Below, one piece after another: positions 1-64,000 of a DNA stretch of 64,000 nt (positions are counted from its first letter, which is position 1; every line of letters begins with the position of its first letter). Source of the stretch: Pseudoxanthomonas beigongshangi. Lineage in GTDB: Bacteria; Pseudomonadota; Gammaproteobacteria; Xanthomonadales; Xanthomonadaceae. The stretch covers positions 1 to 64,000 of the forward strand of contig NZ_JADHDV010000020.1 in NCBI RefSeq assembly GCF_016820515.1, written 5' to 3'. Made by a program: the position numbers and the translations under genes. The notes below the pieces were generated by a model that saw only the letters and a program-made list of their open reading frames with translations, searched no databases and had not been told where the DNA came from.

Positions 1-50
1 AGGCCGGCGACGCCGCAACCCACCACCACCAGTGGCGGCGCGCCGCTCAC
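1..50 (-). CDS. nadB: L-aspartate oxidase, N-terminal fragment cut by window edge
   Basis: Only the first 16 codons are inside the window. A GTG start overlaps the nadA stop (GTGA). The visible N-terminus reads MSGAPPLVVVGCGVAG, a beta-strand followed by the GxGxxG dinucleotide-binding turn of FAD enzymes. NadB oxidises L-aspartate to iminoaspartate, the substrate that NadA condenses with dihydroxyacetone phosphate, and nadA-nadB pairs are common. The product is inferred from the Rossmann motif plus position directly behind nadA; another FAD enzyme cannot be excluded from so short a piece. Confidence 0.65.
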   Translation of the reverse strand, partial: MSGAPPLVVVGCGVAG

Positions 51-1063
51 GGGCGTTCGCCCCGGCCCACGGCAAGCATCCGCGCCAGCGCGGCGCGCGC
101 GCCGGCGGCCACCTGTTCCGGCACTTCCACCACGTGGCGCAGGTCGCGCAGGCAGGCATGGATGTTCGGCAGGGTGATCCGCTTCATGTGCGGGCACAGG
201 TTGCAGGGCTTGATGAACTCGACATCGGGAAAGCGATAGCGCAGGTTGTCGGCCATCGAGCATTCGGTGATCAGGGCGACGCGGCGCGGACGCTCGCGTT
301 CCAGCCACGCGCCCATCGCGGTGGTCGAACCGACGAAATCGGCCTCGCGCTGCACTTCCGGCGGGCACTCCGGATGCGCGACCAGGCGCGCGTCGAAGGT
401 CTCGCGGGTATGCCGCGCCTGTTGCGCGGTGAACTGCTCGTGCACTTCGCAGCGGCCGTCCCACAGCACCAGTTCAACGCCGGTCTGGGCGGCGACGTGA
501 TGGCCGAGGAAGGCGTCGGGCAGGAAGATGACCTTGTCCGCGCCCATCGCCTCGACCACCTGCACCGCATTGGCGGAGGTGCAGCAGGCATCGGACTCTG
601 CCTTCACCGCCGCACTGGTATTGACGTAGCTGACCACCGGCGCACCGGGATGGCGCGCGCGCAGGGCGCGCACGTCGTCGGCGGTGATGGAAGAGGCCAG
701 CGAACAGCCCGCCTCGGGATCCGGAATCAGCACGGTGCGCCGCGGCGCCAGGATCTTCGCGGTCTCGGCCATGAAATGGACGCCGCACAGCACGATGATC
801 TCCGCGTCGCAGTCGGCGGCCGCCTGCGCCAGCGCCAGCGAGTCGCCGGTGACGTCTGCCACGCCATGGAAGATCTCCGGCGACTGGTAGCTGTGCGCCA
901 TGATCACCGCGCCGCGTTCACGCTTGAGTTCGCGGATGGCATCGATCCAGGGCAGGTGCAGCGGCCACTCCAGGCACGGCACGGTATCGCCCACGCGCGC
1001 GGTCAGATCCGCGTAGCGATCTTCCAGGTCCGGCGTCCAGCGCGGCGCATGCGTGGCGTTCAT
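47..1063 (-). CDS. nadA: Quinolinate synthase A
   Basis: This 338-residue cytosolic enzyme makes quinolinate for NAD synthesis from iminoaspartate and dihydroxyacetone phosphate, using one 4Fe-4S cluster. The sequence has the NadA signatures AHSYQSPEI near residue 56, C93 in LCGVHFMAE, C233 in the HPEC motif and C287/C290 in PCNLCPHMK, the usual cluster ligands. Length matches the family. The ATG at 1063 is chosen because it overlaps the stop of the upstream ubiT-type gene (ATGA), which implies translational coupling, and because longer in-frame starts run antisense-like through that gene. It forms a leftward operon ubiT-nadA-nadB. Placing an oxygen-sensitive Fe-S enzyme behind an FNR-type promoter fits anaerobic expression. 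Confidence 0.93.
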   Translation of the reverse strand: MNATHAPRWTPDLEDRYADLTARVGDTVPCLEWPLHLPWIDAIRELKRERGAVIMAHSYQSPEIFHGVADVTGDSLALAQAAADCDAEIIVLCGVHFMAETAKILAPRRTVLIPDPEAGCSLASSITADDVRALRARHPGAPVVSYVNTSAAVKAESDACCTSANAVQVVEAMGADKVIFLPDAFLGHHVAAQTGVELVLWDGRCEVHEQFTAQQARHTRETFDARLVAHPECPPEVQREADFVGSTTAMGAWLERERPRRVALITECSMADNLRYRFPDVEFIKPCNLCPHMKRITLPNIHACLRDLRHVVEVPEQVAAGARAALARMLAVGRGERP

Positions 1064-1905
1064 GCGGCCCGCCCGGCGTGTGCGCGATGGGCCTGCCGCG
1101 CGTCGCGCGCCAGACGCGCGCCGCGTTGCAGGAGGATGCGCGAGGCGAGCGGAAAGGCTTCCCAAGGCAACCGATCCAGCAGGTTGCGCAGGAACAGCCC
1201 GAGTTCGGTGTCGCCGGTCAGCATCAGGCGGCGCTGGAAAAACAGGGTATCGGCGTCCTCCAGCCGGCTCGCCAGCAGCAGCAGATCGGTGGCGCTGCCG
1301 CTCACCGTGGCTTCCGCGTCGCCCTGCGCCAGATGCAGGCCGTCGGCGCGCAATTCGAACACCCAGCGCTGATCGAGATCGGTGATTTCGATGCCGAGTC
1401 GGCGGCCGGCGATCGGCTCCAGGACACGCCGTACCTGCGGAGACGCCAATGCAGGCGCGAGCAGGCGCAACGCCGCGCGTTGGCGCAACGGTCCCGGTAT
1501 CCGCGCGAGCCAGGGCCGCAGGCGGCGTGGCGGTGGCAGCCAGCGAAGCAGGGGGGAAGGTGCGGAAGCGGAACGGGTCGATGACGGACCGGAATGGGCC
1601 ATGGAAAGGGTCGGTTCGGAAAGGGGGGAAGAAGCCCGCGACTGGCGGCGATGGGCTTCTGCGATCAGCAGCCGCATCAGTCGTTCGGCGCTGGACGGAG
1701 AAATGCCGGCGCGGCTTGCGAGCCGGCGCGCGCGTTCCCGGACCCGGTGCTCGCGTCGCGCGTCGGTCTGCGCCAGGCCCGCGTCGCGCTTGATCCGGCC
1801 GGCCAGTCCGGCCAGCCGCTGGCGTCCGCCCAGCAGGATCACCATCGCGTCGTCGACCCGGTCGATCGCCGCGCGGGTGCCGCCCAGGGCCAGGCGGCTC
1901 AGCAC
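1060..1905 (-). CDS. ubiT: AroQ chorismate mutase domain fused to UbiT (SCP2) ubiquinone factor
   Basis: The 281-residue protein has two domains. Residues 8-88 match AroQ-class chorismate mutase and keep R11, R28, K39, D48, R51, E52 and Q88, the active-site set of the E. coli PheA mutase at identical numbering. Residues about 135-245 are an SCP2 lipid-binding domain of the UbiT kind: DADTLFFQRRLMLTGDTELG is nearly the same as the E. coli UbiT core. UbiT is an accessory factor for O2-independent ubiquinone synthesis (with UbiU/UbiV, not in this window). A Ser/Pro-rich linker (about 89-120) separates the domains. The GTG start at 1905 has GGAGG nine bases upstream. It overlaps nadA by four bases and is preceded by an FNR promoter. 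The fusion is seen directly; its combined function is unknown. Confidence 0.85.
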   Translation of the reverse strand: MLSRLALGGTRAAIDRVDDAMVILLGGRQRLAGLAGRIKRDAGLAQTDARREHRVRERARRLASRAGISPSSAERLMRLLIAEAHRRQSRASSPLSEPTLSMAHSGPSSTRSASAPSPLLRWLPPPRRLRPWLARIPGPLRQRAALRLLAPALASPQVRRVLEPIAGRRLGIEITDLDQRWVFELRADGLHLAQGDAEATVSGSATDLLLLASRLEDADTLFFQRRLMLTGDTELGLFLRNLLDRLPWEAFPLASRILLQRGARLARDARQAHRAHAGRAA

Positions 1906-2014
1906 GGCCCCGCCTCCACGATGGATAAGGGCGCGGAGACGACAACAGGGCGATGGCCCGAGGGGGCCGGCGCGGTATGCGATTCGAACGGCGGCATGGC
2001 GATCACCGGTACGG

Positions 2015-2063
2015 TGGGCACATCCTAGGCAGCGCCGGGCGGGCTGCCATTGACCCAGATCAA
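2015..2063 (-). promoter_or_regulatory. FNR-type promoter of ubiT-nadA-nadB
   Basis: The FNR box TTGACCCAGATCAA occupies 2050-2063. On the minus strand a -10 element TAGGAT lies at 2027-2022, which puts the predicted start near 2015 with the box centred at -41.5, the class II position. The leader to the ubiT GTG is about 110 bases. The box overlaps the end of the upstream membrane-protein gene, so this operon can be read independently of the nnrS operon. Confidence 0.7.
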
Positions 2064-3298
2064 GCGGGCCGGAAGCGCAGCGCTCCGCGCCAGCAGCGCA
2101 GGATCACCCCTCCGCTGGCGCCCCACGCGAGCACCAGCGCGGCGCCGGCCGGCCGCGCCAGCGCGGGATCCACGGTCGCCGCCAGCAGCAGCCCGCCCGC
2201 CGCCAGGTGCGCGTACAGCAGCCACTGCTTGTGGGTGTCTTCGAGCAGCCGGTCCACACCCGGCACGCGCACGCCGCGCGGGTGGCGCCGCCGCAGTTCG
2301 ATCCAGGCCAGGAAACCGACGATTTCCAGCAGCATGCCCAGCACCAGCAGCGGAAGGCCGACGGCGACCACCAGCGCGCCGATCGCCAGCATGGCGCGCG
2401 GGGACAGCTCCGGCGCCAGGGTGGCGAGGCAAGCCGTCGCCAGCGCGGTACAGCCGGCCAGCCAGAACCGGCGCAGCACCGGATTGCGCGGATGCGGCGC
2501 ACGCCATTGCAGGACCGGAACCGCCAGGCAGAACACCAGCGCGGGCAGGGCGAGGACGCGCGCCGGATGAATGGGCACATCGGCCAGCGCGCGCCAACCC
2601 GCCGCGCCGAGGCCGGCGACCAGCACGCCCAGCCAGATCAGCAGCCAGCCGGCGGGAATGCGCCGCGTTCCCTGCAGCATCGGCAGGGTGATGCTGGCGA
2701 CCGCGCCGAGCAGCGCTAGCGTCCAACCCGCGAGTCCGAACGCGGCGTGCAGGTTGGCGATTCGATCCAGCGGAAGCGCGATCCTGCCCGACAGGATCGC
2801 CAGCCCCGCCAGCCCGAGCGAAGCGGTGGCCAGCAGCGACGCCAGCGCGACGCCGATGCCGAACCGCGCCGCGCGCGCGCCGGTTCCGCGCGCCACCGCG
2901 ATCAGGCCGCCGAGTGCGAACAGCAGCAGCGATGGCGCCAGCAACAGCGAGGCCGCGCCGGTGAGCAGCGGGTGCGGAAACATCAGCGCCGGCACCAGCA
3001 GGAGCAGTCCGCCATTGAATGCCGCATGCAACCATGGCGCGAGTCCGGGGCGGGGCAATGGACTGCCGGCGGCGACCGGCAGGAACTGGATCAGGCTGCC
3101 GAGCATCGCGTTGCCGAGCACGCCCAGGGTAAACAGGTGCACCAGCACCAGCGTGTGCGGCGCCCAGCGCGTCAGCAGCGCGAATTCACCGCTCCACAGC
3201 AGCCATGCGCCGGCGGCGACGCCCCAGGCCAAAGACGACAGCAGGAAGCGCAGCGGTTGCCCGGGCGGCGGTGCCTGGGCGAACGCCAGTCCGCTCAT
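2060..3298 (-). CDS. NnrS-like polytopic membrane protein
   Basis: A 412-residue, very hydrophobic protein with about twelve predicted membrane helices. Conserved-looking histidines lie in helices (LVLVHLFTLGVLGNAMLG near residue 52, NLHAAFGLAGW near 183), as in NnrS and haem-copper-related membrane proteins of denitrification clusters. Its start overlaps the stop of the DUF2249 gene (ATGA), making it the last gene of the nnrS-SirB-Cys-DUF2249 operon. A role in NO tolerance or in haem/copper handling during NO respiration is inferred from context only. It is clearly divergent from the NnrS at 4088-5332, so it may be a separate family. Confidence 0.7.
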   Translation of the reverse strand: MSGLAFAQAPPPGQPLRFLLSSLAWGVAAGAWLLWSGEFALLTRWAPHTLVLVHLFTLGVLGNAMLGSLIQFLPVAAGSPLPRPGLAPWLHAAFNGGLLLLVPALMFPHPLLTGAASLLLAPSLLLFALGGLIAVARGTGARAARFGIGVALASLLATASLGLAGLAILSGRIALPLDRIANLHAAFGLAGWTLALLGAVASITLPMLQGTRRIPAGWLLIWLGVLVAGLGAAGWRALADVPIHPARVLALPALVFCLAVPVLQWRAPHPRNPVLRRFWLAGCTALATACLATLAPELSPRAMLAIGALVVAVGLPLLVLGMLLEIVGFLAWIELRRRHPRGVRVPGVDRLLEDTHKQWLLYAHLAAGGLLLAATVDPALARPAGAALVLAWGASGGVILRCWRGALRFRPA

Positions 3299-3540
3299 GC
3301 GATTCGCGGCGGCTCCAGCGCGGCGCGATCGTCGGCATGGCAGATTGCGATGCAGGCGTCACCGGCGGGCAGATCCTGCACGCGGTACGCGTAGCCCCAG
3401 GCGTCGAGCAGCGACATCGGCGGCAGCGGCCGGAACGGCGTGAACGCCACCAGTCGCCCGCCGCGCGGCAACGCTTCCAGGCTGGCGAGGATCCGCTGCA
3501 TCGGTTCCGGCGGCGCGAGTTCGCGCAGATCCAGTCGCAT
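3295..3540 (-). CDS. DUF2249 (TusA/SirA-like fold) protein
   Basis: An 81-residue cytosolic protein. The opening LDLRELAPPEPM and the later RLVAFTPFRPLPPMSLLD followed by an aromatic WGY are typical of DUF2249, a TusA-like fold often found beside nor/nnr genes. No conserved CPxP cysteine of true TusA is visible, so sulfur transfer is not implied. The ATG at 3540 overlaps the stop of the upstream small Cys gene (TGATG), so translation is probably coupled; a GTG at 3549 is an alternative start. Its function is unknown. Association with NO metabolism is by neighbourhood. Confidence 0.8.
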   Translation of the reverse strand: MRLDLRELAPPEPMQRILASLEALPRGGRLVAFTPFRPLPPMSLLDAWGYAYRVQDLPAGDACIAICHADDRAALEPPRIA

Positions 3541-3680
3541 CAGGGACACGGTGTTTCCCCCTCCCTCGCGGCATCATCCGATTCGGGACAGGCCAGCGTC
3601 GCGCCGGCCGCATCAAAGGATTCGCGTATCCAGCCGGCACAGGGCGAGCAGGGATCCGGCGGCAACAGCGCTTCGTTCAT
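3540..3680 (-). CDS. 46-residue cysteine-containing protein of nnrS operon
   Basis: A small open frame fits exactly between the SirB-like gene (stop 5 bases upstream of this ATG) and DUF2249 (TGATG overlap), which argues that it is translated. The product has a CSPC pair at residues 11-14 and further cysteines at 31 and 45, in a Pro- and acid-rich chain without a signal peptide or membrane segment. A metal-binding or redox role is possible but unproven. No family is recognised. The ribosome site is weak, consistent with coupling to the upstream gene. Confidence 0.55.
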   Translation of the reverse strand: MNEALLPPDPCSPCAGWIRESFDAAGATLACPESDDAAREGETPCP

Positions 3681-3684
3681 GGCG

Positions 3685-4083
3685 TTACCCCAGCAGGGCC
3701 AGCAGGCCCATCGGATGGTGGGTGCGCGCGATGCCGTAAACCTGCAGGAAACACAGCAACGCGACCGCATACAGCACGGTGCGGGACAGTCTTCCCCGCG
3801 CCGGCTGGAAGGCGAGAACGCCCAGCACCACGTACGCAAGGATGAGAGCGACCTTCACGACCAGCCAGCCGTTGGCGAACAGCCCGGCGGGCAGGATCGT
3901 CAGCAGCATCATCGCCGCGGTCAGCAGCACGGTGTCGATCGTGTAGCCGAGATAGCGCAGCGGCGCCACGCGCGGCCAGCGCATGCCCAGCGACAGACCC
4001 AATCCACGCAATGCGAACAGCGTGCCGCTGGTGAGCGCGGCGGCGACATGGACCTGCTTGATGTCGGGATAGAAGGTGATCAT
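3685..4083 (-). CDS. SirB family membrane protein
   Basis: A 132-residue inner-membrane protein with four predicted helices. The N-terminal KQVHVAAALTSGTLFALRG and the C-terminal VYGIARTHHPMG with its paired histidines match the SirB/invasion-regulator family. Biochemical function is unknown; members recur in denitrification and cytochrome clusters. It begins four bases after the nnrS stop, so it is the second gene of that operon. The histidines near residues 12 and 122 could be haem or metal ligands, which is inference. Confidence 0.8.
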   Translation of the reverse strand: MITFYPDIKQVHVAAALTSGTLFALRGLGLSLGMRWPRVAPLRYLGYTIDTVLLTAAMMLLTILPAGLFANGWLVVKVALILAYVVLGVLAFQPARGRLSRTVLYAVALLCFLQVYGIARTHHPMGLLALLG

Positions 4084-4087
4084 GGCG

Positions 4088-5332
4088 TCAGCCCGGCCGG
4101 CCGTCGGCGCGCGGACTCAGGTAGATGCGGCCGATGCGGACCACCCACGGCAGCAGCGCGAGCAGCCAGCCGATCGCCGAGGCGACCTGCCAGAACAGCG
4201 CGTCGGGGGCGACTTCGGCGACCACCCGCATCACCGCCACGATTTGCAGTGCGGCAAACGCGAACCAGGCCAGCGCCGGCATCTTCAACGGCCGCCCGGA
4301 ATGCCCCTGGGTGACCCGGGTGACCATCGCCACCAATACGCTGCCGAAGAAACCGATGAACATCGCGTGCATCGGCGCGCGCCCCAGCACGAATTCACCC
4401 GTGAGCAGGTAGATGACGCTCTGCGCGGTGTACAGCGCGAAGGTGATCGGCAACCACGCGGTACCGACGAACAGCACCGCCAGCAGGCCCGGCATCCGTC
4501 CGCGTGGCCACCAGTGCCACAGCGCCACGCCGCTGGCGATCAGCAGCGCCGCATCCGGCAGCCACAGCCACGCGTAGGCGTGCCGCAGCTCCAGCAGCAG
4601 GTGAAGCAGCAGGAAGCCCCACATCGCGCCCAGCCACGCCATGGGCCGCCAGGGCTTGTAGCCCGGCACCGTATTGGCGGCGAAGAACGGGAACATGCGG
4701 TGGGCGACGGTCAGGTAGATCGGCAGCAGCATCGCCACCCCGCCGAGCTTGATGCTGGCGAAGGCATACCACCCATCCCCGGTCAGCACGAACACCAGGA
4801 AGCACGCCAGTCCCGCGCAGCCGAGCAGCAGCGCGGCGAAGCAGGAACGCGCGTGCCAGGTGCGCGCGGTGTCGCGCAGCAGCAGCCGGCCGAGCGTGGC
4901 CACGCCGGCCAGCCAGCCGGCCAGCGCCATCCACAGGCCGACCGTGAAACCGGCGTCCCAGCCCAGCGTGGAAAGCAGGATCGCCAGTTGTCCGCCCATC
5001 AGTCCGGCGCCCACCGGCACGTAGCGCCAGCGCGGCAGATCCGGCAAGCCCATCCAGCGCGGGAATACCGTCAGCAGGAAACCGAAGATGAAACTCGGCA
5101 GCACCAGGTACTGCATCAGGAAGGCATGCAGCCAACCGGGCGGTACCGCGATGTCCGGCATGCGCCAGGCGCCGGTGTACTGCGCGGCCAGCCAGGCCGT
5201 CCACCACAGCATCGCCAGCAGCACGTTGCCGGCGCCGATGAAGAACATCAGCCGGTGCGGTGCCTGCAGCAACTGGCGCGCGGACATGCCACGCGGGGTC
5301 GGGGGGCGGGTGGAAACGGGAATCGGTCGCAT
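4088..5332 (-). CDS. nnrS: NnrS nitric-oxide-stress haem/copper membrane protein
   Basis: A 414-residue protein with about twelve membrane helices. NnrS proteins protect cells against NO and are co-regulated with NO reductase. Family features are the APHRLMFFIGAG opening, the WLHAFLMQYLVLPSFIFG helix, AHRMFPFFAANT near residue 210, PMHAMFIGFFGS and the TRVTQGHSGR loop, with the expected histidines. It leads the leftward operon nnrS-sirB-Cys-DUF2249-NnrS-like. The ATG at 5332 is exactly where the FNR promoter upstream would start transcription, so either this start is leaderless or the true start is the in-frame ATG at 5287. Homologues usually begin near the APHR motif, which the shorter start also keeps. 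Confidence 0.9.
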   Translation of the reverse strand: MRPIPVSTRPPTPRGMSARQLLQAPHRLMFFIGAGNVLLAMLWWTAWLAAQYTGAWRMPDIAVPPGWLHAFLMQYLVLPSFIFGFLLTVFPRWMGLPDLPRWRYVPVGAGLMGGQLAILLSTLGWDAGFTVGLWMALAGWLAGVATLGRLLLRDTARTWHARSCFAALLLGCAGLACFLVFVLTGDGWYAFASIKLGGVAMLLPIYLTVAHRMFPFFAANTVPGYKPWRPMAWLGAMWGFLLLHLLLELRHAYAWLWLPDAALLIASGVALWHWWPRGRMPGLLAVLFVGTAWLPITFALYTAQSVIYLLTGEFVLGRAPMHAMFIGFFGSVLVAMVTRVTQGHSGRPLKMPALAWFAFAALQIVAVMRVVAEVAPDALFWQVASAIGWLLALLPWVVRIGRIYLSPRADGRPG

Positions 5333-5366
5333 GGGCAAAGTCTGCGCCGCTCCGCCGGGGCCTTCC

Positions 5367-5380
5367 TTGACCTGGATCAG
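5367..5380 (-). promoter_or_regulatory. FNR box upstream of nnrS
   Basis: TTGACCTGGATCAG matches the FNR palindrome in eight of ten half-site positions (TTGAT-N4-ATCAA). Its centre is 41.5 bases from the ATG at 5332. A weak -10 (CAGACT on the minus strand, 5344-5339) sits at the class II spacing seen at the other boxes of this island. Confidence 0.65.
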
Positions 5381-5442
5381 GCGGGATACGGATCGGTGCC
5401 GGGAGGATTCCCGCCCGCGTCGCATCTGCCGATGCCCCACCT

Positions 5443-5538
5443 CGTCATCCCAGCGAACGCGGGGACCCGTTTTGACTTCCGGCCAGCGTTCCTCGGCATC
5501 CAGGATCCCAAGTGATTCCAGCTTGCGCTGGAATGACG
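5443..5538. repeat. Dispersed inverted-repeat element, copy 1
   Basis: A unit of about 96 bases starting CGTCATCCCAGCGAACGC and ending CTTGCGCTGGAATGACG, so the ends are inverted repeats. The second copy at 5573-5668 is about 90% identical, and a decayed relative is at 45379-45467. This type of GTCATyCC...GGAATGAC element is scattered between genes in Xanthomonadaceae. It lies in a gene-free stretch (5333-5892). Confidence 0.75.
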
Positions 5539-5572
5539 GTCGAAAGGGCTGGGTGATGAAGGGAACCCGCAT

Positions 5573-5668
5573 CGTCATCCCAGCGAACGCTGGGACCCAT
5601 TTTTACTTTCGGCCAGCGTTCCTCGGCGTCCAAGGATCCCAATGGATTCCAGCTCGCGCTGGAATGAG
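5573..5668. repeat. Dispersed inverted-repeat element, copy 2
   Basis: A second unit in the same orientation as copy 1, separated from it by about 34 bases. It keeps CGTCATCCCAGCGAACGC at the left and CGCGCTGGAATGA at the right. Differences from copy 1 are scattered single bases plus one-base gaps, as expected for an older tandem duplication or two independent insertions. Confidence 0.75.
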
Positions 5669-5717
5669 GGGGGAACTAGCGGCGCTTGGGATGGAGCCGG
5701 GCGTGTGGGGAATACGG

Positions 5718-5786
5718 TCGCGACTTACGTCGCTCCCACAAGGACCCGCCGAATCTCTTCCCTTGTGGGAGCGACGTCAGTCGCGA
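5718..5786. repeat. REP doublet (inverted pair)
   Basis: Two inverted copies of a 24-25 base repeat: TCGCGACTTACGTCGCTCCC at 5718 and GGGAGCGACGTCAGTCGCGA ending at 5786, spaced by about 20 bases. A second doublet of the same family lies at 53427-53494. The pair can form a long hairpin that could protect or end transcripts. The rest of 5333-5892 holds no convincing gene. Confidence 0.8.
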
Positions 5787-5892
5787 TATCCGGACGACCA
5801 CTTGATGCGGGTCAATGCCGGCGCCACCGGAGCTGCTTACCTTGCCCGGCACCGGGGCGATGGCCCCGGCCCACACTCAGCAAGGAAACCCG

Positions 5893-6147
5893 ATGTCCGC
5901 TCCCGAACTCACCGACGAACCGCTCCAGCAACGCACTCGCGCCATGACCCATGCCCTGCGCGAATGGGATCCCGACGCGGAGGTCCAGTTCGAATCCGCC
6001 AATGGCCGGCTGTCCATCCTGACCACGCTGGCGCCGGCGCGGGTGCGCGAAATCCTCGCCACCGTCGGAGAGCACGTCGAGGAAGCGCCGGAGGAACCGC
6101 AGCGTGGCGGCGGTTGCGGCTGCGGGGGCTGCGGCTGTTCCACCTGA
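5893..6147 (+). CDS. Small protein with Cys/Gly-rich tail (HMA-like half domain)
   Basis: The 84-residue product has a ribosome site CAAGGAAA before the ATG at 5893. Residues 25-65 (EVQFESANGRLSILTTLA followed by a helix) look like the second half of a heavy-metal-associated ferredoxin-like fold but lack a CxxC. The tail is GGGCGCGGCGCST, four cysteines alternating with glycine. It stands alone, pointing rightward, and ends at a terminator shared with the convergent NO reductase gene. Metal binding or post-translational modification of the tail is possible. No named family can be assigned with confidence. Confidence 0.65.
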   Translation: MSAPELTDEPLQQRTRAMTHALREWDPDAEVQFESANGRLSILTTLAPARVREILATVGEHVEEAPEEPQRGGGCGCGGCGCST

Positions 6148-6193
6148 CCGGAACGCGCCGCGCCGGCAACACGCGCGAAACCGACAGGTAAAA

Positions 6194-6219
6194 AAAGAGC
6201 CGCTTGCGCGGCTCTTTTT
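6194..6219. terminator. Bidirectional intrinsic terminator
   Basis: The hairpin AAAGAGCCGC-ttgc-GCGGCTCTTT is flanked by A-runs on the left and TTTTT on the right, so it can end transcription both of the small gene at 5893 and of the convergent norB. Confidence 0.9.
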
Positions 6220-6251
6220 CATTGCGGTTAGACCATCGGAAGGGTCGCGTA

Positions 6252-8525
6252 TCAGCCCTCCGCCGGCACCACCGCCGGCAGTGCTTCCCGGCGCGGCGCC
6301 ACCCACAGGCGGAACACGAACCAGGCCAGGGCGAACGCGCCGACGCTGAACAGCGTGTCCGAGGGAACCCGCATCCACACCAGCATGTCGACGATCGGCT
6401 GCTGCATGAACTCGGCCGAGCGGGCGTACCAGTAGCCGTGCTTCAGCGCGGCGTTGAGCTGGAGGATGCCCAGCGGCAGCAGGGTGAACAGGGCCATGCC
6501 GGCCAGGCCAATGTTGAGCGACCAGAACGCGGTCTTCAGCAGCCTTTCGTTCCACTGCACGTCCGGCTTCAGGCCACGCAGGCAGAACAGCATCAGGCCG
6601 ATGCCGAGCATGCCGTACACGCCGAACAGCGCGGTGTGGCCGTGGGTCGGGGTCAGGTTCAGGCCCTGCATGTAATACAGCGGCAGCGGCGGGTTGATCA
6701 GGAAGCCGAACAGGCCGGCACCCACCAGGTTCCAGAACGCGACCGCGATGAAGAACAGGATCGGCCAGCGGTAGCGTTGCATCCACGGCGTCGCCTTGCC
6801 CATCTTGTAGCTGTGGTAGGCCTCGAAGCCGACGTACGCCAGCGGCACCACTTCCAGCGCCGAGAAGCTCGCGCCGATGGCGATGACCGCGGTCGGGGTG
6901 CCGGTGAAGTACAGGTGGTGCAGGGTGCCCAGCACGCCGCCGGCCATGAACACGATGGTCGCGAACAGCACCGCCACCGTGGCCGACTTGACCTGCAGCA
7001 TGCCCAGGCGGGTGAACAGGAAGGCGATGACCGCCACCGCGAAGACCTCGAAGAAGCCTTCCACCCACAGGTGCACCACCCACCAGCGCCAGTACTCGAC
7101 CATCGACAGGTGCGTGTGCTCGCCCCACATCAGGCCGGCCGCGTAGAACAGGCCGATGGCCACGGTGGACAGGAACAGCAGGGAGACGATGGAACGCGAG
7201 TCGCCGCCGTTGCGCATCGCCGGCCACAGGGCGCGGCCGACCAGCACCAGCCACAGGGTCAGGCCGATGAACAGGAACCACTGCCAGAAGCGGCCGAGGT
7301 CGACGTATTCCCAGCCCTGGTGGCCGAACCAGAAGTTGTGCTTCAGGCCGAGCTTCTGCATCACCGCGAACCACTGCCCGGCGAACGCGCCGACCACGAT
7401 GATCAGCAGGCAGACCCACAGCAGGTTCACGCCCAGGCGCTGGAACTTCGGCTCGTGCCCGGATATCGCCGGGCCGATGTAAAGGCCCATGCCCAGCCAG
7501 GCCGTGGCGATCCACAGTACCGCCAGTTGCGTGTGCCAGGTTCTGGTCAGCGCGTACGGCAACACGTCGGCCAGGGCGAAGCCGTAGGCTTCCTGGCCCT
7601 CCACCTGGTAGTGCGCCGTGATCGCGCCGAGCAGGATCTGCACCAGGAACAGCGCGATCACCACCCAGAAATACTTGGCGGTGGCGCGCATCGACGGGGT
7701 GACCTTGATATCGGCCAGCGGATCCCGCTTGGGCAGCACCGGCGCCAGTTCGTCACCGTGGTTGACCGCGTAGTGCCAGCCCAGCAGGCCGATGCCGGCG
7801 ATCAGGAACAGCACGCTGAACACCGTCCACAGGAACGCGCTGGGAGGCGGCGTGTTGCCGACCAGTTCGTCGGCGGGCCAGTTGGCGGTGTAGCTGATCT
7901 CGGCGCCCGGGCGCTGGGTCACCGACGACCACGCGGCCCACCAGTAGAAGCCGGTGAGCTGGCGCCGGTGCTCGGCGTCGGGCACGGTGTCGTTGCGCAT
8001 CGCATAGGCTTCGCGCAGCTTCACCATCGCCGGATCCTTGCCGAACAACTGCTCGTAGTGCGCGGCGACCGTGCGGATGGCGGCGGCGCGGTCGACGTCC
8101 ACGGTCACCGTGCCGGTGGCGGCGTCGTAGCTGTTGGGACGCATCAGCGCCTGCACGCGCTTGGCGTACGCGGCCTGGGTCGGGGCGTCCAGATCCTTGT
8201 AGCTGGCGGCGCCGGCCTCGCGCCTGGCCCAGATGTCGAGGATGGCTTCGGCCTCGCGGTGCAGCCAGTCCGCGCCCCAGTCGGGAGCGACGTAGCCGCC
8301 GTGGCCCCAGATGGAGCCCAGTTGCTGGCCACCGATCGACTGCCAGACCTGGCGGCCGGTCTCGATGTCCTTGCGGGTGTAAAGCACCTGGCCATTGGCG
8401 TCGACCACCTGTTCGGGCAGGGGTGGCGCCTGTCGGTGGACCTCGCTGCCGACCCAGAGCAGGACGGCGAACGAGGCGATGAGCAGGGCGGCCAACCCTA
8501 CCCACAGCTTGCGTGTCGAATTCAT
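6252..8525 (-). CDS. norB: Quinol-dependent nitric oxide reductase (qNor)
   Basis: The 757-residue inner-membrane enzyme reduces 2 NO to N2O with electrons from quinol. It has an N-terminal membrane anchor (residues 6-27), a periplasmic cytochrome-c-like fold without haem motif (about 30-200) as in single-subunit qNor, then a twelve-helix NorB core with TWHTQLAVLWIATAWLG, the HLWVEGFFEVF helix carrying metal-centre glutamate and histidine, GTLHHLYFTGTP, and PTHGHTALFGVYG. The length is that of NorZ rather than of cNor NorB (about 470), and no norC is present. The ATG at 8525 follows a GGAG site. It is a single gene led by an FNR box at 8582-8595 and ended by the hairpin at 6194. Confidence 0.95.
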   Translation of the reverse strand: MNSTRKLWVGLAALLIASFAVLLWVGSEVHRQAPPLPEQVVDANGQVLYTRKDIETGRQVWQSIGGQQLGSIWGHGGYVAPDWGADWLHREAEAILDIWARREAGAASYKDLDAPTQAAYAKRVQALMRPNSYDAATGTVTVDVDRAAAIRTVAAHYEQLFGKDPAMVKLREAYAMRNDTVPDAEHRRQLTGFYWWAAWSSVTQRPGAEISYTANWPADELVGNTPPPSAFLWTVFSVLFLIAGIGLLGWHYAVNHGDELAPVLPKRDPLADIKVTPSMRATAKYFWVVIALFLVQILLGAITAHYQVEGQEAYGFALADVLPYALTRTWHTQLAVLWIATAWLGMGLYIGPAISGHEPKFQRLGVNLLWVCLLIIVVGAFAGQWFAVMQKLGLKHNFWFGHQGWEYVDLGRFWQWFLFIGLTLWLVLVGRALWPAMRNGGDSRSIVSLLFLSTVAIGLFYAAGLMWGEHTHLSMVEYWRWWVVHLWVEGFFEVFAVAVIAFLFTRLGMLQVKSATVAVLFATIVFMAGGVLGTLHHLYFTGTPTAVIAIGASFSALEVVPLAYVGFEAYHSYKMGKATPWMQRYRWPILFFIAVAFWNLVGAGLFGFLINPPLPLYYMQGLNLTPTHGHTALFGVYGMLGIGLMLFCLRGLKPDVQWNERLLKTAFWSLNIGLAGMALFTLLPLGILQLNAALKHGYWYARSAEFMQQPIVDMLVWMRVPSDTLFSVGAFALAWFVFRLWVAPRREALPAVVPAEG

Positions 8526-8581
8526 GATGCGGGACTCCGTGGGAACCGCAGGCATGTTCCGCCCGCGTCCGGATCCCCTCC

Positions 8582-8595
8582 ATGACCTACGTCAA
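8582..8595 (-). promoter_or_regulatory. FNR box upstream of norB
   Basis: On the minus strand the site reads TTGACGTAGGTCAT. Its centre predicts a start near 8547 (class II), giving a leader of about 22 bases to the norB ATG. A weak -10 GAACAT lies at 8559-8554. The site is on the fnr side of norB, so the fnr gene ends just beyond it. Confidence 0.6.
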
Positions 8596-8641
8596 GTCGA
8601 TGGCATTCGCGTGCGTGCAGGCGGGTTACGCCTGGCAGGCG

Positions 8642-9397
8642 TCAGTCGCGCAACACCGTGGATGCCAGTTCGTGCAGGCGATCCATGTCCAGGATCTCCA
8701 CGTCGCGCTGCTTGATGTGGACCAGCCCATCGCGTTCGAACCGGCGCAGCACCCGGCTGACCGTTTCCGGCGCCTGGCGCAGGTAGTTGGCAATGTCGGT
8801 GCGCGACATGGTCAGCTGGAACCGGCGCGAGGAATAGCCGCGCGCGGCCAGCCGCCGCGACAGTCCGATCAGGAACGCCGCCATCCGCTCGTCGGCGCTG
8901 TTGTCACGGGCGAACAGCGAGGCCACGCCGATATCGTGGCTCATCAGCCGGAACAGGTGCTGCTGCAGGTTCGGCAGGCGCGCGGCCAGCAGGGCGATCT
9001 TGGGGAACGAGAACCGGCACAGCATCACCGTGTCCAGCGCGATCGCGTTGCAGGGGTAGCGGTCGCCATGGATCGCGTTGAGGCCGATCACCTCGCCGGG
9101 CAGGTGGAAGCCCAGCACCTGCTCGTGGCCGTCGCGATCGACCTGGTAGGTCTTGACCGTGCCGGCGCGCACCGCGGCGATGGCGCTGAAGGAATCCCCC
9201 TCGCGGAACACGTGCTCGCCCGGCTGCAGCGGGCCGACGTGTTCGACCAGCACGTGCAGGTCCATCAACGCCCGCTTGTCCATGCCCTCGCTGAGGCAGG
9301 CCTGGGAGAACGCGCAGGTCGAGCAGAACGTCAGCGAATCGCCGTCGTCCGAGAGAATGGTGGCGTCGGTACGCGGGAAAACGACCGGCGAGCTCAT
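8642..9397 (-). CDS. fnr: FNR-type oxygen-sensing transcription regulator
   Basis: A 251-residue CRP/FNR-family activator. Cysteines C25, C28 and C34 (C-x2-C-x5-C) plus C116 in YPCNAI match the 4Fe-4S ligand pattern of E. coli FNR, so it should sense O2 directly, unlike the cluster-less Dnr type. A cyclic-nucleotide-like beta barrel follows (about 50-150). The C-terminal helix-turn-helix MSRTDIANYLRQAPETVSRV carries the E..SR recognition residues for TTGAT half-sites. The ATG at 9397 is chosen because it keeps the family N-terminus; it lies 19 bases after the hemN stop, so hemN-fnr are co-transcribed. Five matching boxes in this window are its likely targets. Confidence 0.95.
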   Translation of the reverse strand: MSSPVVFPRTDATILSDDGDSLTFCSTCAFSQACLSEGMDKRALMDLHVLVEHVGPLQPGEHVFREGDSFSAIAAVRAGTVKTYQVDRDGHEQVLGFHLPGEVIGLNAIHGDRYPCNAIALDTVMLCRFSFPKIALLAARLPNLQQHLFRLMSHDIGVASLFARDNSADERMAAFLIGLSRRLAARGYSSRRFQLTMSRTDIANYLRQAPETVSRVLRRFERDGLVHIKQRDVEILDMDRLHELASTVLRD

Positions 9398-9416
9398 GCG
9401 GACGTCCCGGATGAGG

Positions 9417-10817
9417 TCAGATGGTTCGCGAGAACCGCGTGGTCGCGGCCTCCGCGGCGGCGGGCAGATATCGGTCGAAGCACATGGCGATGATACGCAA
9501 CAGCAGGCGTCCACGCGAGGTGGCGCACACTTCCCGCGCCCCCAGCTGGACCAGGCCGTCGGCCTGCAGCGGCTCCAGCCGTGCCAGCGCGTCGGCGAAG
9601 TAGTCGCGGAAGTCGATCACGTGGCGGCGCTCGATCGCATCGAAGTCGATGCGGCCGTGGCACATCAGCTGCTGGATGACATCGGCGCGCAGCAGGTCGT
9701 CCTCGTCCAGGCGCATGCCGCGCCACACCGGCAGGCGGCCGCTGTCGATCATCTGTTCCCAACTGCCGATGTCGCGCGGGTTCTGGCTGAAGCTGGCGCC
9801 GACATGGCTGATCGCGCTGACGCCCAGGCCGATTAAATCGCTTTCGGCGTGGGTGGAATAGCCCATGAAGTTGCGGTGCAGGTCGCCGCGCTGCTGCGCC
9901 CGCGCCAGATCGTCCTCGGGCAGGGCGAAGTGATCCATGCCGATGTAGACGTAGCCGGCTTCGCCCAGCTTGTCGATGGCGCAGCGCAGCAAGTCGAGCT
10001 TCTGTTCGGGGGAGGGCAGTTCCTCGGCGTGGATGCGTTGCTGCGGGCGGAACAGGGCCGGCAGGTGCGCGTAACTGTAGATCGCCAGCCGGTCCGGGCG
10101 CGCCTTCAGGGTGATGTCGAGCGTGCGCGAGAAACCTGCGAGGGTCTGCCGGGGCAGGCCGTAGATCAGATCGACATTCACCGAGCGCATGCCGTGGGCG
10201 CGGCAGGCATCGATGATCGCCAGGGTGTCGTCGACCCCCTGCACCCGGTTGACCGCCTGCTGCACATCGGGATCGAAGTCCTGCACGCCCAGGCTGGCGC
10301 GGTTGAAGCCGGCGCGGGCCAGCTGGCCCACCTCGTCCGGGCTGATGAAGCGCGGATCCAGTTCAATCGAGCAGTCGAAACCGGCACCGGAGGCGAACGA
10401 GAAGTGCCGGCGCAGCACATCGACGACCTCGGCGATCTGGTCCGGCGACAGGAAGTTGGGCGTGCCACCGCCGAAGTGCACCTGGTTGACGTCGCGGTCG
10501 CGGTCGAACAGCGGCGAGACCAGCGCGATCTCGCGGTACAGGCGGGTCAAGTAGGCGTCGCCGCGGGCCTTCTCCCGGGTGATGATGCGGTTGCAGCCGC
10601 AATAGAAGCAGGGGCTGGTGCAGAACGGGATATGCAGGTACAGCGACAGCGGGCGCGGGATCGGGTCGCCGTTGGTGATCGCGGCCATCTCGCGCAGTTC
10701 CGCCTCCTGGAACTGCGCCGAGAACTGCGGCGCGGTCGGGTAGGAGGTGTAGCGCGGCCCCGGCTTGTCGTAACGCCGGAGCAGTTCGGGGTCGAAGAGG
10801 GCGGAAAGGGCGGCCAT
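9417..10817 (-). CDS. hemN: Oxygen-independent coproporphyrinogen III dehydrogenase
   Basis: A 466-residue cytosolic radical SAM enzyme that decarboxylates coproporphyrinogen III to protoporphyrinogen IX without O2, supplying haem for the anaerobic chain. It shows the opening YDKPGPRYTSYPTAPQF typical of true HemN, the radical SAM cysteines in HIPFCTSPCFYCGCNR (CxxxCxxC), GGGTPNFLS, and SLGVQDFDPDVQQAVNR. The ATG at 10817 fits the family length; a TTG six bases earlier is possible. There is no Shine-Dalgarno sequence before the ATG, and the FNR promoter predicts transcription starting at that base, so the message may be leaderless. fnr follows in the same operon. Confidence 0.95.
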   Translation of the reverse strand: MAALSALFDPELLRRYDKPGPRYTSYPTAPQFSAQFQEAELREMAAITNGDPIPRPLSLYLHIPFCTSPCFYCGCNRIITREKARGDAYLTRLYREIALVSPLFDRDRDVNQVHFGGGTPNFLSPDQIAEVVDVLRRHFSFASGAGFDCSIELDPRFISPDEVGQLARAGFNRASLGVQDFDPDVQQAVNRVQGVDDTLAIIDACRAHGMRSVNVDLIYGLPRQTLAGFSRTLDITLKARPDRLAIYSYAHLPALFRPQQRIHAEELPSPEQKLDLLRCAIDKLGEAGYVYIGMDHFALPEDDLARAQQRGDLHRNFMGYSTHAESDLIGLGVSAISHVGASFSQNPRDIGSWEQMIDSGRLPVWRGMRLDEDDLLRADVIQQLMCHGRIDFDAIERRHVIDFRDYFADALARLEPLQADGLVQLGAREVCATSRGRLLLRIIAMCFDRYLPAAAEAATTRFSRTI

Positions 10818-10821
10818 GGAC

Positions 10822-10865
10822 AAAGGCTAGGCAATGCCGGCCCCGGGCGCCTTGACCTGAATCAA
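10822..10865 (-). promoter_or_regulatory. FNR promoter between hemN and moeA
   Basis: The near-perfect box TTGACCTGAATCAA is at 10852-10865. On the minus strand a -10 TAGCCT (10829-10824) sits at class II spacing and predicts a start at 10817, the hemN ATG itself. The box also lies about 135 bases before moeA, so a role on that side is possible but has no matching -10 that I can see. Confidence 0.75.
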
Positions 10866-10999
10866 CCCCGCGCGGGTTGGCCGGAAACCTTCAGCTATGT
10901 GAGGATGCCGGCCACTCCGGGCCGTCGCCGGGGACTGCTACGCTCGGGACACGCGCGGGTTCGCGTGGCCGCGTGCGGGAACGTTTTGAAGGAGTACGC

Positions 11000-12274
11000 G
11001 TGATCGGATACGAGGAAGCCCTGGCCCTGCTGCTGCGCGATGTCGTGCCGCTGGACACCGAATCGGTGGCGGCCTTCGATGGCGCCGGCCGGGTGCTGGC
11101 GGCGGACGTCCGCAGTCCCGGATTCCTGCCCCGCTTCGACAACGCCGCGATGGACGGCTTCGCGCTGGCGCTGGGCGATGCGACGGGCGAAGCCGGGACG
11201 GAATGGCCGGTGCTCGGATCGACGGCCGCCGGCGATGCCGCAGGCCAGCCAGCGGGGCCGGCGCGGCAGGGCGCGTGGGAAATCATGACCGGCGCGGTGA
11301 TGCCGGATGGCCTGGACTCGGTGGTACCGGTCGAACGCGTCGATGCGTCCGGTGGCACGGACGGCACGCCACCCACGCGCATCCGCCTGCGCGAACCGGT
11401 GCGGACGGGCGCCAACGTGCGCCGCCGCGGCGAGGACATCGCCGAGGGCGCGCGGGTGCTGACGAAGTGCGAACGTTTGGGCCCCGCGCAGATCATGCTG
11501 CTGGCCGCGCTCGGCATCGAACGCGTGCCGCTGGTACGGCGGCCGCGGGTGGCGCTGATCGCCACCGGTCGCGAGTTGGCCGAAGCCGGCGAGGCGGACG
11601 AGGGCGCGTGGATCCACGACAGCAACACGCCGTTCCTGCGCCTGCGCCTGCATGCGGCCGGCGCCGAAGTGGTGGCGCGGGAACGGGTCGGCGACGATCC
11701 CGTAGGCTTCACCGCCGTGCTGGATCGCGTGCTGGCCCAGCGGCCGGATCTGGTGATCAGCACCGGCGCGGTGTCCAAGGGGCGTTTCGATTTCGTACCC
11801 GGCAGCCTGCGCGCGCGCGGTGCGGACGTGCGCTTCCACGGCGTGGCGATTCGCCCGGGCAAGCCCCTGCTGTGCGCGCGCCTGCGCGAAGGGCCGCTGC
11901 ACGTCGGCCTGCCCGGCAATCCGGCCTCCTGCGCGGTGGGCCTGCGCTTTTTCGTGGAACCGCTGCTGCGCGCGATGCTGGGGTTGCCGCGCGAACGGCC
12001 CGCGCGCCTGCCGCTGGCCGCACCGGTGCATGCGCGCGCCAACCTGCGCACGCACCTGCACGCCATGCTGGAGGGCGACGGAGAGGGCCGGTTGGCGGTG
12101 CATCCGTTGCCCCGGCAGGAGTCCTTCCGGCTCGCGCCGTTCCTGTCATCGCAGGCATGGTTGGTGCTGCCCGAAGCCGGCGATGGCGACACCGTGATCA
12201 AACCGGGCCAGGCCGTCGATGTGTATCCGCCCGGCCATCTGGAATCGTTGGCGTGGCAACGGGAATCAGCGTGA
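11000..12274 (+). CDS. moeA: Molybdopterin molybdenumtransferase
   Basis: A 424-residue cytosolic enzyme that inserts molybdate into adenylylated molybdopterin, the last step to Mo cofactor. It shows the N-terminal FDNAAMDGFAL motif, GTEWPVLGSTAAGD, GAVMPDGLDSVV, the domain III sequence DSNTPFLRLRL...VISTGAVSKGRFDFV (usually TGGVSxG) and PLHVGLPGNPASC, then the C-terminal beta domain. The GTG at 11000 is preceded by GAAGGAGT, a strong ribosome site, so the longer upstream frame is not used. It is followed after ten bases by mobA. Both supply bis-MGD cofactor for the NapA encoded 1.7 kb downstream. Confidence 0.93.
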   Translation: MIGYEEALALLLRDVVPLDTESVAAFDGAGRVLAADVRSPGFLPRFDNAAMDGFALALGDATGEAGTEWPVLGSTAAGDAAGQPAGPARQGAWEIMTGAVMPDGLDSVVPVERVDASGGTDGTPPTRIRLREPVRTGANVRRRGEDIAEGARVLTKCERLGPAQIMLLAALGIERVPLVRRPRVALIATGRELAEAGEADEGAWIHDSNTPFLRLRLHAAGAEVVARERVGDDPVGFTAVLDRVLAQRPDLVISTGAVSKGRFDFVPGSLRARGADVRFHGVAIRPGKPLLCARLREGPLHVGLPGNPASCAVGLRFFVEPLLRAMLGLPRERPARLPLAAPVHARANLRTHLHAMLEGDGEGRLAVHPLPRQESFRLAPFLSSQAWLVLPEAGDGDTVIKPGQAVDVYPPGHLESLAWQRESA

Positions 12275-12284
12275 TGGTGGGGTC

Positions 12285-12854
12285 ATGAACACCATGCTTC
12301 CCGCCTGGCAGGGCATCGTGCTCGCCGGCGGACGTTCCTCGCGCATGGGCCGCGACAAGGCGCTGCTCGAATGGCGGGGCCGGCCGCTGCTGGAACACAT
12401 GCGGGACTTGCTGTCCGACGCCGGTGCCGCGCGGGTGGTGATCAGCGGTACGCGTCCCGGTTACGGCGCAATTCCTGATGCGATCCCCGACGACATCGGC
12501 GACGGCGGTCCGGCCGTGGCGCTCGCGCAACTGGTGCAACGGCTGCCCGATGGCGTCTGGCTGGCGGTGCCGGTGGACATGCCGCTGCTGGCAGCACCGG
12601 CGTTGCACGCGCTGGTGGCCGCCTCCGCGGACTGCGCGATGTTCGAGCGCCATCCATTGCCGATGCGCATCACCCTCGATTCGCGCACCCGCGCGCTCCT
12701 GGCCGGCATCGTCGAGCTGCCGCCGAGCCAGCGTTCGCTGCGCGCGATCCATCACGCGCTCGCGGGCGTGGTGCTGGTGCCGGGTGCGTGGGACGCAAGC
12801 CTGATCGGTTGCAACACGCCGGAGGAATGGGCCGCGCTGCGCGAACGCGAGTAA
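12285..12854 (+). CDS. mobA: Molybdenum cofactor guanylyltransferase
   Basis: A 189-residue enzyme that joins GMP to Mo-molybdopterin to give the guanine dinucleotide form needed by NapA. The nucleotide-binding loop GIVLAGGRSSRMGRDKALL is at residues 10-28, the metal-binding VPVDMPLL near 98, and the C-terminal IGCNTPEEW closes the fold as in MobA. It is ten bases downstream of moeA on the same strand. A gap of 132 bases separates it from napE, so nap may have its own promoter. Confidence 0.92.
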   Translation: MNTMLPAWQGIVLAGGRSSRMGRDKALLEWRGRPLLEHMRDLLSDAGAARVVISGTRPGYGAIPDAIPDDIGDGGPAVALAQLVQRLPDGVWLAVPVDMPLLAAPALHALVAASADCAMFERHPLPMRITLDSRTRALLAGIVELPPSQRSLRAIHHALAGVVLVPGAWDASLIGCNTPEEWAALRERE

Positions 12855-12986
12855 ATCGCGATCACGTCCGCGCGGTTGGCTTCGACCGGGGCCATCACTG
12901 GCCGACCCGCGACACGTTCATGCTGGAAAGTTTGTGCTAGGCTCGCTCCGCGGTTCGCCCAGCCATTCAAATGCCAGGTGAGCATC

Positions 12987-13151
12987 ATGGAGCATCCACC
13001 CCGCCAGGACGTCGCGAGCAAGGCCCAGGAGCGCCTCGCATTCCTGTTGCTGACCGTCGTCGTCTTTCCTTTGAGCGCGGTGCTGATCGTCGCCGGCTAT
13101 GGTTTCCTGGTCTGGATCTACCAGATGTTCGCCGGTCCGCCGACGGGTTGA
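12987..13151 (+). CDS. napE: NapE, small membrane component of nitrate reductase
   Basis: A 54-residue single-span protein. The helix AFLLLTVVVFPLSAVLIVAG and the following YGFLVWIYQM match the NapE family, which accompanies napFDABC in many Proteobacteria and has no established biochemical role. It is the first gene of the nap operon; napF starts three bases after its stop. In the 132 bases upstream I see no FNR box; the stretch GTTTGTGCTAGGCT near 12930 might be an extended -10, which is weak. Confidence 0.85.
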   Translation: MEHPPRQDVASKAQERLAFLLLTVVVFPLSAVLIVAGYGFLVWIYQMFAGPPTG

Positions 13152-13154
13152 GCG

Positions 13155-13709
13155 ATGAGCCAGGCACGCCCGATCTCGCGACGCGCATTGCTTTTCGGCC
13201 GCAGCGACGGCGAATCGCCGGTGTCGCCACCGCGTACCGGACGGGCCGGCTCCTCACAGGCCCGTTCCGCACAGACCTTGCGTCCTCCCTGGGCATTGCG
13301 CGGCGCCGCGTTTGCGAATGCCTGCACCGGTTGCGTCGCCTGCGTGGACGCCTGTCCCGAACAAGTGCTGGTGCTGCGCAAGGGCAAGGCCGTGTTCGAA
13401 CCGGAGCGCGGTGAATGCACGTTCTGCCATGCCTGCGTCGATGCCTGCGCGCCGGGCGCGCTGCGCGACGATGGCGTGCAGCCGCCCTGGAGCTATCGCG
13501 CGAACGTGGACGAAGCCTGCCTGGGTGCGCACGGCGTGGTCTGCGCCAGTTGCCGCGAGATCTGCCCGCAGTCGGCCATCCGGATTCCGCCCGCCGGGCG
13601 CGGCGCCGCGCATATCGACAGCGATGGCTGCAACGGTTGCGGCGCCTGCGTGTCGGTCTGCCCGGCCACCGCCATCCACCTGCACGCATCCGTGGAGACC
13701 GCCGCATGA
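13155..13709 (+). CDS. napF: NapF ferredoxin-type maturation protein
   Basis: A 184-residue cytosolic iron-sulfur protein that helps mature NapA before Tat export. It has a basic N-terminus ([10 protein letters not shown], the NapF RR-LL-G motif) and three 4Fe-4S-type cysteine sets: [12 protein letters not shown] near residue 57, [14 protein letters not shown] near 88, and [12 protein letters not shown] near 160, plus an extra CASCREICP group near 130. Its stop overlaps the napD start (ATGA). Confidence 0.93.
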
Positions 13710-14020
13710 GCCAGCCCGGCGACGACGAACTGCACATCGCCAGCTTCGTGATACAGCACCGGATCGACGCGGCGGAGGGCCTGGCCACGGCCATCGCCGC
13801 CTCGCCCGAACTGGAACTGGCGATCCCCGGGGAAACCCGCAGCGTGGTCCTGTGCGAATCCGCCGACCGCTACGCGGTGATGGACCGGATCGAACAACTG
13901 CGCGCCGTGCCCGGCGTGCTCAACGTATTGCTGGTCTACCACCATGCCGAGCCACGCGACGCGCTGGAGGCGGAAGTGGAGGCGCGTCCCGAAACAAACC
14001 TTGCCGGAGTCCATCCATGA
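13706..14020 (+). CDS. napD: NapD, Tat signal-peptide chaperone for NapA
   Basis: A 104-residue cytosolic ferredoxin-fold protein that binds the twin-arginine signal of NapA until cofactor is loaded. The beta strand [11 protein letters not shown], the central helix and [13 protein letters not shown] agree with the family, and the position between napF and napA with four-base overlaps at both ends (ATGA twice) is diagnostic. It is slightly longer than E. coli NapD because of an acidic C-terminal tail. Confidence 0.93.
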
Positions 14021-16509
14021 GCACACGCCGGGAATTCATCCGCAACAGCGCCGTCGCCACCGCGGCGGCGGCGGCCGGCCTGCCGCTGGCCGGCGACGGC
14101 AGCAACCTGGTGACCGAGGGCGATCTGACCACGCTCAAGTGGGACAAGGCGCCGTGCCGCTACTGCGGCACCGGCTGCGGGGTCAACGTGGCGGTCAAGA
14201 ACGGCCGCGTGGTCGCCACCCACGGCGACGTGCACGCGGAGGTCAACCGCGGCATCAACTGCGTCAAGGGCTATTTCCTGTCCAAGATCCTGTACGGCAC
14301 GGATCGCCTGACCATGCCGCTGTTGCGCAAGAAGAACGGCGCCTACGCCAAGGACGGCGAGTTCGAGCAGGTCGGTTGGGACGAGGCCTTCGACGTGATG
14401 GCCGCGCAGTTCAAGCGGGTGCTGAAGGAGAAGGGCAGCGACGCCATCGGCATGTTCGGCTCCGGGCAGTGGACCATCTTCGAGGGTTACGCCGCCAACA
14501 AGCTGATGAAGGCCGGTTTCCGCAGCAACCACATCGATCCCAACGCCCGCCATTGCATGGCCTCGGCGGTGATGGGCTTCATGCGCACCTTCGGCATGGA
14601 CGAGCCGATGGGCTGCTATGACGACATCGAGGCGGCCGACGCGTTCGTGCTGTGGGGCTCGAACATGGCCGAGATGCATCCGATCCTGTGGACCCGGGTG
14701 ACCGATCGACGGCTCTCGCATCCGCACGTGAAGGTGGCGGTGATGTCGACCTTCGAGCACCGCAGCTTCGAACTGGCCGACATCCCGATCGTGTTCAAGC
14801 CGCAGACCGATCTGGTCATCCTGAACTACATCGCCAACCACATCATCCGCACCGGCAAGGTCAACCAGGACTTCGTCAACAAGCACACCACCTTCAAGCG
14901 CGGCAACGACGACATCGGCTACGGCCTGCGTCCGGACAATCCGCTGGAGCTGAAGGCGAAGAACGCCAAGGATCCCAACGGCGGCGAGCCCATCGATTTC
15001 GAGGCCTTCGCCCGTTTCGTCGCTCCGTACACGCTGGACAAGGCGGTGGAGATGACCGGGGTGGAGCGCGGCTGGCTGGAGAAACTGGCCGAGCTGTACG
15101 CGGATCCGAAGATCAAGGTCACCTCGTTCTGGACCATGGGCTTCAACCAGCACACCCGCGGCGTGTGGGCCAACAACATGGTCTACAACCTGCACCTGCT
15201 GACCGGCAAGATCGCCACCCCGGGCAACAGCCCGTTCTCGCTGACCGGCCAGCCCTCGGCCTGCGGCACCGCGCGCGAGGTCGGCACCTTCAGCCACCGC
15301 CTGCCGGCGGACATGGTGGTGACCAACCCCGAGCATCGCAAGCACGCCGAGGAAATCTGGAAGGTCCCGCACGGCACCATCAAGCCCAAACCGGGCTATC
15401 ACGCGGTGGAGCAGAACCGCGCCCTGAAGGACGGCAAGCTCAACGCCTACTGGGTGATGGTCAACAACAACATGCAGGCGGCGGCCAACCTGCGCGAGGA
15501 AACCTGGCCCGGTTACCGCAACCCGGACAACTTCATCGTCGTGTCCGACGCCTATCCCACCGTCACCGCGCAGGCCGCGGACCTGATCCTGCCGGCGGCG
15601 ATGTGGGTGGAGAAGGAGGGCGCGTACGGCAACGCCGAGCGGCGCACGCAGTTCTGGCACCAATTGGTCAAGGCACCGGGACAGGCGCGCTCGGACCTGT
15701 GGCAGTTGATGGAATTCTCCAAGCGCTTCACCACCGACGAATGCTGGTCGGCCGAGCTGCTGGCGGCCAATCCCCAGTTCAAGGGCAAGACCCTGTTCGA
15801 TGTGCTGTATCGCAACGGCAACGTCGATCGGTTCCCGGTCGGCGATATCGAAGCGGGCTACGCCAACGACGAGTCGGCGGCGTTCGGTTTCTACGTGCAG
15901 AAGGGCCTGTTCGAGGAATACGCCGCGTTCGGTCGCGGCCACGGCCACGATCTGGCGCCGTTCGACGCCTACCACAAGGCGCGCGGACTGCGCTGGCCGG
16001 TGGTCGACGGCAAGGAAACCCGCTGGCGCTATCGCGAAAGCGCGGATCCCTACGTCAAGGCCGGCACCGGCTTCCAGTTCTACGGCAATCCCGACGGCAG
16101 GGCGGTGATCTGGGCCTTGCCCTACGAACCGCCGGCCGAGTCGCCGGACGAGGATTACAACCTTTGGCTGGTCACCGGGCGCGTGCTGGAGCACTGGCAT
16201 TCCGGTTCGATGACCATGCGCGTGCCCGAGCTTTACCGCAGCTTCCCGGCCGCGGTGGTGTTCATGAATCCCGACGACGCGCGCGAGCGCGGGCTCAAGC
16301 GCGGCGACGAGGTGAAGGTGGTGTCGCGACGCGGCGAGATGCTGTCGCGGGTGGAAACGCGCGGCCGCAACCGGATGCCGCCCGGGGTCATCTTCGTGCC
16401 GTGGTTCGATGCCGGCCAGTTGATCAACAAGGTCACCCTGGACGCGACCGATCCGATTTCCAAGCAGACCGACTACAAGAAGTGCGCCGTCAAGGTGCTG
16501 GCCGTCTAG
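14017..16509 (+). CDS. napA: Periplasmic nitrate reductase catalytic subunit
   Basis: An 830-residue bis-MGD molybdoenzyme that reduces nitrate to nitrite in the periplasm. The Tat signal is [20 protein letters not shown] (residues 2-21). The 4Fe-4S ligands C47, C50, C54 and C82 follow, then the Mo-ligand cysteine C180 in [16 protein letters not shown]. Later motifs [30 protein letters not shown] and the C-terminal [15 protein letters not shown] are NapA-typical. The start at 14017 overlaps the napD stop and keeps the Tat signal; the frame is open for about 700 bases upstream, but that extension is the napF/napD shadow. Electrons come from NapC through NapB. Confidence 0.97.
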
Positions 16510-16519
16510 GAGCTTCGCC

Positions 16520-17104
16520 ATGCGCAACAAGCCATTGCTGATCGCCGTGGGCCTGACGGTGGTGCTGGGGATACTGGTGTTCGTCGCCGGCTGGATGTTC
16601 GGCAGCCACCGCTCGCCGGAGACGGCGGCGCCGGCCGAAGCCGCCGGCGTCGCGCCTCCCGCGGTCGACGCGCCGCCGCCCGGTGCGCAGATCGACGCCA
16701 TCCGCCGCGGCGTGCCGATCGATCAGGAGGGCGCGCCACCGCCGATGGCGCGGGTCGAGAACACCGACATCAAGCGGGTACGCGCCTATCCGATGCAGCC
16801 GCCGACCATTCCGCACGCCATCGACGGCTACCAGGTCGACAAGAACAGCAACCGCTGCATGCTGTGCCATGCGCGCGCCAACGCCGCCACTTTCCAGGCG
16901 CCGCCGGTCAGCGTGACCCACTACATGGACCGGGACGATCAGTTCCTGGCCACGATTTCGCCGCGCCGCTACTTCTGCAACCAGTGCCACGTGGTGCAGA
17001 CCGATGCCAAGCCGCTGGTGGCGAACAACTTCCAGGACATCGACAGCGTCATCGCGACCACGCCGGCCGCGCCGACGACGCCGGCCAAGCAGGGGAGCGA
17101 GTGA
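16520..17104 (+). CDS. napB: NapB dihaem cytochrome c subunit
   Basis: A 194-residue periplasmic electron-transfer subunit of NapA. An uncleaved-looking or signal-anchor helix (residues 5-27) is followed by a Pro/Ala-rich linker (35-65) and two haem c sites: CMLCH near residue 113 and CNQCH near 154, with distal histidines such as THYMDRDD. E. coli NapB is about 149 residues; the extra length here is the N-terminal linker. It begins ten bases after napA, and napC follows three bases after its stop. Confidence 0.94.
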   Translation: MRNKPLLIAVGLTVVLGILVFVAGWMFGSHRSPETAAPAEAAGVAPPAVDAPPPGAQIDAIRRGVPIDQEGAPPPMARVENTDIKRVRAYPMQPPTIPHAIDGYQVDKNSNRCMLCHARANAATFQAPPVSVTHYMDRDDQFLATISPRRYFCNQCHVVQTDAKPLVANNFQDIDSVIATTPAAPTTPAKQGSE

Positions 17105-17107
17105 GCC

Positions 17108-17707
17108 ATGTGGGAACGGATCAAGCAACGCGTGCTGCCCATCTGGCGCACCCTGCGCTCACCCAGCCGGCACTACAGCCTGGGGTTCCTGACGGTGGCC
17201 GGTTTCGTGGTCGGGGTGGTGTTCTGGGGCGGCTTCAACACCGCGCTGGAAGCGACCAACACAGAGACCTTCTGCACCGGCTGCCATGAAATGCGCGACA
17301 ACGTCTTCCAGGAACTGAAGACGACCATCCACTACACCAATCGTTCCGGCGTGCGCGCGACCTGCCCGGACTGCCACGTGCCGCACAACTGGACCAACAA
17401 GATCGCCCGCAAGATGCAGGCGTCCAAGGAAGTCTGGGGCAAGGTGTTCGGCACGATTGATACCCGCGAGAAGTTCCTCGATCACCGGCTGGAACTGGCG
17501 ATGCACGAGTGGGAGCGCTTGAAGGCCAACGACTCGCTGGAGTGTCGCAACTGCCACGACTATTCGTCGATGGATCTGACCCGGCAGGGATCGCGCGCGG
17601 CCCAGACCCACAAGCTGTGGCTGGGCACCCAGAAGAAGACCTGCATCGATTGCCACAAAGGCGTGGCCCACCACCTGCCGGACATGACCGGAGTGCCGCA
17701 GGGCTGA
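17108..17707 (+). CDS. napC: NapC tetrahaem quinol dehydrogenase
   Basis: A 199-residue NapC/NirT-family protein that oxidises quinol at the membrane and passes electrons to NapAB. One N-terminal membrane anchor (residues 24-45) precedes four haem c motifs: CTGCH, CPDCH, CRNCH and CIDCH. The family sequence [18 protein letters not shown] is present. It is the last nap gene; napG and napH are absent, so this is the napEFDABC arrangement. A proline/GC-rich stretch without a clear terminator separates it from the convergent small gene at 17798. Confidence 0.96.
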
Positions 17708-17797
17708 ACTCCCCAGCCGCTGCGGCTTCCCCAAAAACGAATCCGGCCACGCCCGGCAGATACGAAGGCCGGTGGCCGGCGCCATGCGTTCCGGCGG

Positions 17798-17947
17798 CTA
17801 CTTGCCGCCGCGGCGACGCTCCTCCTCGCGCATCTTCTTGCGCAGGAACAGGCTGACCCAGATGCCGATGCCGAACATCACCAGGCTGCCGCCGATGGCG
17901 AGCCAGCCAACCGGCTCCAGCAGGATTTCGCGAAGGATTGGATGCAT
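17798..17947 (-). CDS. 49-residue membrane protein under FNR control (DUF3149-like)
   Basis: The small frame encodes MHPILREILLEPVGWLAIGG, then one membrane helix (about 13-35) and a very basic/acidic tail ending FLRKKMREEERRRGGK. The layout (short N-terminus, one helix, RKKMREE tail) resembles DUF3149 proteins, an unstudied family. An FNR box at 18005-18018 with a -10 TAACCT at 17983-17978 predicts transcription from about 17970, a 23-base leader. It converges with napC. A role in anaerobic respiration is inferred from that promoter alone. Confidence 0.65.
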   Translation of the reverse strand: MHPILREILLEPVGWLAIGGSLVMFGIGIWVSLFLRKKMREEERRRGGK

Positions 17948-17969
17948 GTGCGGCGGTTCCCCGGATGGA

Positions 17970-18018
17970 CTGCGGGCAGGTTAGCGCGCTGGCGGTTGGC
18001 GGCATTGACCTGAATCAA
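17970..18018 (-). promoter_or_regulatory. FNR promoter of the 49-residue membrane protein gene
   Basis: The FNR box TTGACCTGAATCAA at 18005-18018 is identical in sequence to that of hemN. The minus-strand -10 TAACCT is at class II spacing. The box is also 86 bases before the rightward gene at 18105, so shared control of the divergent pair is possible. Confidence 0.75.
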
Positions 18019-18104
18019 TGGCGGTTCGCGGGGGCGGGGCGCGAAGAGCGCGTGCAGGGATTCAACGGGCCGATATGCGATAAGGGGGCCGGAGGGTCGC
18101 ATCC

Positions 18105-18347
18105 ATGAGCGGAATCTATTCTTTGCTGATTTCCCCCGAGCACGCCGAACTGGTGCAGGGCGATGTCGGTGCGGATCTGGGGCAGGGATTCCGCCTGGTC
18201 CACGAACAGTCGCAGAAGCGTACCGGGGCGCGTTGGTACTTCTACGCCGAGCGCTCGTTGAGCAAGCCCGAGGCGCTGCGCCGCGCCCAGCAGTGGTACG
18301 ACTCCAGCGGCCACCCCGACTGGCCGGGATTGGCCGAACGCGCCTGA
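18105..18347 (+). CDS. 80-residue hypothetical protein
   Basis: A soluble, aromatic-rich small protein with no signal peptide. Visible features are LVQGDVGADLGQGFRLVHEQ and GARWYFYAERSLSKPEALRRAQQWY, which suggest a compact alpha/beta fold. GGAGGG lies 11 bases before the ATG. It starts downstream of an FNR box that it may share with the divergent small membrane gene. No family is recognised and no function is proposed. Confidence 0.6.
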   Translation: MSGIYSLLISPEHAELVQGDVGADLGQGFRLVHEQSQKRTGARWYFYAERSLSKPEALRRAQQWYDSSGHPDWPGLAERA

Positions 18348-18425
18348 ACCCATCGTCCAGCGTCCTCGACATGGCCTTCACCGGACTTGTCACAGCTTGA
18401 CCGGGATCATCCAGGGACCGGTCCC

Positions 18426-21227
<2,802 letters not shown>

Positions 21228-21311
21228 GCGCGCCGCCCCGCCATCGCGGCGGCTTTCACTTGGCGTGATCATCGCGCCCTGACAATGGAATTCCCGATCA
21301 GGAATCCGGTC

Positions 21312-22997
21312 ATGGAATCGCACGCCCATCACGCCGAACCGCCACAGGGAGCGGGCAGGCGGCGCGGACAGATCCTGCGCTTCCTGTTCCGCTACCGGAA
21401 CTCGGGCCTGTTTTCCGGGCTGGATACCAGCCTGGAGGATGCCGCGCTGCAGGTACCGGAAGGCACGCCCCAGGAGCTGGCCCAGGACTTGGAGGCGCTC
21501 GGCCCGGCGTTCGTGAAGATCGGGCAGATGCTCTCGACCCGGCCGGACATCGTGCCGCCGGCCTTCGCCAGTTCCTTCGAACGCATGCAGGAACGGGTGG
21601 AACCGGTGTCGTTCGAGGCCGTCCGCGAAGTGGTGGAAACCGAACTCGGCGTGCGCGTGAGCCATGCCTTCTCCGGGTTCGAACCGGAACCGCTGGGCTC
21701 GGCGTCGCTGGCTCAGGTGCATCGCGCCTGGTTGCGCGACGGCACGGCGGTGGCGGTCAAGGTGCAGAAGCCCGGCATCGCCCAGCAACTGCTCGGGGAT
21801 CTGGAACTGCTGCGCGGCTTCGCCCGCAATGCCGATCGCTTCACCGAAATGGGGCGGCGGGTGCGCTTCGCCGACTGGCTGGAGGAATTCAGCCGTACCC
21901 TGTTGGCCGAGCTGGACTACCAGGCCGAGGCCGAGAACCTGCTGCGGTTCCGCCTGCACCTGGCGCCGTTTCCGGAACTATGGGTACCGGCACCCGTCGC
22001 CGATCTCAGCCGGCGCCGGGTACTGACCATGGAGCTGGCCGAGGGCATCCGGGTGGATCAGATTCCGGGCGTGCGCCGGACCGAGCAGCCGATGGATCTG
22101 CTGGCATCGGCGCTGCTGCGCGGCTATCTGGACCAGATCTTCGTGCATGGCGAAATCCATGCCGATCCGCATCCGGGCAACCTGCGGGTGACCCGTGACG
22201 GCCGGCTCGCGGTGTTCGATCTGGGCATGGTGGTGAACGTGCCGCCCAAGCGACGCGACTGCCTGCTCAAACTGCTGTTCGCCGCGGTCGACGGACGCGG
22301 TGAACAGGCCGCCGACGAGGCCATCGCCATGGGCACCCGGCTGGAGGATTACGACGAGGAGCGTTTCGTGCGCGAGGTCGGGCACCTGGTCAGTCACTAC
22401 AACGCGCATTCGGCCTCGGCCTCGGCCGGCAGGGTCGTGCTGGAACTGGTACGGGTCGCCACCACCAGCGGGTTGCGTACGCCGCCGGAACTGAGCCTGC
22501 TGGGCAAGGCGCTGTTGAACCTGGATGCGGTCTGCCGCCAGTTGGCACCGAAGATGGATCCGAAAGCGGTCGTCGAACGACACCTGCAGCATGTGATGCG
22601 CGCGCGCCTGCGGCAATCGTTCTCCTCGTCCAACGTCGCCAGCGAACTGATCGAGATCCAGACCCTGCTGCGGGAAGGTCCGCGCAAGCTGTCCGACGCG
22701 CTGTCGCTGGTGGCGGAAAACAAGCTGCAACTGCGGGTGGCCGGGCTGGAGGAATCGCGGCTGATGGAAAACCTGCAGAAGATCGCCAACCGGATTGCCG
22801 CCGGGCTGGTGACCGCCGCGCTGATCGTCGCGTCCTCGCTGATGATGCGGGTGGAAACCCGCAGCACCCTGTGGGGCTATCCAACCGTCGCGCTGCTGCT
22901 GTTCCTGCTGGGCGCCGGCCTGGGCGTGGGCATCGTGATCAGCGCCCTGCGGCGCGATCGGACCGCGCGCTCGCGCGAGGAGCGGGCACCGCGCTGA
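21312..22997 (+). CDS. ABC1/UbiB-family atypical kinase or ATPase
   Basis: A 561-residue protein of the ABC1/AarF/UbiB family, which supports ubiquinone or lipid metabolism through an atypical protein-kinase-like ATPase. It shows the KxGQ motif in FVKIGQMLSTRPDIVP near residue 66, the Ala-rich loop GSASLAQVHRA, the lysine of VAVKVQKPG, HGEIHADPHPGNL near 281 and the metal-binding VFDLGMV. Two C-terminal membrane helices (about 495-512 and 520-545) are typical. The ATG at 21312 has AGGA at good spacing; an ATG at 21285 is possible. It is probably not UbiB itself, since no ubiE or ubiJ is adjacent. Confidence 0.88.
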   Translation: MESHAHHAEPPQGAGRRRGQILRFLFRYRNSGLFSGLDTSLEDAALQVPEGTPQELAQDLEALGPAFVKIGQMLSTRPDIVPPAFASSFERMQERVEPVSFEAVREVVETELGVRVSHAFSGFEPEPLGSASLAQVHRAWLRDGTAVAVKVQKPGIAQQLLGDLELLRGFARNADRFTEMGRRVRFADWLEEFSRTLLAELDYQAEAENLLRFRLHLAPFPELWVPAPVADLSRRRVLTMELAEGIRVDQIPGVRRTEQPMDLLASALLRGYLDQIFVHGEIHADPHPGNLRVTRDGRLAVFDLGMVVNVPPKRRDCLLKLLFAAVDGRGEQAADEAIAMGTRLEDYDEERFVREVGHLVSHYNAHSASASAGRVVLELVRVATTSGLRTPPELSLLGKALLNLDAVCRQLAPKMDPKAVVERHLQHVMRARLRQSFSSSNVASELIEIQTLLREGPRKLSDALSLVAENKLQLRVAGLEESRLMENLQKIANRIAAGLVTAALIVASSLMMRVETRSTLWGYPTVALLLFLLGAGLGVGIVISALRRDRTARSREERAPR

Positions 22998-23005
22998 GCC
23001 AGGCC

Positions 23006-23572
23006 ATGAGCGCGTTCCTCTACCTGTTTCCCTGCGCCGGCGAGGATCTGGCCAAGCTCGGCATCTCGCGGGATCCGCTGGGCCGCATCCGCGGCCTGGC
23101 GCCGCGCTGGTTCGAATTCTTCGACCTCGACCACGCCCTGCTGTTGCAGGCCGACGCATTGGCCGAGGCGCAGGCGTGGGAAACCGCGCTGAAACGCTCG
23201 CTGCGTGACTACAACGCGCCCGCGCCGCTGTTGTCGGTGGCTGCCGCGGGTGGTCATACCGAGTGGTTCCGGGGCGCCCAGCGGGACATCCGCACCCACA
23301 TGGACGCGATGGCGGAGCAAGGTTTCCACCTGCATCCGGCGCGGCCATGGCTGCGCGACGCATTGCTTCGCGGCAGCGATGACCCCTATGGCCGGGCCGA
23401 GGCGATCTGGCAGGCGATGCTCGACGCGGGCGTCGAACCGGAATCCTCCGCGCGTCATCCGTTCGCGCAGGCGTTGCGGGACCTATGCGACGAACAGATC
23501 GCACTGGACCTGGCGCTCGACGCGCGCGTCCCGTCGGCGATCGCGGCGTGGCATCGCCGGCATCGCGCCTGA
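23006..23572 (+). CDS. Hypothetical protein with GIY-YIG/T5orf172-like N-terminus
   Basis: A 188-residue soluble protein. The N-terminus FLYLFPCAGEDLAKLGISRD, then R..R, resembles the T5orf172 form of the GIY-YIG fold, but the catalytic tyrosine pair is poorly kept. The C-terminal half is helical and acidic with no motif I can name. It begins eight bases after the ABC1 gene stop, so it is probably co-transcribed. Nuclease activity should not be assumed. Confidence 0.6.
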   Translation: MSAFLYLFPCAGEDLAKLGISRDPLGRIRGLAPRWFEFFDLDHALLLQADALAEAQAWETALKRSLRDYNAPAPLLSVAAAGGHTEWFRGAQRDIRTHMDAMAEQGFHLHPARPWLRDALLRGSDDPYGRAEAIWQAMLDAGVEPESSARHPFAQALRDLCDEQIALDLALDARVPSAIAAWHRRHRA

Positions 23573-23576
23573 GCGG

Positions 23577-23852
<276 letters not shown>

Positions 23853-24053
23853 TCAGCGGCGGTTGCGATCGCCGGTGCCGAGCGGATCCGGATAGTCGCG
23901 CTCCGGATTGCGCCGGCCGGTTCCGCGTGGCACATCCGGCTGGTCGTGTTCCTTCCAGCGTGCCTTGTCGTTGCGAAGGCGATCGGCGGTATGCGCCTTT
24001 TGCTCGTCGCTGTCCGGGTTGTTGCGGGATGGGGCCTCGGGTTTGCTCTTCAT
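23853..24053 (-). CDS. Small hydrophilic protein, possibly disordered
   Basis: A 66-residue protein, almost all charged or polar, with no hydrophobic core: KPEAPSRNNPDSDEQKAHTA at the start and Arg/Asp/Pro-rich to the end. The ribosome site GAGGAG is well placed. No family is known to me. Its make-up resembles stress-related hydrophilins, and its neighbours (KGG, BON and ETFPASDP proteins) are of the same general kind; that link is inference. Confidence 0.65.
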   Translation of the reverse strand: MKSKPEAPSRNNPDSDEQKAHTADRLRNDKARWKEHDQPDVPRGTGRRNPERDYPDPLGTGDRNRR

Positions 24054-24098
24054 GGCATGCGCTCCTCGTTGTCGGGGCAGGGATGCAGGGGAGGGTAA

Positions 24099-24758
24099 CT
24101 AGGGAGGGAACGTCGCGCCGGCCACGCGCGCGGCAACCTGGCGAAGATCACGGCGCAGTTCGCGCAACGCCTGGTCACGCGCTTGGCCCTGCATGCGCAG
24201 GATGGCGGACGGATGCCAACTGGCGATGGCCTCGGTGCGTTCATCCAATGCACGCCAGCGACCGCGCTCGCGGGTCAGCCGGAACGCATTGCCGAACAGT
24301 GTCTGCGCGGCCATCGCGCCCAGCGCCACCACCCAGCGCGGCCGCAGCCGCAGCAGTTCGGCGGCCAGCCACGGCCGGCACGCGGCCTGTTCGCCGGCAC
24401 TTGCGCGCTGGTGCAGGCGCACCTTGCCGCGCTGGCGGAACTTGAAGTGCTTGACGGTGTTGGTCAGGTACACCTCCTCCACCGCAAGTCCGCTTTGTTC
24501 CAGCAGTTCGCGCAGCAGGCGCCCGGCCGGTCCCACGAACGGCTCGCCCTGGCGATCCTCCTGATCGCCAGGCTGTTCGCCGATGAACATCACCGCCGCG
24601 CGTGCCGGACCGCGGCCGAAGACGGTCTGGGTGGCCTCGCGCCAGAGCGGACATGCCCTGCAGTCCGCCGCGCGCAGCCGCAACTGCCGTAGCGAACCGG
24701 CGGGAACGGTCTCGACCGGTTTGGCCAGCGGTACCTGCGTGGGCGGTACGCGCGGCAT
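24099..24758 (-). CDS. UdgX-type uracil-DNA glycosylase
   Basis: A 219-residue enzyme of the UDG superfamily with an Fe-S cluster. Cysteines in DCRACPLW near residue 33 begin the cluster set. Motif GEQPGDQEDRQGEPFVGPAG (about 60-79) is the UdgX form of motif A. The insert KHFKFRQRGKVRLHQ carries the histidine that in UdgX becomes covalently bound to DNA after uracil removal, and SWHPSAILR is motif B. UdgX is known to trap uracil-containing single-stranded DNA. The ATG at 24758 fits. It follows a hypothetical gene by 30 bases on the same strand. Confidence 0.85.
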   Translation of the reverse strand: MPRVPPTQVPLAKPVETVPAGSLRQLRLRAADCRACPLWREATQTVFGRGPARAAVMFIGEQPGDQEDRQGEPFVGPAGRLLRELLEQSGLAVEEVYLTNTVKHFKFRQRGKVRLHQRASAGEQAACRPWLAAELLRLRPRWVVALGAMAAQTLFGNAFRLTRERGRWRALDERTEAIASWHPSAILRMQGQARDQALRELRRDLRQVAARVAGATFPP

Positions 24759-24788
24759 CGCGCTCAGGCGTCGGGGCGCGCGCGCGAA

Positions 24789-25166
24789 TCAGGCATCGGC
24801 CAGTTCCTGGATCGAGGGCCTGCGCGGCGCGACGGTCGTGCTCGCCGGGATCGGCAGGGGCATCGGCGCGACCGCGACGGCATGCCGGCGCTCGCCGGCC
24901 GCGAGCACACGCAGGCGTGCGATGCGGCTGCGGGCCCAGCGCGCGGCCCAGCGCATGCCCGCCGCCACCGAACGCACGGCGACATTGGCCTGCGGGTTGA
25001 GCGGGTCGTGCAGTTGCACGCTCACCAGCCAGCCGTCGCGGCAGGGATGGATTTCCAGCACCCTGCGACCCTCGAGCATGAGTCTTGCCCCGGCCCATGT
25101 GTCGTCGGCGGTCGCTTCCACCCAGGTGAAGTCGGCGGGAAGCTTCATCGGCACGGCTTTGGTCAT
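24789..25166 (-). CDS. Hypothetical protein
   Basis: A 125-residue soluble protein. The first half looks folded (FTWVEATADDTWAGARLML and EIHPCRDGWLVSVQLHDPL suggest a small beta sheet); the second half is a basic helix followed by a Pro/Ala-rich tail. The ATG at 25166 has AGG nine bases upstream and is preferred to one at 25175. It is the first gene of the leftward set that includes udgX. No family or function is assigned. Confidence 0.6.
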   Translation of the reverse strand: MTKAVPMKLPADFTWVEATADDTWAGARLMLEGRRVLEIHPCRDGWLVSVQLHDPLNPQANVAVRSVAAGMRWAARWARSRIARLRVLAAGERRHAVAVAPMPLPIPASTTVAPRRPSIQELADA

Positions 25167-25243
25167 GGGATGCATCCTGATCTGTGGGGGATGCGGTTAC
25201 TTAGCAGATTGCATGCCACTCGAAAATGACTGGAAACGGCAAC

Positions 25244-25265
25244 GCGAATGCACATGCGCATTCGC
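25244..25265. promoter_or_regulatory. Inverted repeat, possible operator
   Basis: GCGAATGC-acatgc-GCATTCGC is a perfect 8-base inverted repeat in the 257-base gap between two divergent genes. It could bind a dimeric regulator of either gene. There is no U-tract, so it is not a terminator. The rest of 25167-25423 shows nothing else clear. Confidence 0.4.
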
Positions 25266-25423
25266 ATGGAGGCACTGGTTTCCGGACGCGCGAAAAAATT
25301 TCACTTCAAGTGCAGAGCACGTGAAGAGGGTGCGTTTGCATTGCGCTCACAGCACCGGTTCTAGCGTACTTGTTCAGTTGCAAAGCCAAAATCGTTCCTG
25401 TTTTTCCGTAACCGGGAGTGAAC

Positions 25424-26479
25424 ATGAAACGCAGCGAAAAGAAGACGACTAAGAAGGCGGCGAAGAAGGCTTCGCCTGGCAGCGCCGCCAGGAAGACATC
25501 ATCGGCCGCCAGCGCGGACACCGCGGCGAAGACGGCGCAGAGACAGCGGCGCCTGCAGGAAGAAGCCATGGACAGGAATGCGCGGGCACCTTCGACGAAA
25601 AAGCAGCCGGTGCAGGCCGGAAGTCGTAGGCAACCCGAACCGCCGTTAAGCCGGCAGCATCTGCGCAAGCCGGGCAATGAAGCCGAACTCGAGCTCCCGC
25701 CACGCTTCCTGGCCCCTGACTATCGCGGCAGCGGCAAGCTCCAGGGCCTGCGGGCGCTCATCACCGGCGGAGACTCGGGCATCGGACGCGCGGTCGCGGT
25801 GCTGTTCGCGCGCGAAGGAGCCGACGTGGCGATCGTGTACCTGGACGAGCACGAGGATGCACGCGAAACTGCGCGCCATGTGCAAGCCGAAGGACGCCAG
25901 TGCCTGCTGATCAGCGGGGATGTGCGCGATGGCCGGTTCTGCGAGCGCGCGGTGGCGGATGTGGTGGCGTCCTTCGGCGGGCTGGACGTCCTGGTCAACA
26001 ACGCCGCGTTCCAGCAACACGCCAAACGGCTCGAGGACATCAGCGACGCACAGTTGGCCGAGACCCTGCAGACCAACATCGGCGGCTACTTCAACATGAC
26101 CCGCGCGGCGCTGCCGCACCTGGGGGAGGGGGCGAGCATCATCAACAGCGGATCGGAAACAGGACTCTTCGGCAGCAAGGAACTGCTCGACTATGCGGCG
26201 ACCAAGGGCGCCATCCACGCATTCACCAAATCGCTGGCGAGCAACCTGCTGCCACGCGGCATCCGGGTCAACGCGGTGGCGCCGGGACCGGTGTGGACGC
26301 CGCTGAACCCGGCGGACCGCGAGGCGGAGAAGGTGGCCACGTTCGGCAAGGACAGCGACATGGGCCGTCCCGCGCAACCGGAGGAGCTTTCGCCGGCCTA
26401 CGTGTTCCTGGCCTCGCCGATCACCGCCTCCTATATCAGCGGCGCGGTGCTGCCGGTGATGGGCGGACCCTACGGCTAG
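25424..26479 (+). CDS. Short-chain dehydrogenase, YghA/glucose dehydrogenase-like
   Basis: A 351-residue NAD(P)-dependent oxidoreductase of the SDR family. The first 50 residues are a lysine/alanine-rich basic extension (KKTTKKAAKKA), followed by DYRGSGKLQGLRALITGGDSGIGRA with the cofactor loop, DVLVNNAA, the catalytic Ser in NSGSETG, YAATKGAIHAFTK (Tyr and Lys) and VAPGPVWTPL. The C-terminal SYISGAVLPVMGG closes the Rossmann fold. It groups with stress-induced YghA-like reductases. The histone-like N-terminal tail is unusual and may bind DNA or anions. The ATG at 25424 has GGGAG upstream. Confidence 0.88.
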   Translation: MKRSEKKTTKKAAKKASPGSAARKTSSAASADTAAKTAQRQRRLQEEAMDRNARAPSTKKQPVQAGSRRQPEPPLSRQHLRKPGNEAELELPPRFLAPDYRGSGKLQGLRALITGGDSGIGRAVAVLFAREGADVAIVYLDEHEDARETARHVQAEGRQCLLISGDVRDGRFCERAVADVVASFGGLDVLVNNAAFQQHAKRLEDISDAQLAETLQTNIGGYFNMTRAALPHLGEGASIINSGSETGLFGSKELLDYAATKGAIHAFTKSLASNLLPRGIRVNAVAPGPVWTPLNPADREAEKVATFGKDSDMGRPAQPEELSPAYVFLASPITASYISGAVLPVMGGPYG

Positions 26480-26497
26480 CGGGACAGGCCTGGCGGG

Positions 26498-26525
26498 GCG
26501 CGACCGCCGTCAGGTGCGGTCGCGC
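26498..26525. terminator. Hairpin between convergent genes
   Basis: A 10-base perfect stem GCGCGACCGC / GCGGTCGCGC with an 8-base loop lies between the SDR stop and the end of the convergent zinc-ribbon gene. It has no U-tract, so termination strength is uncertain. Confidence 0.4.
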
Positions 26526-26743
26526 AGCCCGGTTTCGCCGGACTGCTTGGCGCAGTGCGCGCAGCAGTAGATGGTGCCGTCACTCTCCACGCCATGGCCG
26601 ATGATCGCGCAGCCGCAATGCGCGCAGCGCGGCGCGAAGGCGTGGATCGCGCACTCGAAGGCATCGAAGGTGCCGGTACGTCCCTGCTGGGTCAGGGTGA
26701 AGCTCTTGTCGTAATCGTTGCCGCACACATCGCATCGGGCCAT
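26510..26743 (-). CDS. Small zinc-ribbon-like protein
   Basis: A 77-residue protein with three metal-ligand pairs: CDVC at residue 4, CAHC in PRCAHCGCAIIGHG, and CCAHC near residue 60, plus histidines, in the order of a treble zinc-binding fold. The phrase DSFECAIHAFAP with HCG is found in a conserved small proteobacterial family of unknown role, sometimes called metallothionein-like. The ribosome site GGAACC is weak. No function is assigned beyond metal binding. Confidence 0.7.
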   Translation of the reverse strand: MARCDVCGNDYDKSFTLTQQGRTGTFDAFECAIHAFAPRCAHCGCAIIGHGVESDGTIYCCAHCAKQSGETGLRDRT

Positions 26744-26797
26744 GGGATGGTTCCTTTCGTGGAGTGATGGAGACGCGCGCCTGGCGGACGGACGCCA

Positions 26798-27349
26798 CTA
26801 GTAGACGCCTTCGGGACTGGGCTGGGGCCGGCCGGGAACATCCGGCGCGATGCGTTCCAGGATTGGCGCGAGGACCTGTTCGGATTCCTCCAGCCACGCC
26901 AGCATGCGCAGCGCCCAGTCACGCAGGTCATCGCGGGTGCACCGCTGCGAGGCCTGGTCGAACAGCGGCCAGGCTTCATCCAGCATGGACTGCAGCGCAA
27001 GCGCGGCGTGATGTTCGTACTCCGCGGGCCGGAATCCGGGCAGGCGGGTCGCGCCGTCCTCGCCCGCGGTCGAGGTGTCGAAGCCCGCCCATACCCCGTC
27101 CTCGGCCTGGTGCTGGGCCAGGATCATGCGGGCGAGGGTGCGCAGCGATTCATCCTCGGCATGTTCCAGGATGCCGTTGGCCAGGCGGCGTTCGCGCAGT
27201 CCCAGCGCGAGTGCCGAGGTGACGAAGGCGTCGTCGTCGAAATCCGCGCCGGCGGTGCCCTCGCGCGGCCGCGCGGCCAGATGGCGGAACAGCACGACCG
27301 CGCCGGTGGCCAGGGCCAGCCACGCGATCAGGGATGTCCGATGCTTCAT
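26798..27349 (-). CDS. Helical secreted protein, DUF4142/ferritin-like
   Basis: A 183-residue protein with an N-terminal signal or anchor (LIAWLALATGAVVLFRHLAA) and an all-helical body. The sequence DDDAFVTSALALGLRERRLA followed by ARMILAQHQ recalls DUF4142 ferritin-like domains (helix with two or three His/Glu), though the metal ligands are not all clear. It probably lies in the periplasm, anchored. It sits in the same leftward group as the BON protein. Function is unknown. Confidence 0.65.
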   Translation of the reverse strand: MKHRTSLIAWLALATGAVVLFRHLAARPREGTAGADFDDDAFVTSALALGLRERRLANGILEHAEDESLRTLARMILAQHQAEDGVWAGFDTSTAGEDGATRLPGFRPAEYEHHAALALQSMLDEAWPLFDQASQRCTRDDLRDWALRMLAWLEESEQVLAPILERIAPDVPGRPQPSPEGVY

Positions 27350-27413
27350 GCGGATTCGCCTCCTCACGGCCGCCCGTGCAGGCGGCCGTGGTCATGGTTG
27401 GCGTGGACACGCA

Positions 27414-28592
27414 TCAGTGGGTGCTGCCCCCGGTGGGCGTGGTGCCGGTGGTGGTGGTGGCAGGACGGCTTGTCGCGCCGCGATTGCGACCGCCGGCTTC
27501 GGAGGTCGTCGGGGTTTCGAGCCCGGCGTCTCCGGTCCGTCCCATGCTCGGCGTCACCCGGATCTCGTTGTGGACCTCGCGCACGCCGCCGCATGCATCG
27601 GCGATGTCCTCGGCGCGGTGCTTCATCCAGCGTTGTTCCACCGTGCCGCTCAGGGTGGCGACGCCGCCACTCACGCTGATCTGCAGATCGTCCGCGTCCA
27701 GGTAAGGGTCGTCGGTAAAGCGTTCATTGAGATCCTCGGTGATGCGCTCGTCGGAACGGGTGTAGCCGCGCGGCCCGCGTCCGCGGAAATTCCGCTGGCC
27801 GGATTCCTGGCCATACCCGGAGGCCCCGGCGCGGGTGTCGTCGCGCCAGTCGGACGGGCTGCGACCCATCCCGCCGGAGGACTGGCCGTAACCGTAGCCG
27901 GAACTGCTGCCGTAGCCGACGCCGGGTTCGCGTGGATAGCGCCCGCTGCGTCCATAGCCGCTTCCGGCGAACACGTCGCCCTGCGCGTAGCGCTGGCTGA
28001 AATCCTCGGGCCCGTAGATCCGGCCCGGATCGCGCTCGCGTCCCCAGGCCTGGCTGTATTCGCCCGGCGGGTCGTAATAGCCGCTTTCGCGGTCGCCCGT
28101 GCGCCCGGCCGGACGATAACCGCCGGCGAAGTCGCTGTCGTCGAAGCCCCGTCCGTATTCGCGCTGGCCGGCGTCGCCGCGGCCGCTGAATCCGGAGCGT
28201 CCGCTTCCACCGCTATATTGCCCGCGCACATCCTCGTCGGACTCGCGGCCGCGTCCCCAGCGCTCGTACTCGTCCGCGCCAAACCGGCCTTCTTCCCGGG
28301 CCTGTGCGCGCGTTCGCGATGGCTGGATACCGGCGGTGCCATAGCCTTCGCCATAGCCACGCGAGGAACGCTCGTCGTCGGGATGCCTGTCTTCCGGACG
28401 CATGCCTTGGTGTTGCCTGCCGTATTGCCGGTTGTACTGGTTCATGTCCTGTCTCCGGTTCTGCCACCATTCGCGGCTGGCGTCTGCCAGCTGCGTTGCC
28501 AGTTGCCGCAGTTCGCCTATCGCGGCCTTCAGTTCGACGCCCACGTGCCTGCCGTCGTCGTGTCTGCTCTCGTCGTGTCTGTTCTCGTCCAT
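27414..28592 (-). CDS. BON-domain protein with long Gly/Arg/Tyr-rich region
   Basis: A 392-residue protein in three parts: an acidic N-terminus with ELRQLATQLADAS helix (about 20-40), a long low-complexity region rich in Gly, Arg, Tyr and Ser (about 50-270), and a BON domain (about 275-345) with YLDADDLQISVSGGVATLSG and GVREVHNEIRV. BON domains bind lipids or membranes. A Thr/Pro-rich tail ends it. No signal peptide is seen. AGGAG precedes the ATG at 28592; the longer frame upstream has coding shadows only. The Gly/Tyr/Arg composition could drive self-association, which is inference. Confidence 0.75.
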   Translation of the reverse strand: MDENRHDESRHDDGRHVGVELKAAIGELRQLATQLADASREWWQNRRQDMNQYNRQYGRQHQGMRPEDRHPDDERSSRGYGEGYGTAGIQPSRTRAQAREEGRFGADEYERWGRGRESDEDVRGQYSGGSGRSGFSGRGDAGQREYGRGFDDSDFAGGYRPAGRTGDRESGYYDPPGEYSQAWGRERDPGRIYGPEDFSQRYAQGDVFAGSGYGRSGRYPREPGVGYGSSSGYGYGQSSGGMGRSPSDWRDDTRAGASGYGQESGQRNFRGRGPRGYTRSDERITEDLNERFTDDPYLDADDLQISVSGGVATLSGTVEQRWMKHRAEDIADACGGVREVHNEIRVTPSMGRTGDAGLETPTTSEAGGRNRGATSRPATTTTGTTPTGGSTH

Positions 28593-28826
28593 TGCCTGCT
28601 CCTGGAAGAAAGGAGTGGAAAGGAGCGTGGTGCGCCACTCCGTCCGTGGACGGCACGCAAACGGCATGCCATCGCCACGGGCCGGCAGGCGCGGGCGCCG
28701 ACGGCGCCGGTCGGCCTCGGCAGGCAGCTTTTGCGCCGAAAGGAAGTTTGTGCGCGGAGCGGATCGGCACGCGGTTTGCGTGGGTAAGCGGCAGACGAAT
28801 GAAGCGCGACGGCGCGGAGGTGGAAC

Positions 28827-29120
28827 ATGAAACGCTGGATGATCGCCGGCCTTGTCTGGGCCATGGCCGTGGCCGTGATGCCGGCCTGCGACCGCCGGGA
28901 CGATCCTTCGGTTCCCCCGGCCAGCACGGGCAGCAGCAGTCCGCCCGGTGAAAGGGTCGATGCGGGTGCCGACGACAAGGCCGCGGTGAAAGACGAGCCG
29001 GTCCACCTGACCCAGCCGCCGCCCACCGCGACCGAGTGCGACGGCAAGGTCGGCGACGAACTCGCGTCGTGCCTGCAGGGCCATGCGGCGCGCAAACGTG
29101 CGACGCCGCCTTCACCCTGA
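28827..29120 (+). CDS. Small secreted (possibly lipid-anchored) protein
   Basis: A 97-residue protein with a signal peptide KRWMIAGLVWAMAVAVMPAC (residues 2-21). The cysteine after VMPA could be a lipobox, though a Leu at -3 is missing. The mature part is Pro/Ser/Asp-rich and disordered-looking with two more cysteines (TECDGKVGDELASCLQGH) that may form a disulfide. GGAGG precedes the ATG. No family is recognised. Confidence 0.65.
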   Translation: MKRWMIAGLVWAMAVAVMPACDRRDDPSVPPASTGSSSPPGERVDAGADDKAAVKDEPVHLTQPPPTATECDGKVGDELASCLQGHAARKRATPPSP

Positions 29121-29270
29121 CGCAGAAATTTCACGGGATGCAGCATGTGCCGCCCGCGCAGCCGCTTGGACGCGCCTGCGCGAGCTCCACCGTTGGCATG
29201 GACATTGCGGAGTACGCCACGGCGCCGGTTATCTCCAGTCGCCGCATTTCTCCCAACAGAAGGCGTTCCC

Positions 29271-29687
29271 ATGTCCCGTACCCCACTGTCATTGAATCCT
29301 TCCTCGACGAACACCCACGGCACTGCGACCTCCGCCCCGCGCGGACAGGACCAGGGCAGGCGCCGGGAGCCACGCGGATTCGCCGCGATGGATCCGGAAA
29401 GGCAACGCGAAATCGCACGCAAGGGCGGGCGCGCCGCGCACCGCAGCGGCAACGCGCATCAGTTCGATTCCGAAGAAGCCCGCGAAGCGGGACGCAAGGG
29501 CGGCGAGGTGGTCAGCCAGGATCGCACGCACATGGCCCGGATCGGCGCGCGCGGTGGCGAAGCGCGTGGCGCGAATCGCCGGCAGCAGACGCGCGAGCGT
29601 GGCATCGAGGGCGGCGAGGGAAGTACGGAGCCGGAGGATGGCGGGAGCCTGCTATCCGGGAGCACGCCGTCCACGCGTCATCACTGA
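29271..29687 (+). CDS. KGG-repeat stress protein
   Basis: A 138-residue hydrophilic protein. It has the KGG signature: GFAAMDPERQREIARKGGRA (residues about 36-55), REAGRKGGEVVSQDRTHMAR, and IGARGGEARG, the repeats of GsiB/YciG-type general-stress or desiccation proteins. The N-terminus is Ser/Thr/Pro-rich and the tail is acidic. The ATG at 29271 follows the weak site AAGGCG. It is probably stress-induced, as family members are. Confidence 0.85.
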   Translation: MSRTPLSLNPSSTNTHGTATSAPRGQDQGRRREPRGFAAMDPERQREIARKGGRAAHRSGNAHQFDSEEAREAGRKGGEVVSQDRTHMARIGARGGEARGANRRQQTRERGIEGGEGSTEPEDGGSLLSGSTPSTRHH

Positions 29688-29724
29688 GGTGAGGAAAACG
29701 GCAAACCGCGAACTGCGGAATCAA

Positions 29725-29943
29725 TCACCCGCGCGGGGCGGTGCCGGTCTCGCCCTGCCGCGGGGAACCGCCGATGGCCATGCGATCCAGCAACGCGCCG
29801 CACTGGACGACGGCCATGTCGATCCGGTCCAGGCCGGAGCGGACGTCATCGATCTGGCCCTGCGCGAGCGCTTCCCGCGCGATGGAATTGGCATACAGGA
29901 TCAGGTTCAACTCGTTGCGCAGATCGTGCTGCCAATCAGACAT
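29725..29943 (-). CDS. Stand-alone histidine-kinase DHp-like fragment
   Basis: A 72-residue protein with WQHDLRNELNLILYANSIAR near the start, which resembles the H-box of a histidine kinase dimerisation helix (H6 followed by D, R, N and L), then a second helix and a short tail. No ATPase domain follows. The ATG overlaps the stop of the sigma-54 activator gene by eight bases, so expression is coupled. It might act as a phosphotransfer partner, a decoy, or be a remnant. Which one cannot be told from sequence. Confidence 0.6.
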   Translation of the reverse strand: MSDWQHDLRNELNLILYANSIAREALAQGQIDDVRSGLDRIDMAVVQCGALLDRMAIGGSPRQGETGTAPRG

Positions 29944-31258
29944 CGTCGCGCTTCCTGGCCAGGTGGTTGTGCACGGTGCGCACGCTGATGCCCAGGGCCC
30001 GGGCGGTCGCGGTCTTGTCGCCGGCGTGGAAGGCCAGGGTCTTGCGCAGCATTTCCGCCTCCACCTGGGCGAAGGTCATGCCCACCTGGAAACGCACGCT
30101 CGCCGGGTCGTCGTCGCCCGGCAATCCGCGCCGGTCCAGTTGCAGCGGAACCGCGCGCACGCTGTCGTCCTGGCTGCGCAGGTAAGCCAGTTCGATCGCG
30201 CTGGACAGTTCGCGCACGTTGCCCGGCCAGGCGTGCGCCATCAGGCCCGGCAGGCAGCGTTCCTCCAGCCGCCGGGCGTGCCCGGTGCGCCGGTTGAGCC
30301 GATCGACGAAGGCGGTGGCCAGCAGCGGGATGTCCTGCTTGCGCGCACGCAGCGGCGGCACCTCGATGGGATAGCGGACCAGGCGGAAATACAGATCCTG
30401 GCGCAGATCGCCGCAGCCGTCCGCCGACAGGCGATGGGTGGCCGCGATGACGCGCACGTCGATCGGAACCTCGCCCTGGCCGCCGATTCGCTGGACCACG
30501 CCGGTTTCCAGTGCGCGCAGCAGGTAGACCTGCAGCGCCGGCGGCATGTCGCCTATCTCGTCCAGGAAGAGCGTGCCGCCCTGGGCCTGCTCGAAGAAAC
30601 CCAGGTGGCGCGCGGCGGCGCCGGTGAAACTGCCACGCTCGTGGCCGAAAAGCTCGCTGGCGAGCAGTTCGCCCGGAAGCGCGCCGCAGTTGACCGCGAC
30701 GAAACGGCCGCCACGACCGCTCTGCGCATGGATGGCACGCGCCGCCAGTTCCTTGCCGCTGCCGGTCTCGCCGAACAGCAGCACGCTCACGTCGTGGGGC
30801 GCCGCGCGGGCGATCTCCTGGCGCAATGCCTGCATCGGCGGGCTCTCGCCGAGCAGTCCATCGCCGTCGTCGCGCAGCGCGGCCTCGCGCGCATGGTGAG
30901 ACTGGCGCACATCGTCGAGCAGGCCCATCAGACGGGTGGGCGGCAGCGGCTTGGGCAGGTAGGCCGACGCGGCGGAGGCCACCGCCCGCCGCGCATGCTC
31001 GATATCGCTGCTGCCGCTGACGAACACGATCTGTCCCTGGTGCTGCACCGGGATGCGCTCGAGCACGTCGAAGCCGGTGCCATCCGGCAGGTGCATGTCC
31101 AGCAGGGTCAGCTCGGGGTCGTGGCGCGCCAGCCAGGGCGCGGCATCGGCGACGCGATGGAAGGCATGTGCCGTGAAGCCGCGGCGCCGGGCCATGTCCA
31201 GGGTCATCGACGCGAACTCGGTGTCGTCGTCGACGATGGCAAAGCATGGATTCGGCAT
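29936..31258 (-). CDS. NtrC-type sigma-54-dependent response regulator
   Basis: A 440-residue activator: receiver (1-115, acidic triad D10-D12, acceptor D54 in LLDMHLPDG, lysine in YLPKPL), AAA+ domain (about 140-365) with Walker A GETGSGKE, the sigma-54 loop GSFTGA in place of GAFTGA, Walker B GTLFLDEIGDM and the WPGNVREL motif, then a Fis-type helix-turn-helix (TATARALGISVRTVHNHLAR). The ATG at 31258 is preferred to a GTG six bases earlier. Its partner kinase is not evident; a DHp-like fragment follows in the same operon. Confidence 0.92.
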   Translation of the reverse strand: MPNPCFAIVDDDTEFASMTLDMARRRGFTAHAFHRVADAAPWLARHDPELTLLDMHLPDGTGFDVLERIPVQHQGQIVFVSGSSDIEHARRAVASAASAYLPKPLPPTRLMGLLDDVRQSHHAREAALRDDGDGLLGESPPMQALRQEIARAAPHDVSVLLFGETGSGKELAARAIHAQSGRGGRFVAVNCGALPGELLASELFGHERGSFTGAAARHLGFFEQAQGGTLFLDEIGDMPPALQVYLLRALETGVVQRIGGQGEVPIDVRVIAATHRLSADGCGDLRQDLYFRLVRYPIEVPPLRARKQDIPLLATAFVDRLNRRTGHARRLEERCLPGLMAHAWPGNVRELSSAIELAYLRSQDDSVRAVPLQLDRRGLPGDDDPASVRFQVGMTFAQVEAEMLRKTLAFHAGDKTATARALGISVRTVHNHLARKRDDV

Positions 31259-31425
31259 GTTCACTCTCGTGGATCACCAGCATGTGAGCATCACCCAACG
31301 GCTGTTAGGGCAACGCGAAGCGGACACGGCCACATCAGGATGCGATGTGCATGCCGTGTTGATGTTCATGAAGGTGATCGCGCGACCCATGCGCGAATCC
31401 TGTCCCGCGCGGGTGCGAGGCCGAT

Positions 31426-31881
31426 TCAGCCCAGCCGCTGATCCATCCGGAAACGGTGCGCGGCCAGGTAGCTGATCCGCGTGAACAGCGGATGGCGCGG
31501 ATTGAGCAGCAGGTTGTGCTCGCACGGACACAATGCGCTGGGCACCTGCGCCGCCAGGGTATTGCCGGTGGCGAGCCAGGCGTCGCCCAGCGCCTGCACT
31601 TCGGTCCGGTAGGGACGCTCCCGCCAGAGCAGATCCTCGGCGACCTCGATGACATGCAGCGAACCGGACGGAACGCGCGCCTCGATCAACTTCAGTTGAT
31701 TGACCGGCGTGCTTTCCAGATGCGCACGATGTTCGAGCATCGCCGCGGCCGCGCTGCAGGCGGCGTAGATCACCGGCAACTGCCCGCTGGTCCAGCGGCC
31801 AGGGCGGTCGGAGACGGGGAATACGTGGGTGACGGCGGTGTCCTCGACCATCACGAAAGCGGGCATCGTTTCGTTCGGCAT
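31426..31881 (-). CDS. RES-domain toxin-like protein, no antitoxin seen
   Basis: A 151-residue protein with RES-fold signatures: GRWTSGQLPVIYAACS (Arg29, Tyr39), the following helix with Glu50, the segment WRERPYRTEVQALGDAWLAT, VPSAL, and NLLLNPRHPLF. RES toxins with the matching Arg/Tyr/Glu trio degrade NAD+ and are normally encoded right after an Xre/DUF2384 antitoxin gene. Here the upstream 127 bases hold no such gene, and the next gene on that side runs the other way. It might be an orphan toxin, a domesticated enzyme or inactive. Confidence 0.75.
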   Translation of the reverse strand: MPNETMPAFVMVEDTAVTHVFPVSDRPGRWTSGQLPVIYAACSAAAAMLEHRAHLESTPVNQLKLIEARVPSGSLHVIEVAEDLLWRERPYRTEVQALGDAWLATGNTLAAQVPSALCPCEHNLLLNPRHPLFTRISYLAAHRFRMDQRLG

Positions 31882-32008
31882 GGCGCTGCTCCCTCGAAGG
31901 GATGATCGATGATGGGTTCGGAGACGCGAAGACCGTGTGCAACCGTGGCCTTCACATGACGGGTCCGCGTGCTCGGGTAGGGTCGGATTCCTCCGTTTCC
32001 GCTTCGAC

Positions 32009-34060
32009 ATGCGCGCAATTTCCGGTTTTTTCCATCGCCAGCGACACCCCCGCGCCACGCGCTGGCCGGCGCGGGTGCTGGCGATGATCGCCGTAGCCTG
32101 CATGGCTGGGGCGTTCGCCACGGCTCCGGCCTCCGCACCGCCTTCCTCATCCTCCGTCGGCACGCCGTCGGAATCGGCGCAGACCACCGCGCGCGAAGTG
32201 CTGGAGGAAGTGGGCGAGCGCGACAACGCGCCGCCCTACAGCCGGCGGCTGTGGCAGGGCGCCGCGCTGGAATGGACACGTGCCATGCCCGCGATCGAGC
32301 GCGATCTCGCCGGCGCATGGCAGGAGCTGCGGCGGCAGGTGGCGGAACGGTTCTGGGGATTGGCGGCGCTGCTGTTGGCCTGGGCCGGGACGCTGTGGCT
32401 GGTTCCCTGGTCGATCTCGAAACTGGTTCCGCGCCTGCCCGAAGGGCGCATCCGGCGGTCGCTGCCCGCGTTGCTGCGGGTCGCCGGCACCACCCTGTGC
32501 AGCGCGGTCCTGCTGATCGCGATTGGCCAGGTGCTCGGATGGGGCGCGCCAGCCGGTTCGCCGCTGTCGGCATTGCTGGGGCCGCTGATCGGCGTTCTGG
32601 CCTTCGCGGTGTTCATGGCCAGCCTGGGCCGCAATGTGCTGTCCTGCGGCGATGCGGGCCTGCGCCTGCCCGACATTCCGGACGAGGTGGCCGCGCGGAT
32701 GCGCCACGTTCCGTGGTTGCTGGCGGGGTCCGTCGCCGCCGCGACCTGGCTGGAGATCCTGCTGGTGCGCTGGTTGCCTGGACAGGGCTATGCGTCGCGC
32801 CTGGCGACCGCGGGACTGGCGGTGTTCCTGGCCGCGGTGCTGGCGAGCGTGTGGTCGCGGCTGGGGCTGGCCCTGCGCACGAACCCCGCCGACGCGCCGA
32901 CGGGACGCCATCGCGTCCTGCTGCGTGGCGTGGTGGTGGTGGGTTGGGCGCTGATCCTGGGCAGCCTGTTCGCCACGCTGCTGGGTTACTACGCCGCCGG
33001 CGGCTTCCTGATCAAACAGACCTTGTGGGGCGGCGTGGTGCTGGTGTTCACCTATCTGCTGGCGGCGGCCAGCGGCGACACCATCGATGCCTACCTGGGC
33101 GGCGGTGGCCGCGCCGGGCGGGTGCTGGCGTGGCGACTGGGACTGGAGCCGCGCAAGGTCGATCAGGTCGGCGCGCTGGTCTATGGCGTAGTCCGCCTGC
33201 TTCTGTTGCTGTGCGCGCTGGTGCTGCTGGCCGCGCCCTACGGGCTGGGGCCTTCCGAACTGTTCGCGCGCCTGCATCCGCGCACGGCGGTGATCGCGAT
33301 CGGCCAGCTCCGGCTGGGCGCGGGCGATCTGCTGCGGGCGCTGCTGGTGTTCGCGGCGGTGATGCTGGCCACCCGCTTGTTCGGACACTGGTTCAGCAGC
33401 CGCTATCTGCCGACCACGCGGCTGGATCCGGGCATGCGCAGTTCGCTGGTGTCGGTGGCGACCTATGCCGGCGTGGTCGTGGCGATATCGATGGCGCTGG
33501 CGGCGATGGGCGTGGGCCTGGACAAGATCACCTGGATTGCCAGCGCGCTGACCGTGGGCATCGGCTTTGGCCTGCAGGCGATCGTGCAGAACTTCATTTC
33601 CGGCCTGATCCTGCTGGCCGAGCGCCCGGTGCGGGTCGGCGACTGGGTGGTGGTGGGCGACGCCGAGGGCGACGTGCGCCGGATCAACGTGCGCGCCACC
33701 GAGATCACCATGGCCGATCGCACCACCGTGCTGGTGCCCAACTCCGAACTGATCACCAAGGTGGTGCGCAACCGCACGCTGACCCGCTCCGAGGGACTGG
33801 TGAAGATCCTGCTGCCGCTGCCGGCGGCGACGACCGACGTGGAGAAGGCGGTGACGGTGGCGCGCGAGGTGATCGCCGCCAACCCCGACGTGCTGCCGCG
33901 ACCGGAACCGGTGGTGCTGGTCGAGGAGGTCAAGGACAACAAGATCTTCTTCAACCTGTCGGTGTATGTCGAAGGCGCGCGCCGGGTCGCGACGGTGCGC
34001 GGCGCGCTGCTGTACGAACTGCTGCGGCGCCTGCCGGAAGCCGGCGTGCCGCTGGCCTGA
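32009..34060 (+). CDS. Large MscS-type mechanosensitive channel
   Basis: A 683-residue inner-membrane protein. A basic N-terminus with signal-like helix (about 25-43, cleavable after APASA) leads to a periplasmic segment (to about 120), then about ten membrane helices. The conserved channel core is near residues 514-551: ITWIASALTVGIGFGLQAIV followed by QNFISGLILLAERPVRVGDWV. The beta domain (VRRINVRATEITMADRTTVL, VPNSELIT) and C-terminal alpha-beta domain follow. Such channels release solutes on hypo-osmotic shock. The start at 32009 is uncertain; an ATG at 32083 would leave only the signal helix. Confidence 0.88.
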   Translation: MRAISGFFHRQRHPRATRWPARVLAMIAVACMAGAFATAPASAPPSSSSVGTPSESAQTTAREVLEEVGERDNAPPYSRRLWQGAALEWTRAMPAIERDLAGAWQELRRQVAERFWGLAALLLAWAGTLWLVPWSISKLVPRLPEGRIRRSLPALLRVAGTTLCSAVLLIAIGQVLGWGAPAGSPLSALLGPLIGVLAFAVFMASLGRNVLSCGDAGLRLPDIPDEVAARMRHVPWLLAGSVAAATWLEILLVRWLPGQGYASRLATAGLAVFLAAVLASVWSRLGLALRTNPADAPTGRHRVLLRGVVVVGWALILGSLFATLLGYYAAGGFLIKQTLWGGVVLVFTYLLAAASGDTIDAYLGGGGRAGRVLAWRLGLEPRKVDQVGALVYGVVRLLLLLCALVLLAAPYGLGPSELFARLHPRTAVIAIGQLRLGAGDLLRALLVFAAVMLATRLFGHWFSSRYLPTTRLDPGMRSSLVSVATYAGVVVAISMALAAMGVGLDKITWIASALTVGIGFGLQAIVQNFISGLILLAERPVRVGDWVVVGDAEGDVRRINVRATEITMADRTTVLVPNSELITKVVRNRTLTRSEGLVKILLPLPAATTDVEKAVTVAREVIAANPDVLPRPEPVVLVEEVKDNKIFFNLSVYVEGARRVATVRGALLYELLRRLPEAGVPLA

Positions 34061-34082
34061 GCGTGATACCTGTGAGCGCGCC

Positions 34083-36212
34083 CTACTGGCGGATGCAGAC
34101 CGCCAGCCCGGGCGCGCCTTCGCCCTCGGCGAACACGCTGATGCGTTCGCCGACCTTGCGGAAGGCCAGATCGAACCGGCGCGCGCCCAGCCGCAGGTCG
34201 CTGATGGTGACATCCTCGATGCCCGGTGGCAGTTCGGGCTGGTTGATCTCCACCATCTCGCCGCGGCCGTCGATGTCGATGCCCAGGCAAGCTTGCAGCA
34301 GCATCAGCGCCGATCCGGCCGCCCATGCCTGTGGCAGGCAGGCTACCGGATAGGCGACCGGCGGCGCGCCCTGGGTGCGCGAGAAACCGCAGAACAGCTC
34401 GGGCAGGCGCATGTCGAAGTGCACGGCCGCCTCGAACGCGCCGCGCAGCAGCCTTGGCGCGCCACCACGAAAACCGGTGCGCGCGATGCCGCTGGCGCAC
34501 AACGCGTTGTCGTGCGGCCACACCGAACCGTTGTGGTAGGAAATCGGGTTGTAGCGCGCCTCGCCGCGCGCGACCGTGCGCACGCCCCAGCCGGTGAAGA
34601 ACGGCGAGGACAGCAATTGCGCGGCGACCCCGGCGGCGCGCTCGGGCGCGGCCAGGCCGGTATAGAGCAGGTGGCCTGGATTGCTGGTACGCACCCGGCA
34701 CAATTGGCCTTCGCCATCGATCGCCAGCCCGTAGAACTTCAGTTCCTCGTCCCAGAAATGCGTTTCCACCGCCTGGCGGAGCCGAGCGGCGCGCGCCTCC
34801 CAGGCGGCGGCGCGCCGGGTGGCGCTTTCCTCGTCCGGGGAAAGCGTCGCCAGCGCCGCCATGCCGCGCAACGCCGCGTAGACATACCCCTGCACCTCGA
34901 CGAGCGCGATCGGGCCCGGCGCGAGCCGGCCATCGGCATGGAACACCGAATCGCCGCTGTCCTTCCAGCCCTGGTTGCTCAGGCCGCTCCGCTCGCCACG
35001 GGCGTAGTCGAGGAAGCCCAGCGGGTTCGCGTCGCAGACGCGCTCCACCCAGCCGATGGCCGCTTCCAGCGATGGCCAGAGTCCGCGGATGAATGCATCG
35101 TCGCCAGTGCGACGCCAGTACGCATGCGCGAGCATCACGAACAGTGGCGTGGTGTCGACGCCGCCGTAGTACAGGCCGAACGGCAGTTCGCGCAGGCTGG
35201 ACATCTCGCCCTTGCGGGTCTCGTGCATGATCTTGCCCGGCGACGCGTCCAGGAACGGCGCGTCCTCCTTGGCCTGGTGTTCGGCGAGGAAGCGCAGCAC
35301 GCCGCGCGCCAGCCCCGGATCGAGCCAGAGCGTCTGCAGCGCGGTGATCACGGCGTCGCGGCCGAACGGGGTCGAAAACCAGGGAATGCCGGCGTAGGGG
35401 TAGGGTCCGGTTTCCAGATCGCTGGTCAGCAGCGCCAGGTCCGAACGCGACTGGCGCATCCACTGATCGAACAGCGGACCGCTGCTGACGATGCGCGCGC
35501 CACGCCGCTGGCGCGAACGCATGCGCCGGCGCGCCAGTGCGGCCTGGTAGCGGTAGCGTTCACGCGAGGGCGGTTCGCCGGGGTCGGCGCCGGCCTCGAT
35601 GTAGAACTCGCGGACCTCGTCCGGTTCCAGCACCAGCGGGAATTCCAGCTCGCCGGCGCCGGCGAACACCGGCGCCATCGAGAAGCGGATGTAGGAGGCG
35701 CGTTCGACGTTGTCCAGGCCGACATAGCGGAAGCCGTAGCCGATCTCGCCGGGCTCCGGTTCCATCAATCGTCCGCGCGCGGAACGGCGGCTGCCGCGCA
35801 CCTCGAACATGTCCCAGAAGTCCGCCGCCAGGGTGAAGCGCAGCGGCAGGGTGACCCGCTGTTCGCCGTAGTTGACGCAACTGATGCGCTCGTACATCCG
35901 CTCCTGGCACAGGAAGCGGTTGCGGCTGATGTGGATCAGCCCCTGCGGCGTACCGGCTTCGTCCAGCGGCGAAAGCGCGCGGTTGGTGAGATGGGCGACG
36001 AACAGCACGTTGTCCTGGGTCACCGCGGCGCTGAGCAGGGTCGCCGCCTCGTCGCCCAGCCGCAGCCTGTAACCCGACAGCACGCGGGTGTCGCTGATGA
36101 AGAAACCCTCGGCGGGACCGGCGATGTCGCCGTAGCTGTTGGCGACCAGGAAACTGTCGCCGTCCTTCAACACATAGCGGGTGTACAGGGCGGCGTCGGC
36201 GGCTGATTCCAT
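34083..36212 (-). CDS. Amylo-alpha-1,6-glucosidase/glycogen-debranching-like enzyme
   Basis: A 709-residue protein: an N-terminal beta domain (1-200) typical of the bacterial debranching family (VLKDGDSFLVANSYGDI, GFFISDTRVLSGYR) and an (alpha/alpha)6 catalytic domain (about 255-640) with AGIPWFSTPFGRDAVITALQ, LPFGLYYGGVDTTPLFVML, SNQGWKDSGDSVFHADG and YHNGSVWPHDNAL, holding the candidate catalytic acids. Family members act on alpha-glucan branches or glucosides. No signal peptide. It is the last gene of the otsB-otsA-GT4 operon, four bases after the glycosyltransferase, which suggests action on compatible-solute or storage glucans. Confidence 0.88.
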   Translation of the reverse strand: MESAADAALYTRYVLKDGDSFLVANSYGDIAGPAEGFFISDTRVLSGYRLRLGDEAATLLSAAVTQDNVLFVAHLTNRALSPLDEAGTPQGLIHISRNRFLCQERMYERISCVNYGEQRVTLPLRFTLAADFWDMFEVRGSRRSARGRLMEPEPGEIGYGFRYVGLDNVERASYIRFSMAPVFAGAGELEFPLVLEPDEVREFYIEAGADPGEPPSRERYRYQAALARRRMRSRQRRGARIVSSGPLFDQWMRQSRSDLALLTSDLETGPYPYAGIPWFSTPFGRDAVITALQTLWLDPGLARGVLRFLAEHQAKEDAPFLDASPGKIMHETRKGEMSSLRELPFGLYYGGVDTTPLFVMLAHAYWRRTGDDAFIRGLWPSLEAAIGWVERVCDANPLGFLDYARGERSGLSNQGWKDSGDSVFHADGRLAPGPIALVEVQGYVYAALRGMAALATLSPDEESATRRAAAWEARAARLRQAVETHFWDEELKFYGLAIDGEGQLCRVRTSNPGHLLYTGLAAPERAAGVAAQLLSSPFFTGWGVRTVARGEARYNPISYHNGSVWPHDNALCASGIARTGFRGGAPRLLRGAFEAAVHFDMRLPELFCGFSRTQGAPPVAYPVACLPQAWAAGSALMLLQACLGIDIDGRGEMVEINQPELPPGIEDVTISDLRLGARRFDLAFRKVGERISVFAEGEGAPGLAVCIRQ

Positions 36213-36215
36213 CGT

Positions 36216-37271
36216 TCAACCCTTGGCCATGCGCAGGTCCGGACGCGTCAGCAGGGTCTGGTAGAGCCCCACATATTCGCGCGCCATCGCGGTGACGGAG
36301 AAACGCTGCTCGAACACTTCGCGGATGCGGGCGCGGTCGAGCCGTTCCACCTGTTCGACCGCCGCGCTGGCCGCCGCGATCGAATCCACGATATGGCCGG
36401 TGACGCCTTCGTCCACCACTTCAGGCACCGAACCGCAGCGCCAGCCAATCACCGGGGTGCCGCAGGCCATCGCCTCGATCATCACCAGCCCGAACGGCTC
36501 GGGCCAGTCGATGGGAAACAGCAGGGCGCGGGCGTTGCCGAGGAAGGCCGGCTTCTCCTCGTCGTTGATCTCGCCGATGAACTCCACGCCGTCCTGCTCC
36601 AGCAGCGGGCGGATGGTTTCGCGGAAGTAGACGCGGTCGTGGGTGTCGACCTTGGCCGCGATGCGCAGCGGCAGGCCGACCCGGCGCGCGATCGCGATCG
36701 CCCGATCCAGTCGCTTGTCGCGCGATACCCGGCCCAGGAACGCCAGGTAGTCACCGGCCGGGTTTTCCGCCGGCTGGTAGAGATCCTCCGGCAGCCCGTG
36801 GTAGACCGTGCCCAGCCAGTTGGCCCAGGGAATCGGCCGGCGCTGGCTTTCGGAGATGGAGACCAGCGGGAATTCCGGCCAGCGCCGGTAGAAGGCCGGC
36901 AGATCCTTCTTGTCCTGGCGCCCGTGCAGGGTGCTGATCGTGTGCGCGGCGACCGGCTCGAACAGCGGGAACGGCAGCAGGTCGATGTGGAAGTGGATGA
37001 TGTCGAATTCGTTGGCACGCCGGGCCACGTCCGACAGCATCGCCAGGTGCGCGGCCACCGGCGACTTCAGTGGCGACTCGTCCAGCCGGATCGCGCAGTC
37101 GCGGCCCGGCACCAGGGTGGCCGAGGTGCGCGAGTCGCCAGAGGCGAACAGGGTCACGTCGTGGCCGGCGGCGACCAGCGCCTCGGTAAGGTAGGAAACC
37201 ACCCGTTCGGTGCCGCCGTACAGCCGGGGCGGCACCGCTTCCAGCAGCGGGGAGATCTGGGCAATCTTCAT
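36216..37271 (-). CDS. Glycosyltransferase family 4 in trehalose operon
   Basis: A 351-residue GT-B enzyme. It shows the N-terminal PPRLYGGTERVVSYLTEAL, the nucleotide-sugar region FLGRVSRDKRLDRAI near residue 185, and the EX7E motif in EPFGLVMIEAMACGTPVIG near 260. Its start overlaps the otsA stop (ATGA), so it belongs to the otsB-otsA operon; the debranching-like gene follows. Such GT4 genes beside debranching enzymes are thought to build glucosides or glucans, but the acceptor here is not known. No membrane segment. Confidence 0.85.
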   Translation of the reverse strand: MKIAQISPLLEAVPPRLYGGTERVVSYLTEALVAAGHDVTLFASGDSRTSATLVPGRDCAIRLDESPLKSPVAAHLAMLSDVARRANEFDIIHFHIDLLPFPLFEPVAAHTISTLHGRQDKKDLPAFYRRWPEFPLVSISESQRRPIPWANWLGTVYHGLPEDLYQPAENPAGDYLAFLGRVSRDKRLDRAIAIARRVGLPLRIAAKVDTHDRVYFRETIRPLLEQDGVEFIGEINDEEKPAFLGNARALLFPIDWPEPFGLVMIEAMACGTPVIGWRCGSVPEVVDEGVTGHIVDSIAAASAAVEQVERLDRARIREVFEQRFSVTAMAREYVGLYQTLLTRPDLRMAKG

Positions 37272-38716
37272 CGCGCGGGCACTCCCGCCAATACACCGGG
37301 CCGCGTGTCGGGCAGCGCCTTCACCGTGCCTTCGGAGCCACCGCCATCGCGCAGCGTCTCGAGGAATCCACGCGCCCAATGGCCGACGTCGTTGCCGCGC
37401 AGCTTCGCGATCAACGCGTGCCAGCGATCCTGGCGTTCGCGCAGGGGCATGCGCGCGGCGGCGTCGATGGCGTCGGCCACCGCATCGGCGTCATGCGGAT
37501 TGACCAGCAATGCCTCGGTCAGCTCCTCGGCCGCGCCAGCGAAGCGCGACAGCACCAGCACCCCCGGATCCAGCGGCGACTGCGCGGCGAGGTATTCCTT
37601 GGCGACCAGGTTCATGCCGTCGCGCAGCGGCGTGATCAGGCCGATCGCGGCGGCACGATGGAAGCCGGCCAGCACGCTCTGCGGGAAACTGTCGTTGACA
37701 TAGCGGATCGGCGTCCACTCGGGCTTGGCGTGGCGACCGTTGATGTGGCCGGCCAACCCTTCCAGTTCGCGCCGCACTTCCTGGTACTCGGGCACCTGGA
37801 TGCGGCTGGGCGGGGCGATCTGCAGGTAGGTGAGCTGTCCGGCGGAGGGCGCGCCGCTTTCCAGATGCCGCTCGAACGCGCGGAAGCGTTCCGGCAGGCC
37901 CTTGGAGTAGTCGAGCCGATCCACGCCGATCGCCAGCCGCCGGCCCGACAGGCTGGCGCGCAGATCGCGTTCGGCGATGCGGGCTTCGTCGCTCTGCGCG
38001 CACGCCACGATCGCCTCGACATCGATGCCGATCGGGAACGCGCCGCTGCGGCCCTGCGTGCGGATGTCCTGCTGGCGCAACGCATGCCGGTAGTTGTCCA
38101 GATCCGTGCGGGTCTGGAAACCGGCCAGGTCGTAACAGGCCAGCGCGGCGAGCAGGCGACGGTGCACGGGCAGGGCGGACAGCACGTCCGGCGGCGGCAT
38201 CGGGATGTGCAGGAAGAAACCGATACGGTTGTCGATGCCCAGTTCGCGCAGGCATTGGCCGAGTGGAATCAGGTGATAGTCGTGCACCCACACGGTGTCA
38301 TCCGGGCGCAGTTGGCCGGCGAGGGCTTCGGCGAACCTGCGATTGACCCGCCACCAGGCCTCGTGATGCTCGCGGTGGTAGTCGACCAGATCGATGCGGT
38401 AGTGGAACAGCGGCCACAGCACGCGATTGGCGAAGCCGTGGTAGTAGGCGTCGAATTCGTCCGCGGGCAGATCCAGCAATGCATACTCCAGCCGGCCGGC
38501 GCGGGTGCGCGCCAGCGGCAGGCGCGCGTCGCTGGCCATGCGACCGCTCCAGCCCAGCCACAGGCCGGGGCCGTCTTCCATGGCCGCGGCAAGCGCCACC
38601 GCCAGGCCCCCGGTCTGGGTTTCGCCGGGCAGGGCAACCCGGTTGGAGACCAGCACCGTGCGTCCCGCGTCCCCCCCGCCGCGAGCCACCGGCCGGTGCC
38701 GTGATTCGATGTTCAT
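37268..38716 (-). CDS. otsA: Trehalose-6-phosphate synthase
   Basis: A 482-residue GT20 enzyme that joins glucose from UDP-glucose to glucose-6-phosphate. Signatures: LVSNRVALPGE, the family WxGWSG in LWLGWSGRM, VWVHDYHLIPLGQCLRELG, FFLHIPMPPPDVL, IGVDRLDYSKGLPERFRAFE and TPLRDGMNLVAKEYLA. The start overlaps the otsB stop and the stop overlaps the next gene (both ATGA), giving a tightly coupled osmo-protectant operon. Cytosolic. Confidence 0.96.
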   Translation of the reverse strand: MNIESRHRPVARGGGDAGRTVLVSNRVALPGETQTGGLAVALAAAMEDGPGLWLGWSGRMASDARLPLARTRAGRLEYALLDLPADEFDAYYHGFANRVLWPLFHYRIDLVDYHREHHEAWWRVNRRFAEALAGQLRPDDTVWVHDYHLIPLGQCLRELGIDNRIGFFLHIPMPPPDVLSALPVHRRLLAALACYDLAGFQTRTDLDNYRHALRQQDIRTQGRSGAFPIGIDVEAIVACAQSDEARIAERDLRASLSGRRLAIGVDRLDYSKGLPERFRAFERHLESGAPSAGQLTYLQIAPPSRIQVPEYQEVRRELEGLAGHINGRHAKPEWTPIRYVNDSFPQSVLAGFHRAAAIGLITPLRDGMNLVAKEYLAAQSPLDPGVLVLSRFAGAAEELTEALLVNPHDADAVADAIDAAARMPLRERQDRWHALIAKLRGNDVGHWARGFLETLRDGGGSEGTVKALPDTRPGVLAGVPAR

Positions 38717-39477
38717 GCCAATACCTCGTCGTGTAGGGAATCCAGCAGCCAGCGGCGCACCGCGCCGGGATTGGCCAGTCGATGGCGCGCCGCGCTGGTG
38801 CGCGCCGCGCCAATCAGCACACTGACGCCGTCCAGCGCATTGACCTGGGCGAAACCCGGCTCGTCGGCGGGATCGTCGCCAATGAAGGCCGGTCGCCGGC
38901 CCTGGAACGGCGGCGCCTGCATGAAGGCCGCGATCGCCGCGCCCTTGTCCATTCCGACCGGGCGGATCTCGATGCCGTGCGCGCCGGGATGCAGGCGATG
39001 GTGCGGCAGCCGCGTCCGCGCGGACTCGGCGAATGCGCCCAGTTCCGGCGCTGCATCAGGCGCGGCGCGCCAGTGCAGGAACAGGCAGCCACCGCGGCAT
39101 TCGATCAACGCGCCGGGAAAACGCGCGGCGATCGCCTCGGCTTCCGCCGCCAGCGCGAGAAAACCGGCATCCATCGCCGGCGCCGGATTCCATCCGGCGT
39201 GCCAGCGTCGTTCCAGTCCGTGCAGGCCGGCGACCGCCGCGATATGCACGGGATCGAACAGGGCGTCCAGCGCTTCCACCGATCGACCGCTCACCAGCGC
39301 CAGCGCGCCGCCGCATTTGCGGGACAGCGCGGGCAGGGCCTGTTTGATCGCGGGATCAATCCGCACCGCATCCGGCGTGGGCGCATGTTCGGCGAGTGAA
39401 CCGTCGACATCCAGGAACAGCGCCCAGTCATCCTCTATCAGCGGTGGTTCCGCTGCCAGGGTACTTTCGCTTTCCAT
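38713..39477 (-). CDS. otsB: Trehalose-6-phosphate phosphatase
   Basis: A 254-residue HAD-superfamily phosphatase that completes trehalose synthesis. It shows the catalytic FLDVDGSLAE near residue 22 (nucleophile Asp), LVSGRSVEALD, GLHGLERRW, and FIGDDPADEPGF (motif IV). It is the first gene of the otsB-otsA-GT4-debranching operon. The ATG at 39477 is 128 bases from the divergent mgtC, and the promoter must lie in that gap. No clear sigma-70 or sigma-S element can be named. Confidence 0.94.
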   Translation of the reverse strand: MESESTLAAEPPLIEDDWALFLDVDGSLAEHAPTPDAVRIDPAIKQALPALSRKCGGALALVSGRSVEALDALFDPVHIAAVAGLHGLERRWHAGWNPAPAMDAGFLALAAEAEAIAARFPGALIECRGGCLFLHWRAAPDAAPELGAFAESARTRLPHHRLHPGAHGIEIRPVGMDKGAAIAAFMQAPPFQGRRPAFIGDDPADEPGFAQVNALDGVSVLIGAARTSAARHRLANPGAVRRWLLDSLHDEVLA

Positions 39478-39605
39478 GGTTTCATCCTAGGTAGCGCGGC
39501 GTGAGCGCGATGTGGATGGGTCTTCATCCCGCGCCAACATTTCGCGCACGGCGCGTTGACTGCCGCCGCGCGAGGCTGCGATCTCCCGGGCTGCGAGACG
39601 ACGGC

Positions 39606-40106
39606 ATGGTTTCCGGATTCGCGGATCAATGGAACGTGCTGCTGGAAGTGGTGTACGCGATGGCGCTGGCGGGCAGCATCGGCGTGGAGCGCGAAATCAA
39701 GAACCGGCCGGCGGGTTTCCGCACCCACATGCTGGTCGGTGGCGCGGCCGCCTTCCTGGTTGGCATCGGTGGCCTGGTGATGGCCGAGAGCATGCGCGAG
39801 CCAAGCCCCATCCTCACGGTGGACCCCTTCCGGCTGGTGGAGGCGGTGATCGCCGGCGTGTCCTTCATCGGCGCGGGCACCATCTTCGCCCAGCGCGGCG
39901 CCGGTACGGTGACGGGCATCACCACCGCGGCTTCGCTGCTGATGGTGGCGGTGATCGGCGTGGCGGTGGGATTCGACTACGACCTGCTGGCGTTCCTGAT
40001 CACCGCGGCCACGCTGTCCGTGCTGGTCGTGCTGGCCTGGATCGAGCGCCTGATCGCCCGTCGCCGACCGCCGGGCGGCCCCCCAAGGCCACCGGCTTCC
40101 GCTTGA
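39606..40106 (+). CDS. MgtC/SapB family membrane protein
   Basis: A 166-residue inner-membrane protein with about five helices. The core LLEVVYAMALAGSIGVEREI and the following RTHMLVGGAAAFLVGIG are MgtC hallmarks, as is IAGVSFIGAGTIFAQR. MgtC-like proteins affect Mg2+ limitation survival and ATP synthase or potassium control in other bacteria. The basic Pro-rich C-terminus is short. The start at 39606 is likely; earlier in-frame starts add a non-conserved Arg-rich stretch. It is divergent from otsB. Confidence 0.85.
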   Translation: MVSGFADQWNVLLEVVYAMALAGSIGVEREIKNRPAGFRTHMLVGGAAAFLVGIGGLVMAESMREPSPILTVDPFRLVEAVIAGVSFIGAGTIFAQRGAGTVTGITTAASLLMVAVIGVAVGFDYDLLAFLITAATLSVLVVLAWIERLIARRRPPGGPPRPPASA

Positions 40107-40175
40107 GCGCCTACAGGGGTATGGTGGCGCCCGGGGGACATCGACCATTCCGCTACCTGGCTGCTCAGCGTCGCC

Positions 40176-43130
40176 ATGACGGATACGCACAAGGAATTGC
40201 CCATAGTTCGCTCCACCCGGACGGTCGCCTGGTCGGGCATCGCGCTGGCGCTCGTGCTCGCGTATCTGCTGGGCTATTTCGTCTACCGCGACCATCAACT
40301 GAGGCTGGACGCGGCGCGGCGCCAGAGCATGGCGCTGGCCGAAGGCACGGCCAGGCTGCTGCGGCTGGAACTGCGGAACCTGGAACGGGCCATGGCCGGT
40401 ATCGCCGGCGATGCCCAGCAAGCGTTCCGCACCGTCCCCGAATCGGCGTCGGCGCTGCTCGGCGAAGCGGTGGCCGGCGTCGTGGGCCGCCACCAGGAAC
40501 TGCACAGCATCGTCATCGTGGATGCGGCCGGGCGCGCGATCACCCCCGGCCATGGCCTGCGGATTCCGCCGCCGCCGCGCGGGTCGCCGACGCATGCCCT
40601 GCGCTTCGGCGCGCTCCAGCAACTGGATGGCGAATGGCTGTTGCCGCTGCTGACGTCGATGGACGACGGCCGCTGGATCGTGGCGCGCCTGCGGGTGGCG
40701 GAAATCCAGCGCCTGGTCGCCGGCCTGGACACCGGGCGGGACGGCGTGGTGACGGTGATGGATCACGGTGGCACGGTGCTGGCGCGCAGCCGCGACGCGG
40801 CGCACTACGTGGGACGCCGTTACCCCGAGATCCTGCCGTCCGGACCGCCATACGCGAGCAGCGCGATGATTCGCCGCAGCGGCGTGGACGGGGTGGTGCG
40901 GATCACCTCGCGCCTGCACCTGGACGACTATGGCGTGTTCGTCAGCGCGGGGCTGGGACGCAAGGAAATCCTGCACCCCTGGTATCTCCTGCTGTTCGGA
41001 TCCCTGGCCGTCTACGTGCTGTACTGGGCCAGCCTGCTGTATCTCATGCGCCACACCCGCCAGGCGGCGCGCGCGCAGAAGCGCCTGATCTCGGAAGTGC
41101 GCCGCGCCGGCGAAGGCCTGCGGCTGGCGCAGCGCATCGGCAAGACCGGCAGTTGGGTCGTGCGCCAGTCGCCGCCGCGGGTGGAATGGTCCGAACAGGT
41201 ATCGGAGATCTTCGGATTCGGACCCGAACGCAACAGCGCCGACCGGGAGGAGTTCTACGCGCTCGTGCATCCCGATGATCGCGATGCGCTGCGCGCGCGT
41301 TTCGCCCAGGCCTGGCAGAGCCGCGAACCCTTCACCGCCGAGTACCGGATCGTGCGCCCGGACGGGCAGGTACGCTGGCTGCTGACCCGCGGCGGCGCGG
41401 TCGAGGGTCAGGAAGGCGGCGCCGCGATGACCGGCACCCTGGTGGACATCACCAACGAACGCAGCGCACAGGCGCGCCTGCTGGAGACCGAACGCCAGTA
41501 CCGCCTGCTGTTCGAGCGCAATCCGATGCCGTTCTGGGTCTTCGACCTGGAAACCCTGCGCTTCCTGGAGGTCAATGCGGCGGCCGAGCGCCACTACGGC
41601 TACAGCCGCGAGGAATTCCTCTCGATGTCCATCATGGACATCCGCCCGCCGCGCAGTTCGGTGGACATGCTGCAGTCGCTGACCGAGCCGGCGCCCTCGC
41701 ACGAAGGCGAGGTCTGGAAGCACCTGAAGCGTGACGGCAGCGTGATCGACGTGCACGTGCGCACCGACACCATCAGCTACGACGGCCGGCCCGCGCGGCT
41801 GGTGCTGGCCGAGGACATCAGCGAAACGCTCGCCTACGAGCGCGAACTGAACTATCGCGCCAGCCATGACACCGCCACCGGCCTGCTCAACCTTCCCGGC
41901 CTGAAGGCGGCGCTGGCGGCCGAGGGCAAGGGCAGCTATGCGCTGGCGTACGTGCAACTGCGCGGGCTCGAGTTGGTGATCGACAGCCTGGGCCAGGCGG
42001 TCGCGACGCGGCTGCTGGATACCCTGACCAGCCGCCTGGAGACGCTGGCCGATTCTTGGGGGGAGACCGCGTTCGTGCCATCCGAGGCATTCGTGGTCGC
42101 GCTGCGCCCCGGCGTGGATGTCGACGAAGCGGTTGGCGCGCTGCATCGCGCGATGACCTTGCCGGTGGAGCAGGGCGGCTCGCGGCGCAGCCTGGAGGCG
42201 TGGGTGGGCGTGGCCCGGTTCGACGGCGAATCGTTCGAGAACGCGGTCAGCCATGCCGCGCTGGCCGCGCACGTGGCGCGTACGCAGGACGTGCCCATCC
42301 GCATCTTCGACGCGCCGATGGCGCAGGCCGCCAGCGAACGGCTGCGCATGATCGGGCGCATCCACGTGGCGCTGGAACAGCGCGATTTCATGCTCCATTT
42401 CCAGCCCATCTACCGGCTCGAGGATCGCCGGCCGGTCTGCCTGGAAGCATTGCTGCGCTGGCCGCAGGCCGATGGCGGATTCGTGCCGCCGTCGCAATTC
42501 GTGCCGCTGTCCGAGGATGCCGGGCTGATCACGACGCTGGGCGACTGGGTGATCGAGGAGGCGGCGCTATGCCATCGCAAGCTGGTCGCGGCCGGCTGGT
42601 CGGATCTGCCGATCGCGGTGAACGTGTCGCCGGCGCAGCTGCGCCGCCCCGATTTCGCCGAACGCCTGATCCGCCTGCACGAGCGCCAGGGACTGCCGCG
42701 CGGCGCGCTGCACATCGAGGTCACCGAAAGCATGCTGCTGGACAGCCCGGAAGGCACCATGCGAACCCTGCGCACGTTGCAGAAACACGGCATCTGCACT
42801 TCGCTGGATGATTTCGGCACCGGCTTCTCCAGCATGTCCTACCTGCACCAGTTGCCGCTGGACGCGCTGAAGATCGACCAGACCTTCGTCCGCAACGTCG
42901 CCGATGACGACCGCAGCGCGGCGATCTGCCACGCCATGATCACGCTGGGGCACAGCCTGGGCCTGACCCTGGTCGCCGAAGGCGTGGAAACCCGCGCGCA
43001 GCTGGACTGGCTGCATCGTCACCATTGCGATCAGGTGCAGGGATATCTGCTGGCCCGGCCGATGGATCTGGCCGGGACCCTGGAACACCTAGGCCCGGCG
43101 CCGCCGCCAGAACTTCCGGCCAGGCCGTGA
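40176..43130 (+). CDS. Membrane sensor with PAS, degenerate GGDEF and EAL domains
   Basis: A 984-residue c-di-GMP enzyme. Helix at about 18-37, a periplasmic sensor region (about 40-265), a second helix (about 268-290), two PAS domains (about 315-430 and 435-560), a GGDEF-type domain whose signature is lost (sequence PSEAF at its place, about 565-725), and an EAL domain (about 735-975). The EAL residues are intact: LEALLRW, NVSPAQLRR, EVTESMLL, DDFGTGFSS, LKIDQTF, VAEGVETRAQ and QGYLLARP. It should therefore degrade c-di-GMP, with the GGDEF part regulatory. Neighbouring genes give no clear target; exopolysaccharide genes lie 2.5 kb downstream. Confidence 0.92.
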   Translation: MTDTHKELPIVRSTRTVAWSGIALALVLAYLLGYFVYRDHQLRLDAARRQSMALAEGTARLLRLELRNLERAMAGIAGDAQQAFRTVPESASALLGEAVAGVVGRHQELHSIVIVDAAGRAITPGHGLRIPPPPRGSPTHALRFGALQQLDGEWLLPLLTSMDDGRWIVARLRVAEIQRLVAGLDTGRDGVVTVMDHGGTVLARSRDAAHYVGRRYPEILPSGPPYASSAMIRRSGVDGVVRITSRLHLDDYGVFVSAGLGRKEILHPWYLLLFGSLAVYVLYWASLLYLMRHTRQAARAQKRLISEVRRAGEGLRLAQRIGKTGSWVVRQSPPRVEWSEQVSEIFGFGPERNSADREEFYALVHPDDRDALRARFAQAWQSREPFTAEYRIVRPDGQVRWLLTRGGAVEGQEGGAAMTGTLVDITNERSAQARLLETERQYRLLFERNPMPFWVFDLETLRFLEVNAAAERHYGYSREEFLSMSIMDIRPPRSSVDMLQSLTEPAPSHEGEVWKHLKRDGSVIDVHVRTDTISYDGRPARLVLAEDISETLAYERELNYRASHDTATGLLNLPGLKAALAAEGKGSYALAYVQLRGLELVIDSLGQAVATRLLDTLTSRLETLADSWGETAFVPSEAFVVALRPGVDVDEAVGALHRAMTLPVEQGGSRRSLEAWVGVARFDGESFENAVSHAALAAHVARTQDVPIRIFDAPMAQAASERLRMIGRIHVALEQRDFMLHFQPIYRLEDRRPVCLEALLRWPQADGGFVPPSQFVPLSEDAGLITTLGDWVIEEAALCHRKLVAAGWSDLPIAVNVSPAQLRRPDFAERLIRLHERQGLPRGALHIEVTESMLLDSPEGTMRTLRTLQKHGICTSLDDFGTGFSSMSYLHQLPLDALKIDQTFVRNVADDDRSAAICHAMITLGHSLGLTLVAEGVETRAQLDWLHRHHCDQVQGYLLARPMDLAGTLEHLGPAPPPELPARP

Positions 43131-43181
43131 GCGATCCGGCCATGCGACGGATCATGGTCGACGGACACCTCGCCAGCCGGA

Positions 43182-43511
43182 TCAATGCAGGGTCCAGATA
43201 TCCGGGATCAGCGCCTCGGCCGATTCGCGGAAGCCATCCTCGAACTGGGGCGGCAGGCCGAGCGGGAAATTCTCGGCCGCGACCTGCAGGCAGGCGATCA
43301 GCCGTGTCTGCACGGGTTCGTCCACGGACTGCATGACGGTGGACGCCACGTAGCCCATGACCGCGAGCTGGCCCTGGAGCCTGCCGAAGTGCTCCAGTAC
43401 GCTTTCGACCACTTGTTCCTGATGTTGCATGCGCCGCTCCACCGCCGGCTCCAGGCGGCGGCAGAGGGCTTCCAGTTCGGCGAGGCGGGTTTCGATCGAC
43501 GTCTTGCCCAT
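43182..43511 (-). CDS. Hypothetical coiled-coil protein
   Basis: A 109-residue soluble protein. Residues 8-60 form heptad-like helix (LAELEALCRRLEPAVERRMQ) and the rest is mixed, ending EALIPDIWTLH. AGGAG lies seven bases upstream of the ATG at 43511, so the ATG at 43517 is less likely. It is convergent with the EAL gene and stands beside one copy of the non-coding element. No family is assigned. Confidence 0.65.
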   Translation of the reverse strand: MGKTSIETRLAELEALCRRLEPAVERRMQHQEQVVESVLEHFGRLQGQLAVMGYVASTVMQSVDEPVQTRLIACLQVAAENFPLGLPPQFEDGFRESAEALIPDIWTLH

Positions 43512-43582
43512 GCGCATCTCCTGCTTGGCTTGCAGGACTGCACCTTTCCCGCGACCGCATCAAGAGAACGTGTGCGGGAAGC

Positions 43583-43710
43583 GGAGAACCGGTTGGCGAT
43601 CCAGACGAGGTTGACCCGCCGTTCCCGGCGACCGTGGTGGCCTCGGGCCGGTTCTCCTGTGGGGCTGCGGGTCAAGGCGAGGCTCCGCGAGGGAGTGCGT
43701 CCACTGAATA
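43583..43710. ncRNA. Putative structured non-coding element, copy A
   Basis: A 342-base gene-free stretch (43512-43853) contains GGAGAACCGG (43583-43592) that pairs with CCGGTTCTCC (43648-43657), then TGTGGGGCTGC, and CTGAATATG at 43704. The block ATCCAGACGA lies inside the loop. The same order of blocks recurs at 62787-62925. The strand is unknown, since the stem reads as a hairpin on both. No coding frame in either copy is kept between them. The remainder (43711-43853) shows a GC-rich hairpin-prone stretch and nothing else clear. Confidence 0.5.
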
Positions 43711-43853
43711 TGCAGCCGGCCGGGATGTTCTCCGGCATCCACGCCCGCGAGTTTCCGCCACGCGGGGGAAATCGCGGGTGCAGGGCGGATCCACGCTTCG
43801 TTAAGAAGCGGGCGCCGCAAAGCGCGGGTTCATCCGCCGCGGGCCGGCGACGC

Positions 43854-44150
43854 CTAGTGGGGCGGGGCGGTGCGCAGCAACGGCGGCTCATGTCCCAGCG
43901 GATGGGTCGGCAATCCCCCGCAGGCGACGCAGGCATCGTCGAGGGGCGCATGCGGTTGGCGCCAACCCAGCACGTACCATCCTTCCTCATCGTCCGATGC
44001 CAGTTCCGCGTGCCATGCGCGGCCATCGTAGCGGCCGCTGAACCAGCCGGTCACGTCGTCGATCGAGCACGCATAGATCGCCAGCGGCACGTTGACCGGG
44101 GGCGCGCGTTCGGGCAGGTAGCAGCAGGCGGAATCGGCTGGCGGACTCAT
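43854..44150 (-). CDS. Hypothetical protein with Cys-rich ends
   Basis: A 98-residue soluble protein. Aromatic-rich centre VTGWFSGRYDGRAWHAELAS followed by EEGWYVLGWRQPH looks like a small beta domain; cysteine pairs occur at the start (SACCYLPE) and end (DDACVACGGLP), possibly a zinc site. The ATG at 44150 is the first good start. Leftward and single. No family is recognised. Confidence 0.55.
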   Translation of the reverse strand: MSPPADSACCYLPERAPPVNVPLAIYACSIDDVTGWFSGRYDGRAWHAELASDDEEGWYVLGWRQPHAPLDDACVACGGLPTHPLGHEPPLLRTAPPH

Positions 44151-44366
44151 CTGGAATTCCGCGTGCCGCGCACGCCGGAAGGAGGACGATCCGGTTGTAC
44201 TCCCGAGTCCGGCAAGAGCGTGTGTGCATCGCCGCGTTAAAGGCGGATGCACGCGAAGGCGTCGCGCTGTCACGGCGCGTTTGCACGGCCGAGGCTAGAA
44301 CATCGGCAAGTTGGCGAGTCGCCACGAATCTTTTGTTTCTCCCACCCGACGGCAAGGAGTATCCCG

Positions 44367-44978
44367 ATGGCACGCTCATCCATGACCGACCAGACCCAAG
44401 TGAACGAACTGCTGCTGCAGGCGCTGGAAACCGAGCGCGGCGGCATCCAGGTCTACACCGCCGCCCTGGAGGCGGTGCAGAACGAGGACCTGAAGGAAGA
44501 GTGGCAAAAGTATCTGGAGGAAACCCGCCAGCACGAACAGATCCTGCTGGACGTGTTCGAACAGCTCGGCAAGGATCCCGAGGCGGCCAGTCCCGGCCGT
44601 GAGGTGGTCGCCCATCAGGGTCGTTCGCTGGTGAAGGCCATCCGGATGGCGATGGCCGAAGCGGGGGCCGCCGCCGCCGAACTGGTCGCCGCCGAATGCG
44701 TGGTCCTGGCCGAAACCAAGGATCACCAGAACTGGGAGCTGATCGGCCGGGTCGCGGAAAAGGCGGGCAAGCAGGAAGGCAAGATCCTCAAGGCCGCGCA
44801 CGACCAGGTGGAGAAACAGGAAGATCACCACCTCTACCACACGCGTGGCTGGGCCCGCGAATTGTGGATCCAGTCGCTGGGCCTGCCGGCCGTGTTGCCG
44901 CCGCCGGAAGAGGAACGCAATGTCGAAACCGCCATCGGTGCCGCGCGCGCCGAGCAGGCGCGCGACAAGATGATGTAG
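44367..44978 (+). CDS. Ferritin-like four-helix protein
   Basis: A 203-residue soluble protein with ferritin-like helices: LLLQALETERGGIQVYTAAL (Glu ligands), then LEETRQHEQILLDVF (ExxH), a third helix rich in Ala, and AAECVVLAETKDHQNWELIG (ExxH-like). The metal-binding Glu/His layout suggests a di-iron or DNA-protection role in line with the surrounding stress genes; this is inference. GGAG precedes the ATG at 44367, preferred over an earlier frame start at 44247. It converges with the small gene at 45051. Confidence 0.75.
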   Translation: MARSSMTDQTQVNELLLQALETERGGIQVYTAALEAVQNEDLKEEWQKYLEETRQHEQILLDVFEQLGKDPEAASPGREVVAHQGRSLVKAIRMAMAEAGAAAAELVAAECVVLAETKDHQNWELIGRVAEKAGKQEGKILKAAHDQVEKQEDHHLYHTRGWARELWIQSLGLPAVLPPPEEERNVETAIGAARAEQARDKMM

Positions 44979-45019
44979 GCACGCCGCGGCAGCAGGCGCC
45001 GTCTCAGATGCAGTGGAAA

Positions 45020-45045
45020 CCTGCCGCGCCCAAGGGCGCGGCAGG
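45020..45045. terminator. Strong GC hairpin between convergent genes
   Basis: An 11-base stem CCTGCCGCGCC / GGCGCGGCAGG closes a four-base loop between the ferritin-like gene and the convergent small gene. No U-tract follows on either strand, so it may end transcripts poorly or help them to be processed. Confidence 0.5.
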
Positions 45046-45050
45046 CCCGT

Positions 45051-45344
45051 TCAGAACTCGTCGACGAATTCCACCGCCATTCCCAGGCTTTCAGCGCTGC
45101 GGATGATCAGTACGCGCACCTCGTCGCCGGTATGCGGTCCCGGCACTTCGATCTCGATGGCATGCACGTCACCGGCGCCCTGATCGTCGACCAGCCCGGC
45201 CGAGCTGGAATCCTCGTCGTCCATGTGCGGCATCAAATCCGCCACTTCCTCGACCCGTTCGACACCGTCCACGCCATGCACCACGCTCATCACGGTGGCG
45301 ACATCGGCCTCGCTTCCGGTCAGTCGGATTTTCAGCAGGGGCAT
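45051..45344 (-). CDS. 97-residue hypothetical protein
   Basis: A soluble acidic protein starting MPLLKIRLTGSEADVATVMS, with a beta-alpha-beta feel like a small ferredoxin-fold regulator, then a Asp/Ser-rich middle (DDEDSSSAG) and an IEIEVPGPHTGDEVRVLIIR strand pair. It could be an amino-acid-binding-like domain, but I do not recognise the family. The ribosome site upstream (GAGAGCCCACCC) is weak. It converges with the ferritin-like gene. Confidence 0.6.
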   Translation of the reverse strand: MPLLKIRLTGSEADVATVMSVVHGVDGVERVEEVADLMPHMDDEDSSSAGLVDDQGAGDVHAIEIEVPGPHTGDEVRVLIIRSAESLGMAVEFVDEF

Positions 45345-45378
45345 GGGTGGGCTCTCTGTGATGGGCAGGGATGGAGAT

Positions 45379-45467
45379 TCGTCGCCCCGGCGGATGCCGG
45401 GGCCCATTTGGATTTCCATTCTTGGCGAGATGCCCCGCACGGACCGCAATGGATTCCAACTGGACCG
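45379..45467. repeat. Degenerate copy of the GTCATCCC/GATTCCA repeat
   Basis: GTCGCCCCGGCGGATGCCGG at the start and CAATGGATTCCAACTGG at the end align with the units at 5443 and 5573, with many changes. It lies in the 266-base gap before the tyrosine phosphatase gene, which otherwise shows nothing clear. Confidence 0.55.
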
Positions 45468-45610
45468 ATGTATGGAAAACCCGGCATGCCGTTCATCTGC
45501 CCGCATCCTGCATAGAACGAAAACGCTGACGAGCATGTGAAGAGCGTGCGCATACACGCTCGACACGGCCGCGCTGGCAGGCTGCACCGCATGAACATGA
45601 TGGCGTCGCG

Positions 45611-46087
45611 ATGTACCAGGTATTGATCGTATGTGTCGGCAACATCTGCCGCAGCCCGATGGCCGAGGCGGTGCTGCGTTCGCACGGGCACGCGGCCGGC
45701 CTGCGGGTGCGTTCGGCCGGGCTGGCGGCGCGGGTGGGTGATGGCCTGCATCCGATCGCGGCCGAATTGCTTGCCGAAAATGGTCTTCGATTGGATCACC
45801 ATGTCGCCCGCCAGATCGATCTGCGCATGCTGGTCGAGGCGGATCTGGTGCTGGCGATGGAGCAGAGGCAATTGCGTGCGCTCGAGGCGATCGCGCCACC
45901 GCTGCGCAATCGCATGCACCTGCTGGGCAGATGGAAAGGTCGGCAGGAAATACGCGATCCCTGCGGAAAACCGCGCGACGCCTTCGTTCGCACCTTCGAT
46001 CTGATCGGAGAGTCGGCGCGCGCCTGGTGCGAGCGGATGCCGATCGGCTCCGATTCACGATTGTTCGCGCTGCCTGCACACAGCTGA
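45611..46087 (+). CDS. Low-molecular-weight protein tyrosine phosphatase (Wzb-like)
   Basis: A 158-residue cytosolic enzyme with the P-loop CVGNICRSPMAEAVL at residues 8-22 (C8 nucleophile, R14) and the general-acid aspartate in EIRDPCGKP. In capsule and EPS loci such Wzb-type phosphatases dephosphorylate the tyrosine-rich tail of the Wzc autokinase, encoded 2.5 kb downstream here. The ATG at 45611 keeps the family N-terminus. It probably opens the exopolysaccharide locus but is separated from wecA by 170 bases. Confidence 0.88.
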   Translation: MYQVLIVCVGNICRSPMAEAVLRSHGHAAGLRVRSAGLAARVGDGLHPIAAELLAENGLRLDHHVARQIDLRMLVEADLVLAMEQRQLRALEAIAPPLRNRMHLLGRWKGRQEIRDPCGKPRDAFVRTFDLIGESARAWCERMPIGSDSRLFALPAHS

Positions 46088-46257
46088 GCCGATGCCCTTA
46101 CGCAGTTCACGCTTTCATGCGCTCATCAAGATGCTGTCCGTAGATTGGAAACGGAACGATCCACTAACGCACACATCACGCGGGACAGTGGTTTTGCCAG
46201 GGATGACCGGTTGGACAGGATGGCCATCACGGACTAGTGAGTAGCGAGGATTTCTGG

Positions 46258-48576
46258 ATGGAGCATCCGAGGATCATCGCCGCCAGCGCGATTGCGTTGG
46301 CGGTGACATTGTTCGCCATCTTCTCGATGCGCCCGTGGGCGCGCCGGGTCGGTCTGGTGGACAGGCCCGACACCCGCAAGCAGCACAACGGGCGGGTGCC
46401 GCTGATCGGCGGCATCTGCTTCTTCATCGGGCTGCTGGTGGGACTGGCCTACCTGGGCTTCATCGACCGCTTCGTCATGAGCGTGATGATGGGCGCCGCC
46501 CTGATCGTGGCGATGGGCGTGGCCGACGACGTGGTCCATCTGACTGTGCAATCCCGCCTGCTGATCGAATCGGCGATCGTCGCCCTGGTGATCCTCAGTA
46601 CCGGTTACTACGTCGATCACATGGGAGGGCTGTTGCCGGGCGACATCCGGCTGGGCATCTGGGGCATCCCGCTGACCATTTTCGCGGTCATCGGGCTGAT
46701 CAACGCATTCAACATGCTGGACGGCATCGACGGCCTGGCCGCCTCGATCGCGCTGGTCTGCATCGGCTCGGTGCTGCTGTACGACCGCGCGGGCTGGACC
46801 GCGGTGGGTGCCATGCTGATGCTGCAGGTGCTTTTCGCGGCGTTGATTCCCTACATCTTCGCCAACCTGGGCTGGCCGGATGGACGCAAGATCTTCATGG
46901 GCGACGCCGGCAGCACCGCGATCGGATTCCTGCTTGGTTGGAGCCTGATCTACCTGAGCCACTCGCGGGTCGGCCGGCTGGCGCCGGTGGACGTGCTGTG
47001 GTGCGTCGCCTTGCCGGTGATGGACACGCTGGCGGTGATGTACCGGCGCATCCGCGCGGGACGTTCGCCGTTCGGCGCCGACCGCCAGCATCTGCACCAT
47101 CTGTTGATGGACAGCGGCTTCTCGCCGCGCGTGACCCTGGCGCTGATGGTGTCGATCGGCATCGTCCTGGCCCTGCTGGGTTACGTCCTGCGGGCGGTAC
47201 CGGACATCGTCAACCTGTTGTCGTTCATCGCCGCCACCGTGATCTACCTGCTCGGGCTGCCGCGCCTGCTCGAACTGCGCACGCGCGGTTTCAGCTGGCC
47301 GTCGCGCGGGCTGGCCCGGTTCGTGCCGACCCCGCACGCCGGGCGACGCTTCGTGCCGCCTGGCGCCGTCAGCAGCGAGGACCACGAACCCTATCCGGTC
47401 GTCCGCGGCGCCGATGGCGATGGCCCGGTGCGCGCCCTGTGCGTGGTCGCGGCCACGCCGGACGCGATGGGCGTGGCGCCGATCGCGCAGCGGCTCGCCG
47501 ATGACGCCCGTTTCCAGACCAGCGTGTGCCTGTCCGAAGTGCCTGGCACCGACGGCGAGGCGGCGCTGCGCCTGTTCGGCCTGAAGGCCCAGGATCGCCT
47601 GTCCGGCGACGACGGCGCCGACGCGCTGGTCACCGGCGCGCGCGAGCTGCTCGACCAGATACGCCCCGACGTGGTCCTGGTGCCCGGCAACGCACCGGCC
47701 ACGTTCGCGCTCAGCCTGGCCGCGCATGCCGATGACGTCCCGGTGGTGTGCGTGGACGGCGACGCGAGCGCGGCGACCCCTTCGCATTGGCCCAACGAAG
47801 CGAGCCGGCGCATCGTCCAGTCGCTGGCGGCGCTGCACGTGGCCGCCAGCGAGGACGCGGGCCGGCGCCTGCGCCTGGAGGGCGTGCCGGAGGAGCGGTT
47901 GCTGGTGCAGGAGGGCATCGTCGCCGAGACCCTGCGCACGGGACTGGATGTGCTGCGCGCCGAACCCAGGCTGGCCAGTGCGATCGCATGGCGTTTCCCG
48001 TTCCTGCGCGATGAGAACCCGTTGCTGATGGTCGCCTGCGCGCCGGACCAGGACGCCGCCGTGCAACTGGCCGAGGCGCTGGAAATGATCGCGCGCCGGC
48101 GCCCGGACGTGGACATCGTGTGGCCGCAGGAATCCTCCGGCAATGGCGCCACTGGCGATGTTTCCGCCGCGCTGCATGCCTTCGCCAACGTGCACATCCT
48201 GGAATTGACCGATTACCTGGCCTGGCTGCACCTGCTCGAACGTGCGCAATTGGTACTTGCCGGGCAGGGCGGCGGTTTCCCCGGCCAGTTGCAGGGCAAG
48301 CCGGTGCTGCGCGTCTGCGACACGCCCGATGGCGAGGGCAACGGCATCGCCATCGGCACCACCGCGCTGGCCATCGCCGGCCGCGTGCTGACCCTGCTCA
48401 GCGAACCCGCCGTATACCAGTCGCTGGCCACGGCGACCACGGGCGACGCCCGTGCGGGGCTCCCCGGCGACGAGGTGCCCGACGCGCTGCTGCGCCTTCA
48501 CACCGGCGGACATCCGCCCCATCCCCCCGAAGCCCAGGACATCCGCTACGCCTATGGCGTGCGCGAAGCGTCCTGA
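46258..48576 (+). CDS. WecA-type sugar-1-phosphate transferase fused to degenerate WecB-like domain
   Basis: A 772-residue protein. Residues 1-360 form an eleven-helix WecA/MraY polyprenyl-phosphate GlcNAc/hexose-1-phosphate transferase with all signatures: GVADDVVH near 87, NAFNMLDGIDGLAAS near 150, GDAGSTAIGF near 214 and DRQHLHHLLMD near 277. It should start the EPS repeat unit. Residues about 390-740 are soluble and resemble UDP-GlcNAc 2-epimerase (WecB): RPDVVLVPGN, WPNEASRRIVQSLA. The epimerase GDT and histidine positions are replaced (GNA near 476, CAPDQD near 594), so this half is probably non-catalytic. The ATG at 46258 has GAGGA upstream; a GTG at 46237 does not. Confidence 0.9.
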   Translation: MEHPRIIAASAIALAVTLFAIFSMRPWARRVGLVDRPDTRKQHNGRVPLIGGICFFIGLLVGLAYLGFIDRFVMSVMMGAALIVAMGVADDVVHLTVQSRLLIESAIVALVILSTGYYVDHMGGLLPGDIRLGIWGIPLTIFAVIGLINAFNMLDGIDGLAASIALVCIGSVLLYDRAGWTAVGAMLMLQVLFAALIPYIFANLGWPDGRKIFMGDAGSTAIGFLLGWSLIYLSHSRVGRLAPVDVLWCVALPVMDTLAVMYRRIRAGRSPFGADRQHLHHLLMDSGFSPRVTLALMVSIGIVLALLGYVLRAVPDIVNLLSFIAATVIYLLGLPRLLELRTRGFSWPSRGLARFVPTPHAGRRFVPPGAVSSEDHEPYPVVRGADGDGPVRALCVVAATPDAMGVAPIAQRLADDARFQTSVCLSEVPGTDGEAALRLFGLKAQDRLSGDDGADALVTGARELLDQIRPDVVLVPGNAPATFALSLAAHADDVPVVCVDGDASAATPSHWPNEASRRIVQSLAALHVAASEDAGRRLRLEGVPEERLLVQEGIVAETLRTGLDVLRAEPRLASAIAWRFPFLRDENPLLMVACAPDQDAAVQLAEALEMIARRRPDVDIVWPQESSGNGATGDVSAALHAFANVHILELTDYLAWLHLLERAQLVLAGQGGGFPGQLQGKPVLRVCDTPDGEGNGIAIGTTALAIAGRVLTLLSEPAVYQSLATATTGDARAGLPGDEVPDALLRLHTGGHPPHPPEAQDIRYAYGVREAS

Positions 48577-48618
48577 CCGGCTTGCGTGAATCCCATCTGG
48601 CAACGAGGTGACTCCCCC

Positions 48619-50886
48619 ATGGCCACTCAACTCATCACGCGGACGTTTCCGCCCGGTCCGGATCTGACCCCGGGCCCCGCGCCCCGCGAGGGCGATGTCG
48701 ATCTGCCGACCCTGGTGGCGACGCTCAACCAGAACAAGCGCATGATCCTGCTGGGCACGGCGGCGTTCTTCCTCGCCAGCCTGCTGTACGTGCTGGTGGT
48801 GACGCCGACGTACGAGGCCAACGCGGTGGTGCAGGTGGAAAACCGGCCGGCGATCCCGCCGGGCGTCAGCACCAACGCCGCCATGCAGGGCCCGCCGCCG
48901 ATTTCCACCTCGCCGGGCGCGACCGAAGTGCAGTTGCTGACCTCGCGCCGGGTGATCGGCGAGGCGATGACGCGACTGGATCTGGACGTGGACGTGCAGC
49001 CCGCGCGTCTGCCACTGCTGGGTGAATTCATCGCCCGCCGTTACCAGAAGTCCCACCCCGGGGCGCTGTCGTCGCCATGGCTGGGCCTGAGCGGCTATGG
49101 CTGGGGCGGCGATGTGCTGGAAGTGGCACACCTTGAAGTCCCGCGCGAACTGACCGGCGCGCAGTTGCGGATTACCGCCGGCGAAGGCGGGCAGTACGTG
49201 CTGTCCACCCCGGATGGCCGCGTGCTGTTGCGCGGCAAGGCCGGCGTGCCCGCCCGCGCGGGCGGCACCGAACTGCTGGTGCGCCGTCTGGTCGCCAACC
49301 CGGGCATGCGCTTCGACGTGACCCGGCGGGATCCGACCACGGTGATGGCGGCGCTCAAGCAGGACATCACCGCGACCGAGCAGGGCCGCAATTCCGGCGT
49401 CATCGCGTTGACCTACGCCAACGCCGATCCCGAGCGCGCCCGTCGCGTGCTGGACGAGGTGACCCGCGAGTACGTGCACCAGAACGTGGCCCGCACGTCC
49501 GCCGAAGCGGCCAGCCGGCTGAAGTTCGTGACCGAGCAGTTGCCCAACGTGCGCGAGGAACTGGCCAAGGCGCAGGCGGCGCTCAACCAGTTCCAGACTC
49601 GCACCCAGACCCTGGACGTGGCGGTGCAGAACCGGGCGTTGCTGGATCGGACCATCGCCCTGGATGCCGGCATCCAGCAATTGCGCATCCAGATGACCGA
49701 GGTGGCCAACCGCTTCACCCCCTCGCATCCGACCTACCAGACCCTGCAGCGGCAGATCGAACAGTTCCAGGGCGAACGCGCCGCCCTGCAGGGCCAGATC
49801 CGCGACCTGCCGGATACGCAGCAGGGCCTGTTCCGCCTCAACCGCGACGTCGAGGTGACCAACCAGACCTACGCCAACCTGCTGGACCAGGCGCAGCAGC
49901 TGAACATCGCCCGCGCCAGCGCGGTCGGCAACGCCCGCGTGATCGATCCGGCCGCGGTCAACCTCAATAGCCCGGCCTGGCCCAAGCCGCTGCCGGTGCT
50001 GGCCGCCGGCACCGCGCTCGGCGCCGTGCTGATGATCGCCTTCGTGCTGATGCGCCAGCTGTTCCGCCGCGGGGTGGAGGATCCGGTCGACATCGAGCTG
50101 CTGGGCCTGCCGGTATACGCCTCGATTCCCTTCAGCGAGAAGGGCCGCGAGCTCACCCAGCGCACCGGCGGCCGCCGCCGCGAGCGGCGCCAGCGCCTGC
50201 TGGCGCTGAGCGCGCCGTCGGACCTGGCGATGGAGGCGCTGCGCACGCTGCGCACCAGCCTGCACTTCGCGCGGATGAAGACCCGCAACAACCTGCTGAT
50301 GATCTCCGCGCCGAGCCCCGGCGTGGGCAAGACCTTCGTCTGCGCCAACCTGGCGGTGACCATCGCCCAGACCGGCCAGCGGGTCCTGCTGATCGACGCC
50401 GACATGCGCCGCGGCACCCTGCACGACGCCGTCGGCGTGCGCTGGGAAGGCGGACTGTCGGATCTGATCCTCGGCCGGATCGAACTGGAGGATGCCATCC
50501 GCCGGGTCGCCGGGGCCGACAACCTGTCGTTCATTTCGCGCGGCGCGGTGCCGTCCAATCCGTCCGAACTGCTGATGCACGAGAACTTCACCGCGCTGCT
50601 CAAGAACGTGGCGCATGACTACGACATCGTGCTGATCGACACCCCGCCGGTACTGGCGGTGACCGATGCGGCCGTGATCGGGCAGCACGCCGGCACCTGC
50701 CTGCTGGTGGTGCGCTGGGGTCTCAACCAGCAGCGCGAGATCGCCCTGGCCAAGCAGCGCCTGGAGCAGAACGGCGTGGAGGTGAAGGGTGCCATCTTCA
50801 ACGGCGTGGAGAAGCGCGGGGCAGGGCAGTACGCCTACACGTACTACGAGTACCTGCCGGCGCCGCGCACCGCCGGGTCGCGCTGA
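48619..50886 (+). CDS. Wzc-type polysaccharide co-polymerase and tyrosine autokinase
   Basis: A 755-residue membrane protein. Helix one (about 39-62), a periplasmic Wzz-type domain with coiled coil (about 80-450), helix two (about 455-475), and a cytosolic BY-kinase with Walker A SAPSPGVGKTF near 563, Walker A' LLIDADMRRG near 590 and Walker B IVLIDTPP near 668. The tail has clustered tyrosines (QYAYTYYEYLPAP), the usual autophosphorylation site. It controls chain length and export together with Wza; the phosphatase at 45611 is its likely partner. It starts 43 bases after the wecA-type gene. In this family GumC and Wzc are alternatives, and the fused kinase makes it Wzc-like. Confidence 0.92.
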   Translation: MATQLITRTFPPGPDLTPGPAPREGDVDLPTLVATLNQNKRMILLGTAAFFLASLLYVLVVTPTYEANAVVQVENRPAIPPGVSTNAAMQGPPPISTSPGATEVQLLTSRRVIGEAMTRLDLDVDVQPARLPLLGEFIARRYQKSHPGALSSPWLGLSGYGWGGDVLEVAHLEVPRELTGAQLRITAGEGGQYVLSTPDGRVLLRGKAGVPARAGGTELLVRRLVANPGMRFDVTRRDPTTVMAALKQDITATEQGRNSGVIALTYANADPERARRVLDEVTREYVHQNVARTSAEAASRLKFVTEQLPNVREELAKAQAALNQFQTRTQTLDVAVQNRALLDRTIALDAGIQQLRIQMTEVANRFTPSHPTYQTLQRQIEQFQGERAALQGQIRDLPDTQQGLFRLNRDVEVTNQTYANLLDQAQQLNIARASAVGNARVIDPAAVNLNSPAWPKPLPVLAAGTALGAVLMIAFVLMRQLFRRGVEDPVDIELLGLPVYASIPFSEKGRELTQRTGGRRRERRQRLLALSAPSDLAMEALRTLRTSLHFARMKTRNNLLMISAPSPGVGKTFVCANLAVTIAQTGQRVLLIDADMRRGTLHDAVGVRWEGGLSDLILGRIELEDAIRRVAGADNLSFISRGAVPSNPSELLMHENFTALLKNVAHDYDIVLIDTPPVLAVTDAAVIGQHAGTCLLVVRWGLNQQREIALAKQRLEQNGVEVKGAIFNGVEKRGAGQYAYTYYEYLPAPRTAGSR

Positions 50887-50916
50887 GCACGCGGATCGCA
50901 ACGACAAGGAGGAACC

Positions 50917-52326
50917 ATGCAGATCACCATGTCCCCGTACTACGGGAAGCCCGACTTTTCCCCGTTGTCGGAGCCCAATGCGCAGCGCATCGACCCGGTG
51001 TCGGTGGCGGACCTGCTGCGCAATGCCTTCGTGTATCCGCCGCATTCCATCTACGAGGGCATCAAGCTGGTCACGTTCGGCTTCTCGCCGGACCAGGACA
51101 TGCACACCGCGCCACGGTTCCGTTTCAAGTTCCGCAATGCCGGCGAAGTGCCGGAGGTGGCGCGCCATCCGCAGGACTGGATCGCGGTCTATCACCGCAA
51201 GCTGTGCGAGGCGATCGAGCGGTCCTGCGCCGGAATGTCCTCTCCGTGGCTGTTGCAGAGCGGCGGCAAGGATTCGACCACGCTGGCGATCGCGCTGGCG
51301 GACGCGCGTCCCGACGCGACCTGCATCACCTACCTGGGCGGACGCGAAGAGAACGAGGTCGAATCGGCGCAGCAGGTCGCGCGGCGACTCGGCCTGCGCC
51401 ACGAATCGCTGGTCTGCGATCCGGGCCGCGCCTATGACCGCTATCTGGCACTGGTCGGGCGGATGCCGCTACTGACCGCCGACTTCGCGCTGCTGTCCTA
51501 TGCGGACCTGGGCACGGAAGTGCGTGCGCGTGGCGGTGACGGCGTGATCGACGGCCTGGGCGCGGACAGCTATTTCGGCACCCCGGTCGATCGCCAGCAC
51601 CACTTGCTGGGCAAGCTGGCGCGCGGCATGCGCCTGCCGGTGGACGTCACCGCCTTGCCCGGCGTGGATCGCAGCTTCGAGGCGTGCTTCCTGCTGGGCA
51701 CCCTGCAGATGACCCCGATCGAGCGGGTGTTCCCGGGTTCGCGCTTCAGCGACGCCGAGGTGGACGCGCTGTTCGGGCACCCCATATCGCGGCGCTCGCG
51801 GGCGCGGGTGACCCTGTTCCAGGAGGAAATCGCCACCGCCACCAGCGCCTGGGAATGGCGCGACATGTCGATGTCGATCGCCGGTTCAGCCGGCGCCTTC
51901 GCCAAGGGCCTGTATACGGCGCATGCGCTGGGACTGGATGCGGCCTATCCGTTCTGCGATCACGACCTGCGCGAATGGATCCACCTGGAGGTGCCGCGCC
52001 GGCAGAAGGTCGATCCGGAAACCGGCGTCAACAAGATGCTGATCCGGCGCCATATCGCAACCCGTTTCGCCGAACTGCCGTACGTGCAGCGCAAGGGCAG
52101 TTTCCGATTCGATCTGTGCGGGCTGGCCGCGCAGCGTTTCGACCAGGTGCACGGCTTCGCCCGCGACCTGTCGGAGCTGCTGCCGGGCGCGGTGCCCTGG
52201 CTGGAGCGCAACCGGCGCCGGCTCGACAACAAGTACCACGCGTCCAAGTTCTACCTGCTGGCCATCGTGCTGCCCTGGCTGGCCGCGCGCGGGGTGGCGA
52301 CGGCCGCGCGGGAGAAAGCCGCCTGA
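50917..52326 (+). CDS. Asparagine-synthetase-like amidotransferase without glutaminase domain
   Basis: A 469-residue protein. The PP-loop SPWLLQSGGKDSTTLAIAL near residue 110 and the C-terminal synthetase fold (ADSYFGTPVDR, AYPFCDHDLREWI, GVNKMLIRRH) belong to AsnB/WbpG-like enzymes. The N-terminal glutaminase (Cys2) is missing, so nitrogen may come from ammonia or a partner, or only the ATP-adenylation is used. In polysaccharide loci such enzymes amidate uronic acids; that role here is inference. GGAGGA precedes the ATG. The next gene starts two bases after its stop. Confidence 0.8.
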   Translation: MQITMSPYYGKPDFSPLSEPNAQRIDPVSVADLLRNAFVYPPHSIYEGIKLVTFGFSPDQDMHTAPRFRFKFRNAGEVPEVARHPQDWIAVYHRKLCEAIERSCAGMSSPWLLQSGGKDSTTLAIALADARPDATCITYLGGREENEVESAQQVARRLGLRHESLVCDPGRAYDRYLALVGRMPLLTADFALLSYADLGTEVRARGGDGVIDGLGADSYFGTPVDRQHHLLGKLARGMRLPVDVTALPGVDRSFEACFLLGTLQMTPIERVFPGSRFSDAEVDALFGHPISRRSRARVTLFQEEIATATSAWEWRDMSMSIAGSAGAFAKGLYTAHALGLDAAYPFCDHDLREWIHLEVPRRQKVDPETGVNKMLIRRHIATRFAELPYVQRKGSFRFDLCGLAAQRFDQVHGFARDLSELLPGAVPWLERNRRRLDNKYHASKFYLLAIVLPWLAARGVATAAREKAA

Positions 52327-52328
52327 CG

Positions 52329-53411
52329 ATGGACCGCCAGCGACGCCGCTGCCTGCATGGTCTGGTCGCGGGCGCGGCGCTTGCGGCCTTGCCCGCCGCC
52401 GGCACCCTGGCGTCGGCGCGTGGAAGCGTACGCCTGGACGTGCGTGAATTCGGCGCGCGCGGCGATGGACAGGGCGACGATACCCGTGCGTTCCAGGCCG
52501 CCATCGACGCGCTGCCGGAAGCCGGTGGCACCGTGGTCGTTCCCGCCGGCAACTACCCGATCGACCCGTTGCGGAGCCTGCGCCTGCGCAGCCGCATGCA
52601 CTTCTCGATGGCGGCCGACACCCGCCTGGTCGCGATGAGCAATGCCGCGCAGCGCGCCTACGTACTGCTGCTGCAACAACTCGACGACGTGGAGGTGTCG
52701 GGCGGACGCATCATCGGCGATCGCGAGCGCCATCTGGGCACCACCGGTGAATGGGGACACGGGATCATGGTGCGCGGGTCCAGCCGGATCCGCCTGCATG
52801 ACCTGTACATCACCCGGTGCTGGGGCGATGGCATTTCGGTGGGCGGCCTGTCCGGTGTTCGCGGCCAGCCGCCGCTGCCCAGCCGCGACGTGCTGATCCA
52901 GGACGTGGTCTGCCAGGGCAACCGCCGGCAGGGACTTACCATCGGCCGCTCCCGCCATGTACGGGTGTTGCGTTCTTCTTTCCTCGACACCGGCGGGGTG
53001 CTGCCGGGCTGCGGCATCGACATCGAACCCGACCCGGGAGGCGACGCACGCGACGTGCTGATCGAGGACTGCCTGGTGCAGGGCAACCAGGGCGCGGGCA
53101 TCCAGCTGTACGAGCGTGTCCACGACGTCACCGTCCGCCGCTGCCGGATCCTGTCCAACCGTGGCGACGGCCTGCACCTGCGCGCCGCCACGGGCGGCCT
53201 GATCGAGGGCAACGAAATCCGGGGCAACGGCCTGCGCGGCATCACCGTCCGCGCGCGCAGCAGCGGCTTCCGCCTGCGCGACAACCAACTGCGTGGCAAC
53301 GCCGCCCAGGTGGCGAAACGCTCCGGCAAGGAAGCCGGCTGGATGAACCTCGACGTCGCCCGCGGCGCCTCGTCCATCCAGATAGACCCCAGCAGCCGCC
53401 CAGGCCGCTGA
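52329..53411 (+). CDS. Tat-exported right-handed beta-helix protein 1
   Basis: A 360-residue protein of the pectate-lyase-like/glycoside-hydrolase-28 superfold. The N-terminus has RQRRRCLHGLVAGAALAA, a Tat-like twin-arginine signal. FGARGDGQGDDTRAFQAAID and the following [14 protein letters not shown] are family hallmarks, followed by about ten beta-helix coils ([41 protein letters not shown]). It probably cleaves or modifies the EPS in the periplasm or outside. It is about 55-60% identical by eye to the next gene, a paralogue. Confidence 0.8.
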   Translation: MDRQRRRCLHGLVAGAALAALPAAGTLASARGSVRLDVREFGARGDGQGDDTRAFQAAIDALPEAGGTVVVPAGNYPIDPLRSLRLRSRMHFSMAADTRLVAMSNAAQRAYVLLLQQLDDVEVSGGRIIGDRERHLGTTGEWGHGIMVRGSSRIRLHDLYITRCWGDGISVGGLSGVRGQPPLPSRDVLIQDVVCQGNRRQGLTIGRSRHVRVLRSSFLDTGGVLPGCGIDIEPDPGGDARDVLIEDCLVQGNQGAGIQLYERVHDVTVRRCRILSNRGDGLHLRAATGGLIEGNEIRGNGLRGITVRARSSGFRLRDNQLRGNAAQVAKRSGKEAGWMNLDVARGASSIQIDPSSRPGR

Positions 53412-53426
53412 GTCCCAGCCCTTATC

Positions 53427-53494
53427 CTGTGGGAGCGACGTAAGTCGCGATGTGGATGCCACCACGCTTCGCGACTTACGTTGCTCCCACAAGG
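53427..53494. repeat. REP doublet between the two beta-helix genes
   Basis: Inverted copies of the repeat also seen at 5718: CCTGTGGGAGCGACGTAAGT at 53427 and its partner TCGCGACTTACGTTGCTCCC from 53469. The rest of the gap (53495-53753) carries an AT-richer stretch with TATATT at 53673, a possible -10 for the second beta-helix gene, but no good -35. Confidence 0.8.
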
Positions 53495-53753
53495 TAGTGG
53501 TTTATTTCATTCGTCCTGCGAGCAATCGAAACCGCGCGACAAGCGGACTCGACCATGGATTCCGGTAGAGAAAACACCGCGTTTTGCCGCAGAAAATGAA
53601 TCCTTCCGCAAGCAGTAGTTGAGCCGTTTCACAGATACGAGATCTTCTCGCGCGCGGCGAGGAAAACTTCCCTATATTCCCCATCGGCCACGGTTCTCAT
53701 CCGGGCCAATTCCTTTGTTTTCCTTTTACCGGGCCATTTGGCCCGCAGGGGTC

Positions 53754-54950
53754 ATGGCTGTGAAAAACAATGCACTCGTGCACGACGTGCGCGAGGCAGG
53801 GACGCCTCGGCGCGAATTTTTGCGCAAATCCTTGTTGCTGGCACTGCCGGTAGCGCTCTACACGACGGGGATTCCCAAGGTTCTGGCCGCTGTCTACGCC
53901 CCTCCGGTCCGGGCCCGCGGCAGCACCACGCTCAATGTGAAGGACTGGGGCGCCCGCGGCGACGGCGCCACCGACGACACCACCGCGTTCCAGTACGCGA
54001 TCGACGCGCTTCCCTCGACCGGTGGCACCGTGGTGGTGCCGGCGGGCGACTACGTCATCGACCCGACCCGCAATGTCCGCCTGCGCAGCAACATGCACCT
54101 GCTGTTGCAGGATGGCGCCCGCCTGCGCGCCAAGCGCAACGACAAGGAACGCGCGTACGTGCTGATGGCCTACAAGGTCAGCAACGTGGAGATTTCCGGC
54201 GGCCAGATCATCGGCGACCGCGAAACCCATCTGGGTACGACCGGGGAATGGGGCCACGGCATCATGATCCGTGGTTCGTCCAAGGTCACCGTGCGCGACA
54301 TCCATGTCTCCAAGTGCTGGGGCGACGGCATCTCGATCGGCGGTGCGATGGTCACCAACGCACCGACCATCCCCTGCAGCGACGTGGTCATCGCCAACGT
54401 GGTCTGCACCGGCAACCGCCGCCAGGGCCTGACCATCGGCCACGCGCTGGGGGTCAAGGTGTACGACAGTGAATTCAGCGATTGCAACGGCATCGCGCCG
54501 GCCTGCGGCATCGACATCGAGCCGGATGTCGGCGACCTGCGCACCACCTCCACCGTGCACATCGAGAATTGCCATATCCACGGCAACGCCGGCAATGGCA
54601 TCCTGGTGTACAAGCGGGTGAAGGGCGTCACCATCAAGCGCTGCACCATCGAGTACAACGGCGGGCACGGCATCCTGACCATCGGTCCGGACAGCGGCTA
54701 CATCGCCCAGAACACCATCCGCCACAACTACCTGGTCGGCATGATGTTCGGCAGCGGGACGCGCAGCTACCAGTACAGCGGCAACATCTCGCGCAACAAC
54801 AACACCCGCCTGCACGGCGTCCAGAAGACCGTCTATCCGCTGACCTACATGACCGGATTCGTCGACGGCAACAAGGGCAACGGCGCGCACGTGGCGCGGG
54901 TCAGCGACGTCTACGACATCCGGGTGACCAGCAACGGCTACGCCAAGTAA
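53754..54950 (+). CDS. Tat-exported right-handed beta-helix protein 2
   Basis: A 398-residue paralogue of the previous gene with a clear Tat signal ([20 protein letters not shown]). It keeps [20 protein letters not shown], the following [45 protein letters not shown] and [11 protein letters not shown], so the same active-site coils. Like its neighbour it probably acts on the exopolysaccharide as lyase or hydrolase after Tat export. It ends before the terminator at 55001. Confidence 0.82.
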
Positions 54951-55000
54951 TCGAACGGGCAAGTGAACTGGCGCTCAGCAGAATGACGAGCGCGTGCAGA

Positions 55001-55024
55001 GGCGGCCTCCGGGCCGCCTTTTTT
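55001..55024 (+). terminator. Intrinsic terminator after beta-helix gene 2
   Basis: GGCGGCC-tccg-GGCCGCC followed by TTTTTT ends the first half of the EPS locus, 50 bases after the gene. A separate transcript must start for the glycosyltransferase at 55130. Confidence 0.9.
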
Positions 55025-55129
55025 CTGCCCGTTTGTTGGGCAACGTGCCGATTTGGTGGTGAGCGCGTGAACGGTTTTGCGGGCTCGACTTTCTAGAATT
55101 GCGGCGACGCTTCCCCCCACGGCGCCTGC

Positions 55130-56290
55130 ATGAAGTTCATCCTGTTCGCGAATACAGACTGGTACCTCTACAACTTCCGACTCTCCACCGCTTTGCAACT
55201 GCGCTCCATGGGCATGGAGGTGGTGATGGTGTCGCCACCGGGCGAGTTTGGCCATCGCTTCGAGCAGCACGGCATCCGCTGGCGGCCATTGCCGATGCAG
55301 CGCTCCAGCCTCAACCCCTGGCGCGAGGCCGGCACCCTGGCCCGGCTGATCGGCGTGCTGCGCGAGGAACGGCCGGACCTGCTGCACAGCTTCACCCTCA
55401 AGTGCGCCGTTTATGGCGCGCTGGCGGCGCGCGCGGCCGGCGTGCCGGCGGTGGTGAACGCGGTCACCGGCCTGGGTTATGTCTTTTCCAGCGACCGGGC
55501 CAAGGCGCGCGTGCTGCGGCCGCTGGTGTCGCTGCTGATGCGCGGTGCGCTGGGGGGCGAGCATTCGCGGGTGATCCTGCAGAACCCGGACGACGCGCAG
55601 GCCTTCGCCGACGCGCGCCTGGCACCACCGCACAACATCCGCCTGATCCGAGGCTCCGGCGTGGATCTCAGCCGTTTCCTGCTGCGCGATGCCGACAGCG
55701 GCGGGCGGCGCCCGCTGCGGGTGCTGCTGGCCGCGCGCCTGCTGCGCGAGAAGGGCGTGTGCGAATACGCCGCCGCTGCGGAACGCCTCCGCGCGCAGGG
55801 CCGCGACGTCCGCTTCCTGCTCGCCGGCATGCCGGATCCGGGCAATCCGCATTCGGTACCCGCGGCCGAAGTGGAGGCCTGGCACGCGCGGGGCACGCTG
55901 GAGTGGCTGGGGCATGTCGAGGACATGCCGGCGCTGCTGCGTTCGGTCGATGTGATGGCACTGCCCAGCTATTACCGGGAAGGCGTGCCGAAGAGCCTGA
56001 TCGAGGCCGGCGCCTGCGGCATCGCGCTGGTGACCACCAACCTGCCGGGTTGCCGCGAGGTGGTGAGCCGCGACGGCGAGGACGGCCTGCACGTGCAGCC
56101 GCGCAGCGCGGACTCGCTGGCGCGGGTGATCGCGCGCCTGGACGACGACCGCGATCTGCTGCGACGGCTGGGCGAACGCGCCCGCTCGCGCGCGCTCAGC
56201 GATTTCGACGAGAAGGTGGTCATCCGCAAGACCTGCGAGGTCTACGGCGAACTGGTGCCGTTGCAGTTGCAGGGAGCGATGGCCGGATGA
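55130..56290 (+). CDS. Glycosyltransferase family 4
   Basis: A 386-residue GT-B enzyme of the EPS locus. It shows the N-terminal FILFANTDWYLYNFRLSTAL, LLHSFTLKCAVYGALAARAA, VVNAVTGLGYVFSS, VLLAARLLREKGVCEY and the EX7E-type motif in YYREGVPKSLIEAGACGIAL. It adds one sugar to the lipid-linked repeat on the cytosolic face. The start at 55130 is the only good ATG. Its stop overlaps the flippase start. Confidence 0.88.
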   Translation: MKFILFANTDWYLYNFRLSTALQLRSMGMEVVMVSPPGEFGHRFEQHGIRWRPLPMQRSSLNPWREAGTLARLIGVLREERPDLLHSFTLKCAVYGALAARAAGVPAVVNAVTGLGYVFSSDRAKARVLRPLVSLLMRGALGGEHSRVILQNPDDAQAFADARLAPPHNIRLIRGSGVDLSRFLLRDADSGGRRPLRVLLAARLLREKGVCEYAAAAERLRAQGRDVRFLLAGMPDPGNPHSVPAAEVEAWHARGTLEWLGHVEDMPALLRSVDVMALPSYYREGVPKSLIEAGACGIALVTTNLPGCREVVSRDGEDGLHVQPRSADSLARVIARLDDDRDLLRRLGERARSRALSDFDEKVVIRKTCEVYGELVPLQLQGAMAG

Positions 56291-57588
56291 TGAACCGGAT
56301 CCTGCCCATGCCGCTGCGTCCCGCCCTGAACGCGCTGTCCCTGTTGTGGCTCGCCACCGCCGCCGGCGCCGTGGCGGTATTCGCCGCGCAGACCCTGCTG
56401 GCACGCCGGTTCGGTCCGGCCGAATACGGCCTGTTCGCGTCCTCGCTCGCCACCATCACCCTGATCGCGCCGCTGGCCGGTTTCGGGCTGTCGCAGTTCC
56501 GGCTCAAGGTGTTCGGCACCGAGGGTTGGCAGGCCCAGCGCTGGCGACGCGCGTCAGAGCGCTTCATCGTCGCCAGCACCACGCTTGCGCTGATCGGCGT
56601 GGCCGCCTGGGCGGAGTGGGGGCCCCCGGTCGATGCCCGTACCCGGCAACTGCTGTGGCTGCTGCTGCCGGTGATCATCGGCCTGCTGGCGGTCGAGCAG
56701 ATCGGCAGCAAGCTGCGCCTGGAGGAACGTCACGGCGCACTGGCCGCGTGGCAACTGTGGATGCCGCTGGGCCGACTGCTGGTGGCGGCGTATGCGCTGG
56801 CCTGGTCCGGCATGCGCATCGAAATGGTCGCGCTGGGCTACAGCGCGGTCGCGGTGCTGGCGGTGTTCGCCGCCATGCCGCAGTGGCGGTCGATGGCGCG
56901 CGGCGACTGGGCGCTGCGCGGCCACGGCGCGCAGGATGTTTCCGCCTTGCAGGCGCGTCCGCCAGGCGTGCGCCAGCTGTGCGTGCAGGCGTGGCCGTAC
57001 GGCATGGCGGCGGTGCTGTATCCGGTGTTCTTCCAGATCGGCACGGTGCTGCTGAAGTACCTGGCCGGAGATGCGGCGGCCGGCCACTTCGGCATCGCAT
57101 TGGCGGTGATGACCGCGATCTACCTGTTCCCGACCACGGTCTACCAGAAGTTCCTGCTGTCCAAGCTGCACCGCTGGGCGGTGCATGACCGCCCCCGGTT
57201 CCGCCAGGTCTATCGCTGGGGCACCGTGGCCATGCTGGCCAGCGGCATCGTCGGCGGCATCGTGCTGGCGTTCGCCGCGCCGCTGGCGACGCAGGTCTTC
57301 GGTGCCGGCTATCGCACGGTGGTGCCGCTGCTGCAGGTGCTGGCGCTGTGCGTGCCGCTGCGCTTCCTGTCCACCGCGGTCGGTTCGGTGCTGCTCACCG
57401 AGGGTCACATGCGCTACCGGGTCTACGCGATGGCGCTGGCGGCGCTGGCGGCTGTCCTGTTGAACCTGGCGCTGATTCCCGCCTTCGCCGAGATGGGCGC
57501 GGCAATCGCCACCGTCATCGCCGAGGCGCTGCTGCTGGGCCTGATGTATCGCGGCGCCCGCCGGGTCGACGCACTGGAGCTGGACTGA
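56287..57588 (+). CDS. Wzx-type lipid-linked oligosaccharide flippase
   Basis: A 433-residue protein with about twelve membrane helices of the polysaccharide-transporter (MATE/MVF) class. LLARRFGPAEYGLFASSLAT, FGLSQFRLKVFG and the C-terminal LRFLSTAVGSVLLTEGHMRY are typical. It moves the completed repeat across the inner membrane for Wzy. It overlaps the glycosyltransferase stop by four bases and the pyruvyltransferase start by one (TGATG). Confidence 0.88.
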   Translation: MMNRILPMPLRPALNALSLLWLATAAGAVAVFAAQTLLARRFGPAEYGLFASSLATITLIAPLAGFGLSQFRLKVFGTEGWQAQRWRRASERFIVASTTLALIGVAAWAEWGPPVDARTRQLLWLLLPVIIGLLAVEQIGSKLRLEERHGALAAWQLWMPLGRLLVAAYALAWSGMRIEMVALGYSAVAVLAVFAAMPQWRSMARGDWALRGHGAQDVSALQARPPGVRQLCVQAWPYGMAAVLYPVFFQIGTVLLKYLAGDAAAGHFGIALAVMTAIYLFPTTVYQKFLLSKLHRWAVHDRPRFRQVYRWGTVAMLASGIVGGIVLAFAAPLATQVFGAGYRTVVPLLQVLALCVPLRFLSTAVGSVLLTEGHMRYRVYAMALAALAAVLLNLALIPAFAEMGAAIATVIAEALLLGLMYRGARRVDALELD

Positions 57589-58736
57589 TGGACAAGCCCC
57601 GTGTCGCTTTCACCGGTTACTACGGTATGCGCAATTTCGGTGACGACCTGTTCGGCGTGATCTGCACGCGCGCGGCCGAACGCTACTGGAACGCCTCGCC
57701 GCGCCTGGTCGGCCCGCCGCTGGCCGGCATGGCCGGCGTCAGCACCGTGCCGGCGTTCTATCCGCTCGACTGGTACGGGGCGGGTGGGGCGCTGGGCAAG
57801 GGCAGCCGGCTGCTCAGTTTCGCCAGCGCGACCGTCGGTTCGGATGTGCTGGTGATGGGCGGCGGTTCCGTCATCACCGCGCGCGAATCGTTCCGCAAAC
57901 CGATGATGCAGGCCGCACGCCGCCATCGCGGCCTGCGACTGTCCGCGATCGGGGTCTCGATCGGGCCCTTCGCGAACACCGAGCAGGAAGCCGCGGCGGC
58001 ATCCTTCCTGGATCGCTTCAGCTACCTGTCGGTGCGGGATCGCCGCTCGCACGAATGGATCCAGCGCATGGGCCTGTCCGCGCATGCGCACGCCGGCTGC
58101 GATCTGGCGGTGCTGTTGCCGCGCCTGGTGTCGATGCCGGTGCGTGCGCAGCCCGAACCCGGCGCGCCCCTGCGCGTGGGCGTGGCGCCGTGCCGCTACA
58201 CGGAAGGCGGCGCGCACGGCGCGCCGGCGATGCGCGCCTGGGAGGACGCGTTCGTCGAAACCCTCCTGGCCGAATCGCGCGTGCGCCGGCTGGTGGTGGA
58301 TGTGTTCAGCCTCAACGAGCACCCGCGCCACGGCGACAGCGAACTGGCCGACGCGATCGCGCGGCGCCTGCGCGAGGGGGGCGTCGCGGTCGAGGTGCTG
58401 CGCTATACCCAGCCGGATCCGCTGGCGATGGTGGCCGCCATCGGGCGTTGCGACGCGATGGTGAGCGCGCGCCTGCACGGCGCCATCGTCTCGTGGCTGT
58501 GCGGGGTGCCGTTCGCGATCGTCGACTACCACCGCAAGTGCCGCGATTTCGCCGATGACATCGGGCTGCCGCAGCGGCGGCGCATCACCACCGCGCAGGG
58601 GTATCCGTTCAGCGATGTGATCGCCACCTTGCTGCGCGAACGCCAACCGGAGTGCTCTTCACCCGCCCTGTACGCCGACCAGGCCGAGGACATATTCAAA
58701 TGCGCACCATGGGCGCTGGAGCACGCACACGCATGA
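57588..58736 (+). CDS. Polysaccharide pyruvyltransferase
   Basis: A 382-residue cytosolic enzyme of the CsaB/GumL family. FTGYYGMRNFGDDLFGVI at the start, MGGGSVIT, IGVSIGPFANT, YLSVRDRRSHEWI and SARLHGAIVSWLCGVPFAIV fit. It transfers pyruvate from phosphoenolpyruvate as a ketal to a sugar, giving an acidic polymer. Start and stop overlap neighbours (TGATG; ATGA). Confidence 0.88.
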   Translation: MDKPRVAFTGYYGMRNFGDDLFGVICTRAAERYWNASPRLVGPPLAGMAGVSTVPAFYPLDWYGAGGALGKGSRLLSFASATVGSDVLVMGGGSVITARESFRKPMMQAARRHRGLRLSAIGVSIGPFANTEQEAAAASFLDRFSYLSVRDRRSHEWIQRMGLSAHAHAGCDLAVLLPRLVSMPVRAQPEPGAPLRVGVAPCRYTEGGAHGAPAMRAWEDAFVETLLAESRVRRLVVDVFSLNEHPRHGDSELADAIARRLREGGVAVEVLRYTQPDPLAMVAAIGRCDAMVSARLHGAIVSWLCGVPFAIVDYHRKCRDFADDIGLPQRRRITTAQGYPFSDVIATLLRERQPECSSPALYADQAEDIFKCAPWALEHAHA

Positions 58737-59578
58737 AGCCGCATCTTCCGCCGGATCCCTCCACCACCGCGCCGGTCAGCGTGGTGATTCCGTGCTATCG
58801 CTGCGCCGGCACGATTGCCGCGTCGGTGGCCTCGGTGGCCGCGCAGACCCGGCGCCCGGTGGAAGTCATCCTGGTCGACGACGCCAGCGGGGACGGCACC
58901 CTGGACGCGCTGCACGCGCTGGCCGAACTACATCCGCCGGGCTGGGTGGTGGTGGTGGCCGCGCCCGCCAACGGCGGGCCGTCGCGCGCGCGCAACCTGG
59001 GCTGGGAACGCGCCAGCCAGCCGTACGTGGCCTTCCTCGACGCCGACGACACCTGGGCGCCGCAGAAGATCGCGCTGCAGATGGAGGTGCTGGAGGCGGA
59101 TCCGGATCTGGCCCTGGTCGCGCACCGGATGGCGGTCCGCGAACGCGGCGCCAAGACCTTGCCGGTGCGCCCGCCGGTGCGCGCGACCGCGATCGGCCGC
59201 CGCCGCTTCCTGCTCAACAATCCGTTCCCGACCGCCTCGGTGGTGCTGCGCCGGGATCTGCCGTTCCGCTTCAACGAACGTTTCCGCCGGGTGGAGGATT
59301 TCCTGCTGTGGGCGGAGATAGGCTTCTCCGGCTACCGCTGCGCCAAGCTCAACCAGGTGCTCGCGTACTGGCACAAGCCGACCTTCGGCGCCGGCGGCCT
59401 GAGCGCGGATCTGGACGCGATGCACCGCGCCGGCAAGGAAGTCCGGCGCGAGCTGCTGCGCAAGGGCCTGGTCACGCCCGCCGAACACTGGTTCGCGCGC
59501 AGCATCGGGCTGGTCCGGCGCACCCGCCGGCGCCTGCTGTTGGCCATGCGTTCGCGCCAGACCGGAATCGCCTCGTGA
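58733..59578 (+). CDS. Glycosyltransferase family 2
   Basis: A 281-residue GT-A enzyme. VSVVIPCYRCAGTIAASVAS and the following VILVDDASGDGT (nucleotide-binding Asp pair), ANGGPSRARNLGW, and AFLDADDTWAP with the DXD motif are diagnostic. It adds the second non-initiating sugar seen in this locus. The ATG at 58733 overlaps the upstream stop (ATGA); the upstream longer frame is a shadow of the pyruvyltransferase gene end. The polymerase starts inside its stop. Confidence 0.88.
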   Translation: MKPHLPPDPSTTAPVSVVIPCYRCAGTIAASVASVAAQTRRPVEVILVDDASGDGTLDALHALAELHPPGWVVVVAAPANGGPSRARNLGWERASQPYVAFLDADDTWAPQKIALQMEVLEADPDLALVAHRMAVRERGAKTLPVRPPVRATAIGRRRFLLNNPFPTASVVLRRDLPFRFNERFRRVEDFLLWAEIGFSGYRCAKLNQVLAYWHKPTFGAGGLSADLDAMHRAGKEVRRELLRKGLVTPAEHWFARSIGLVRRTRRRLLLAMRSRQTGIAS

Positions 59579-60633
59579 ACACCGTCCAGGCCCGCTACCT
59601 GCAGGCCAGCCGGCGCAGCCAGGGCGAGGCGATGGCGCGCTGGTGGCTGGGCATGATCCTGCTGGGCGGGGTGGCGCTGTTCGCGTGCTGGCTGGTCGGC
59701 ACCCGTCCGCTGGACATCGGCAGCGACACCGAGACCTATGCTGGCTTCTTCGAGAATCTGGTGCAGGGCATGCCGGAAACCCGGCTGGAACCGGGCTTCG
59801 TCTATCTGAGCTACGCCCTGTACAAGCTGGGACTGGGCGTCACCGGCTACCAGTTCGCCCTGTTCGGCCTGCTGCTGGTGATGGTCGCGCTGGCGGTGCG
59901 CCGCTATCGGTTCTACCTGGAAACGCCGGTGAGCTGGCAGACCCTGCTGTGCGCCTCGCTGATGCTGCTGTTCATCTCGCCGATGTTCACCAACGCCTCG
60001 ATCAACGCGATCCGCCAGGGCCTGGCGGCGCCGCTGGTGTTCGTGGCCTTGCTCGGGTTCCATCGGCGGCGATGGGGCACGTTCGCGCTGGCCGGCGCGC
60101 TCGCGGCCAGCCTGCACCTGTCGTCCGCCATGTACCTGGCCTGCGCGCCGGCGCTGTTGTTGAGCACGCGCTGGCTGCGCGTGGTCGCGGCGGGTGCGTT
60201 CCTGGCCTACGTTTCCGGACTCTCGATGCTGGCGGTGCGCGCCGGCGCGCCCGGCTTCTACGACGTGGTGATGGAGTACACCGCCAATCCGTTGTACCGA
60301 TCCGGCGTGCGCATCGACTTCGCGGTATTCACCATCTTCTGGTACCTGCTGCCGCATTTTCTGGCGCCGCTGGTCCAGGCGCAGTGGCGCCAGCGCATCC
60401 TCGACAGCACCTCGGTCTATCTGGTGATGTCGCTGCCGTTCTTCCTGATCGGCTGGGGCTTCTTCTCCAACCGTTACCTGCTGCCGGCCTGGCTGGCGGT
60501 GTCGATGATCCTGGCGGCGGTGCTCTGCCACGCGCGCATCGCGCCGCTGCGCAACCCGTTGCTGATCCGGGCCGGCCTGCTGGCCTCCTGCGGGGTGTTC
60601 TACATCTACGTCAGCCGCGGAATCGTCATATGA
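59575..60633 (+). CDS. EpsG/Wzy-type polysaccharide polymerase
   Basis: A 352-residue membrane protein with about ten helices and a large periplasmic loop. DIGSDTETYAGFFENL, the family YLSYALYKLGLGVTGYQFAL, NAIRQGLAAPLVFVAL and ALAASLHLSSAMYL are features of the EpsG/Wzy family. It joins repeat units on the outside of the inner membrane. The GTG start at 59575 overlaps the GT2 stop (GTGA), supporting it over internal ATGs. Confidence 0.82.
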   Translation: MNTVQARYLQASRRSQGEAMARWWLGMILLGGVALFACWLVGTRPLDIGSDTETYAGFFENLVQGMPETRLEPGFVYLSYALYKLGLGVTGYQFALFGLLLVMVALAVRRYRFYLETPVSWQTLLCASLMLLFISPMFTNASINAIRQGLAAPLVFVALLGFHRRRWGTFALAGALAASLHLSSAMYLACAPALLLSTRWLRVVAAGAFLAYVSGLSMLAVRAGAPGFYDVVMEYTANPLYRSGVRIDFAVFTIFWYLLPHFLAPLVQAQWRQRILDSTSVYLVMSLPFFLIGWGFFSNRYLLPAWLAVSMILAAVLCHARIAPLRNPLLIRAGLLASCGVFYIYVSRGIVI

Positions 60634-61397
60634 GTGGAGGCGCGGCGTCGATGCTCCGGGAGTTCGCGGTTTCACTGACCTATCCACCCACGCTCACCCT
60701 GTCGCTGCTGGTGCTGGCGGCGCTGCTGTGGTGGTGGCGCCGTCGCCGGATCGGCGCGGGCGTGGCGATCGCGGCGGTGATGTGGTCGGCGCTGTGGTCA
60801 TTTCCATTCGCTTCCGACACCCTGCGCGGGCTGCTGGAATTCCGCTATCCGGTGGTCGAGGATGCGGCCGATCTTCCGCGCGCGGACGCCATCGTGGTGC
60901 TCGGCGGCGGCAGCCACTATGCATGGCTGGAAAGGCCCGACGTACGTCCCGAGCAATTGCGCTACAGCCGCCTGGCCGCCGGCGCGCGCGCCTGGCAGGC
61001 CGGACGCGCCCCGATCGTGATTCTCAGCGGAGGCGGCGAGGGCGACACCACCGAGGCGCGGCGCATGGCCAAGGCGATCGAGCGCCTCGGCGTGCCGCGC
61101 TCGGCGCTGGTGCTGGAAGAACGCAGCCGCAACACGCGCGACAACGCGCGCTACAGCCTGCCACTGGCCGGCCGCGAACATCCGCGCCTGCTGCTGGTGA
61201 CCTCCACCCTGCACATGCCGCGCGCGGCCCTGCTGTTCGAGCAGGCGGGCGCGCGGGTCATGCCGGTACCCGTGCCCGAGGGCAGGGCGCCGCGCAGCTG
61301 GTGGCGCTATTGGCTGCCTTCGCAACGCGCCTTGTGGCGCAGCGGCCGCGCGTTCAAGGAAATCGTCGCGCTCACCGCCGCCCATCTGCATTTGTGA
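60630..61397 (+). CDS. YdcF/ElyC-like DUF218 protein
   Basis: A 255-residue inner-membrane protein: two helices near the N-terminus (about 17-33 and 40-58), then a DUF218 domain with ADAIVVLGGGSHYAWLERP, VILSGGGEGDTTEARRM, SRNTRDNARY and VTSTLHMPRA. ElyC/SanA/YdcF proteins influence envelope polysaccharide and undecaprenyl-phosphate use. It overlaps the polymerase stop by four bases (ATGA), so it is part of the EPS operon. Exact role unknown. Confidence 0.82.
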   Translation: MSGGAASMLREFAVSLTYPPTLTLSLLVLAALLWWWRRRRIGAGVAIAAVMWSALWSFPFASDTLRGLLEFRYPVVEDAADLPRADAIVVLGGGSHYAWLERPDVRPEQLRYSRLAAGARAWQAGRAPIVILSGGGEGDTTEARRMAKAIERLGVPRSALVLEERSRNTRDNARYSLPLAGREHPRLLLVTSTLHMPRAALLFEQAGARVMPVPVPEGRAPRSWWRYWLPSQRALWRSGRAFKEIVALTAAHLHL

Positions 61398-61567
61398 AGG
61401 CCGCGTCGGTGAACAGGGATGTGCGTGACCGTCCGGCGCTTCGCGCACGCGCGTTCATCCGCCATTGTCTTGCCGACGCCGTTCTTTTCACGCCGCGCTT
61501 GACACCATGCCCGAGCGGGCACGGCCATGCCGCGCCGCGCATCGTTTCCGCTGACAGAGGTGTGCGA

Positions 61568-62647
61568 GTGAAATCCCTATCCACTTCCTTGTTGCTGGCA
61601 GCGCTGCTGGCCGGTTGCGCGGGCCAGCACATGACCCACCGCGGTTCCGCCAATGGCGGCACCGTCGAGGGCAGCGACGCGCGCATGGTCGCGATCACGC
61701 CCGAACTGGTCGCCGCGCCGCGCCAGGCGGTCACGCTGCCGACCGAGCTTGCCGGCTACAAGCCCGAGATTTACCGCATCCAGCCCGGCGACACGATCCT
61801 CGTCACCGTCTGGGATCACCCGGAACTGACCACGCCCGCGGGCAACCAGCAGCAGGCCGTCACCAACGGTCGGCTGGTACAGCCCGATGGCACGTTCTTC
61901 TATCCGTACGCGGGCAAGATGAACGTCAAGGGCATGACCATCGAGGAACTGCGCAGCGGCCTGTCCACGCGTCTGGGGCAGTACCTGCGTTCCCCGCAGA
62001 TCGACGTCAACGTGGTCGGCCACGGCGGACGCGTCGCCCTGCAGGGCGCGTTCGTCGACACCTCGCCACAGGAATTCACCACCGTGCCGCTGACGCTGGC
62101 GCAGGCGGTCGGCAAGGCGCGCATCAACGTGGAGGAAGCGGATCTCGCCGGCTTCGTGCTGACCCGCGACGGGCACGATTATCCGCTGGATCTGGATGCA
62201 CTGAACCGGGATGGCAAGGTCGCCGCCGACGTTTACCTCAAGCCCGGCGATCGGCTGTACCTGCCGTTCAACGACCGCAAGGAGGTCTACGTGGTCGGCG
62301 AAGTGATGCGCCCGCAGGCGATCAACTTCAAGACCACCGACATGAGCCTGACCCAGGCGCTCGGCCGCACCGGCGGCCTGAACCCGACCACCGCCAAGGG
62401 CAGCGCGGTCTACGTGATCCGCGGCATGGAGGATCTGCAGCGCGAACCGGCCACCGTCTATCACCTGGACGCCGGTTCGCCCGCGGCCTTCGCGCTGGCG
62501 GATCGCTTCCCGCTGCGCGCCGGCGACGTGGTGTGGGTGGGACCGGCCGGCGTGACCCGCTGGAACCGCTTCCTGACCCAGTTGTTGCCGTTGTCGGGCA
62601 TCATCAGCAACGCCGCGTCGGCGCAGTACGACTTCGACCGCAATTGA
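61568..62647 (+). CDS. Wza/GumB-type polysaccharide export lipoprotein
   Basis: A 359-residue outer-membrane export protein. The signal MKSLSTSLLLAALLAGC has a lipobox LAGC (lipidated C17). Poly_export core IQPGDTILVTVWDHPELT, YPYAGKMNVKGMTIEELRSG and two SLBB-type repeats (VALQGAFVDTSPQEFTTVPL; VYVVGEVMRPQAINFKT) follow; LTQALGRTGGLNP fits. The GTG at 61568 has GAGG upstream. The 170-base gap before it contains TTGACA at 61499 but no clear -10. It is the last EPS gene; Wzc is its partner. Confidence 0.92.
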   Translation: MKSLSTSLLLAALLAGCAGQHMTHRGSANGGTVEGSDARMVAITPELVAAPRQAVTLPTELAGYKPEIYRIQPGDTILVTVWDHPELTTPAGNQQQAVTNGRLVQPDGTFFYPYAGKMNVKGMTIEELRSGLSTRLGQYLRSPQIDVNVVGHGGRVALQGAFVDTSPQEFTTVPLTLAQAVGKARINVEEADLAGFVLTRDGHDYPLDLDALNRDGKVAADVYLKPGDRLYLPFNDRKEVYVVGEVMRPQAINFKTTDMSLTQALGRTGGLNPTTAKGSAVYVIRGMEDLQREPATVYHLDAGSPAAFALADRFPLRAGDVVWVGPAGVTRWNRFLTQLLPLSGIISNAASAQYDFDRN

Positions 62648-62725
62648 TGGGGTGACCGGGTCGCGCCTCGTGACGCGGCCGACCCGGGAAAAGCGGACGA
62701 CGACGGCGGAACCGCATCAAAAAAA

Positions 62726-62759
62726 CAAAGGCGACGGCCGTTTCCGACCGTCGCCTTTG
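62726..62759. terminator. Hairpin downstream of the wza-type gene
   Basis: A perfect 12-base stem CAAAGGCGACGG / CCGTCGCCTTTG with a 10-base loop. Seven A's flank it on the left, so on the minus strand it has a T-run and could terminate leftward reads. For the rightward wza transcript it lacks a U-tract. Confidence 0.6.
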
Positions 62760-62786
62760 CTCATGTGCCCTGCGAAAGGCTCCTGT

Positions 62787-62925
62787 GGAGAACCGAAGGG
62801 TCATCCAGACGATCGACCGGCCCTTTGTCCACCGGGCGAGAAGCGGTGTGCCCGGCGTGGGTTCTCCTGTGGCTGCCGATGGTCCGTGGGTCCGGAAACT
62901 GCGGAAAACGAACCCCGCTGAATGT
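62787..62925. ncRNA. Putative structured non-coding element, copy B
   Basis: GGAGAACC (62787-62794) pairs with GGTTCTCC (62860-62867), then TGTGGCTGC follows, and CTGAATGTC starts at 62918. ATCCAGACGA and GACCGGCC lie in the loop, as in copy A at 43583. The element sits in a 467-base gene-free stretch (62648-63114) about 190 bases before a rightward gene. The two copies differ in loop bases and lengths yet keep the pairing, as expected for RNA; strand and function are unknown. Confidence 0.5.
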
Positions 62926-63114
62926 CGGCGTGACCGGCGTATCGTCAAAGGAGGGTGTGCCGGTGCCACGCGCCCACCATGCCTTCGGCAATGGCAAGAG
63001 CGGGTGGAGCCGGTGTGGCGAAAGCGTTATCGGCCGGCGCTGTTCAGGGCGCATTTGACGATATGAATACAGGCGGCGTGATATTCCTGCCGCTCGTTAC
63101 GGGAGGCTAGGCAC

Positions 63115-63486
63115 ATGGGTTCGATCCATCCCCCAGCGCGCCGCTGGTATCGCTGCGAAGTCGTCGATGTCCAGGCCGAATTGAGGTACTGGAAACTGGA
63201 ATACGTGTCCCACGACTTCCATGAACCGGGCACGTCGTTCTCACGCTACGAGCCGGTGCTCAGGTTCGCCTACGACGCCTACCTGCGCCATCACGCGCAG
63301 CCGCTGGCCGACGTCATCGACGTCCTCCACCACAAGTACGTCGAGACCTTCGACAGCTGGAGCATGCTGCCGTGGCCGCGCGCCGAGGCCGTCCTGCGCG
63401 AAGTCTGGCTGCGCATGGGCGCGCCGCTGGAAAGCCTGCGGGTCACGCCGCCGCTCGAACGCGACTCGCGCCTGCGCCTGCATTGA
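63115..63486 (+). CDS. Hypothetical protein
   Basis: A 123-residue soluble protein, aromatic- and His-rich (WYRCEVVDVQAELRYWKLEY, FAYDAYLRHHAQPLADVIDV), ending in basic SRLRLH. GGGAGG precedes the ATG. It might be a small regulator or enzyme, but I recognise no family. It stands alone, convergent with the partial gene at 63529. Confidence 0.65.
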   Translation: MGSIHPPARRWYRCEVVDVQAELRYWKLEYVSHDFHEPGTSFSRYEPVLRFAYDAYLRHHAQPLADVIDVLHHKYVETFDSWSMLPWPRAEAVLREVWLRMGAPLESLRVTPPLERDSRLRLH

Positions 63487-63528
63487 TCCGGGAACGCGAT
63501 CGACGCGTTCCCCGGATCCGCCGCACCT

Positions 63529-64000
63529 TCACTTCAGCCGTTCGAGCACCGCGTTGGCCACGCCGATCGCGGACGCCGGATTCTGGCCGGTGACGAGTTC
63601 GCGATCGATCACCACGTTGGCGGCCCAGGGTGAAGTGTTGCTGACGTGGTGCGCGCCGGCCGTTTCCAGCGCGGTCTGCGGATAGAACTTCATCTCGCCA
63701 CCGCCCAGCGCGCCCTTGGCCTGTTCCTCCTCCTGGTTGCTGATCACCGTGAACCGGTAACCGGCATAGATCCAGTCGGCCGGTGCCGCCGGCGTGCCGC
63801 CCGCTTCCAGCGCGCCGATGAAGGTGCCGTTGCCGGGCAGGGTCGACAGCAATGCGATCGGGCCGTGGCAGACCAGCGCGGTGGTCTTGCCGCGGCCGTG
63901 GAAGTCCGCCAGCAGGCGGCCCATCGCCGGCGAGGCCAGCAGATCCTGCATGGGCGCATGGCCGCCGGGCACGTACACCGCGTCGAACTGGCCGTAGCCC
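63529..64000 (-). CDS. DJ-1/PfpI family protein, 5' end outside window
   Basis: At least 157 residues of a DJ-1/PfpI/ThiJ-type protein run to the window edge without a start. The visible sequence GYGQFDAVYVPGGHAPMQDL and TALVCHGPIALLSTL carries the nucleophile-elbow cysteine followed by histidine, and SPWAANVVIDRELVTGQNPA is the usual C-terminal part. Members include chaperones, deglycase-like and glyoxalase III-type enzymes; which type this is cannot be told. Confidence 0.88.
   Translation of the reverse strand, partial: GYGQFDAVYVPGGHAPMQDLLASPAMGRLLADFHGRGKTTALVCHGPIALLSTLPGNGTFIGALEAGGTPAAPADWIYAGYRFTVISNQEEEQAKGALGGGEMKFYPQTALETAGAHHVSNTSPWAANVVIDRELVTGQNPASAIGVANAVLERLK

Follow-up and report, generated by a model that had tools for sequence, protein, structure and literature searches.

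Positions 1060–1905 of the window (the whole 64,000-nucleotide stretch of Pseudoxanthomonas beigongshangi DNA analysed here) encode one protein, in which an AroQ chorismate mutase domain is followed by UbiT. The fusion is likely to serve O2-independent ubiquinone synthesis as a bifunctional accessory factor whose mutase domain supplies prephenate to UbiU-UbiV. It probably exists because prephenate, the product of the mutase, is the reported oxygen source for this pathway. Judging from sequence, we infer that the AroQ domain is an active mutase whose product feeds UbiUV.

Domain architecture and genomic setting

The fusion is read on the minus strand as a single uninterrupted open reading frame, from a GTG at 1905 to a TGA at 1060 (Table 1). 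In Pfam, the protein matches CM_2 at residues 11–88 (E = 2e-13; 50.8 bits against a cut-off of 27) and SCP2 at residues 155–244 (E = 1.7e-16, above cut-off). Moreover, the NCBIfam UbiT equivalog NF047962 is matched at E = 1.7e-32 (112.3 bits against a cut-off of 46.9). With one frame and all three models above their cut-offs, the sequence-only reading of an intact-looking AroQ domain fused to UbiT is borne out, including its statement that the C-terminal half is clearly UbiT. Only CM_2 and SCP2 reach Pfam cut-offs; prephenate dehydratase, prephenate dehydrogenase and ACT gave no match in the fusion. The closest NCBIfam chorismate mutase model for the AroQ part is the monofunctional mutase PRK09239, which is matched below its cut-off. 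A recent duplication of the genome's own PheA mutase is not favoured, since the fusion matches the PheA-type model CM_P2 at E = 0.015 and PRK09239 at 3e-16; the own PheA matches CM_P2 at 4e-24.

Table 1. Coordinates of the fusion gene, its parts and neighbouring features in the window
Feature	Position	Strand	Basis or remark
Chorismate mutase-UbiT fusion gene	1060–1905	minus	281 aa, GTG start, GGAGG 7 nt upstream; ORF and domain matches
AroQ (CM_2) domain	1642–1875	minus	R11, R28, K39, D48, R51, E52, Q88; three-helix fold matching 1ecm
Variable linker, about residues 89–118	1552–1641	minus	12% mean identity over residues 91–117
UbiT part (SCP2 lipid-binding domain)	1060–1551	minus	NF047962 above cut-off; UbiJ-SCP2 chains top PDB fold matches
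nadA	47–1063	minus	NadA family; start overlaps the fusion's stop by 4 nt (ATGA, 1063–1060)
FNR-like palindrome TTGACCCAGATCAA	2050–2063		About 150 nt upstream of the fusion start codon
NnrS (nitric oxide/denitrification context)	4088–5578	minus	Upstream of the fusion
NorB-type nitric oxide reductase (context)	6252–8555	minus	Upstream of the fusion
Crp/FNR-family regulator, possible controller (context)	8642–9514	minus	Upstream of the fusion

A monomer was predicted with AlphaFold, using the window protein together with 76 of its 80 named homologues (four near-duplicates were left out). The model has a mean pLDDT of 87.4 and consists of N-terminal helices at residues 2–42, 49–66 and 70–90, a low-confidence linker at 98–106 and an SCP2-like part. 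In Foldseek comparisons of this predicted model, the AroQ half fits 1ecm, the E. coli chorismate mutase (E = 0.012–0.018; rmsd 1.0–1.1 Å over 83 columns; TM 0.83–0.87 on the target), so that the model shows the three-helix AroQ fold. The UbiT half finds its top PDB fold matches among UbiJ-SCP2 chains, with a best E of 4e-6. An assembly artefact is ruled out by the same frame in other assemblies, including a 93%-identical fusion in the closest relative (G036). Likewise, two overlapping genes are ruled out by the one open frame in all of the best 80 of 289 named loci.

The gene had also been placed under an FNR promoter and next to nadAB. An FNR-like box is indeed present upstream of the fusion as a predicted site, and FNR control of ubiTUV is known from published papers. 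Four FNR-like boxes occur in the window against 0.05 expected in shuffled sequence. The further palindromes are at 5802–5815, 10852–10865 and 18005–18018, the last two having the same sequence. Among the best 80 of 289 named fusion loci, TTGAN6TCAA is found no more than 420 nt upstream in 13 and is absent from that interval in 67; the background rate is 0.042 per 450 nt. Directly upstream, and on the strand of the fusion, lies a 412-aa membrane-protein-like ORF (2060–3298) for which Pfam gave no match at E 0.001.

As for nadAB, the adjacency stands for nadA, and nadB lies outside the window, which starts at a contig end. In G036, an L-aspartate-oxidase-like gene (nadB), whose best NCBIfam matches are below their cut-offs, adjoins nadA. 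There the gene order is ubiD-ubiU-ubiV rightwards, then nadB, nadA and the fusion leftwards, and ubiV is 2.6 kb from the fusion. The ubiU and ubiV genes of P. beigongshangi itself (products 57% and 47% identical to E. coli UbiU and UbiV, respectively) are located near the end of another contig, C35. In G036, the sequence corresponding to the end of C35 stops at base 5827 and the sequence corresponding to the window begins at base 5829, which makes it very likely that the two contigs are neighbours.

Catalytic residues, constraint and the linker

R11, R28, K39, R51, E52 and Q88 are taken here to be the catalytic residues of AroQ chorismate mutase. Aligned with E. coli PheA, the window protein has R, R, K, D, R and E at positions 11, 28, 39, 48, 51 and 52, Ala at 84 and Gln at 88, exactly as described earlier from the sequence, the replacement of Ser84 by Ala included. 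These residues, whose loss in close relatives bearing the fusion had been named as refuting evidence, are nearly always kept. R11, R28, K39, R51 and E52 are invariant in all 80 distinct fusions, Q88 is kept in 79 (His in one) and D48 in 75 (Asn in five). At position 84, 73 fusions have Ala, six have Gly and one has Ser. D48 is not essential to the AroQ family, because the accepted mutase TyrA of E. coli has Val48 (together with Ser84 and Glu88) and the genome's own PheA has Arg48. Furthermore, the seven catalytic columns all fall within the 11 most conserved of 83 columns, and in a permutation of column ranks over 81 rows none of 100000 random sets was as conserved.

Mean identity to the window protein is 46% for the mutase part, 12% for the linker and 60% for UbiT. 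Against G036, dN/dS is 0.03 for the mutase part, 0.12 for UbiT and 0.55 for the linker. Against G012 the respective values are 0.23, 0.19 and 0.51, and in this comparison the constraint on the mutase is not above that on UbiT.

An in-frame ATG, a candidate internal start of translation, stands in the linker of 74 of 81 fusions, against about 32 predicted by Met usage elsewhere, and 80 fusions hold 135 linker ATGs in frame against 46 in the two other frames together, all counts that shared ancestry inflates. The codon is most often placed 12–14 residues before an LLxLLPPP motif; in the window it is Met102 at 1600–1602, near the starts of unfused UbiT proteins. Upstream of the linker ATGs, the anti-Shine-Dalgarno energy (-2.33) does not improve on that of control codons (-2.29); it reaches -5.42 at the best candidate near the start of the mutase.

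Distribution, history and unfused relatives

All of the best 80 of 289 named loci carry chorismate mutase and UbiT in one frame; these loci were ranked by similarity to the fusion, which favours fused proteins and is uninformative on the frequency of unfused ones. They come from 79 records, partly repeating genomes of the 81- and 397-genome samples described below, and belong mostly to Pseudoxanthomonas, Stenotrophomonas, Xanthomonas, Lysobacter, Thermomonas, Arenimonas, Luteimonas, Dyella, Rhodanobacter, Frateuria and unplaced MAGs. UbiU or UbiV is encoded within about 3 kb in 40 of these best 80 loci. The single complete genome record of Dyella jiangningensis (CP007444; L076 and L077) encodes identical fusion proteins at two places. 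A fusion of the Lysobacterales type also appears under an alphaproteobacterial label in the MAG 'Erythrobacter sp. 34-65-8' (L091), probably as a wrongly binned contig.

The counts in the following samples were made by eye from tables. In the order, class and phylum samples, up to six candidates per genome were scored, so that adjacent AroQ-like genes may be missed. The full-length fusion was counted by hand, among the matches listed, in 58 of 397 genomes of the order, and a homologue search for the same fusion, as suggested with the sequence-only reading, is thus positive in both the named loci and the order. Seven of the 58 full-length matches carry a flag for a single TGA; in G047, the one examined, this TGA is the stop codon of the gene itself. 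At least 38 matches in the order cover UbiT alone, the weakest of which may be other SCP2 proteins. By family, and again among the matches listed, fused and unfused proteins number 22 and 0 in f1, 31 and 4 in f12, 4 and 0 in f3, and 1 and 0 in f2. No fusion was seen outside the order in the class (369 genomes) and phylum (398 genomes) samples, where the fused matches seen are the same three genomes of the own family. Seven pattern matches in viral contigs included no relative.

Among P. beigongshangi and 80 relatives, the intact fusion is present in 13 of 81 genomes, and all 13 encode UbiV. UbiV is also found in genomes with a separate UbiT (G056, G065, G072, G074, G075), in G002, where mutase and UbiT are split, and in G077, in which the search turned up no UbiT. 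The weak hits in G005, G055 and G073 are apparently remnants or other proteins. A fusion match is absent from 30 of 38 genomes of the genus.

In a UbiT tree, all 81 fused rows fall in one clade (98/86), which also holds five unfused rows; two named rows with an identical UbiT part were dropped, G002 was left out, two fused rows are short (G069, G356) and long branches were warned of among the outside rows. The unfused G349, G295 and G228 nest among fused Rhodanobacteraceae rows and have probably lost the mutase domain. Because of this nesting, one old fusion with later losses is the simplest history.

Some loci illustrate how the two halves have come apart. G002 (L129; 3233–3913 and 11917–12594) has a UbiT without mutase and, about 8 kb away, a separate chorismate mutase gene beside ubiUV. 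The latter keeps all catalytic residues, and its C-terminal part, without an SCP2 match, by eye resembles nothing but the end of UbiT; this mutase has outlived its UbiT half. In the fusion of G005, a deletion has removed the end of the mutase (positions 84–88) and most of UbiT, UbiV is only a scrap, and the locus looks decayed. In G295, UbiV and UbiT are present and no chorismate mutase was found in the 8 kb read. From these three cases it follows that the mutase in the fusion is favoured but dispensable. Genus g23 has mutase domains of the fusion type without UbiT (L127, 3999–4511; L128, 4549–6141); in G328 such a domain lies about 35 kb from ubiT, and in G059 no UbiV was found.

In other families, a small AroQ-like gene adjoins ubiT within the ubiTUV locus in four of the 369 class genomes (G461, G569, G707 and G654). 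In the family of G461, chosen for searching since G461 already showed the linkage, ubiT is present in 7 of 12 genomes (G461 included), and in all seven an AroQ-like gene is next to it, with ubiV beside. Ten distinct stand-alone AroQ-like proteins keep R11, R28, K39, R51 and E52; at position 88 they have Gly, Val, Ala, Thr or Asp, and none has Gln or Glu. They may be weak mutases, may use another residue or may only bind, so that mutase activity cannot simply be read from linkage to ubiTUV. An LRQ[FYH] motif near position 88 occurs in 8 of the 10 distinct AroQ-like proteins beside ubiTUV (L119–L122, L136–L142).

Prephenate supply and competing explanations

The hydroxylations by UbiUV need no O2, and prephenate is put forward as a candidate donor in the discussion of PMC10470549. 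A review (PMC11574389), with reference to Ferizhendi et al. (PNAS 2024), traces the hydroxyl groups of anaerobic ubiquinone to prephenate; the same review notes that U32 catalysis still awaits direct evidence. TrhP, a U32 sister protein of UbiU/UbiV, requires prephenate in vivo, as described in a part of PMC6599085. UbiT has been proposed, in sections of PMC6747719 and PMC10470549, to bind intermediates and organise the complex like UbiJ. The sequence-only reading had found it puzzling that a mutase, which would divert chorismate from ubiquinone, should be joined to UbiT. The pairing does call for an explanation, but the idea of a drain would fall away: with prephenate as the reported oxygen donor (in the passage of PMC11574389), the mutase would make a co-substrate of the pathway.

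In the proposed mechanism, the N-terminal AroQ domain would convert chorismate to prephenate, and the C-terminal UbiT domain would bind lipid ubiquinone intermediates and help organise them for UbiU-UbiV. These U32 hydroxylases would then spend prephenate as the oxygen donor for ring hydroxylations. The fusion would place a mutase without ACT, probably induced anaerobically, where prephenate is spent. The only other CM_2 match in the genome is PheA, with prephenate dehydratase (PDT) and ACT domains, and PheA enzymes are feedback-inhibited by phenylalanine through ACT. Ubiquinone synthesis would become independent of prephenate from PheA, which is expected to be inhibited by phenylalanine, and the fused protein could work when phenylalanine is plentiful because it has no ACT match. 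Among the earlier suggestions, channelling fits this reading best, and a direct hand-over may occur; balancing Phe/Tyr with quinone and sensing chorismate are less direct.

Prephenate supply is favoured by the conserved catalytic residues, the low dN/dS of the mutase part against G036, the presence of UbiV in 13 of 13 genomes, the linkage to ubiUV, the AroQ-like genes next to ubiTUV in other families, the FNR-like box, the retained mutase of G002 and a PheA with ACT as the only other CM_2 match. Counting against it, at least 38 matches to UbiT alone in the order and the lack of fusions outside the order in the samples indicate that the pathway works without the fusion. Additionally, PheA already makes prephenate, the FNR-like box is found in only 13 of the best 80 of 289 loci, the unfused AroQ-like proteins lack Gln/Glu 88, the mutase domain has probably been lost in G349, G295 and G228, and the constraint on the mutase relative to UbiT is not stronger against G012. 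A more detailed picture is offered tentatively and is itself rather doubtful: the AroQ domain would make prephenate inside the anaerobic ubiquinone complex and pass it directly to UbiU-UbiV, with the lipid ring presented by UbiT, and the stand-alone AroQ-like proteins without Gln/Glu would be prephenate-binding delivery subunits elsewhere. If true, such a delivery subunit would be a new use of the AroQ fold.

AroQ proteins are dimers, and the AroQ-like proteins encoded beside ubiTUV resemble binders in keeping R11, R28, K39, R51 and E52 and not Gln/Glu 88. Both points would suit an AroQ domain that has little or no catalysis and is a dimerisation unit, or a binding or sensing module for chorismate or prephenate tuning UbiT or the complex. 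This is unlikely, since K39 (80 of 80) and Q88 (79 of 80 distinct fusions) are unneeded for mere dimerisation; a sensor of the same ligand is still compatible with their conservation. The intact active site, the FNR-like box upstream and a genome whose only other chorismate mutase is a PheA with ACT would also be expected of a general anaerobic chorismate mutase, serving Phe/Tyr synthesis or the balance between aromatics and quinone and fused to UbiT for co-regulation only. Such a role leaves unexplained why UbiT is the partner, why separate AroQ-like genes lie beside ubiTUV in other families and why UbiV is found in 13 of 13 genomes with the intact fusion, and it is considered highly unlikely.

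The statement that ubiquinone begins with UbiC fails for this genome, in which no UbiC-family match was found and an FkbO/Hyg5-type chorismatase is present instead. The AroQ fold includes a lyase, PchB, and with no UbiC match in the genome the fusion might be regarded as an AroQ-fold lyase replacing UbiC in the conversion of chorismate to 4-hydroxybenzoate. That role is extremely improbable, as the isochorismate-lyase equivalog gives 18.1 bits against a cut-off of 126 and the 30 of 38 genus genomes without a fusion match presumably still make ubiquinone. In the printed alignment, where PchB matches are weak, PchB has P, V and A opposite D48, R51 and E52. The chorismatase, presumably of the same Pfam family as XanB2, also speaks against a UbiC substitute. 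In Xanthomonas campestris, 4-hydroxybenzoate is the product of XanB2, a chorismatase that is not related to UbiC (PMC5069965).

The view of prephenate as an organic oxygen donor for anaerobic hydroxylation is recent. An order-wide fusion of a prephenate maker to the proposed organiser of the pathway provides independent genomic support for this donor chemistry and a ready-made protein for studying the supply or channelling of prephenate to UbiU-UbiV. It also suggests AroQ partners of other U32 hydroxylases.

No paper joining UbiT with chorismate mutase was found in the literature searched, though Ferizhendi et al. (PNAS 2024) may mention the fusion; the main text of PMC11707229 has no occurrence of 'fusion' or 'fused'. 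Domain fusion of pathway partners is a known kind of arrangement, and the partnership of chorismate mutase with UbiT appears to be new. E. coli UbiT (YhbT) is likewise an SCP2-domain accessory factor of the UbiTUV pathway; unlike the fusion, it has 174 aa and an SCP2 but no CM_2 match. The AroQ domain of E. coli PheA (1ecm) shares fold and catalytic residues with the fusion except for Ser84 to Ala, but its partner is prephenate dehydratase, whereas that of the fusion is UbiT, with no ACT domain. AroQ is also joined to a partner of the same pathway in NCBIfam models of fusions with DAHP synthase, PheA and TyrA; there the partners act in the synthesis of aromatic amino acids, and that of the present protein is a quinone factor. 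TrhP and RlhA, of the UbiU/UbiV family (U32), also need prephenate, as reported in a part of PMC6599085; they act on tRNA and rRNA and, unlike the fusion, receive it from the mutases of PheA/TyrA in trans. The ubiT-ubiU fusion of Zymomonas mobilis, described in a section of PMC6747719, also ties UbiT to the hydroxylase, with the enzyme itself as the partner, whereas the fusion of P. beigongshangi joins UbiT to a supplier of the co-substrate.
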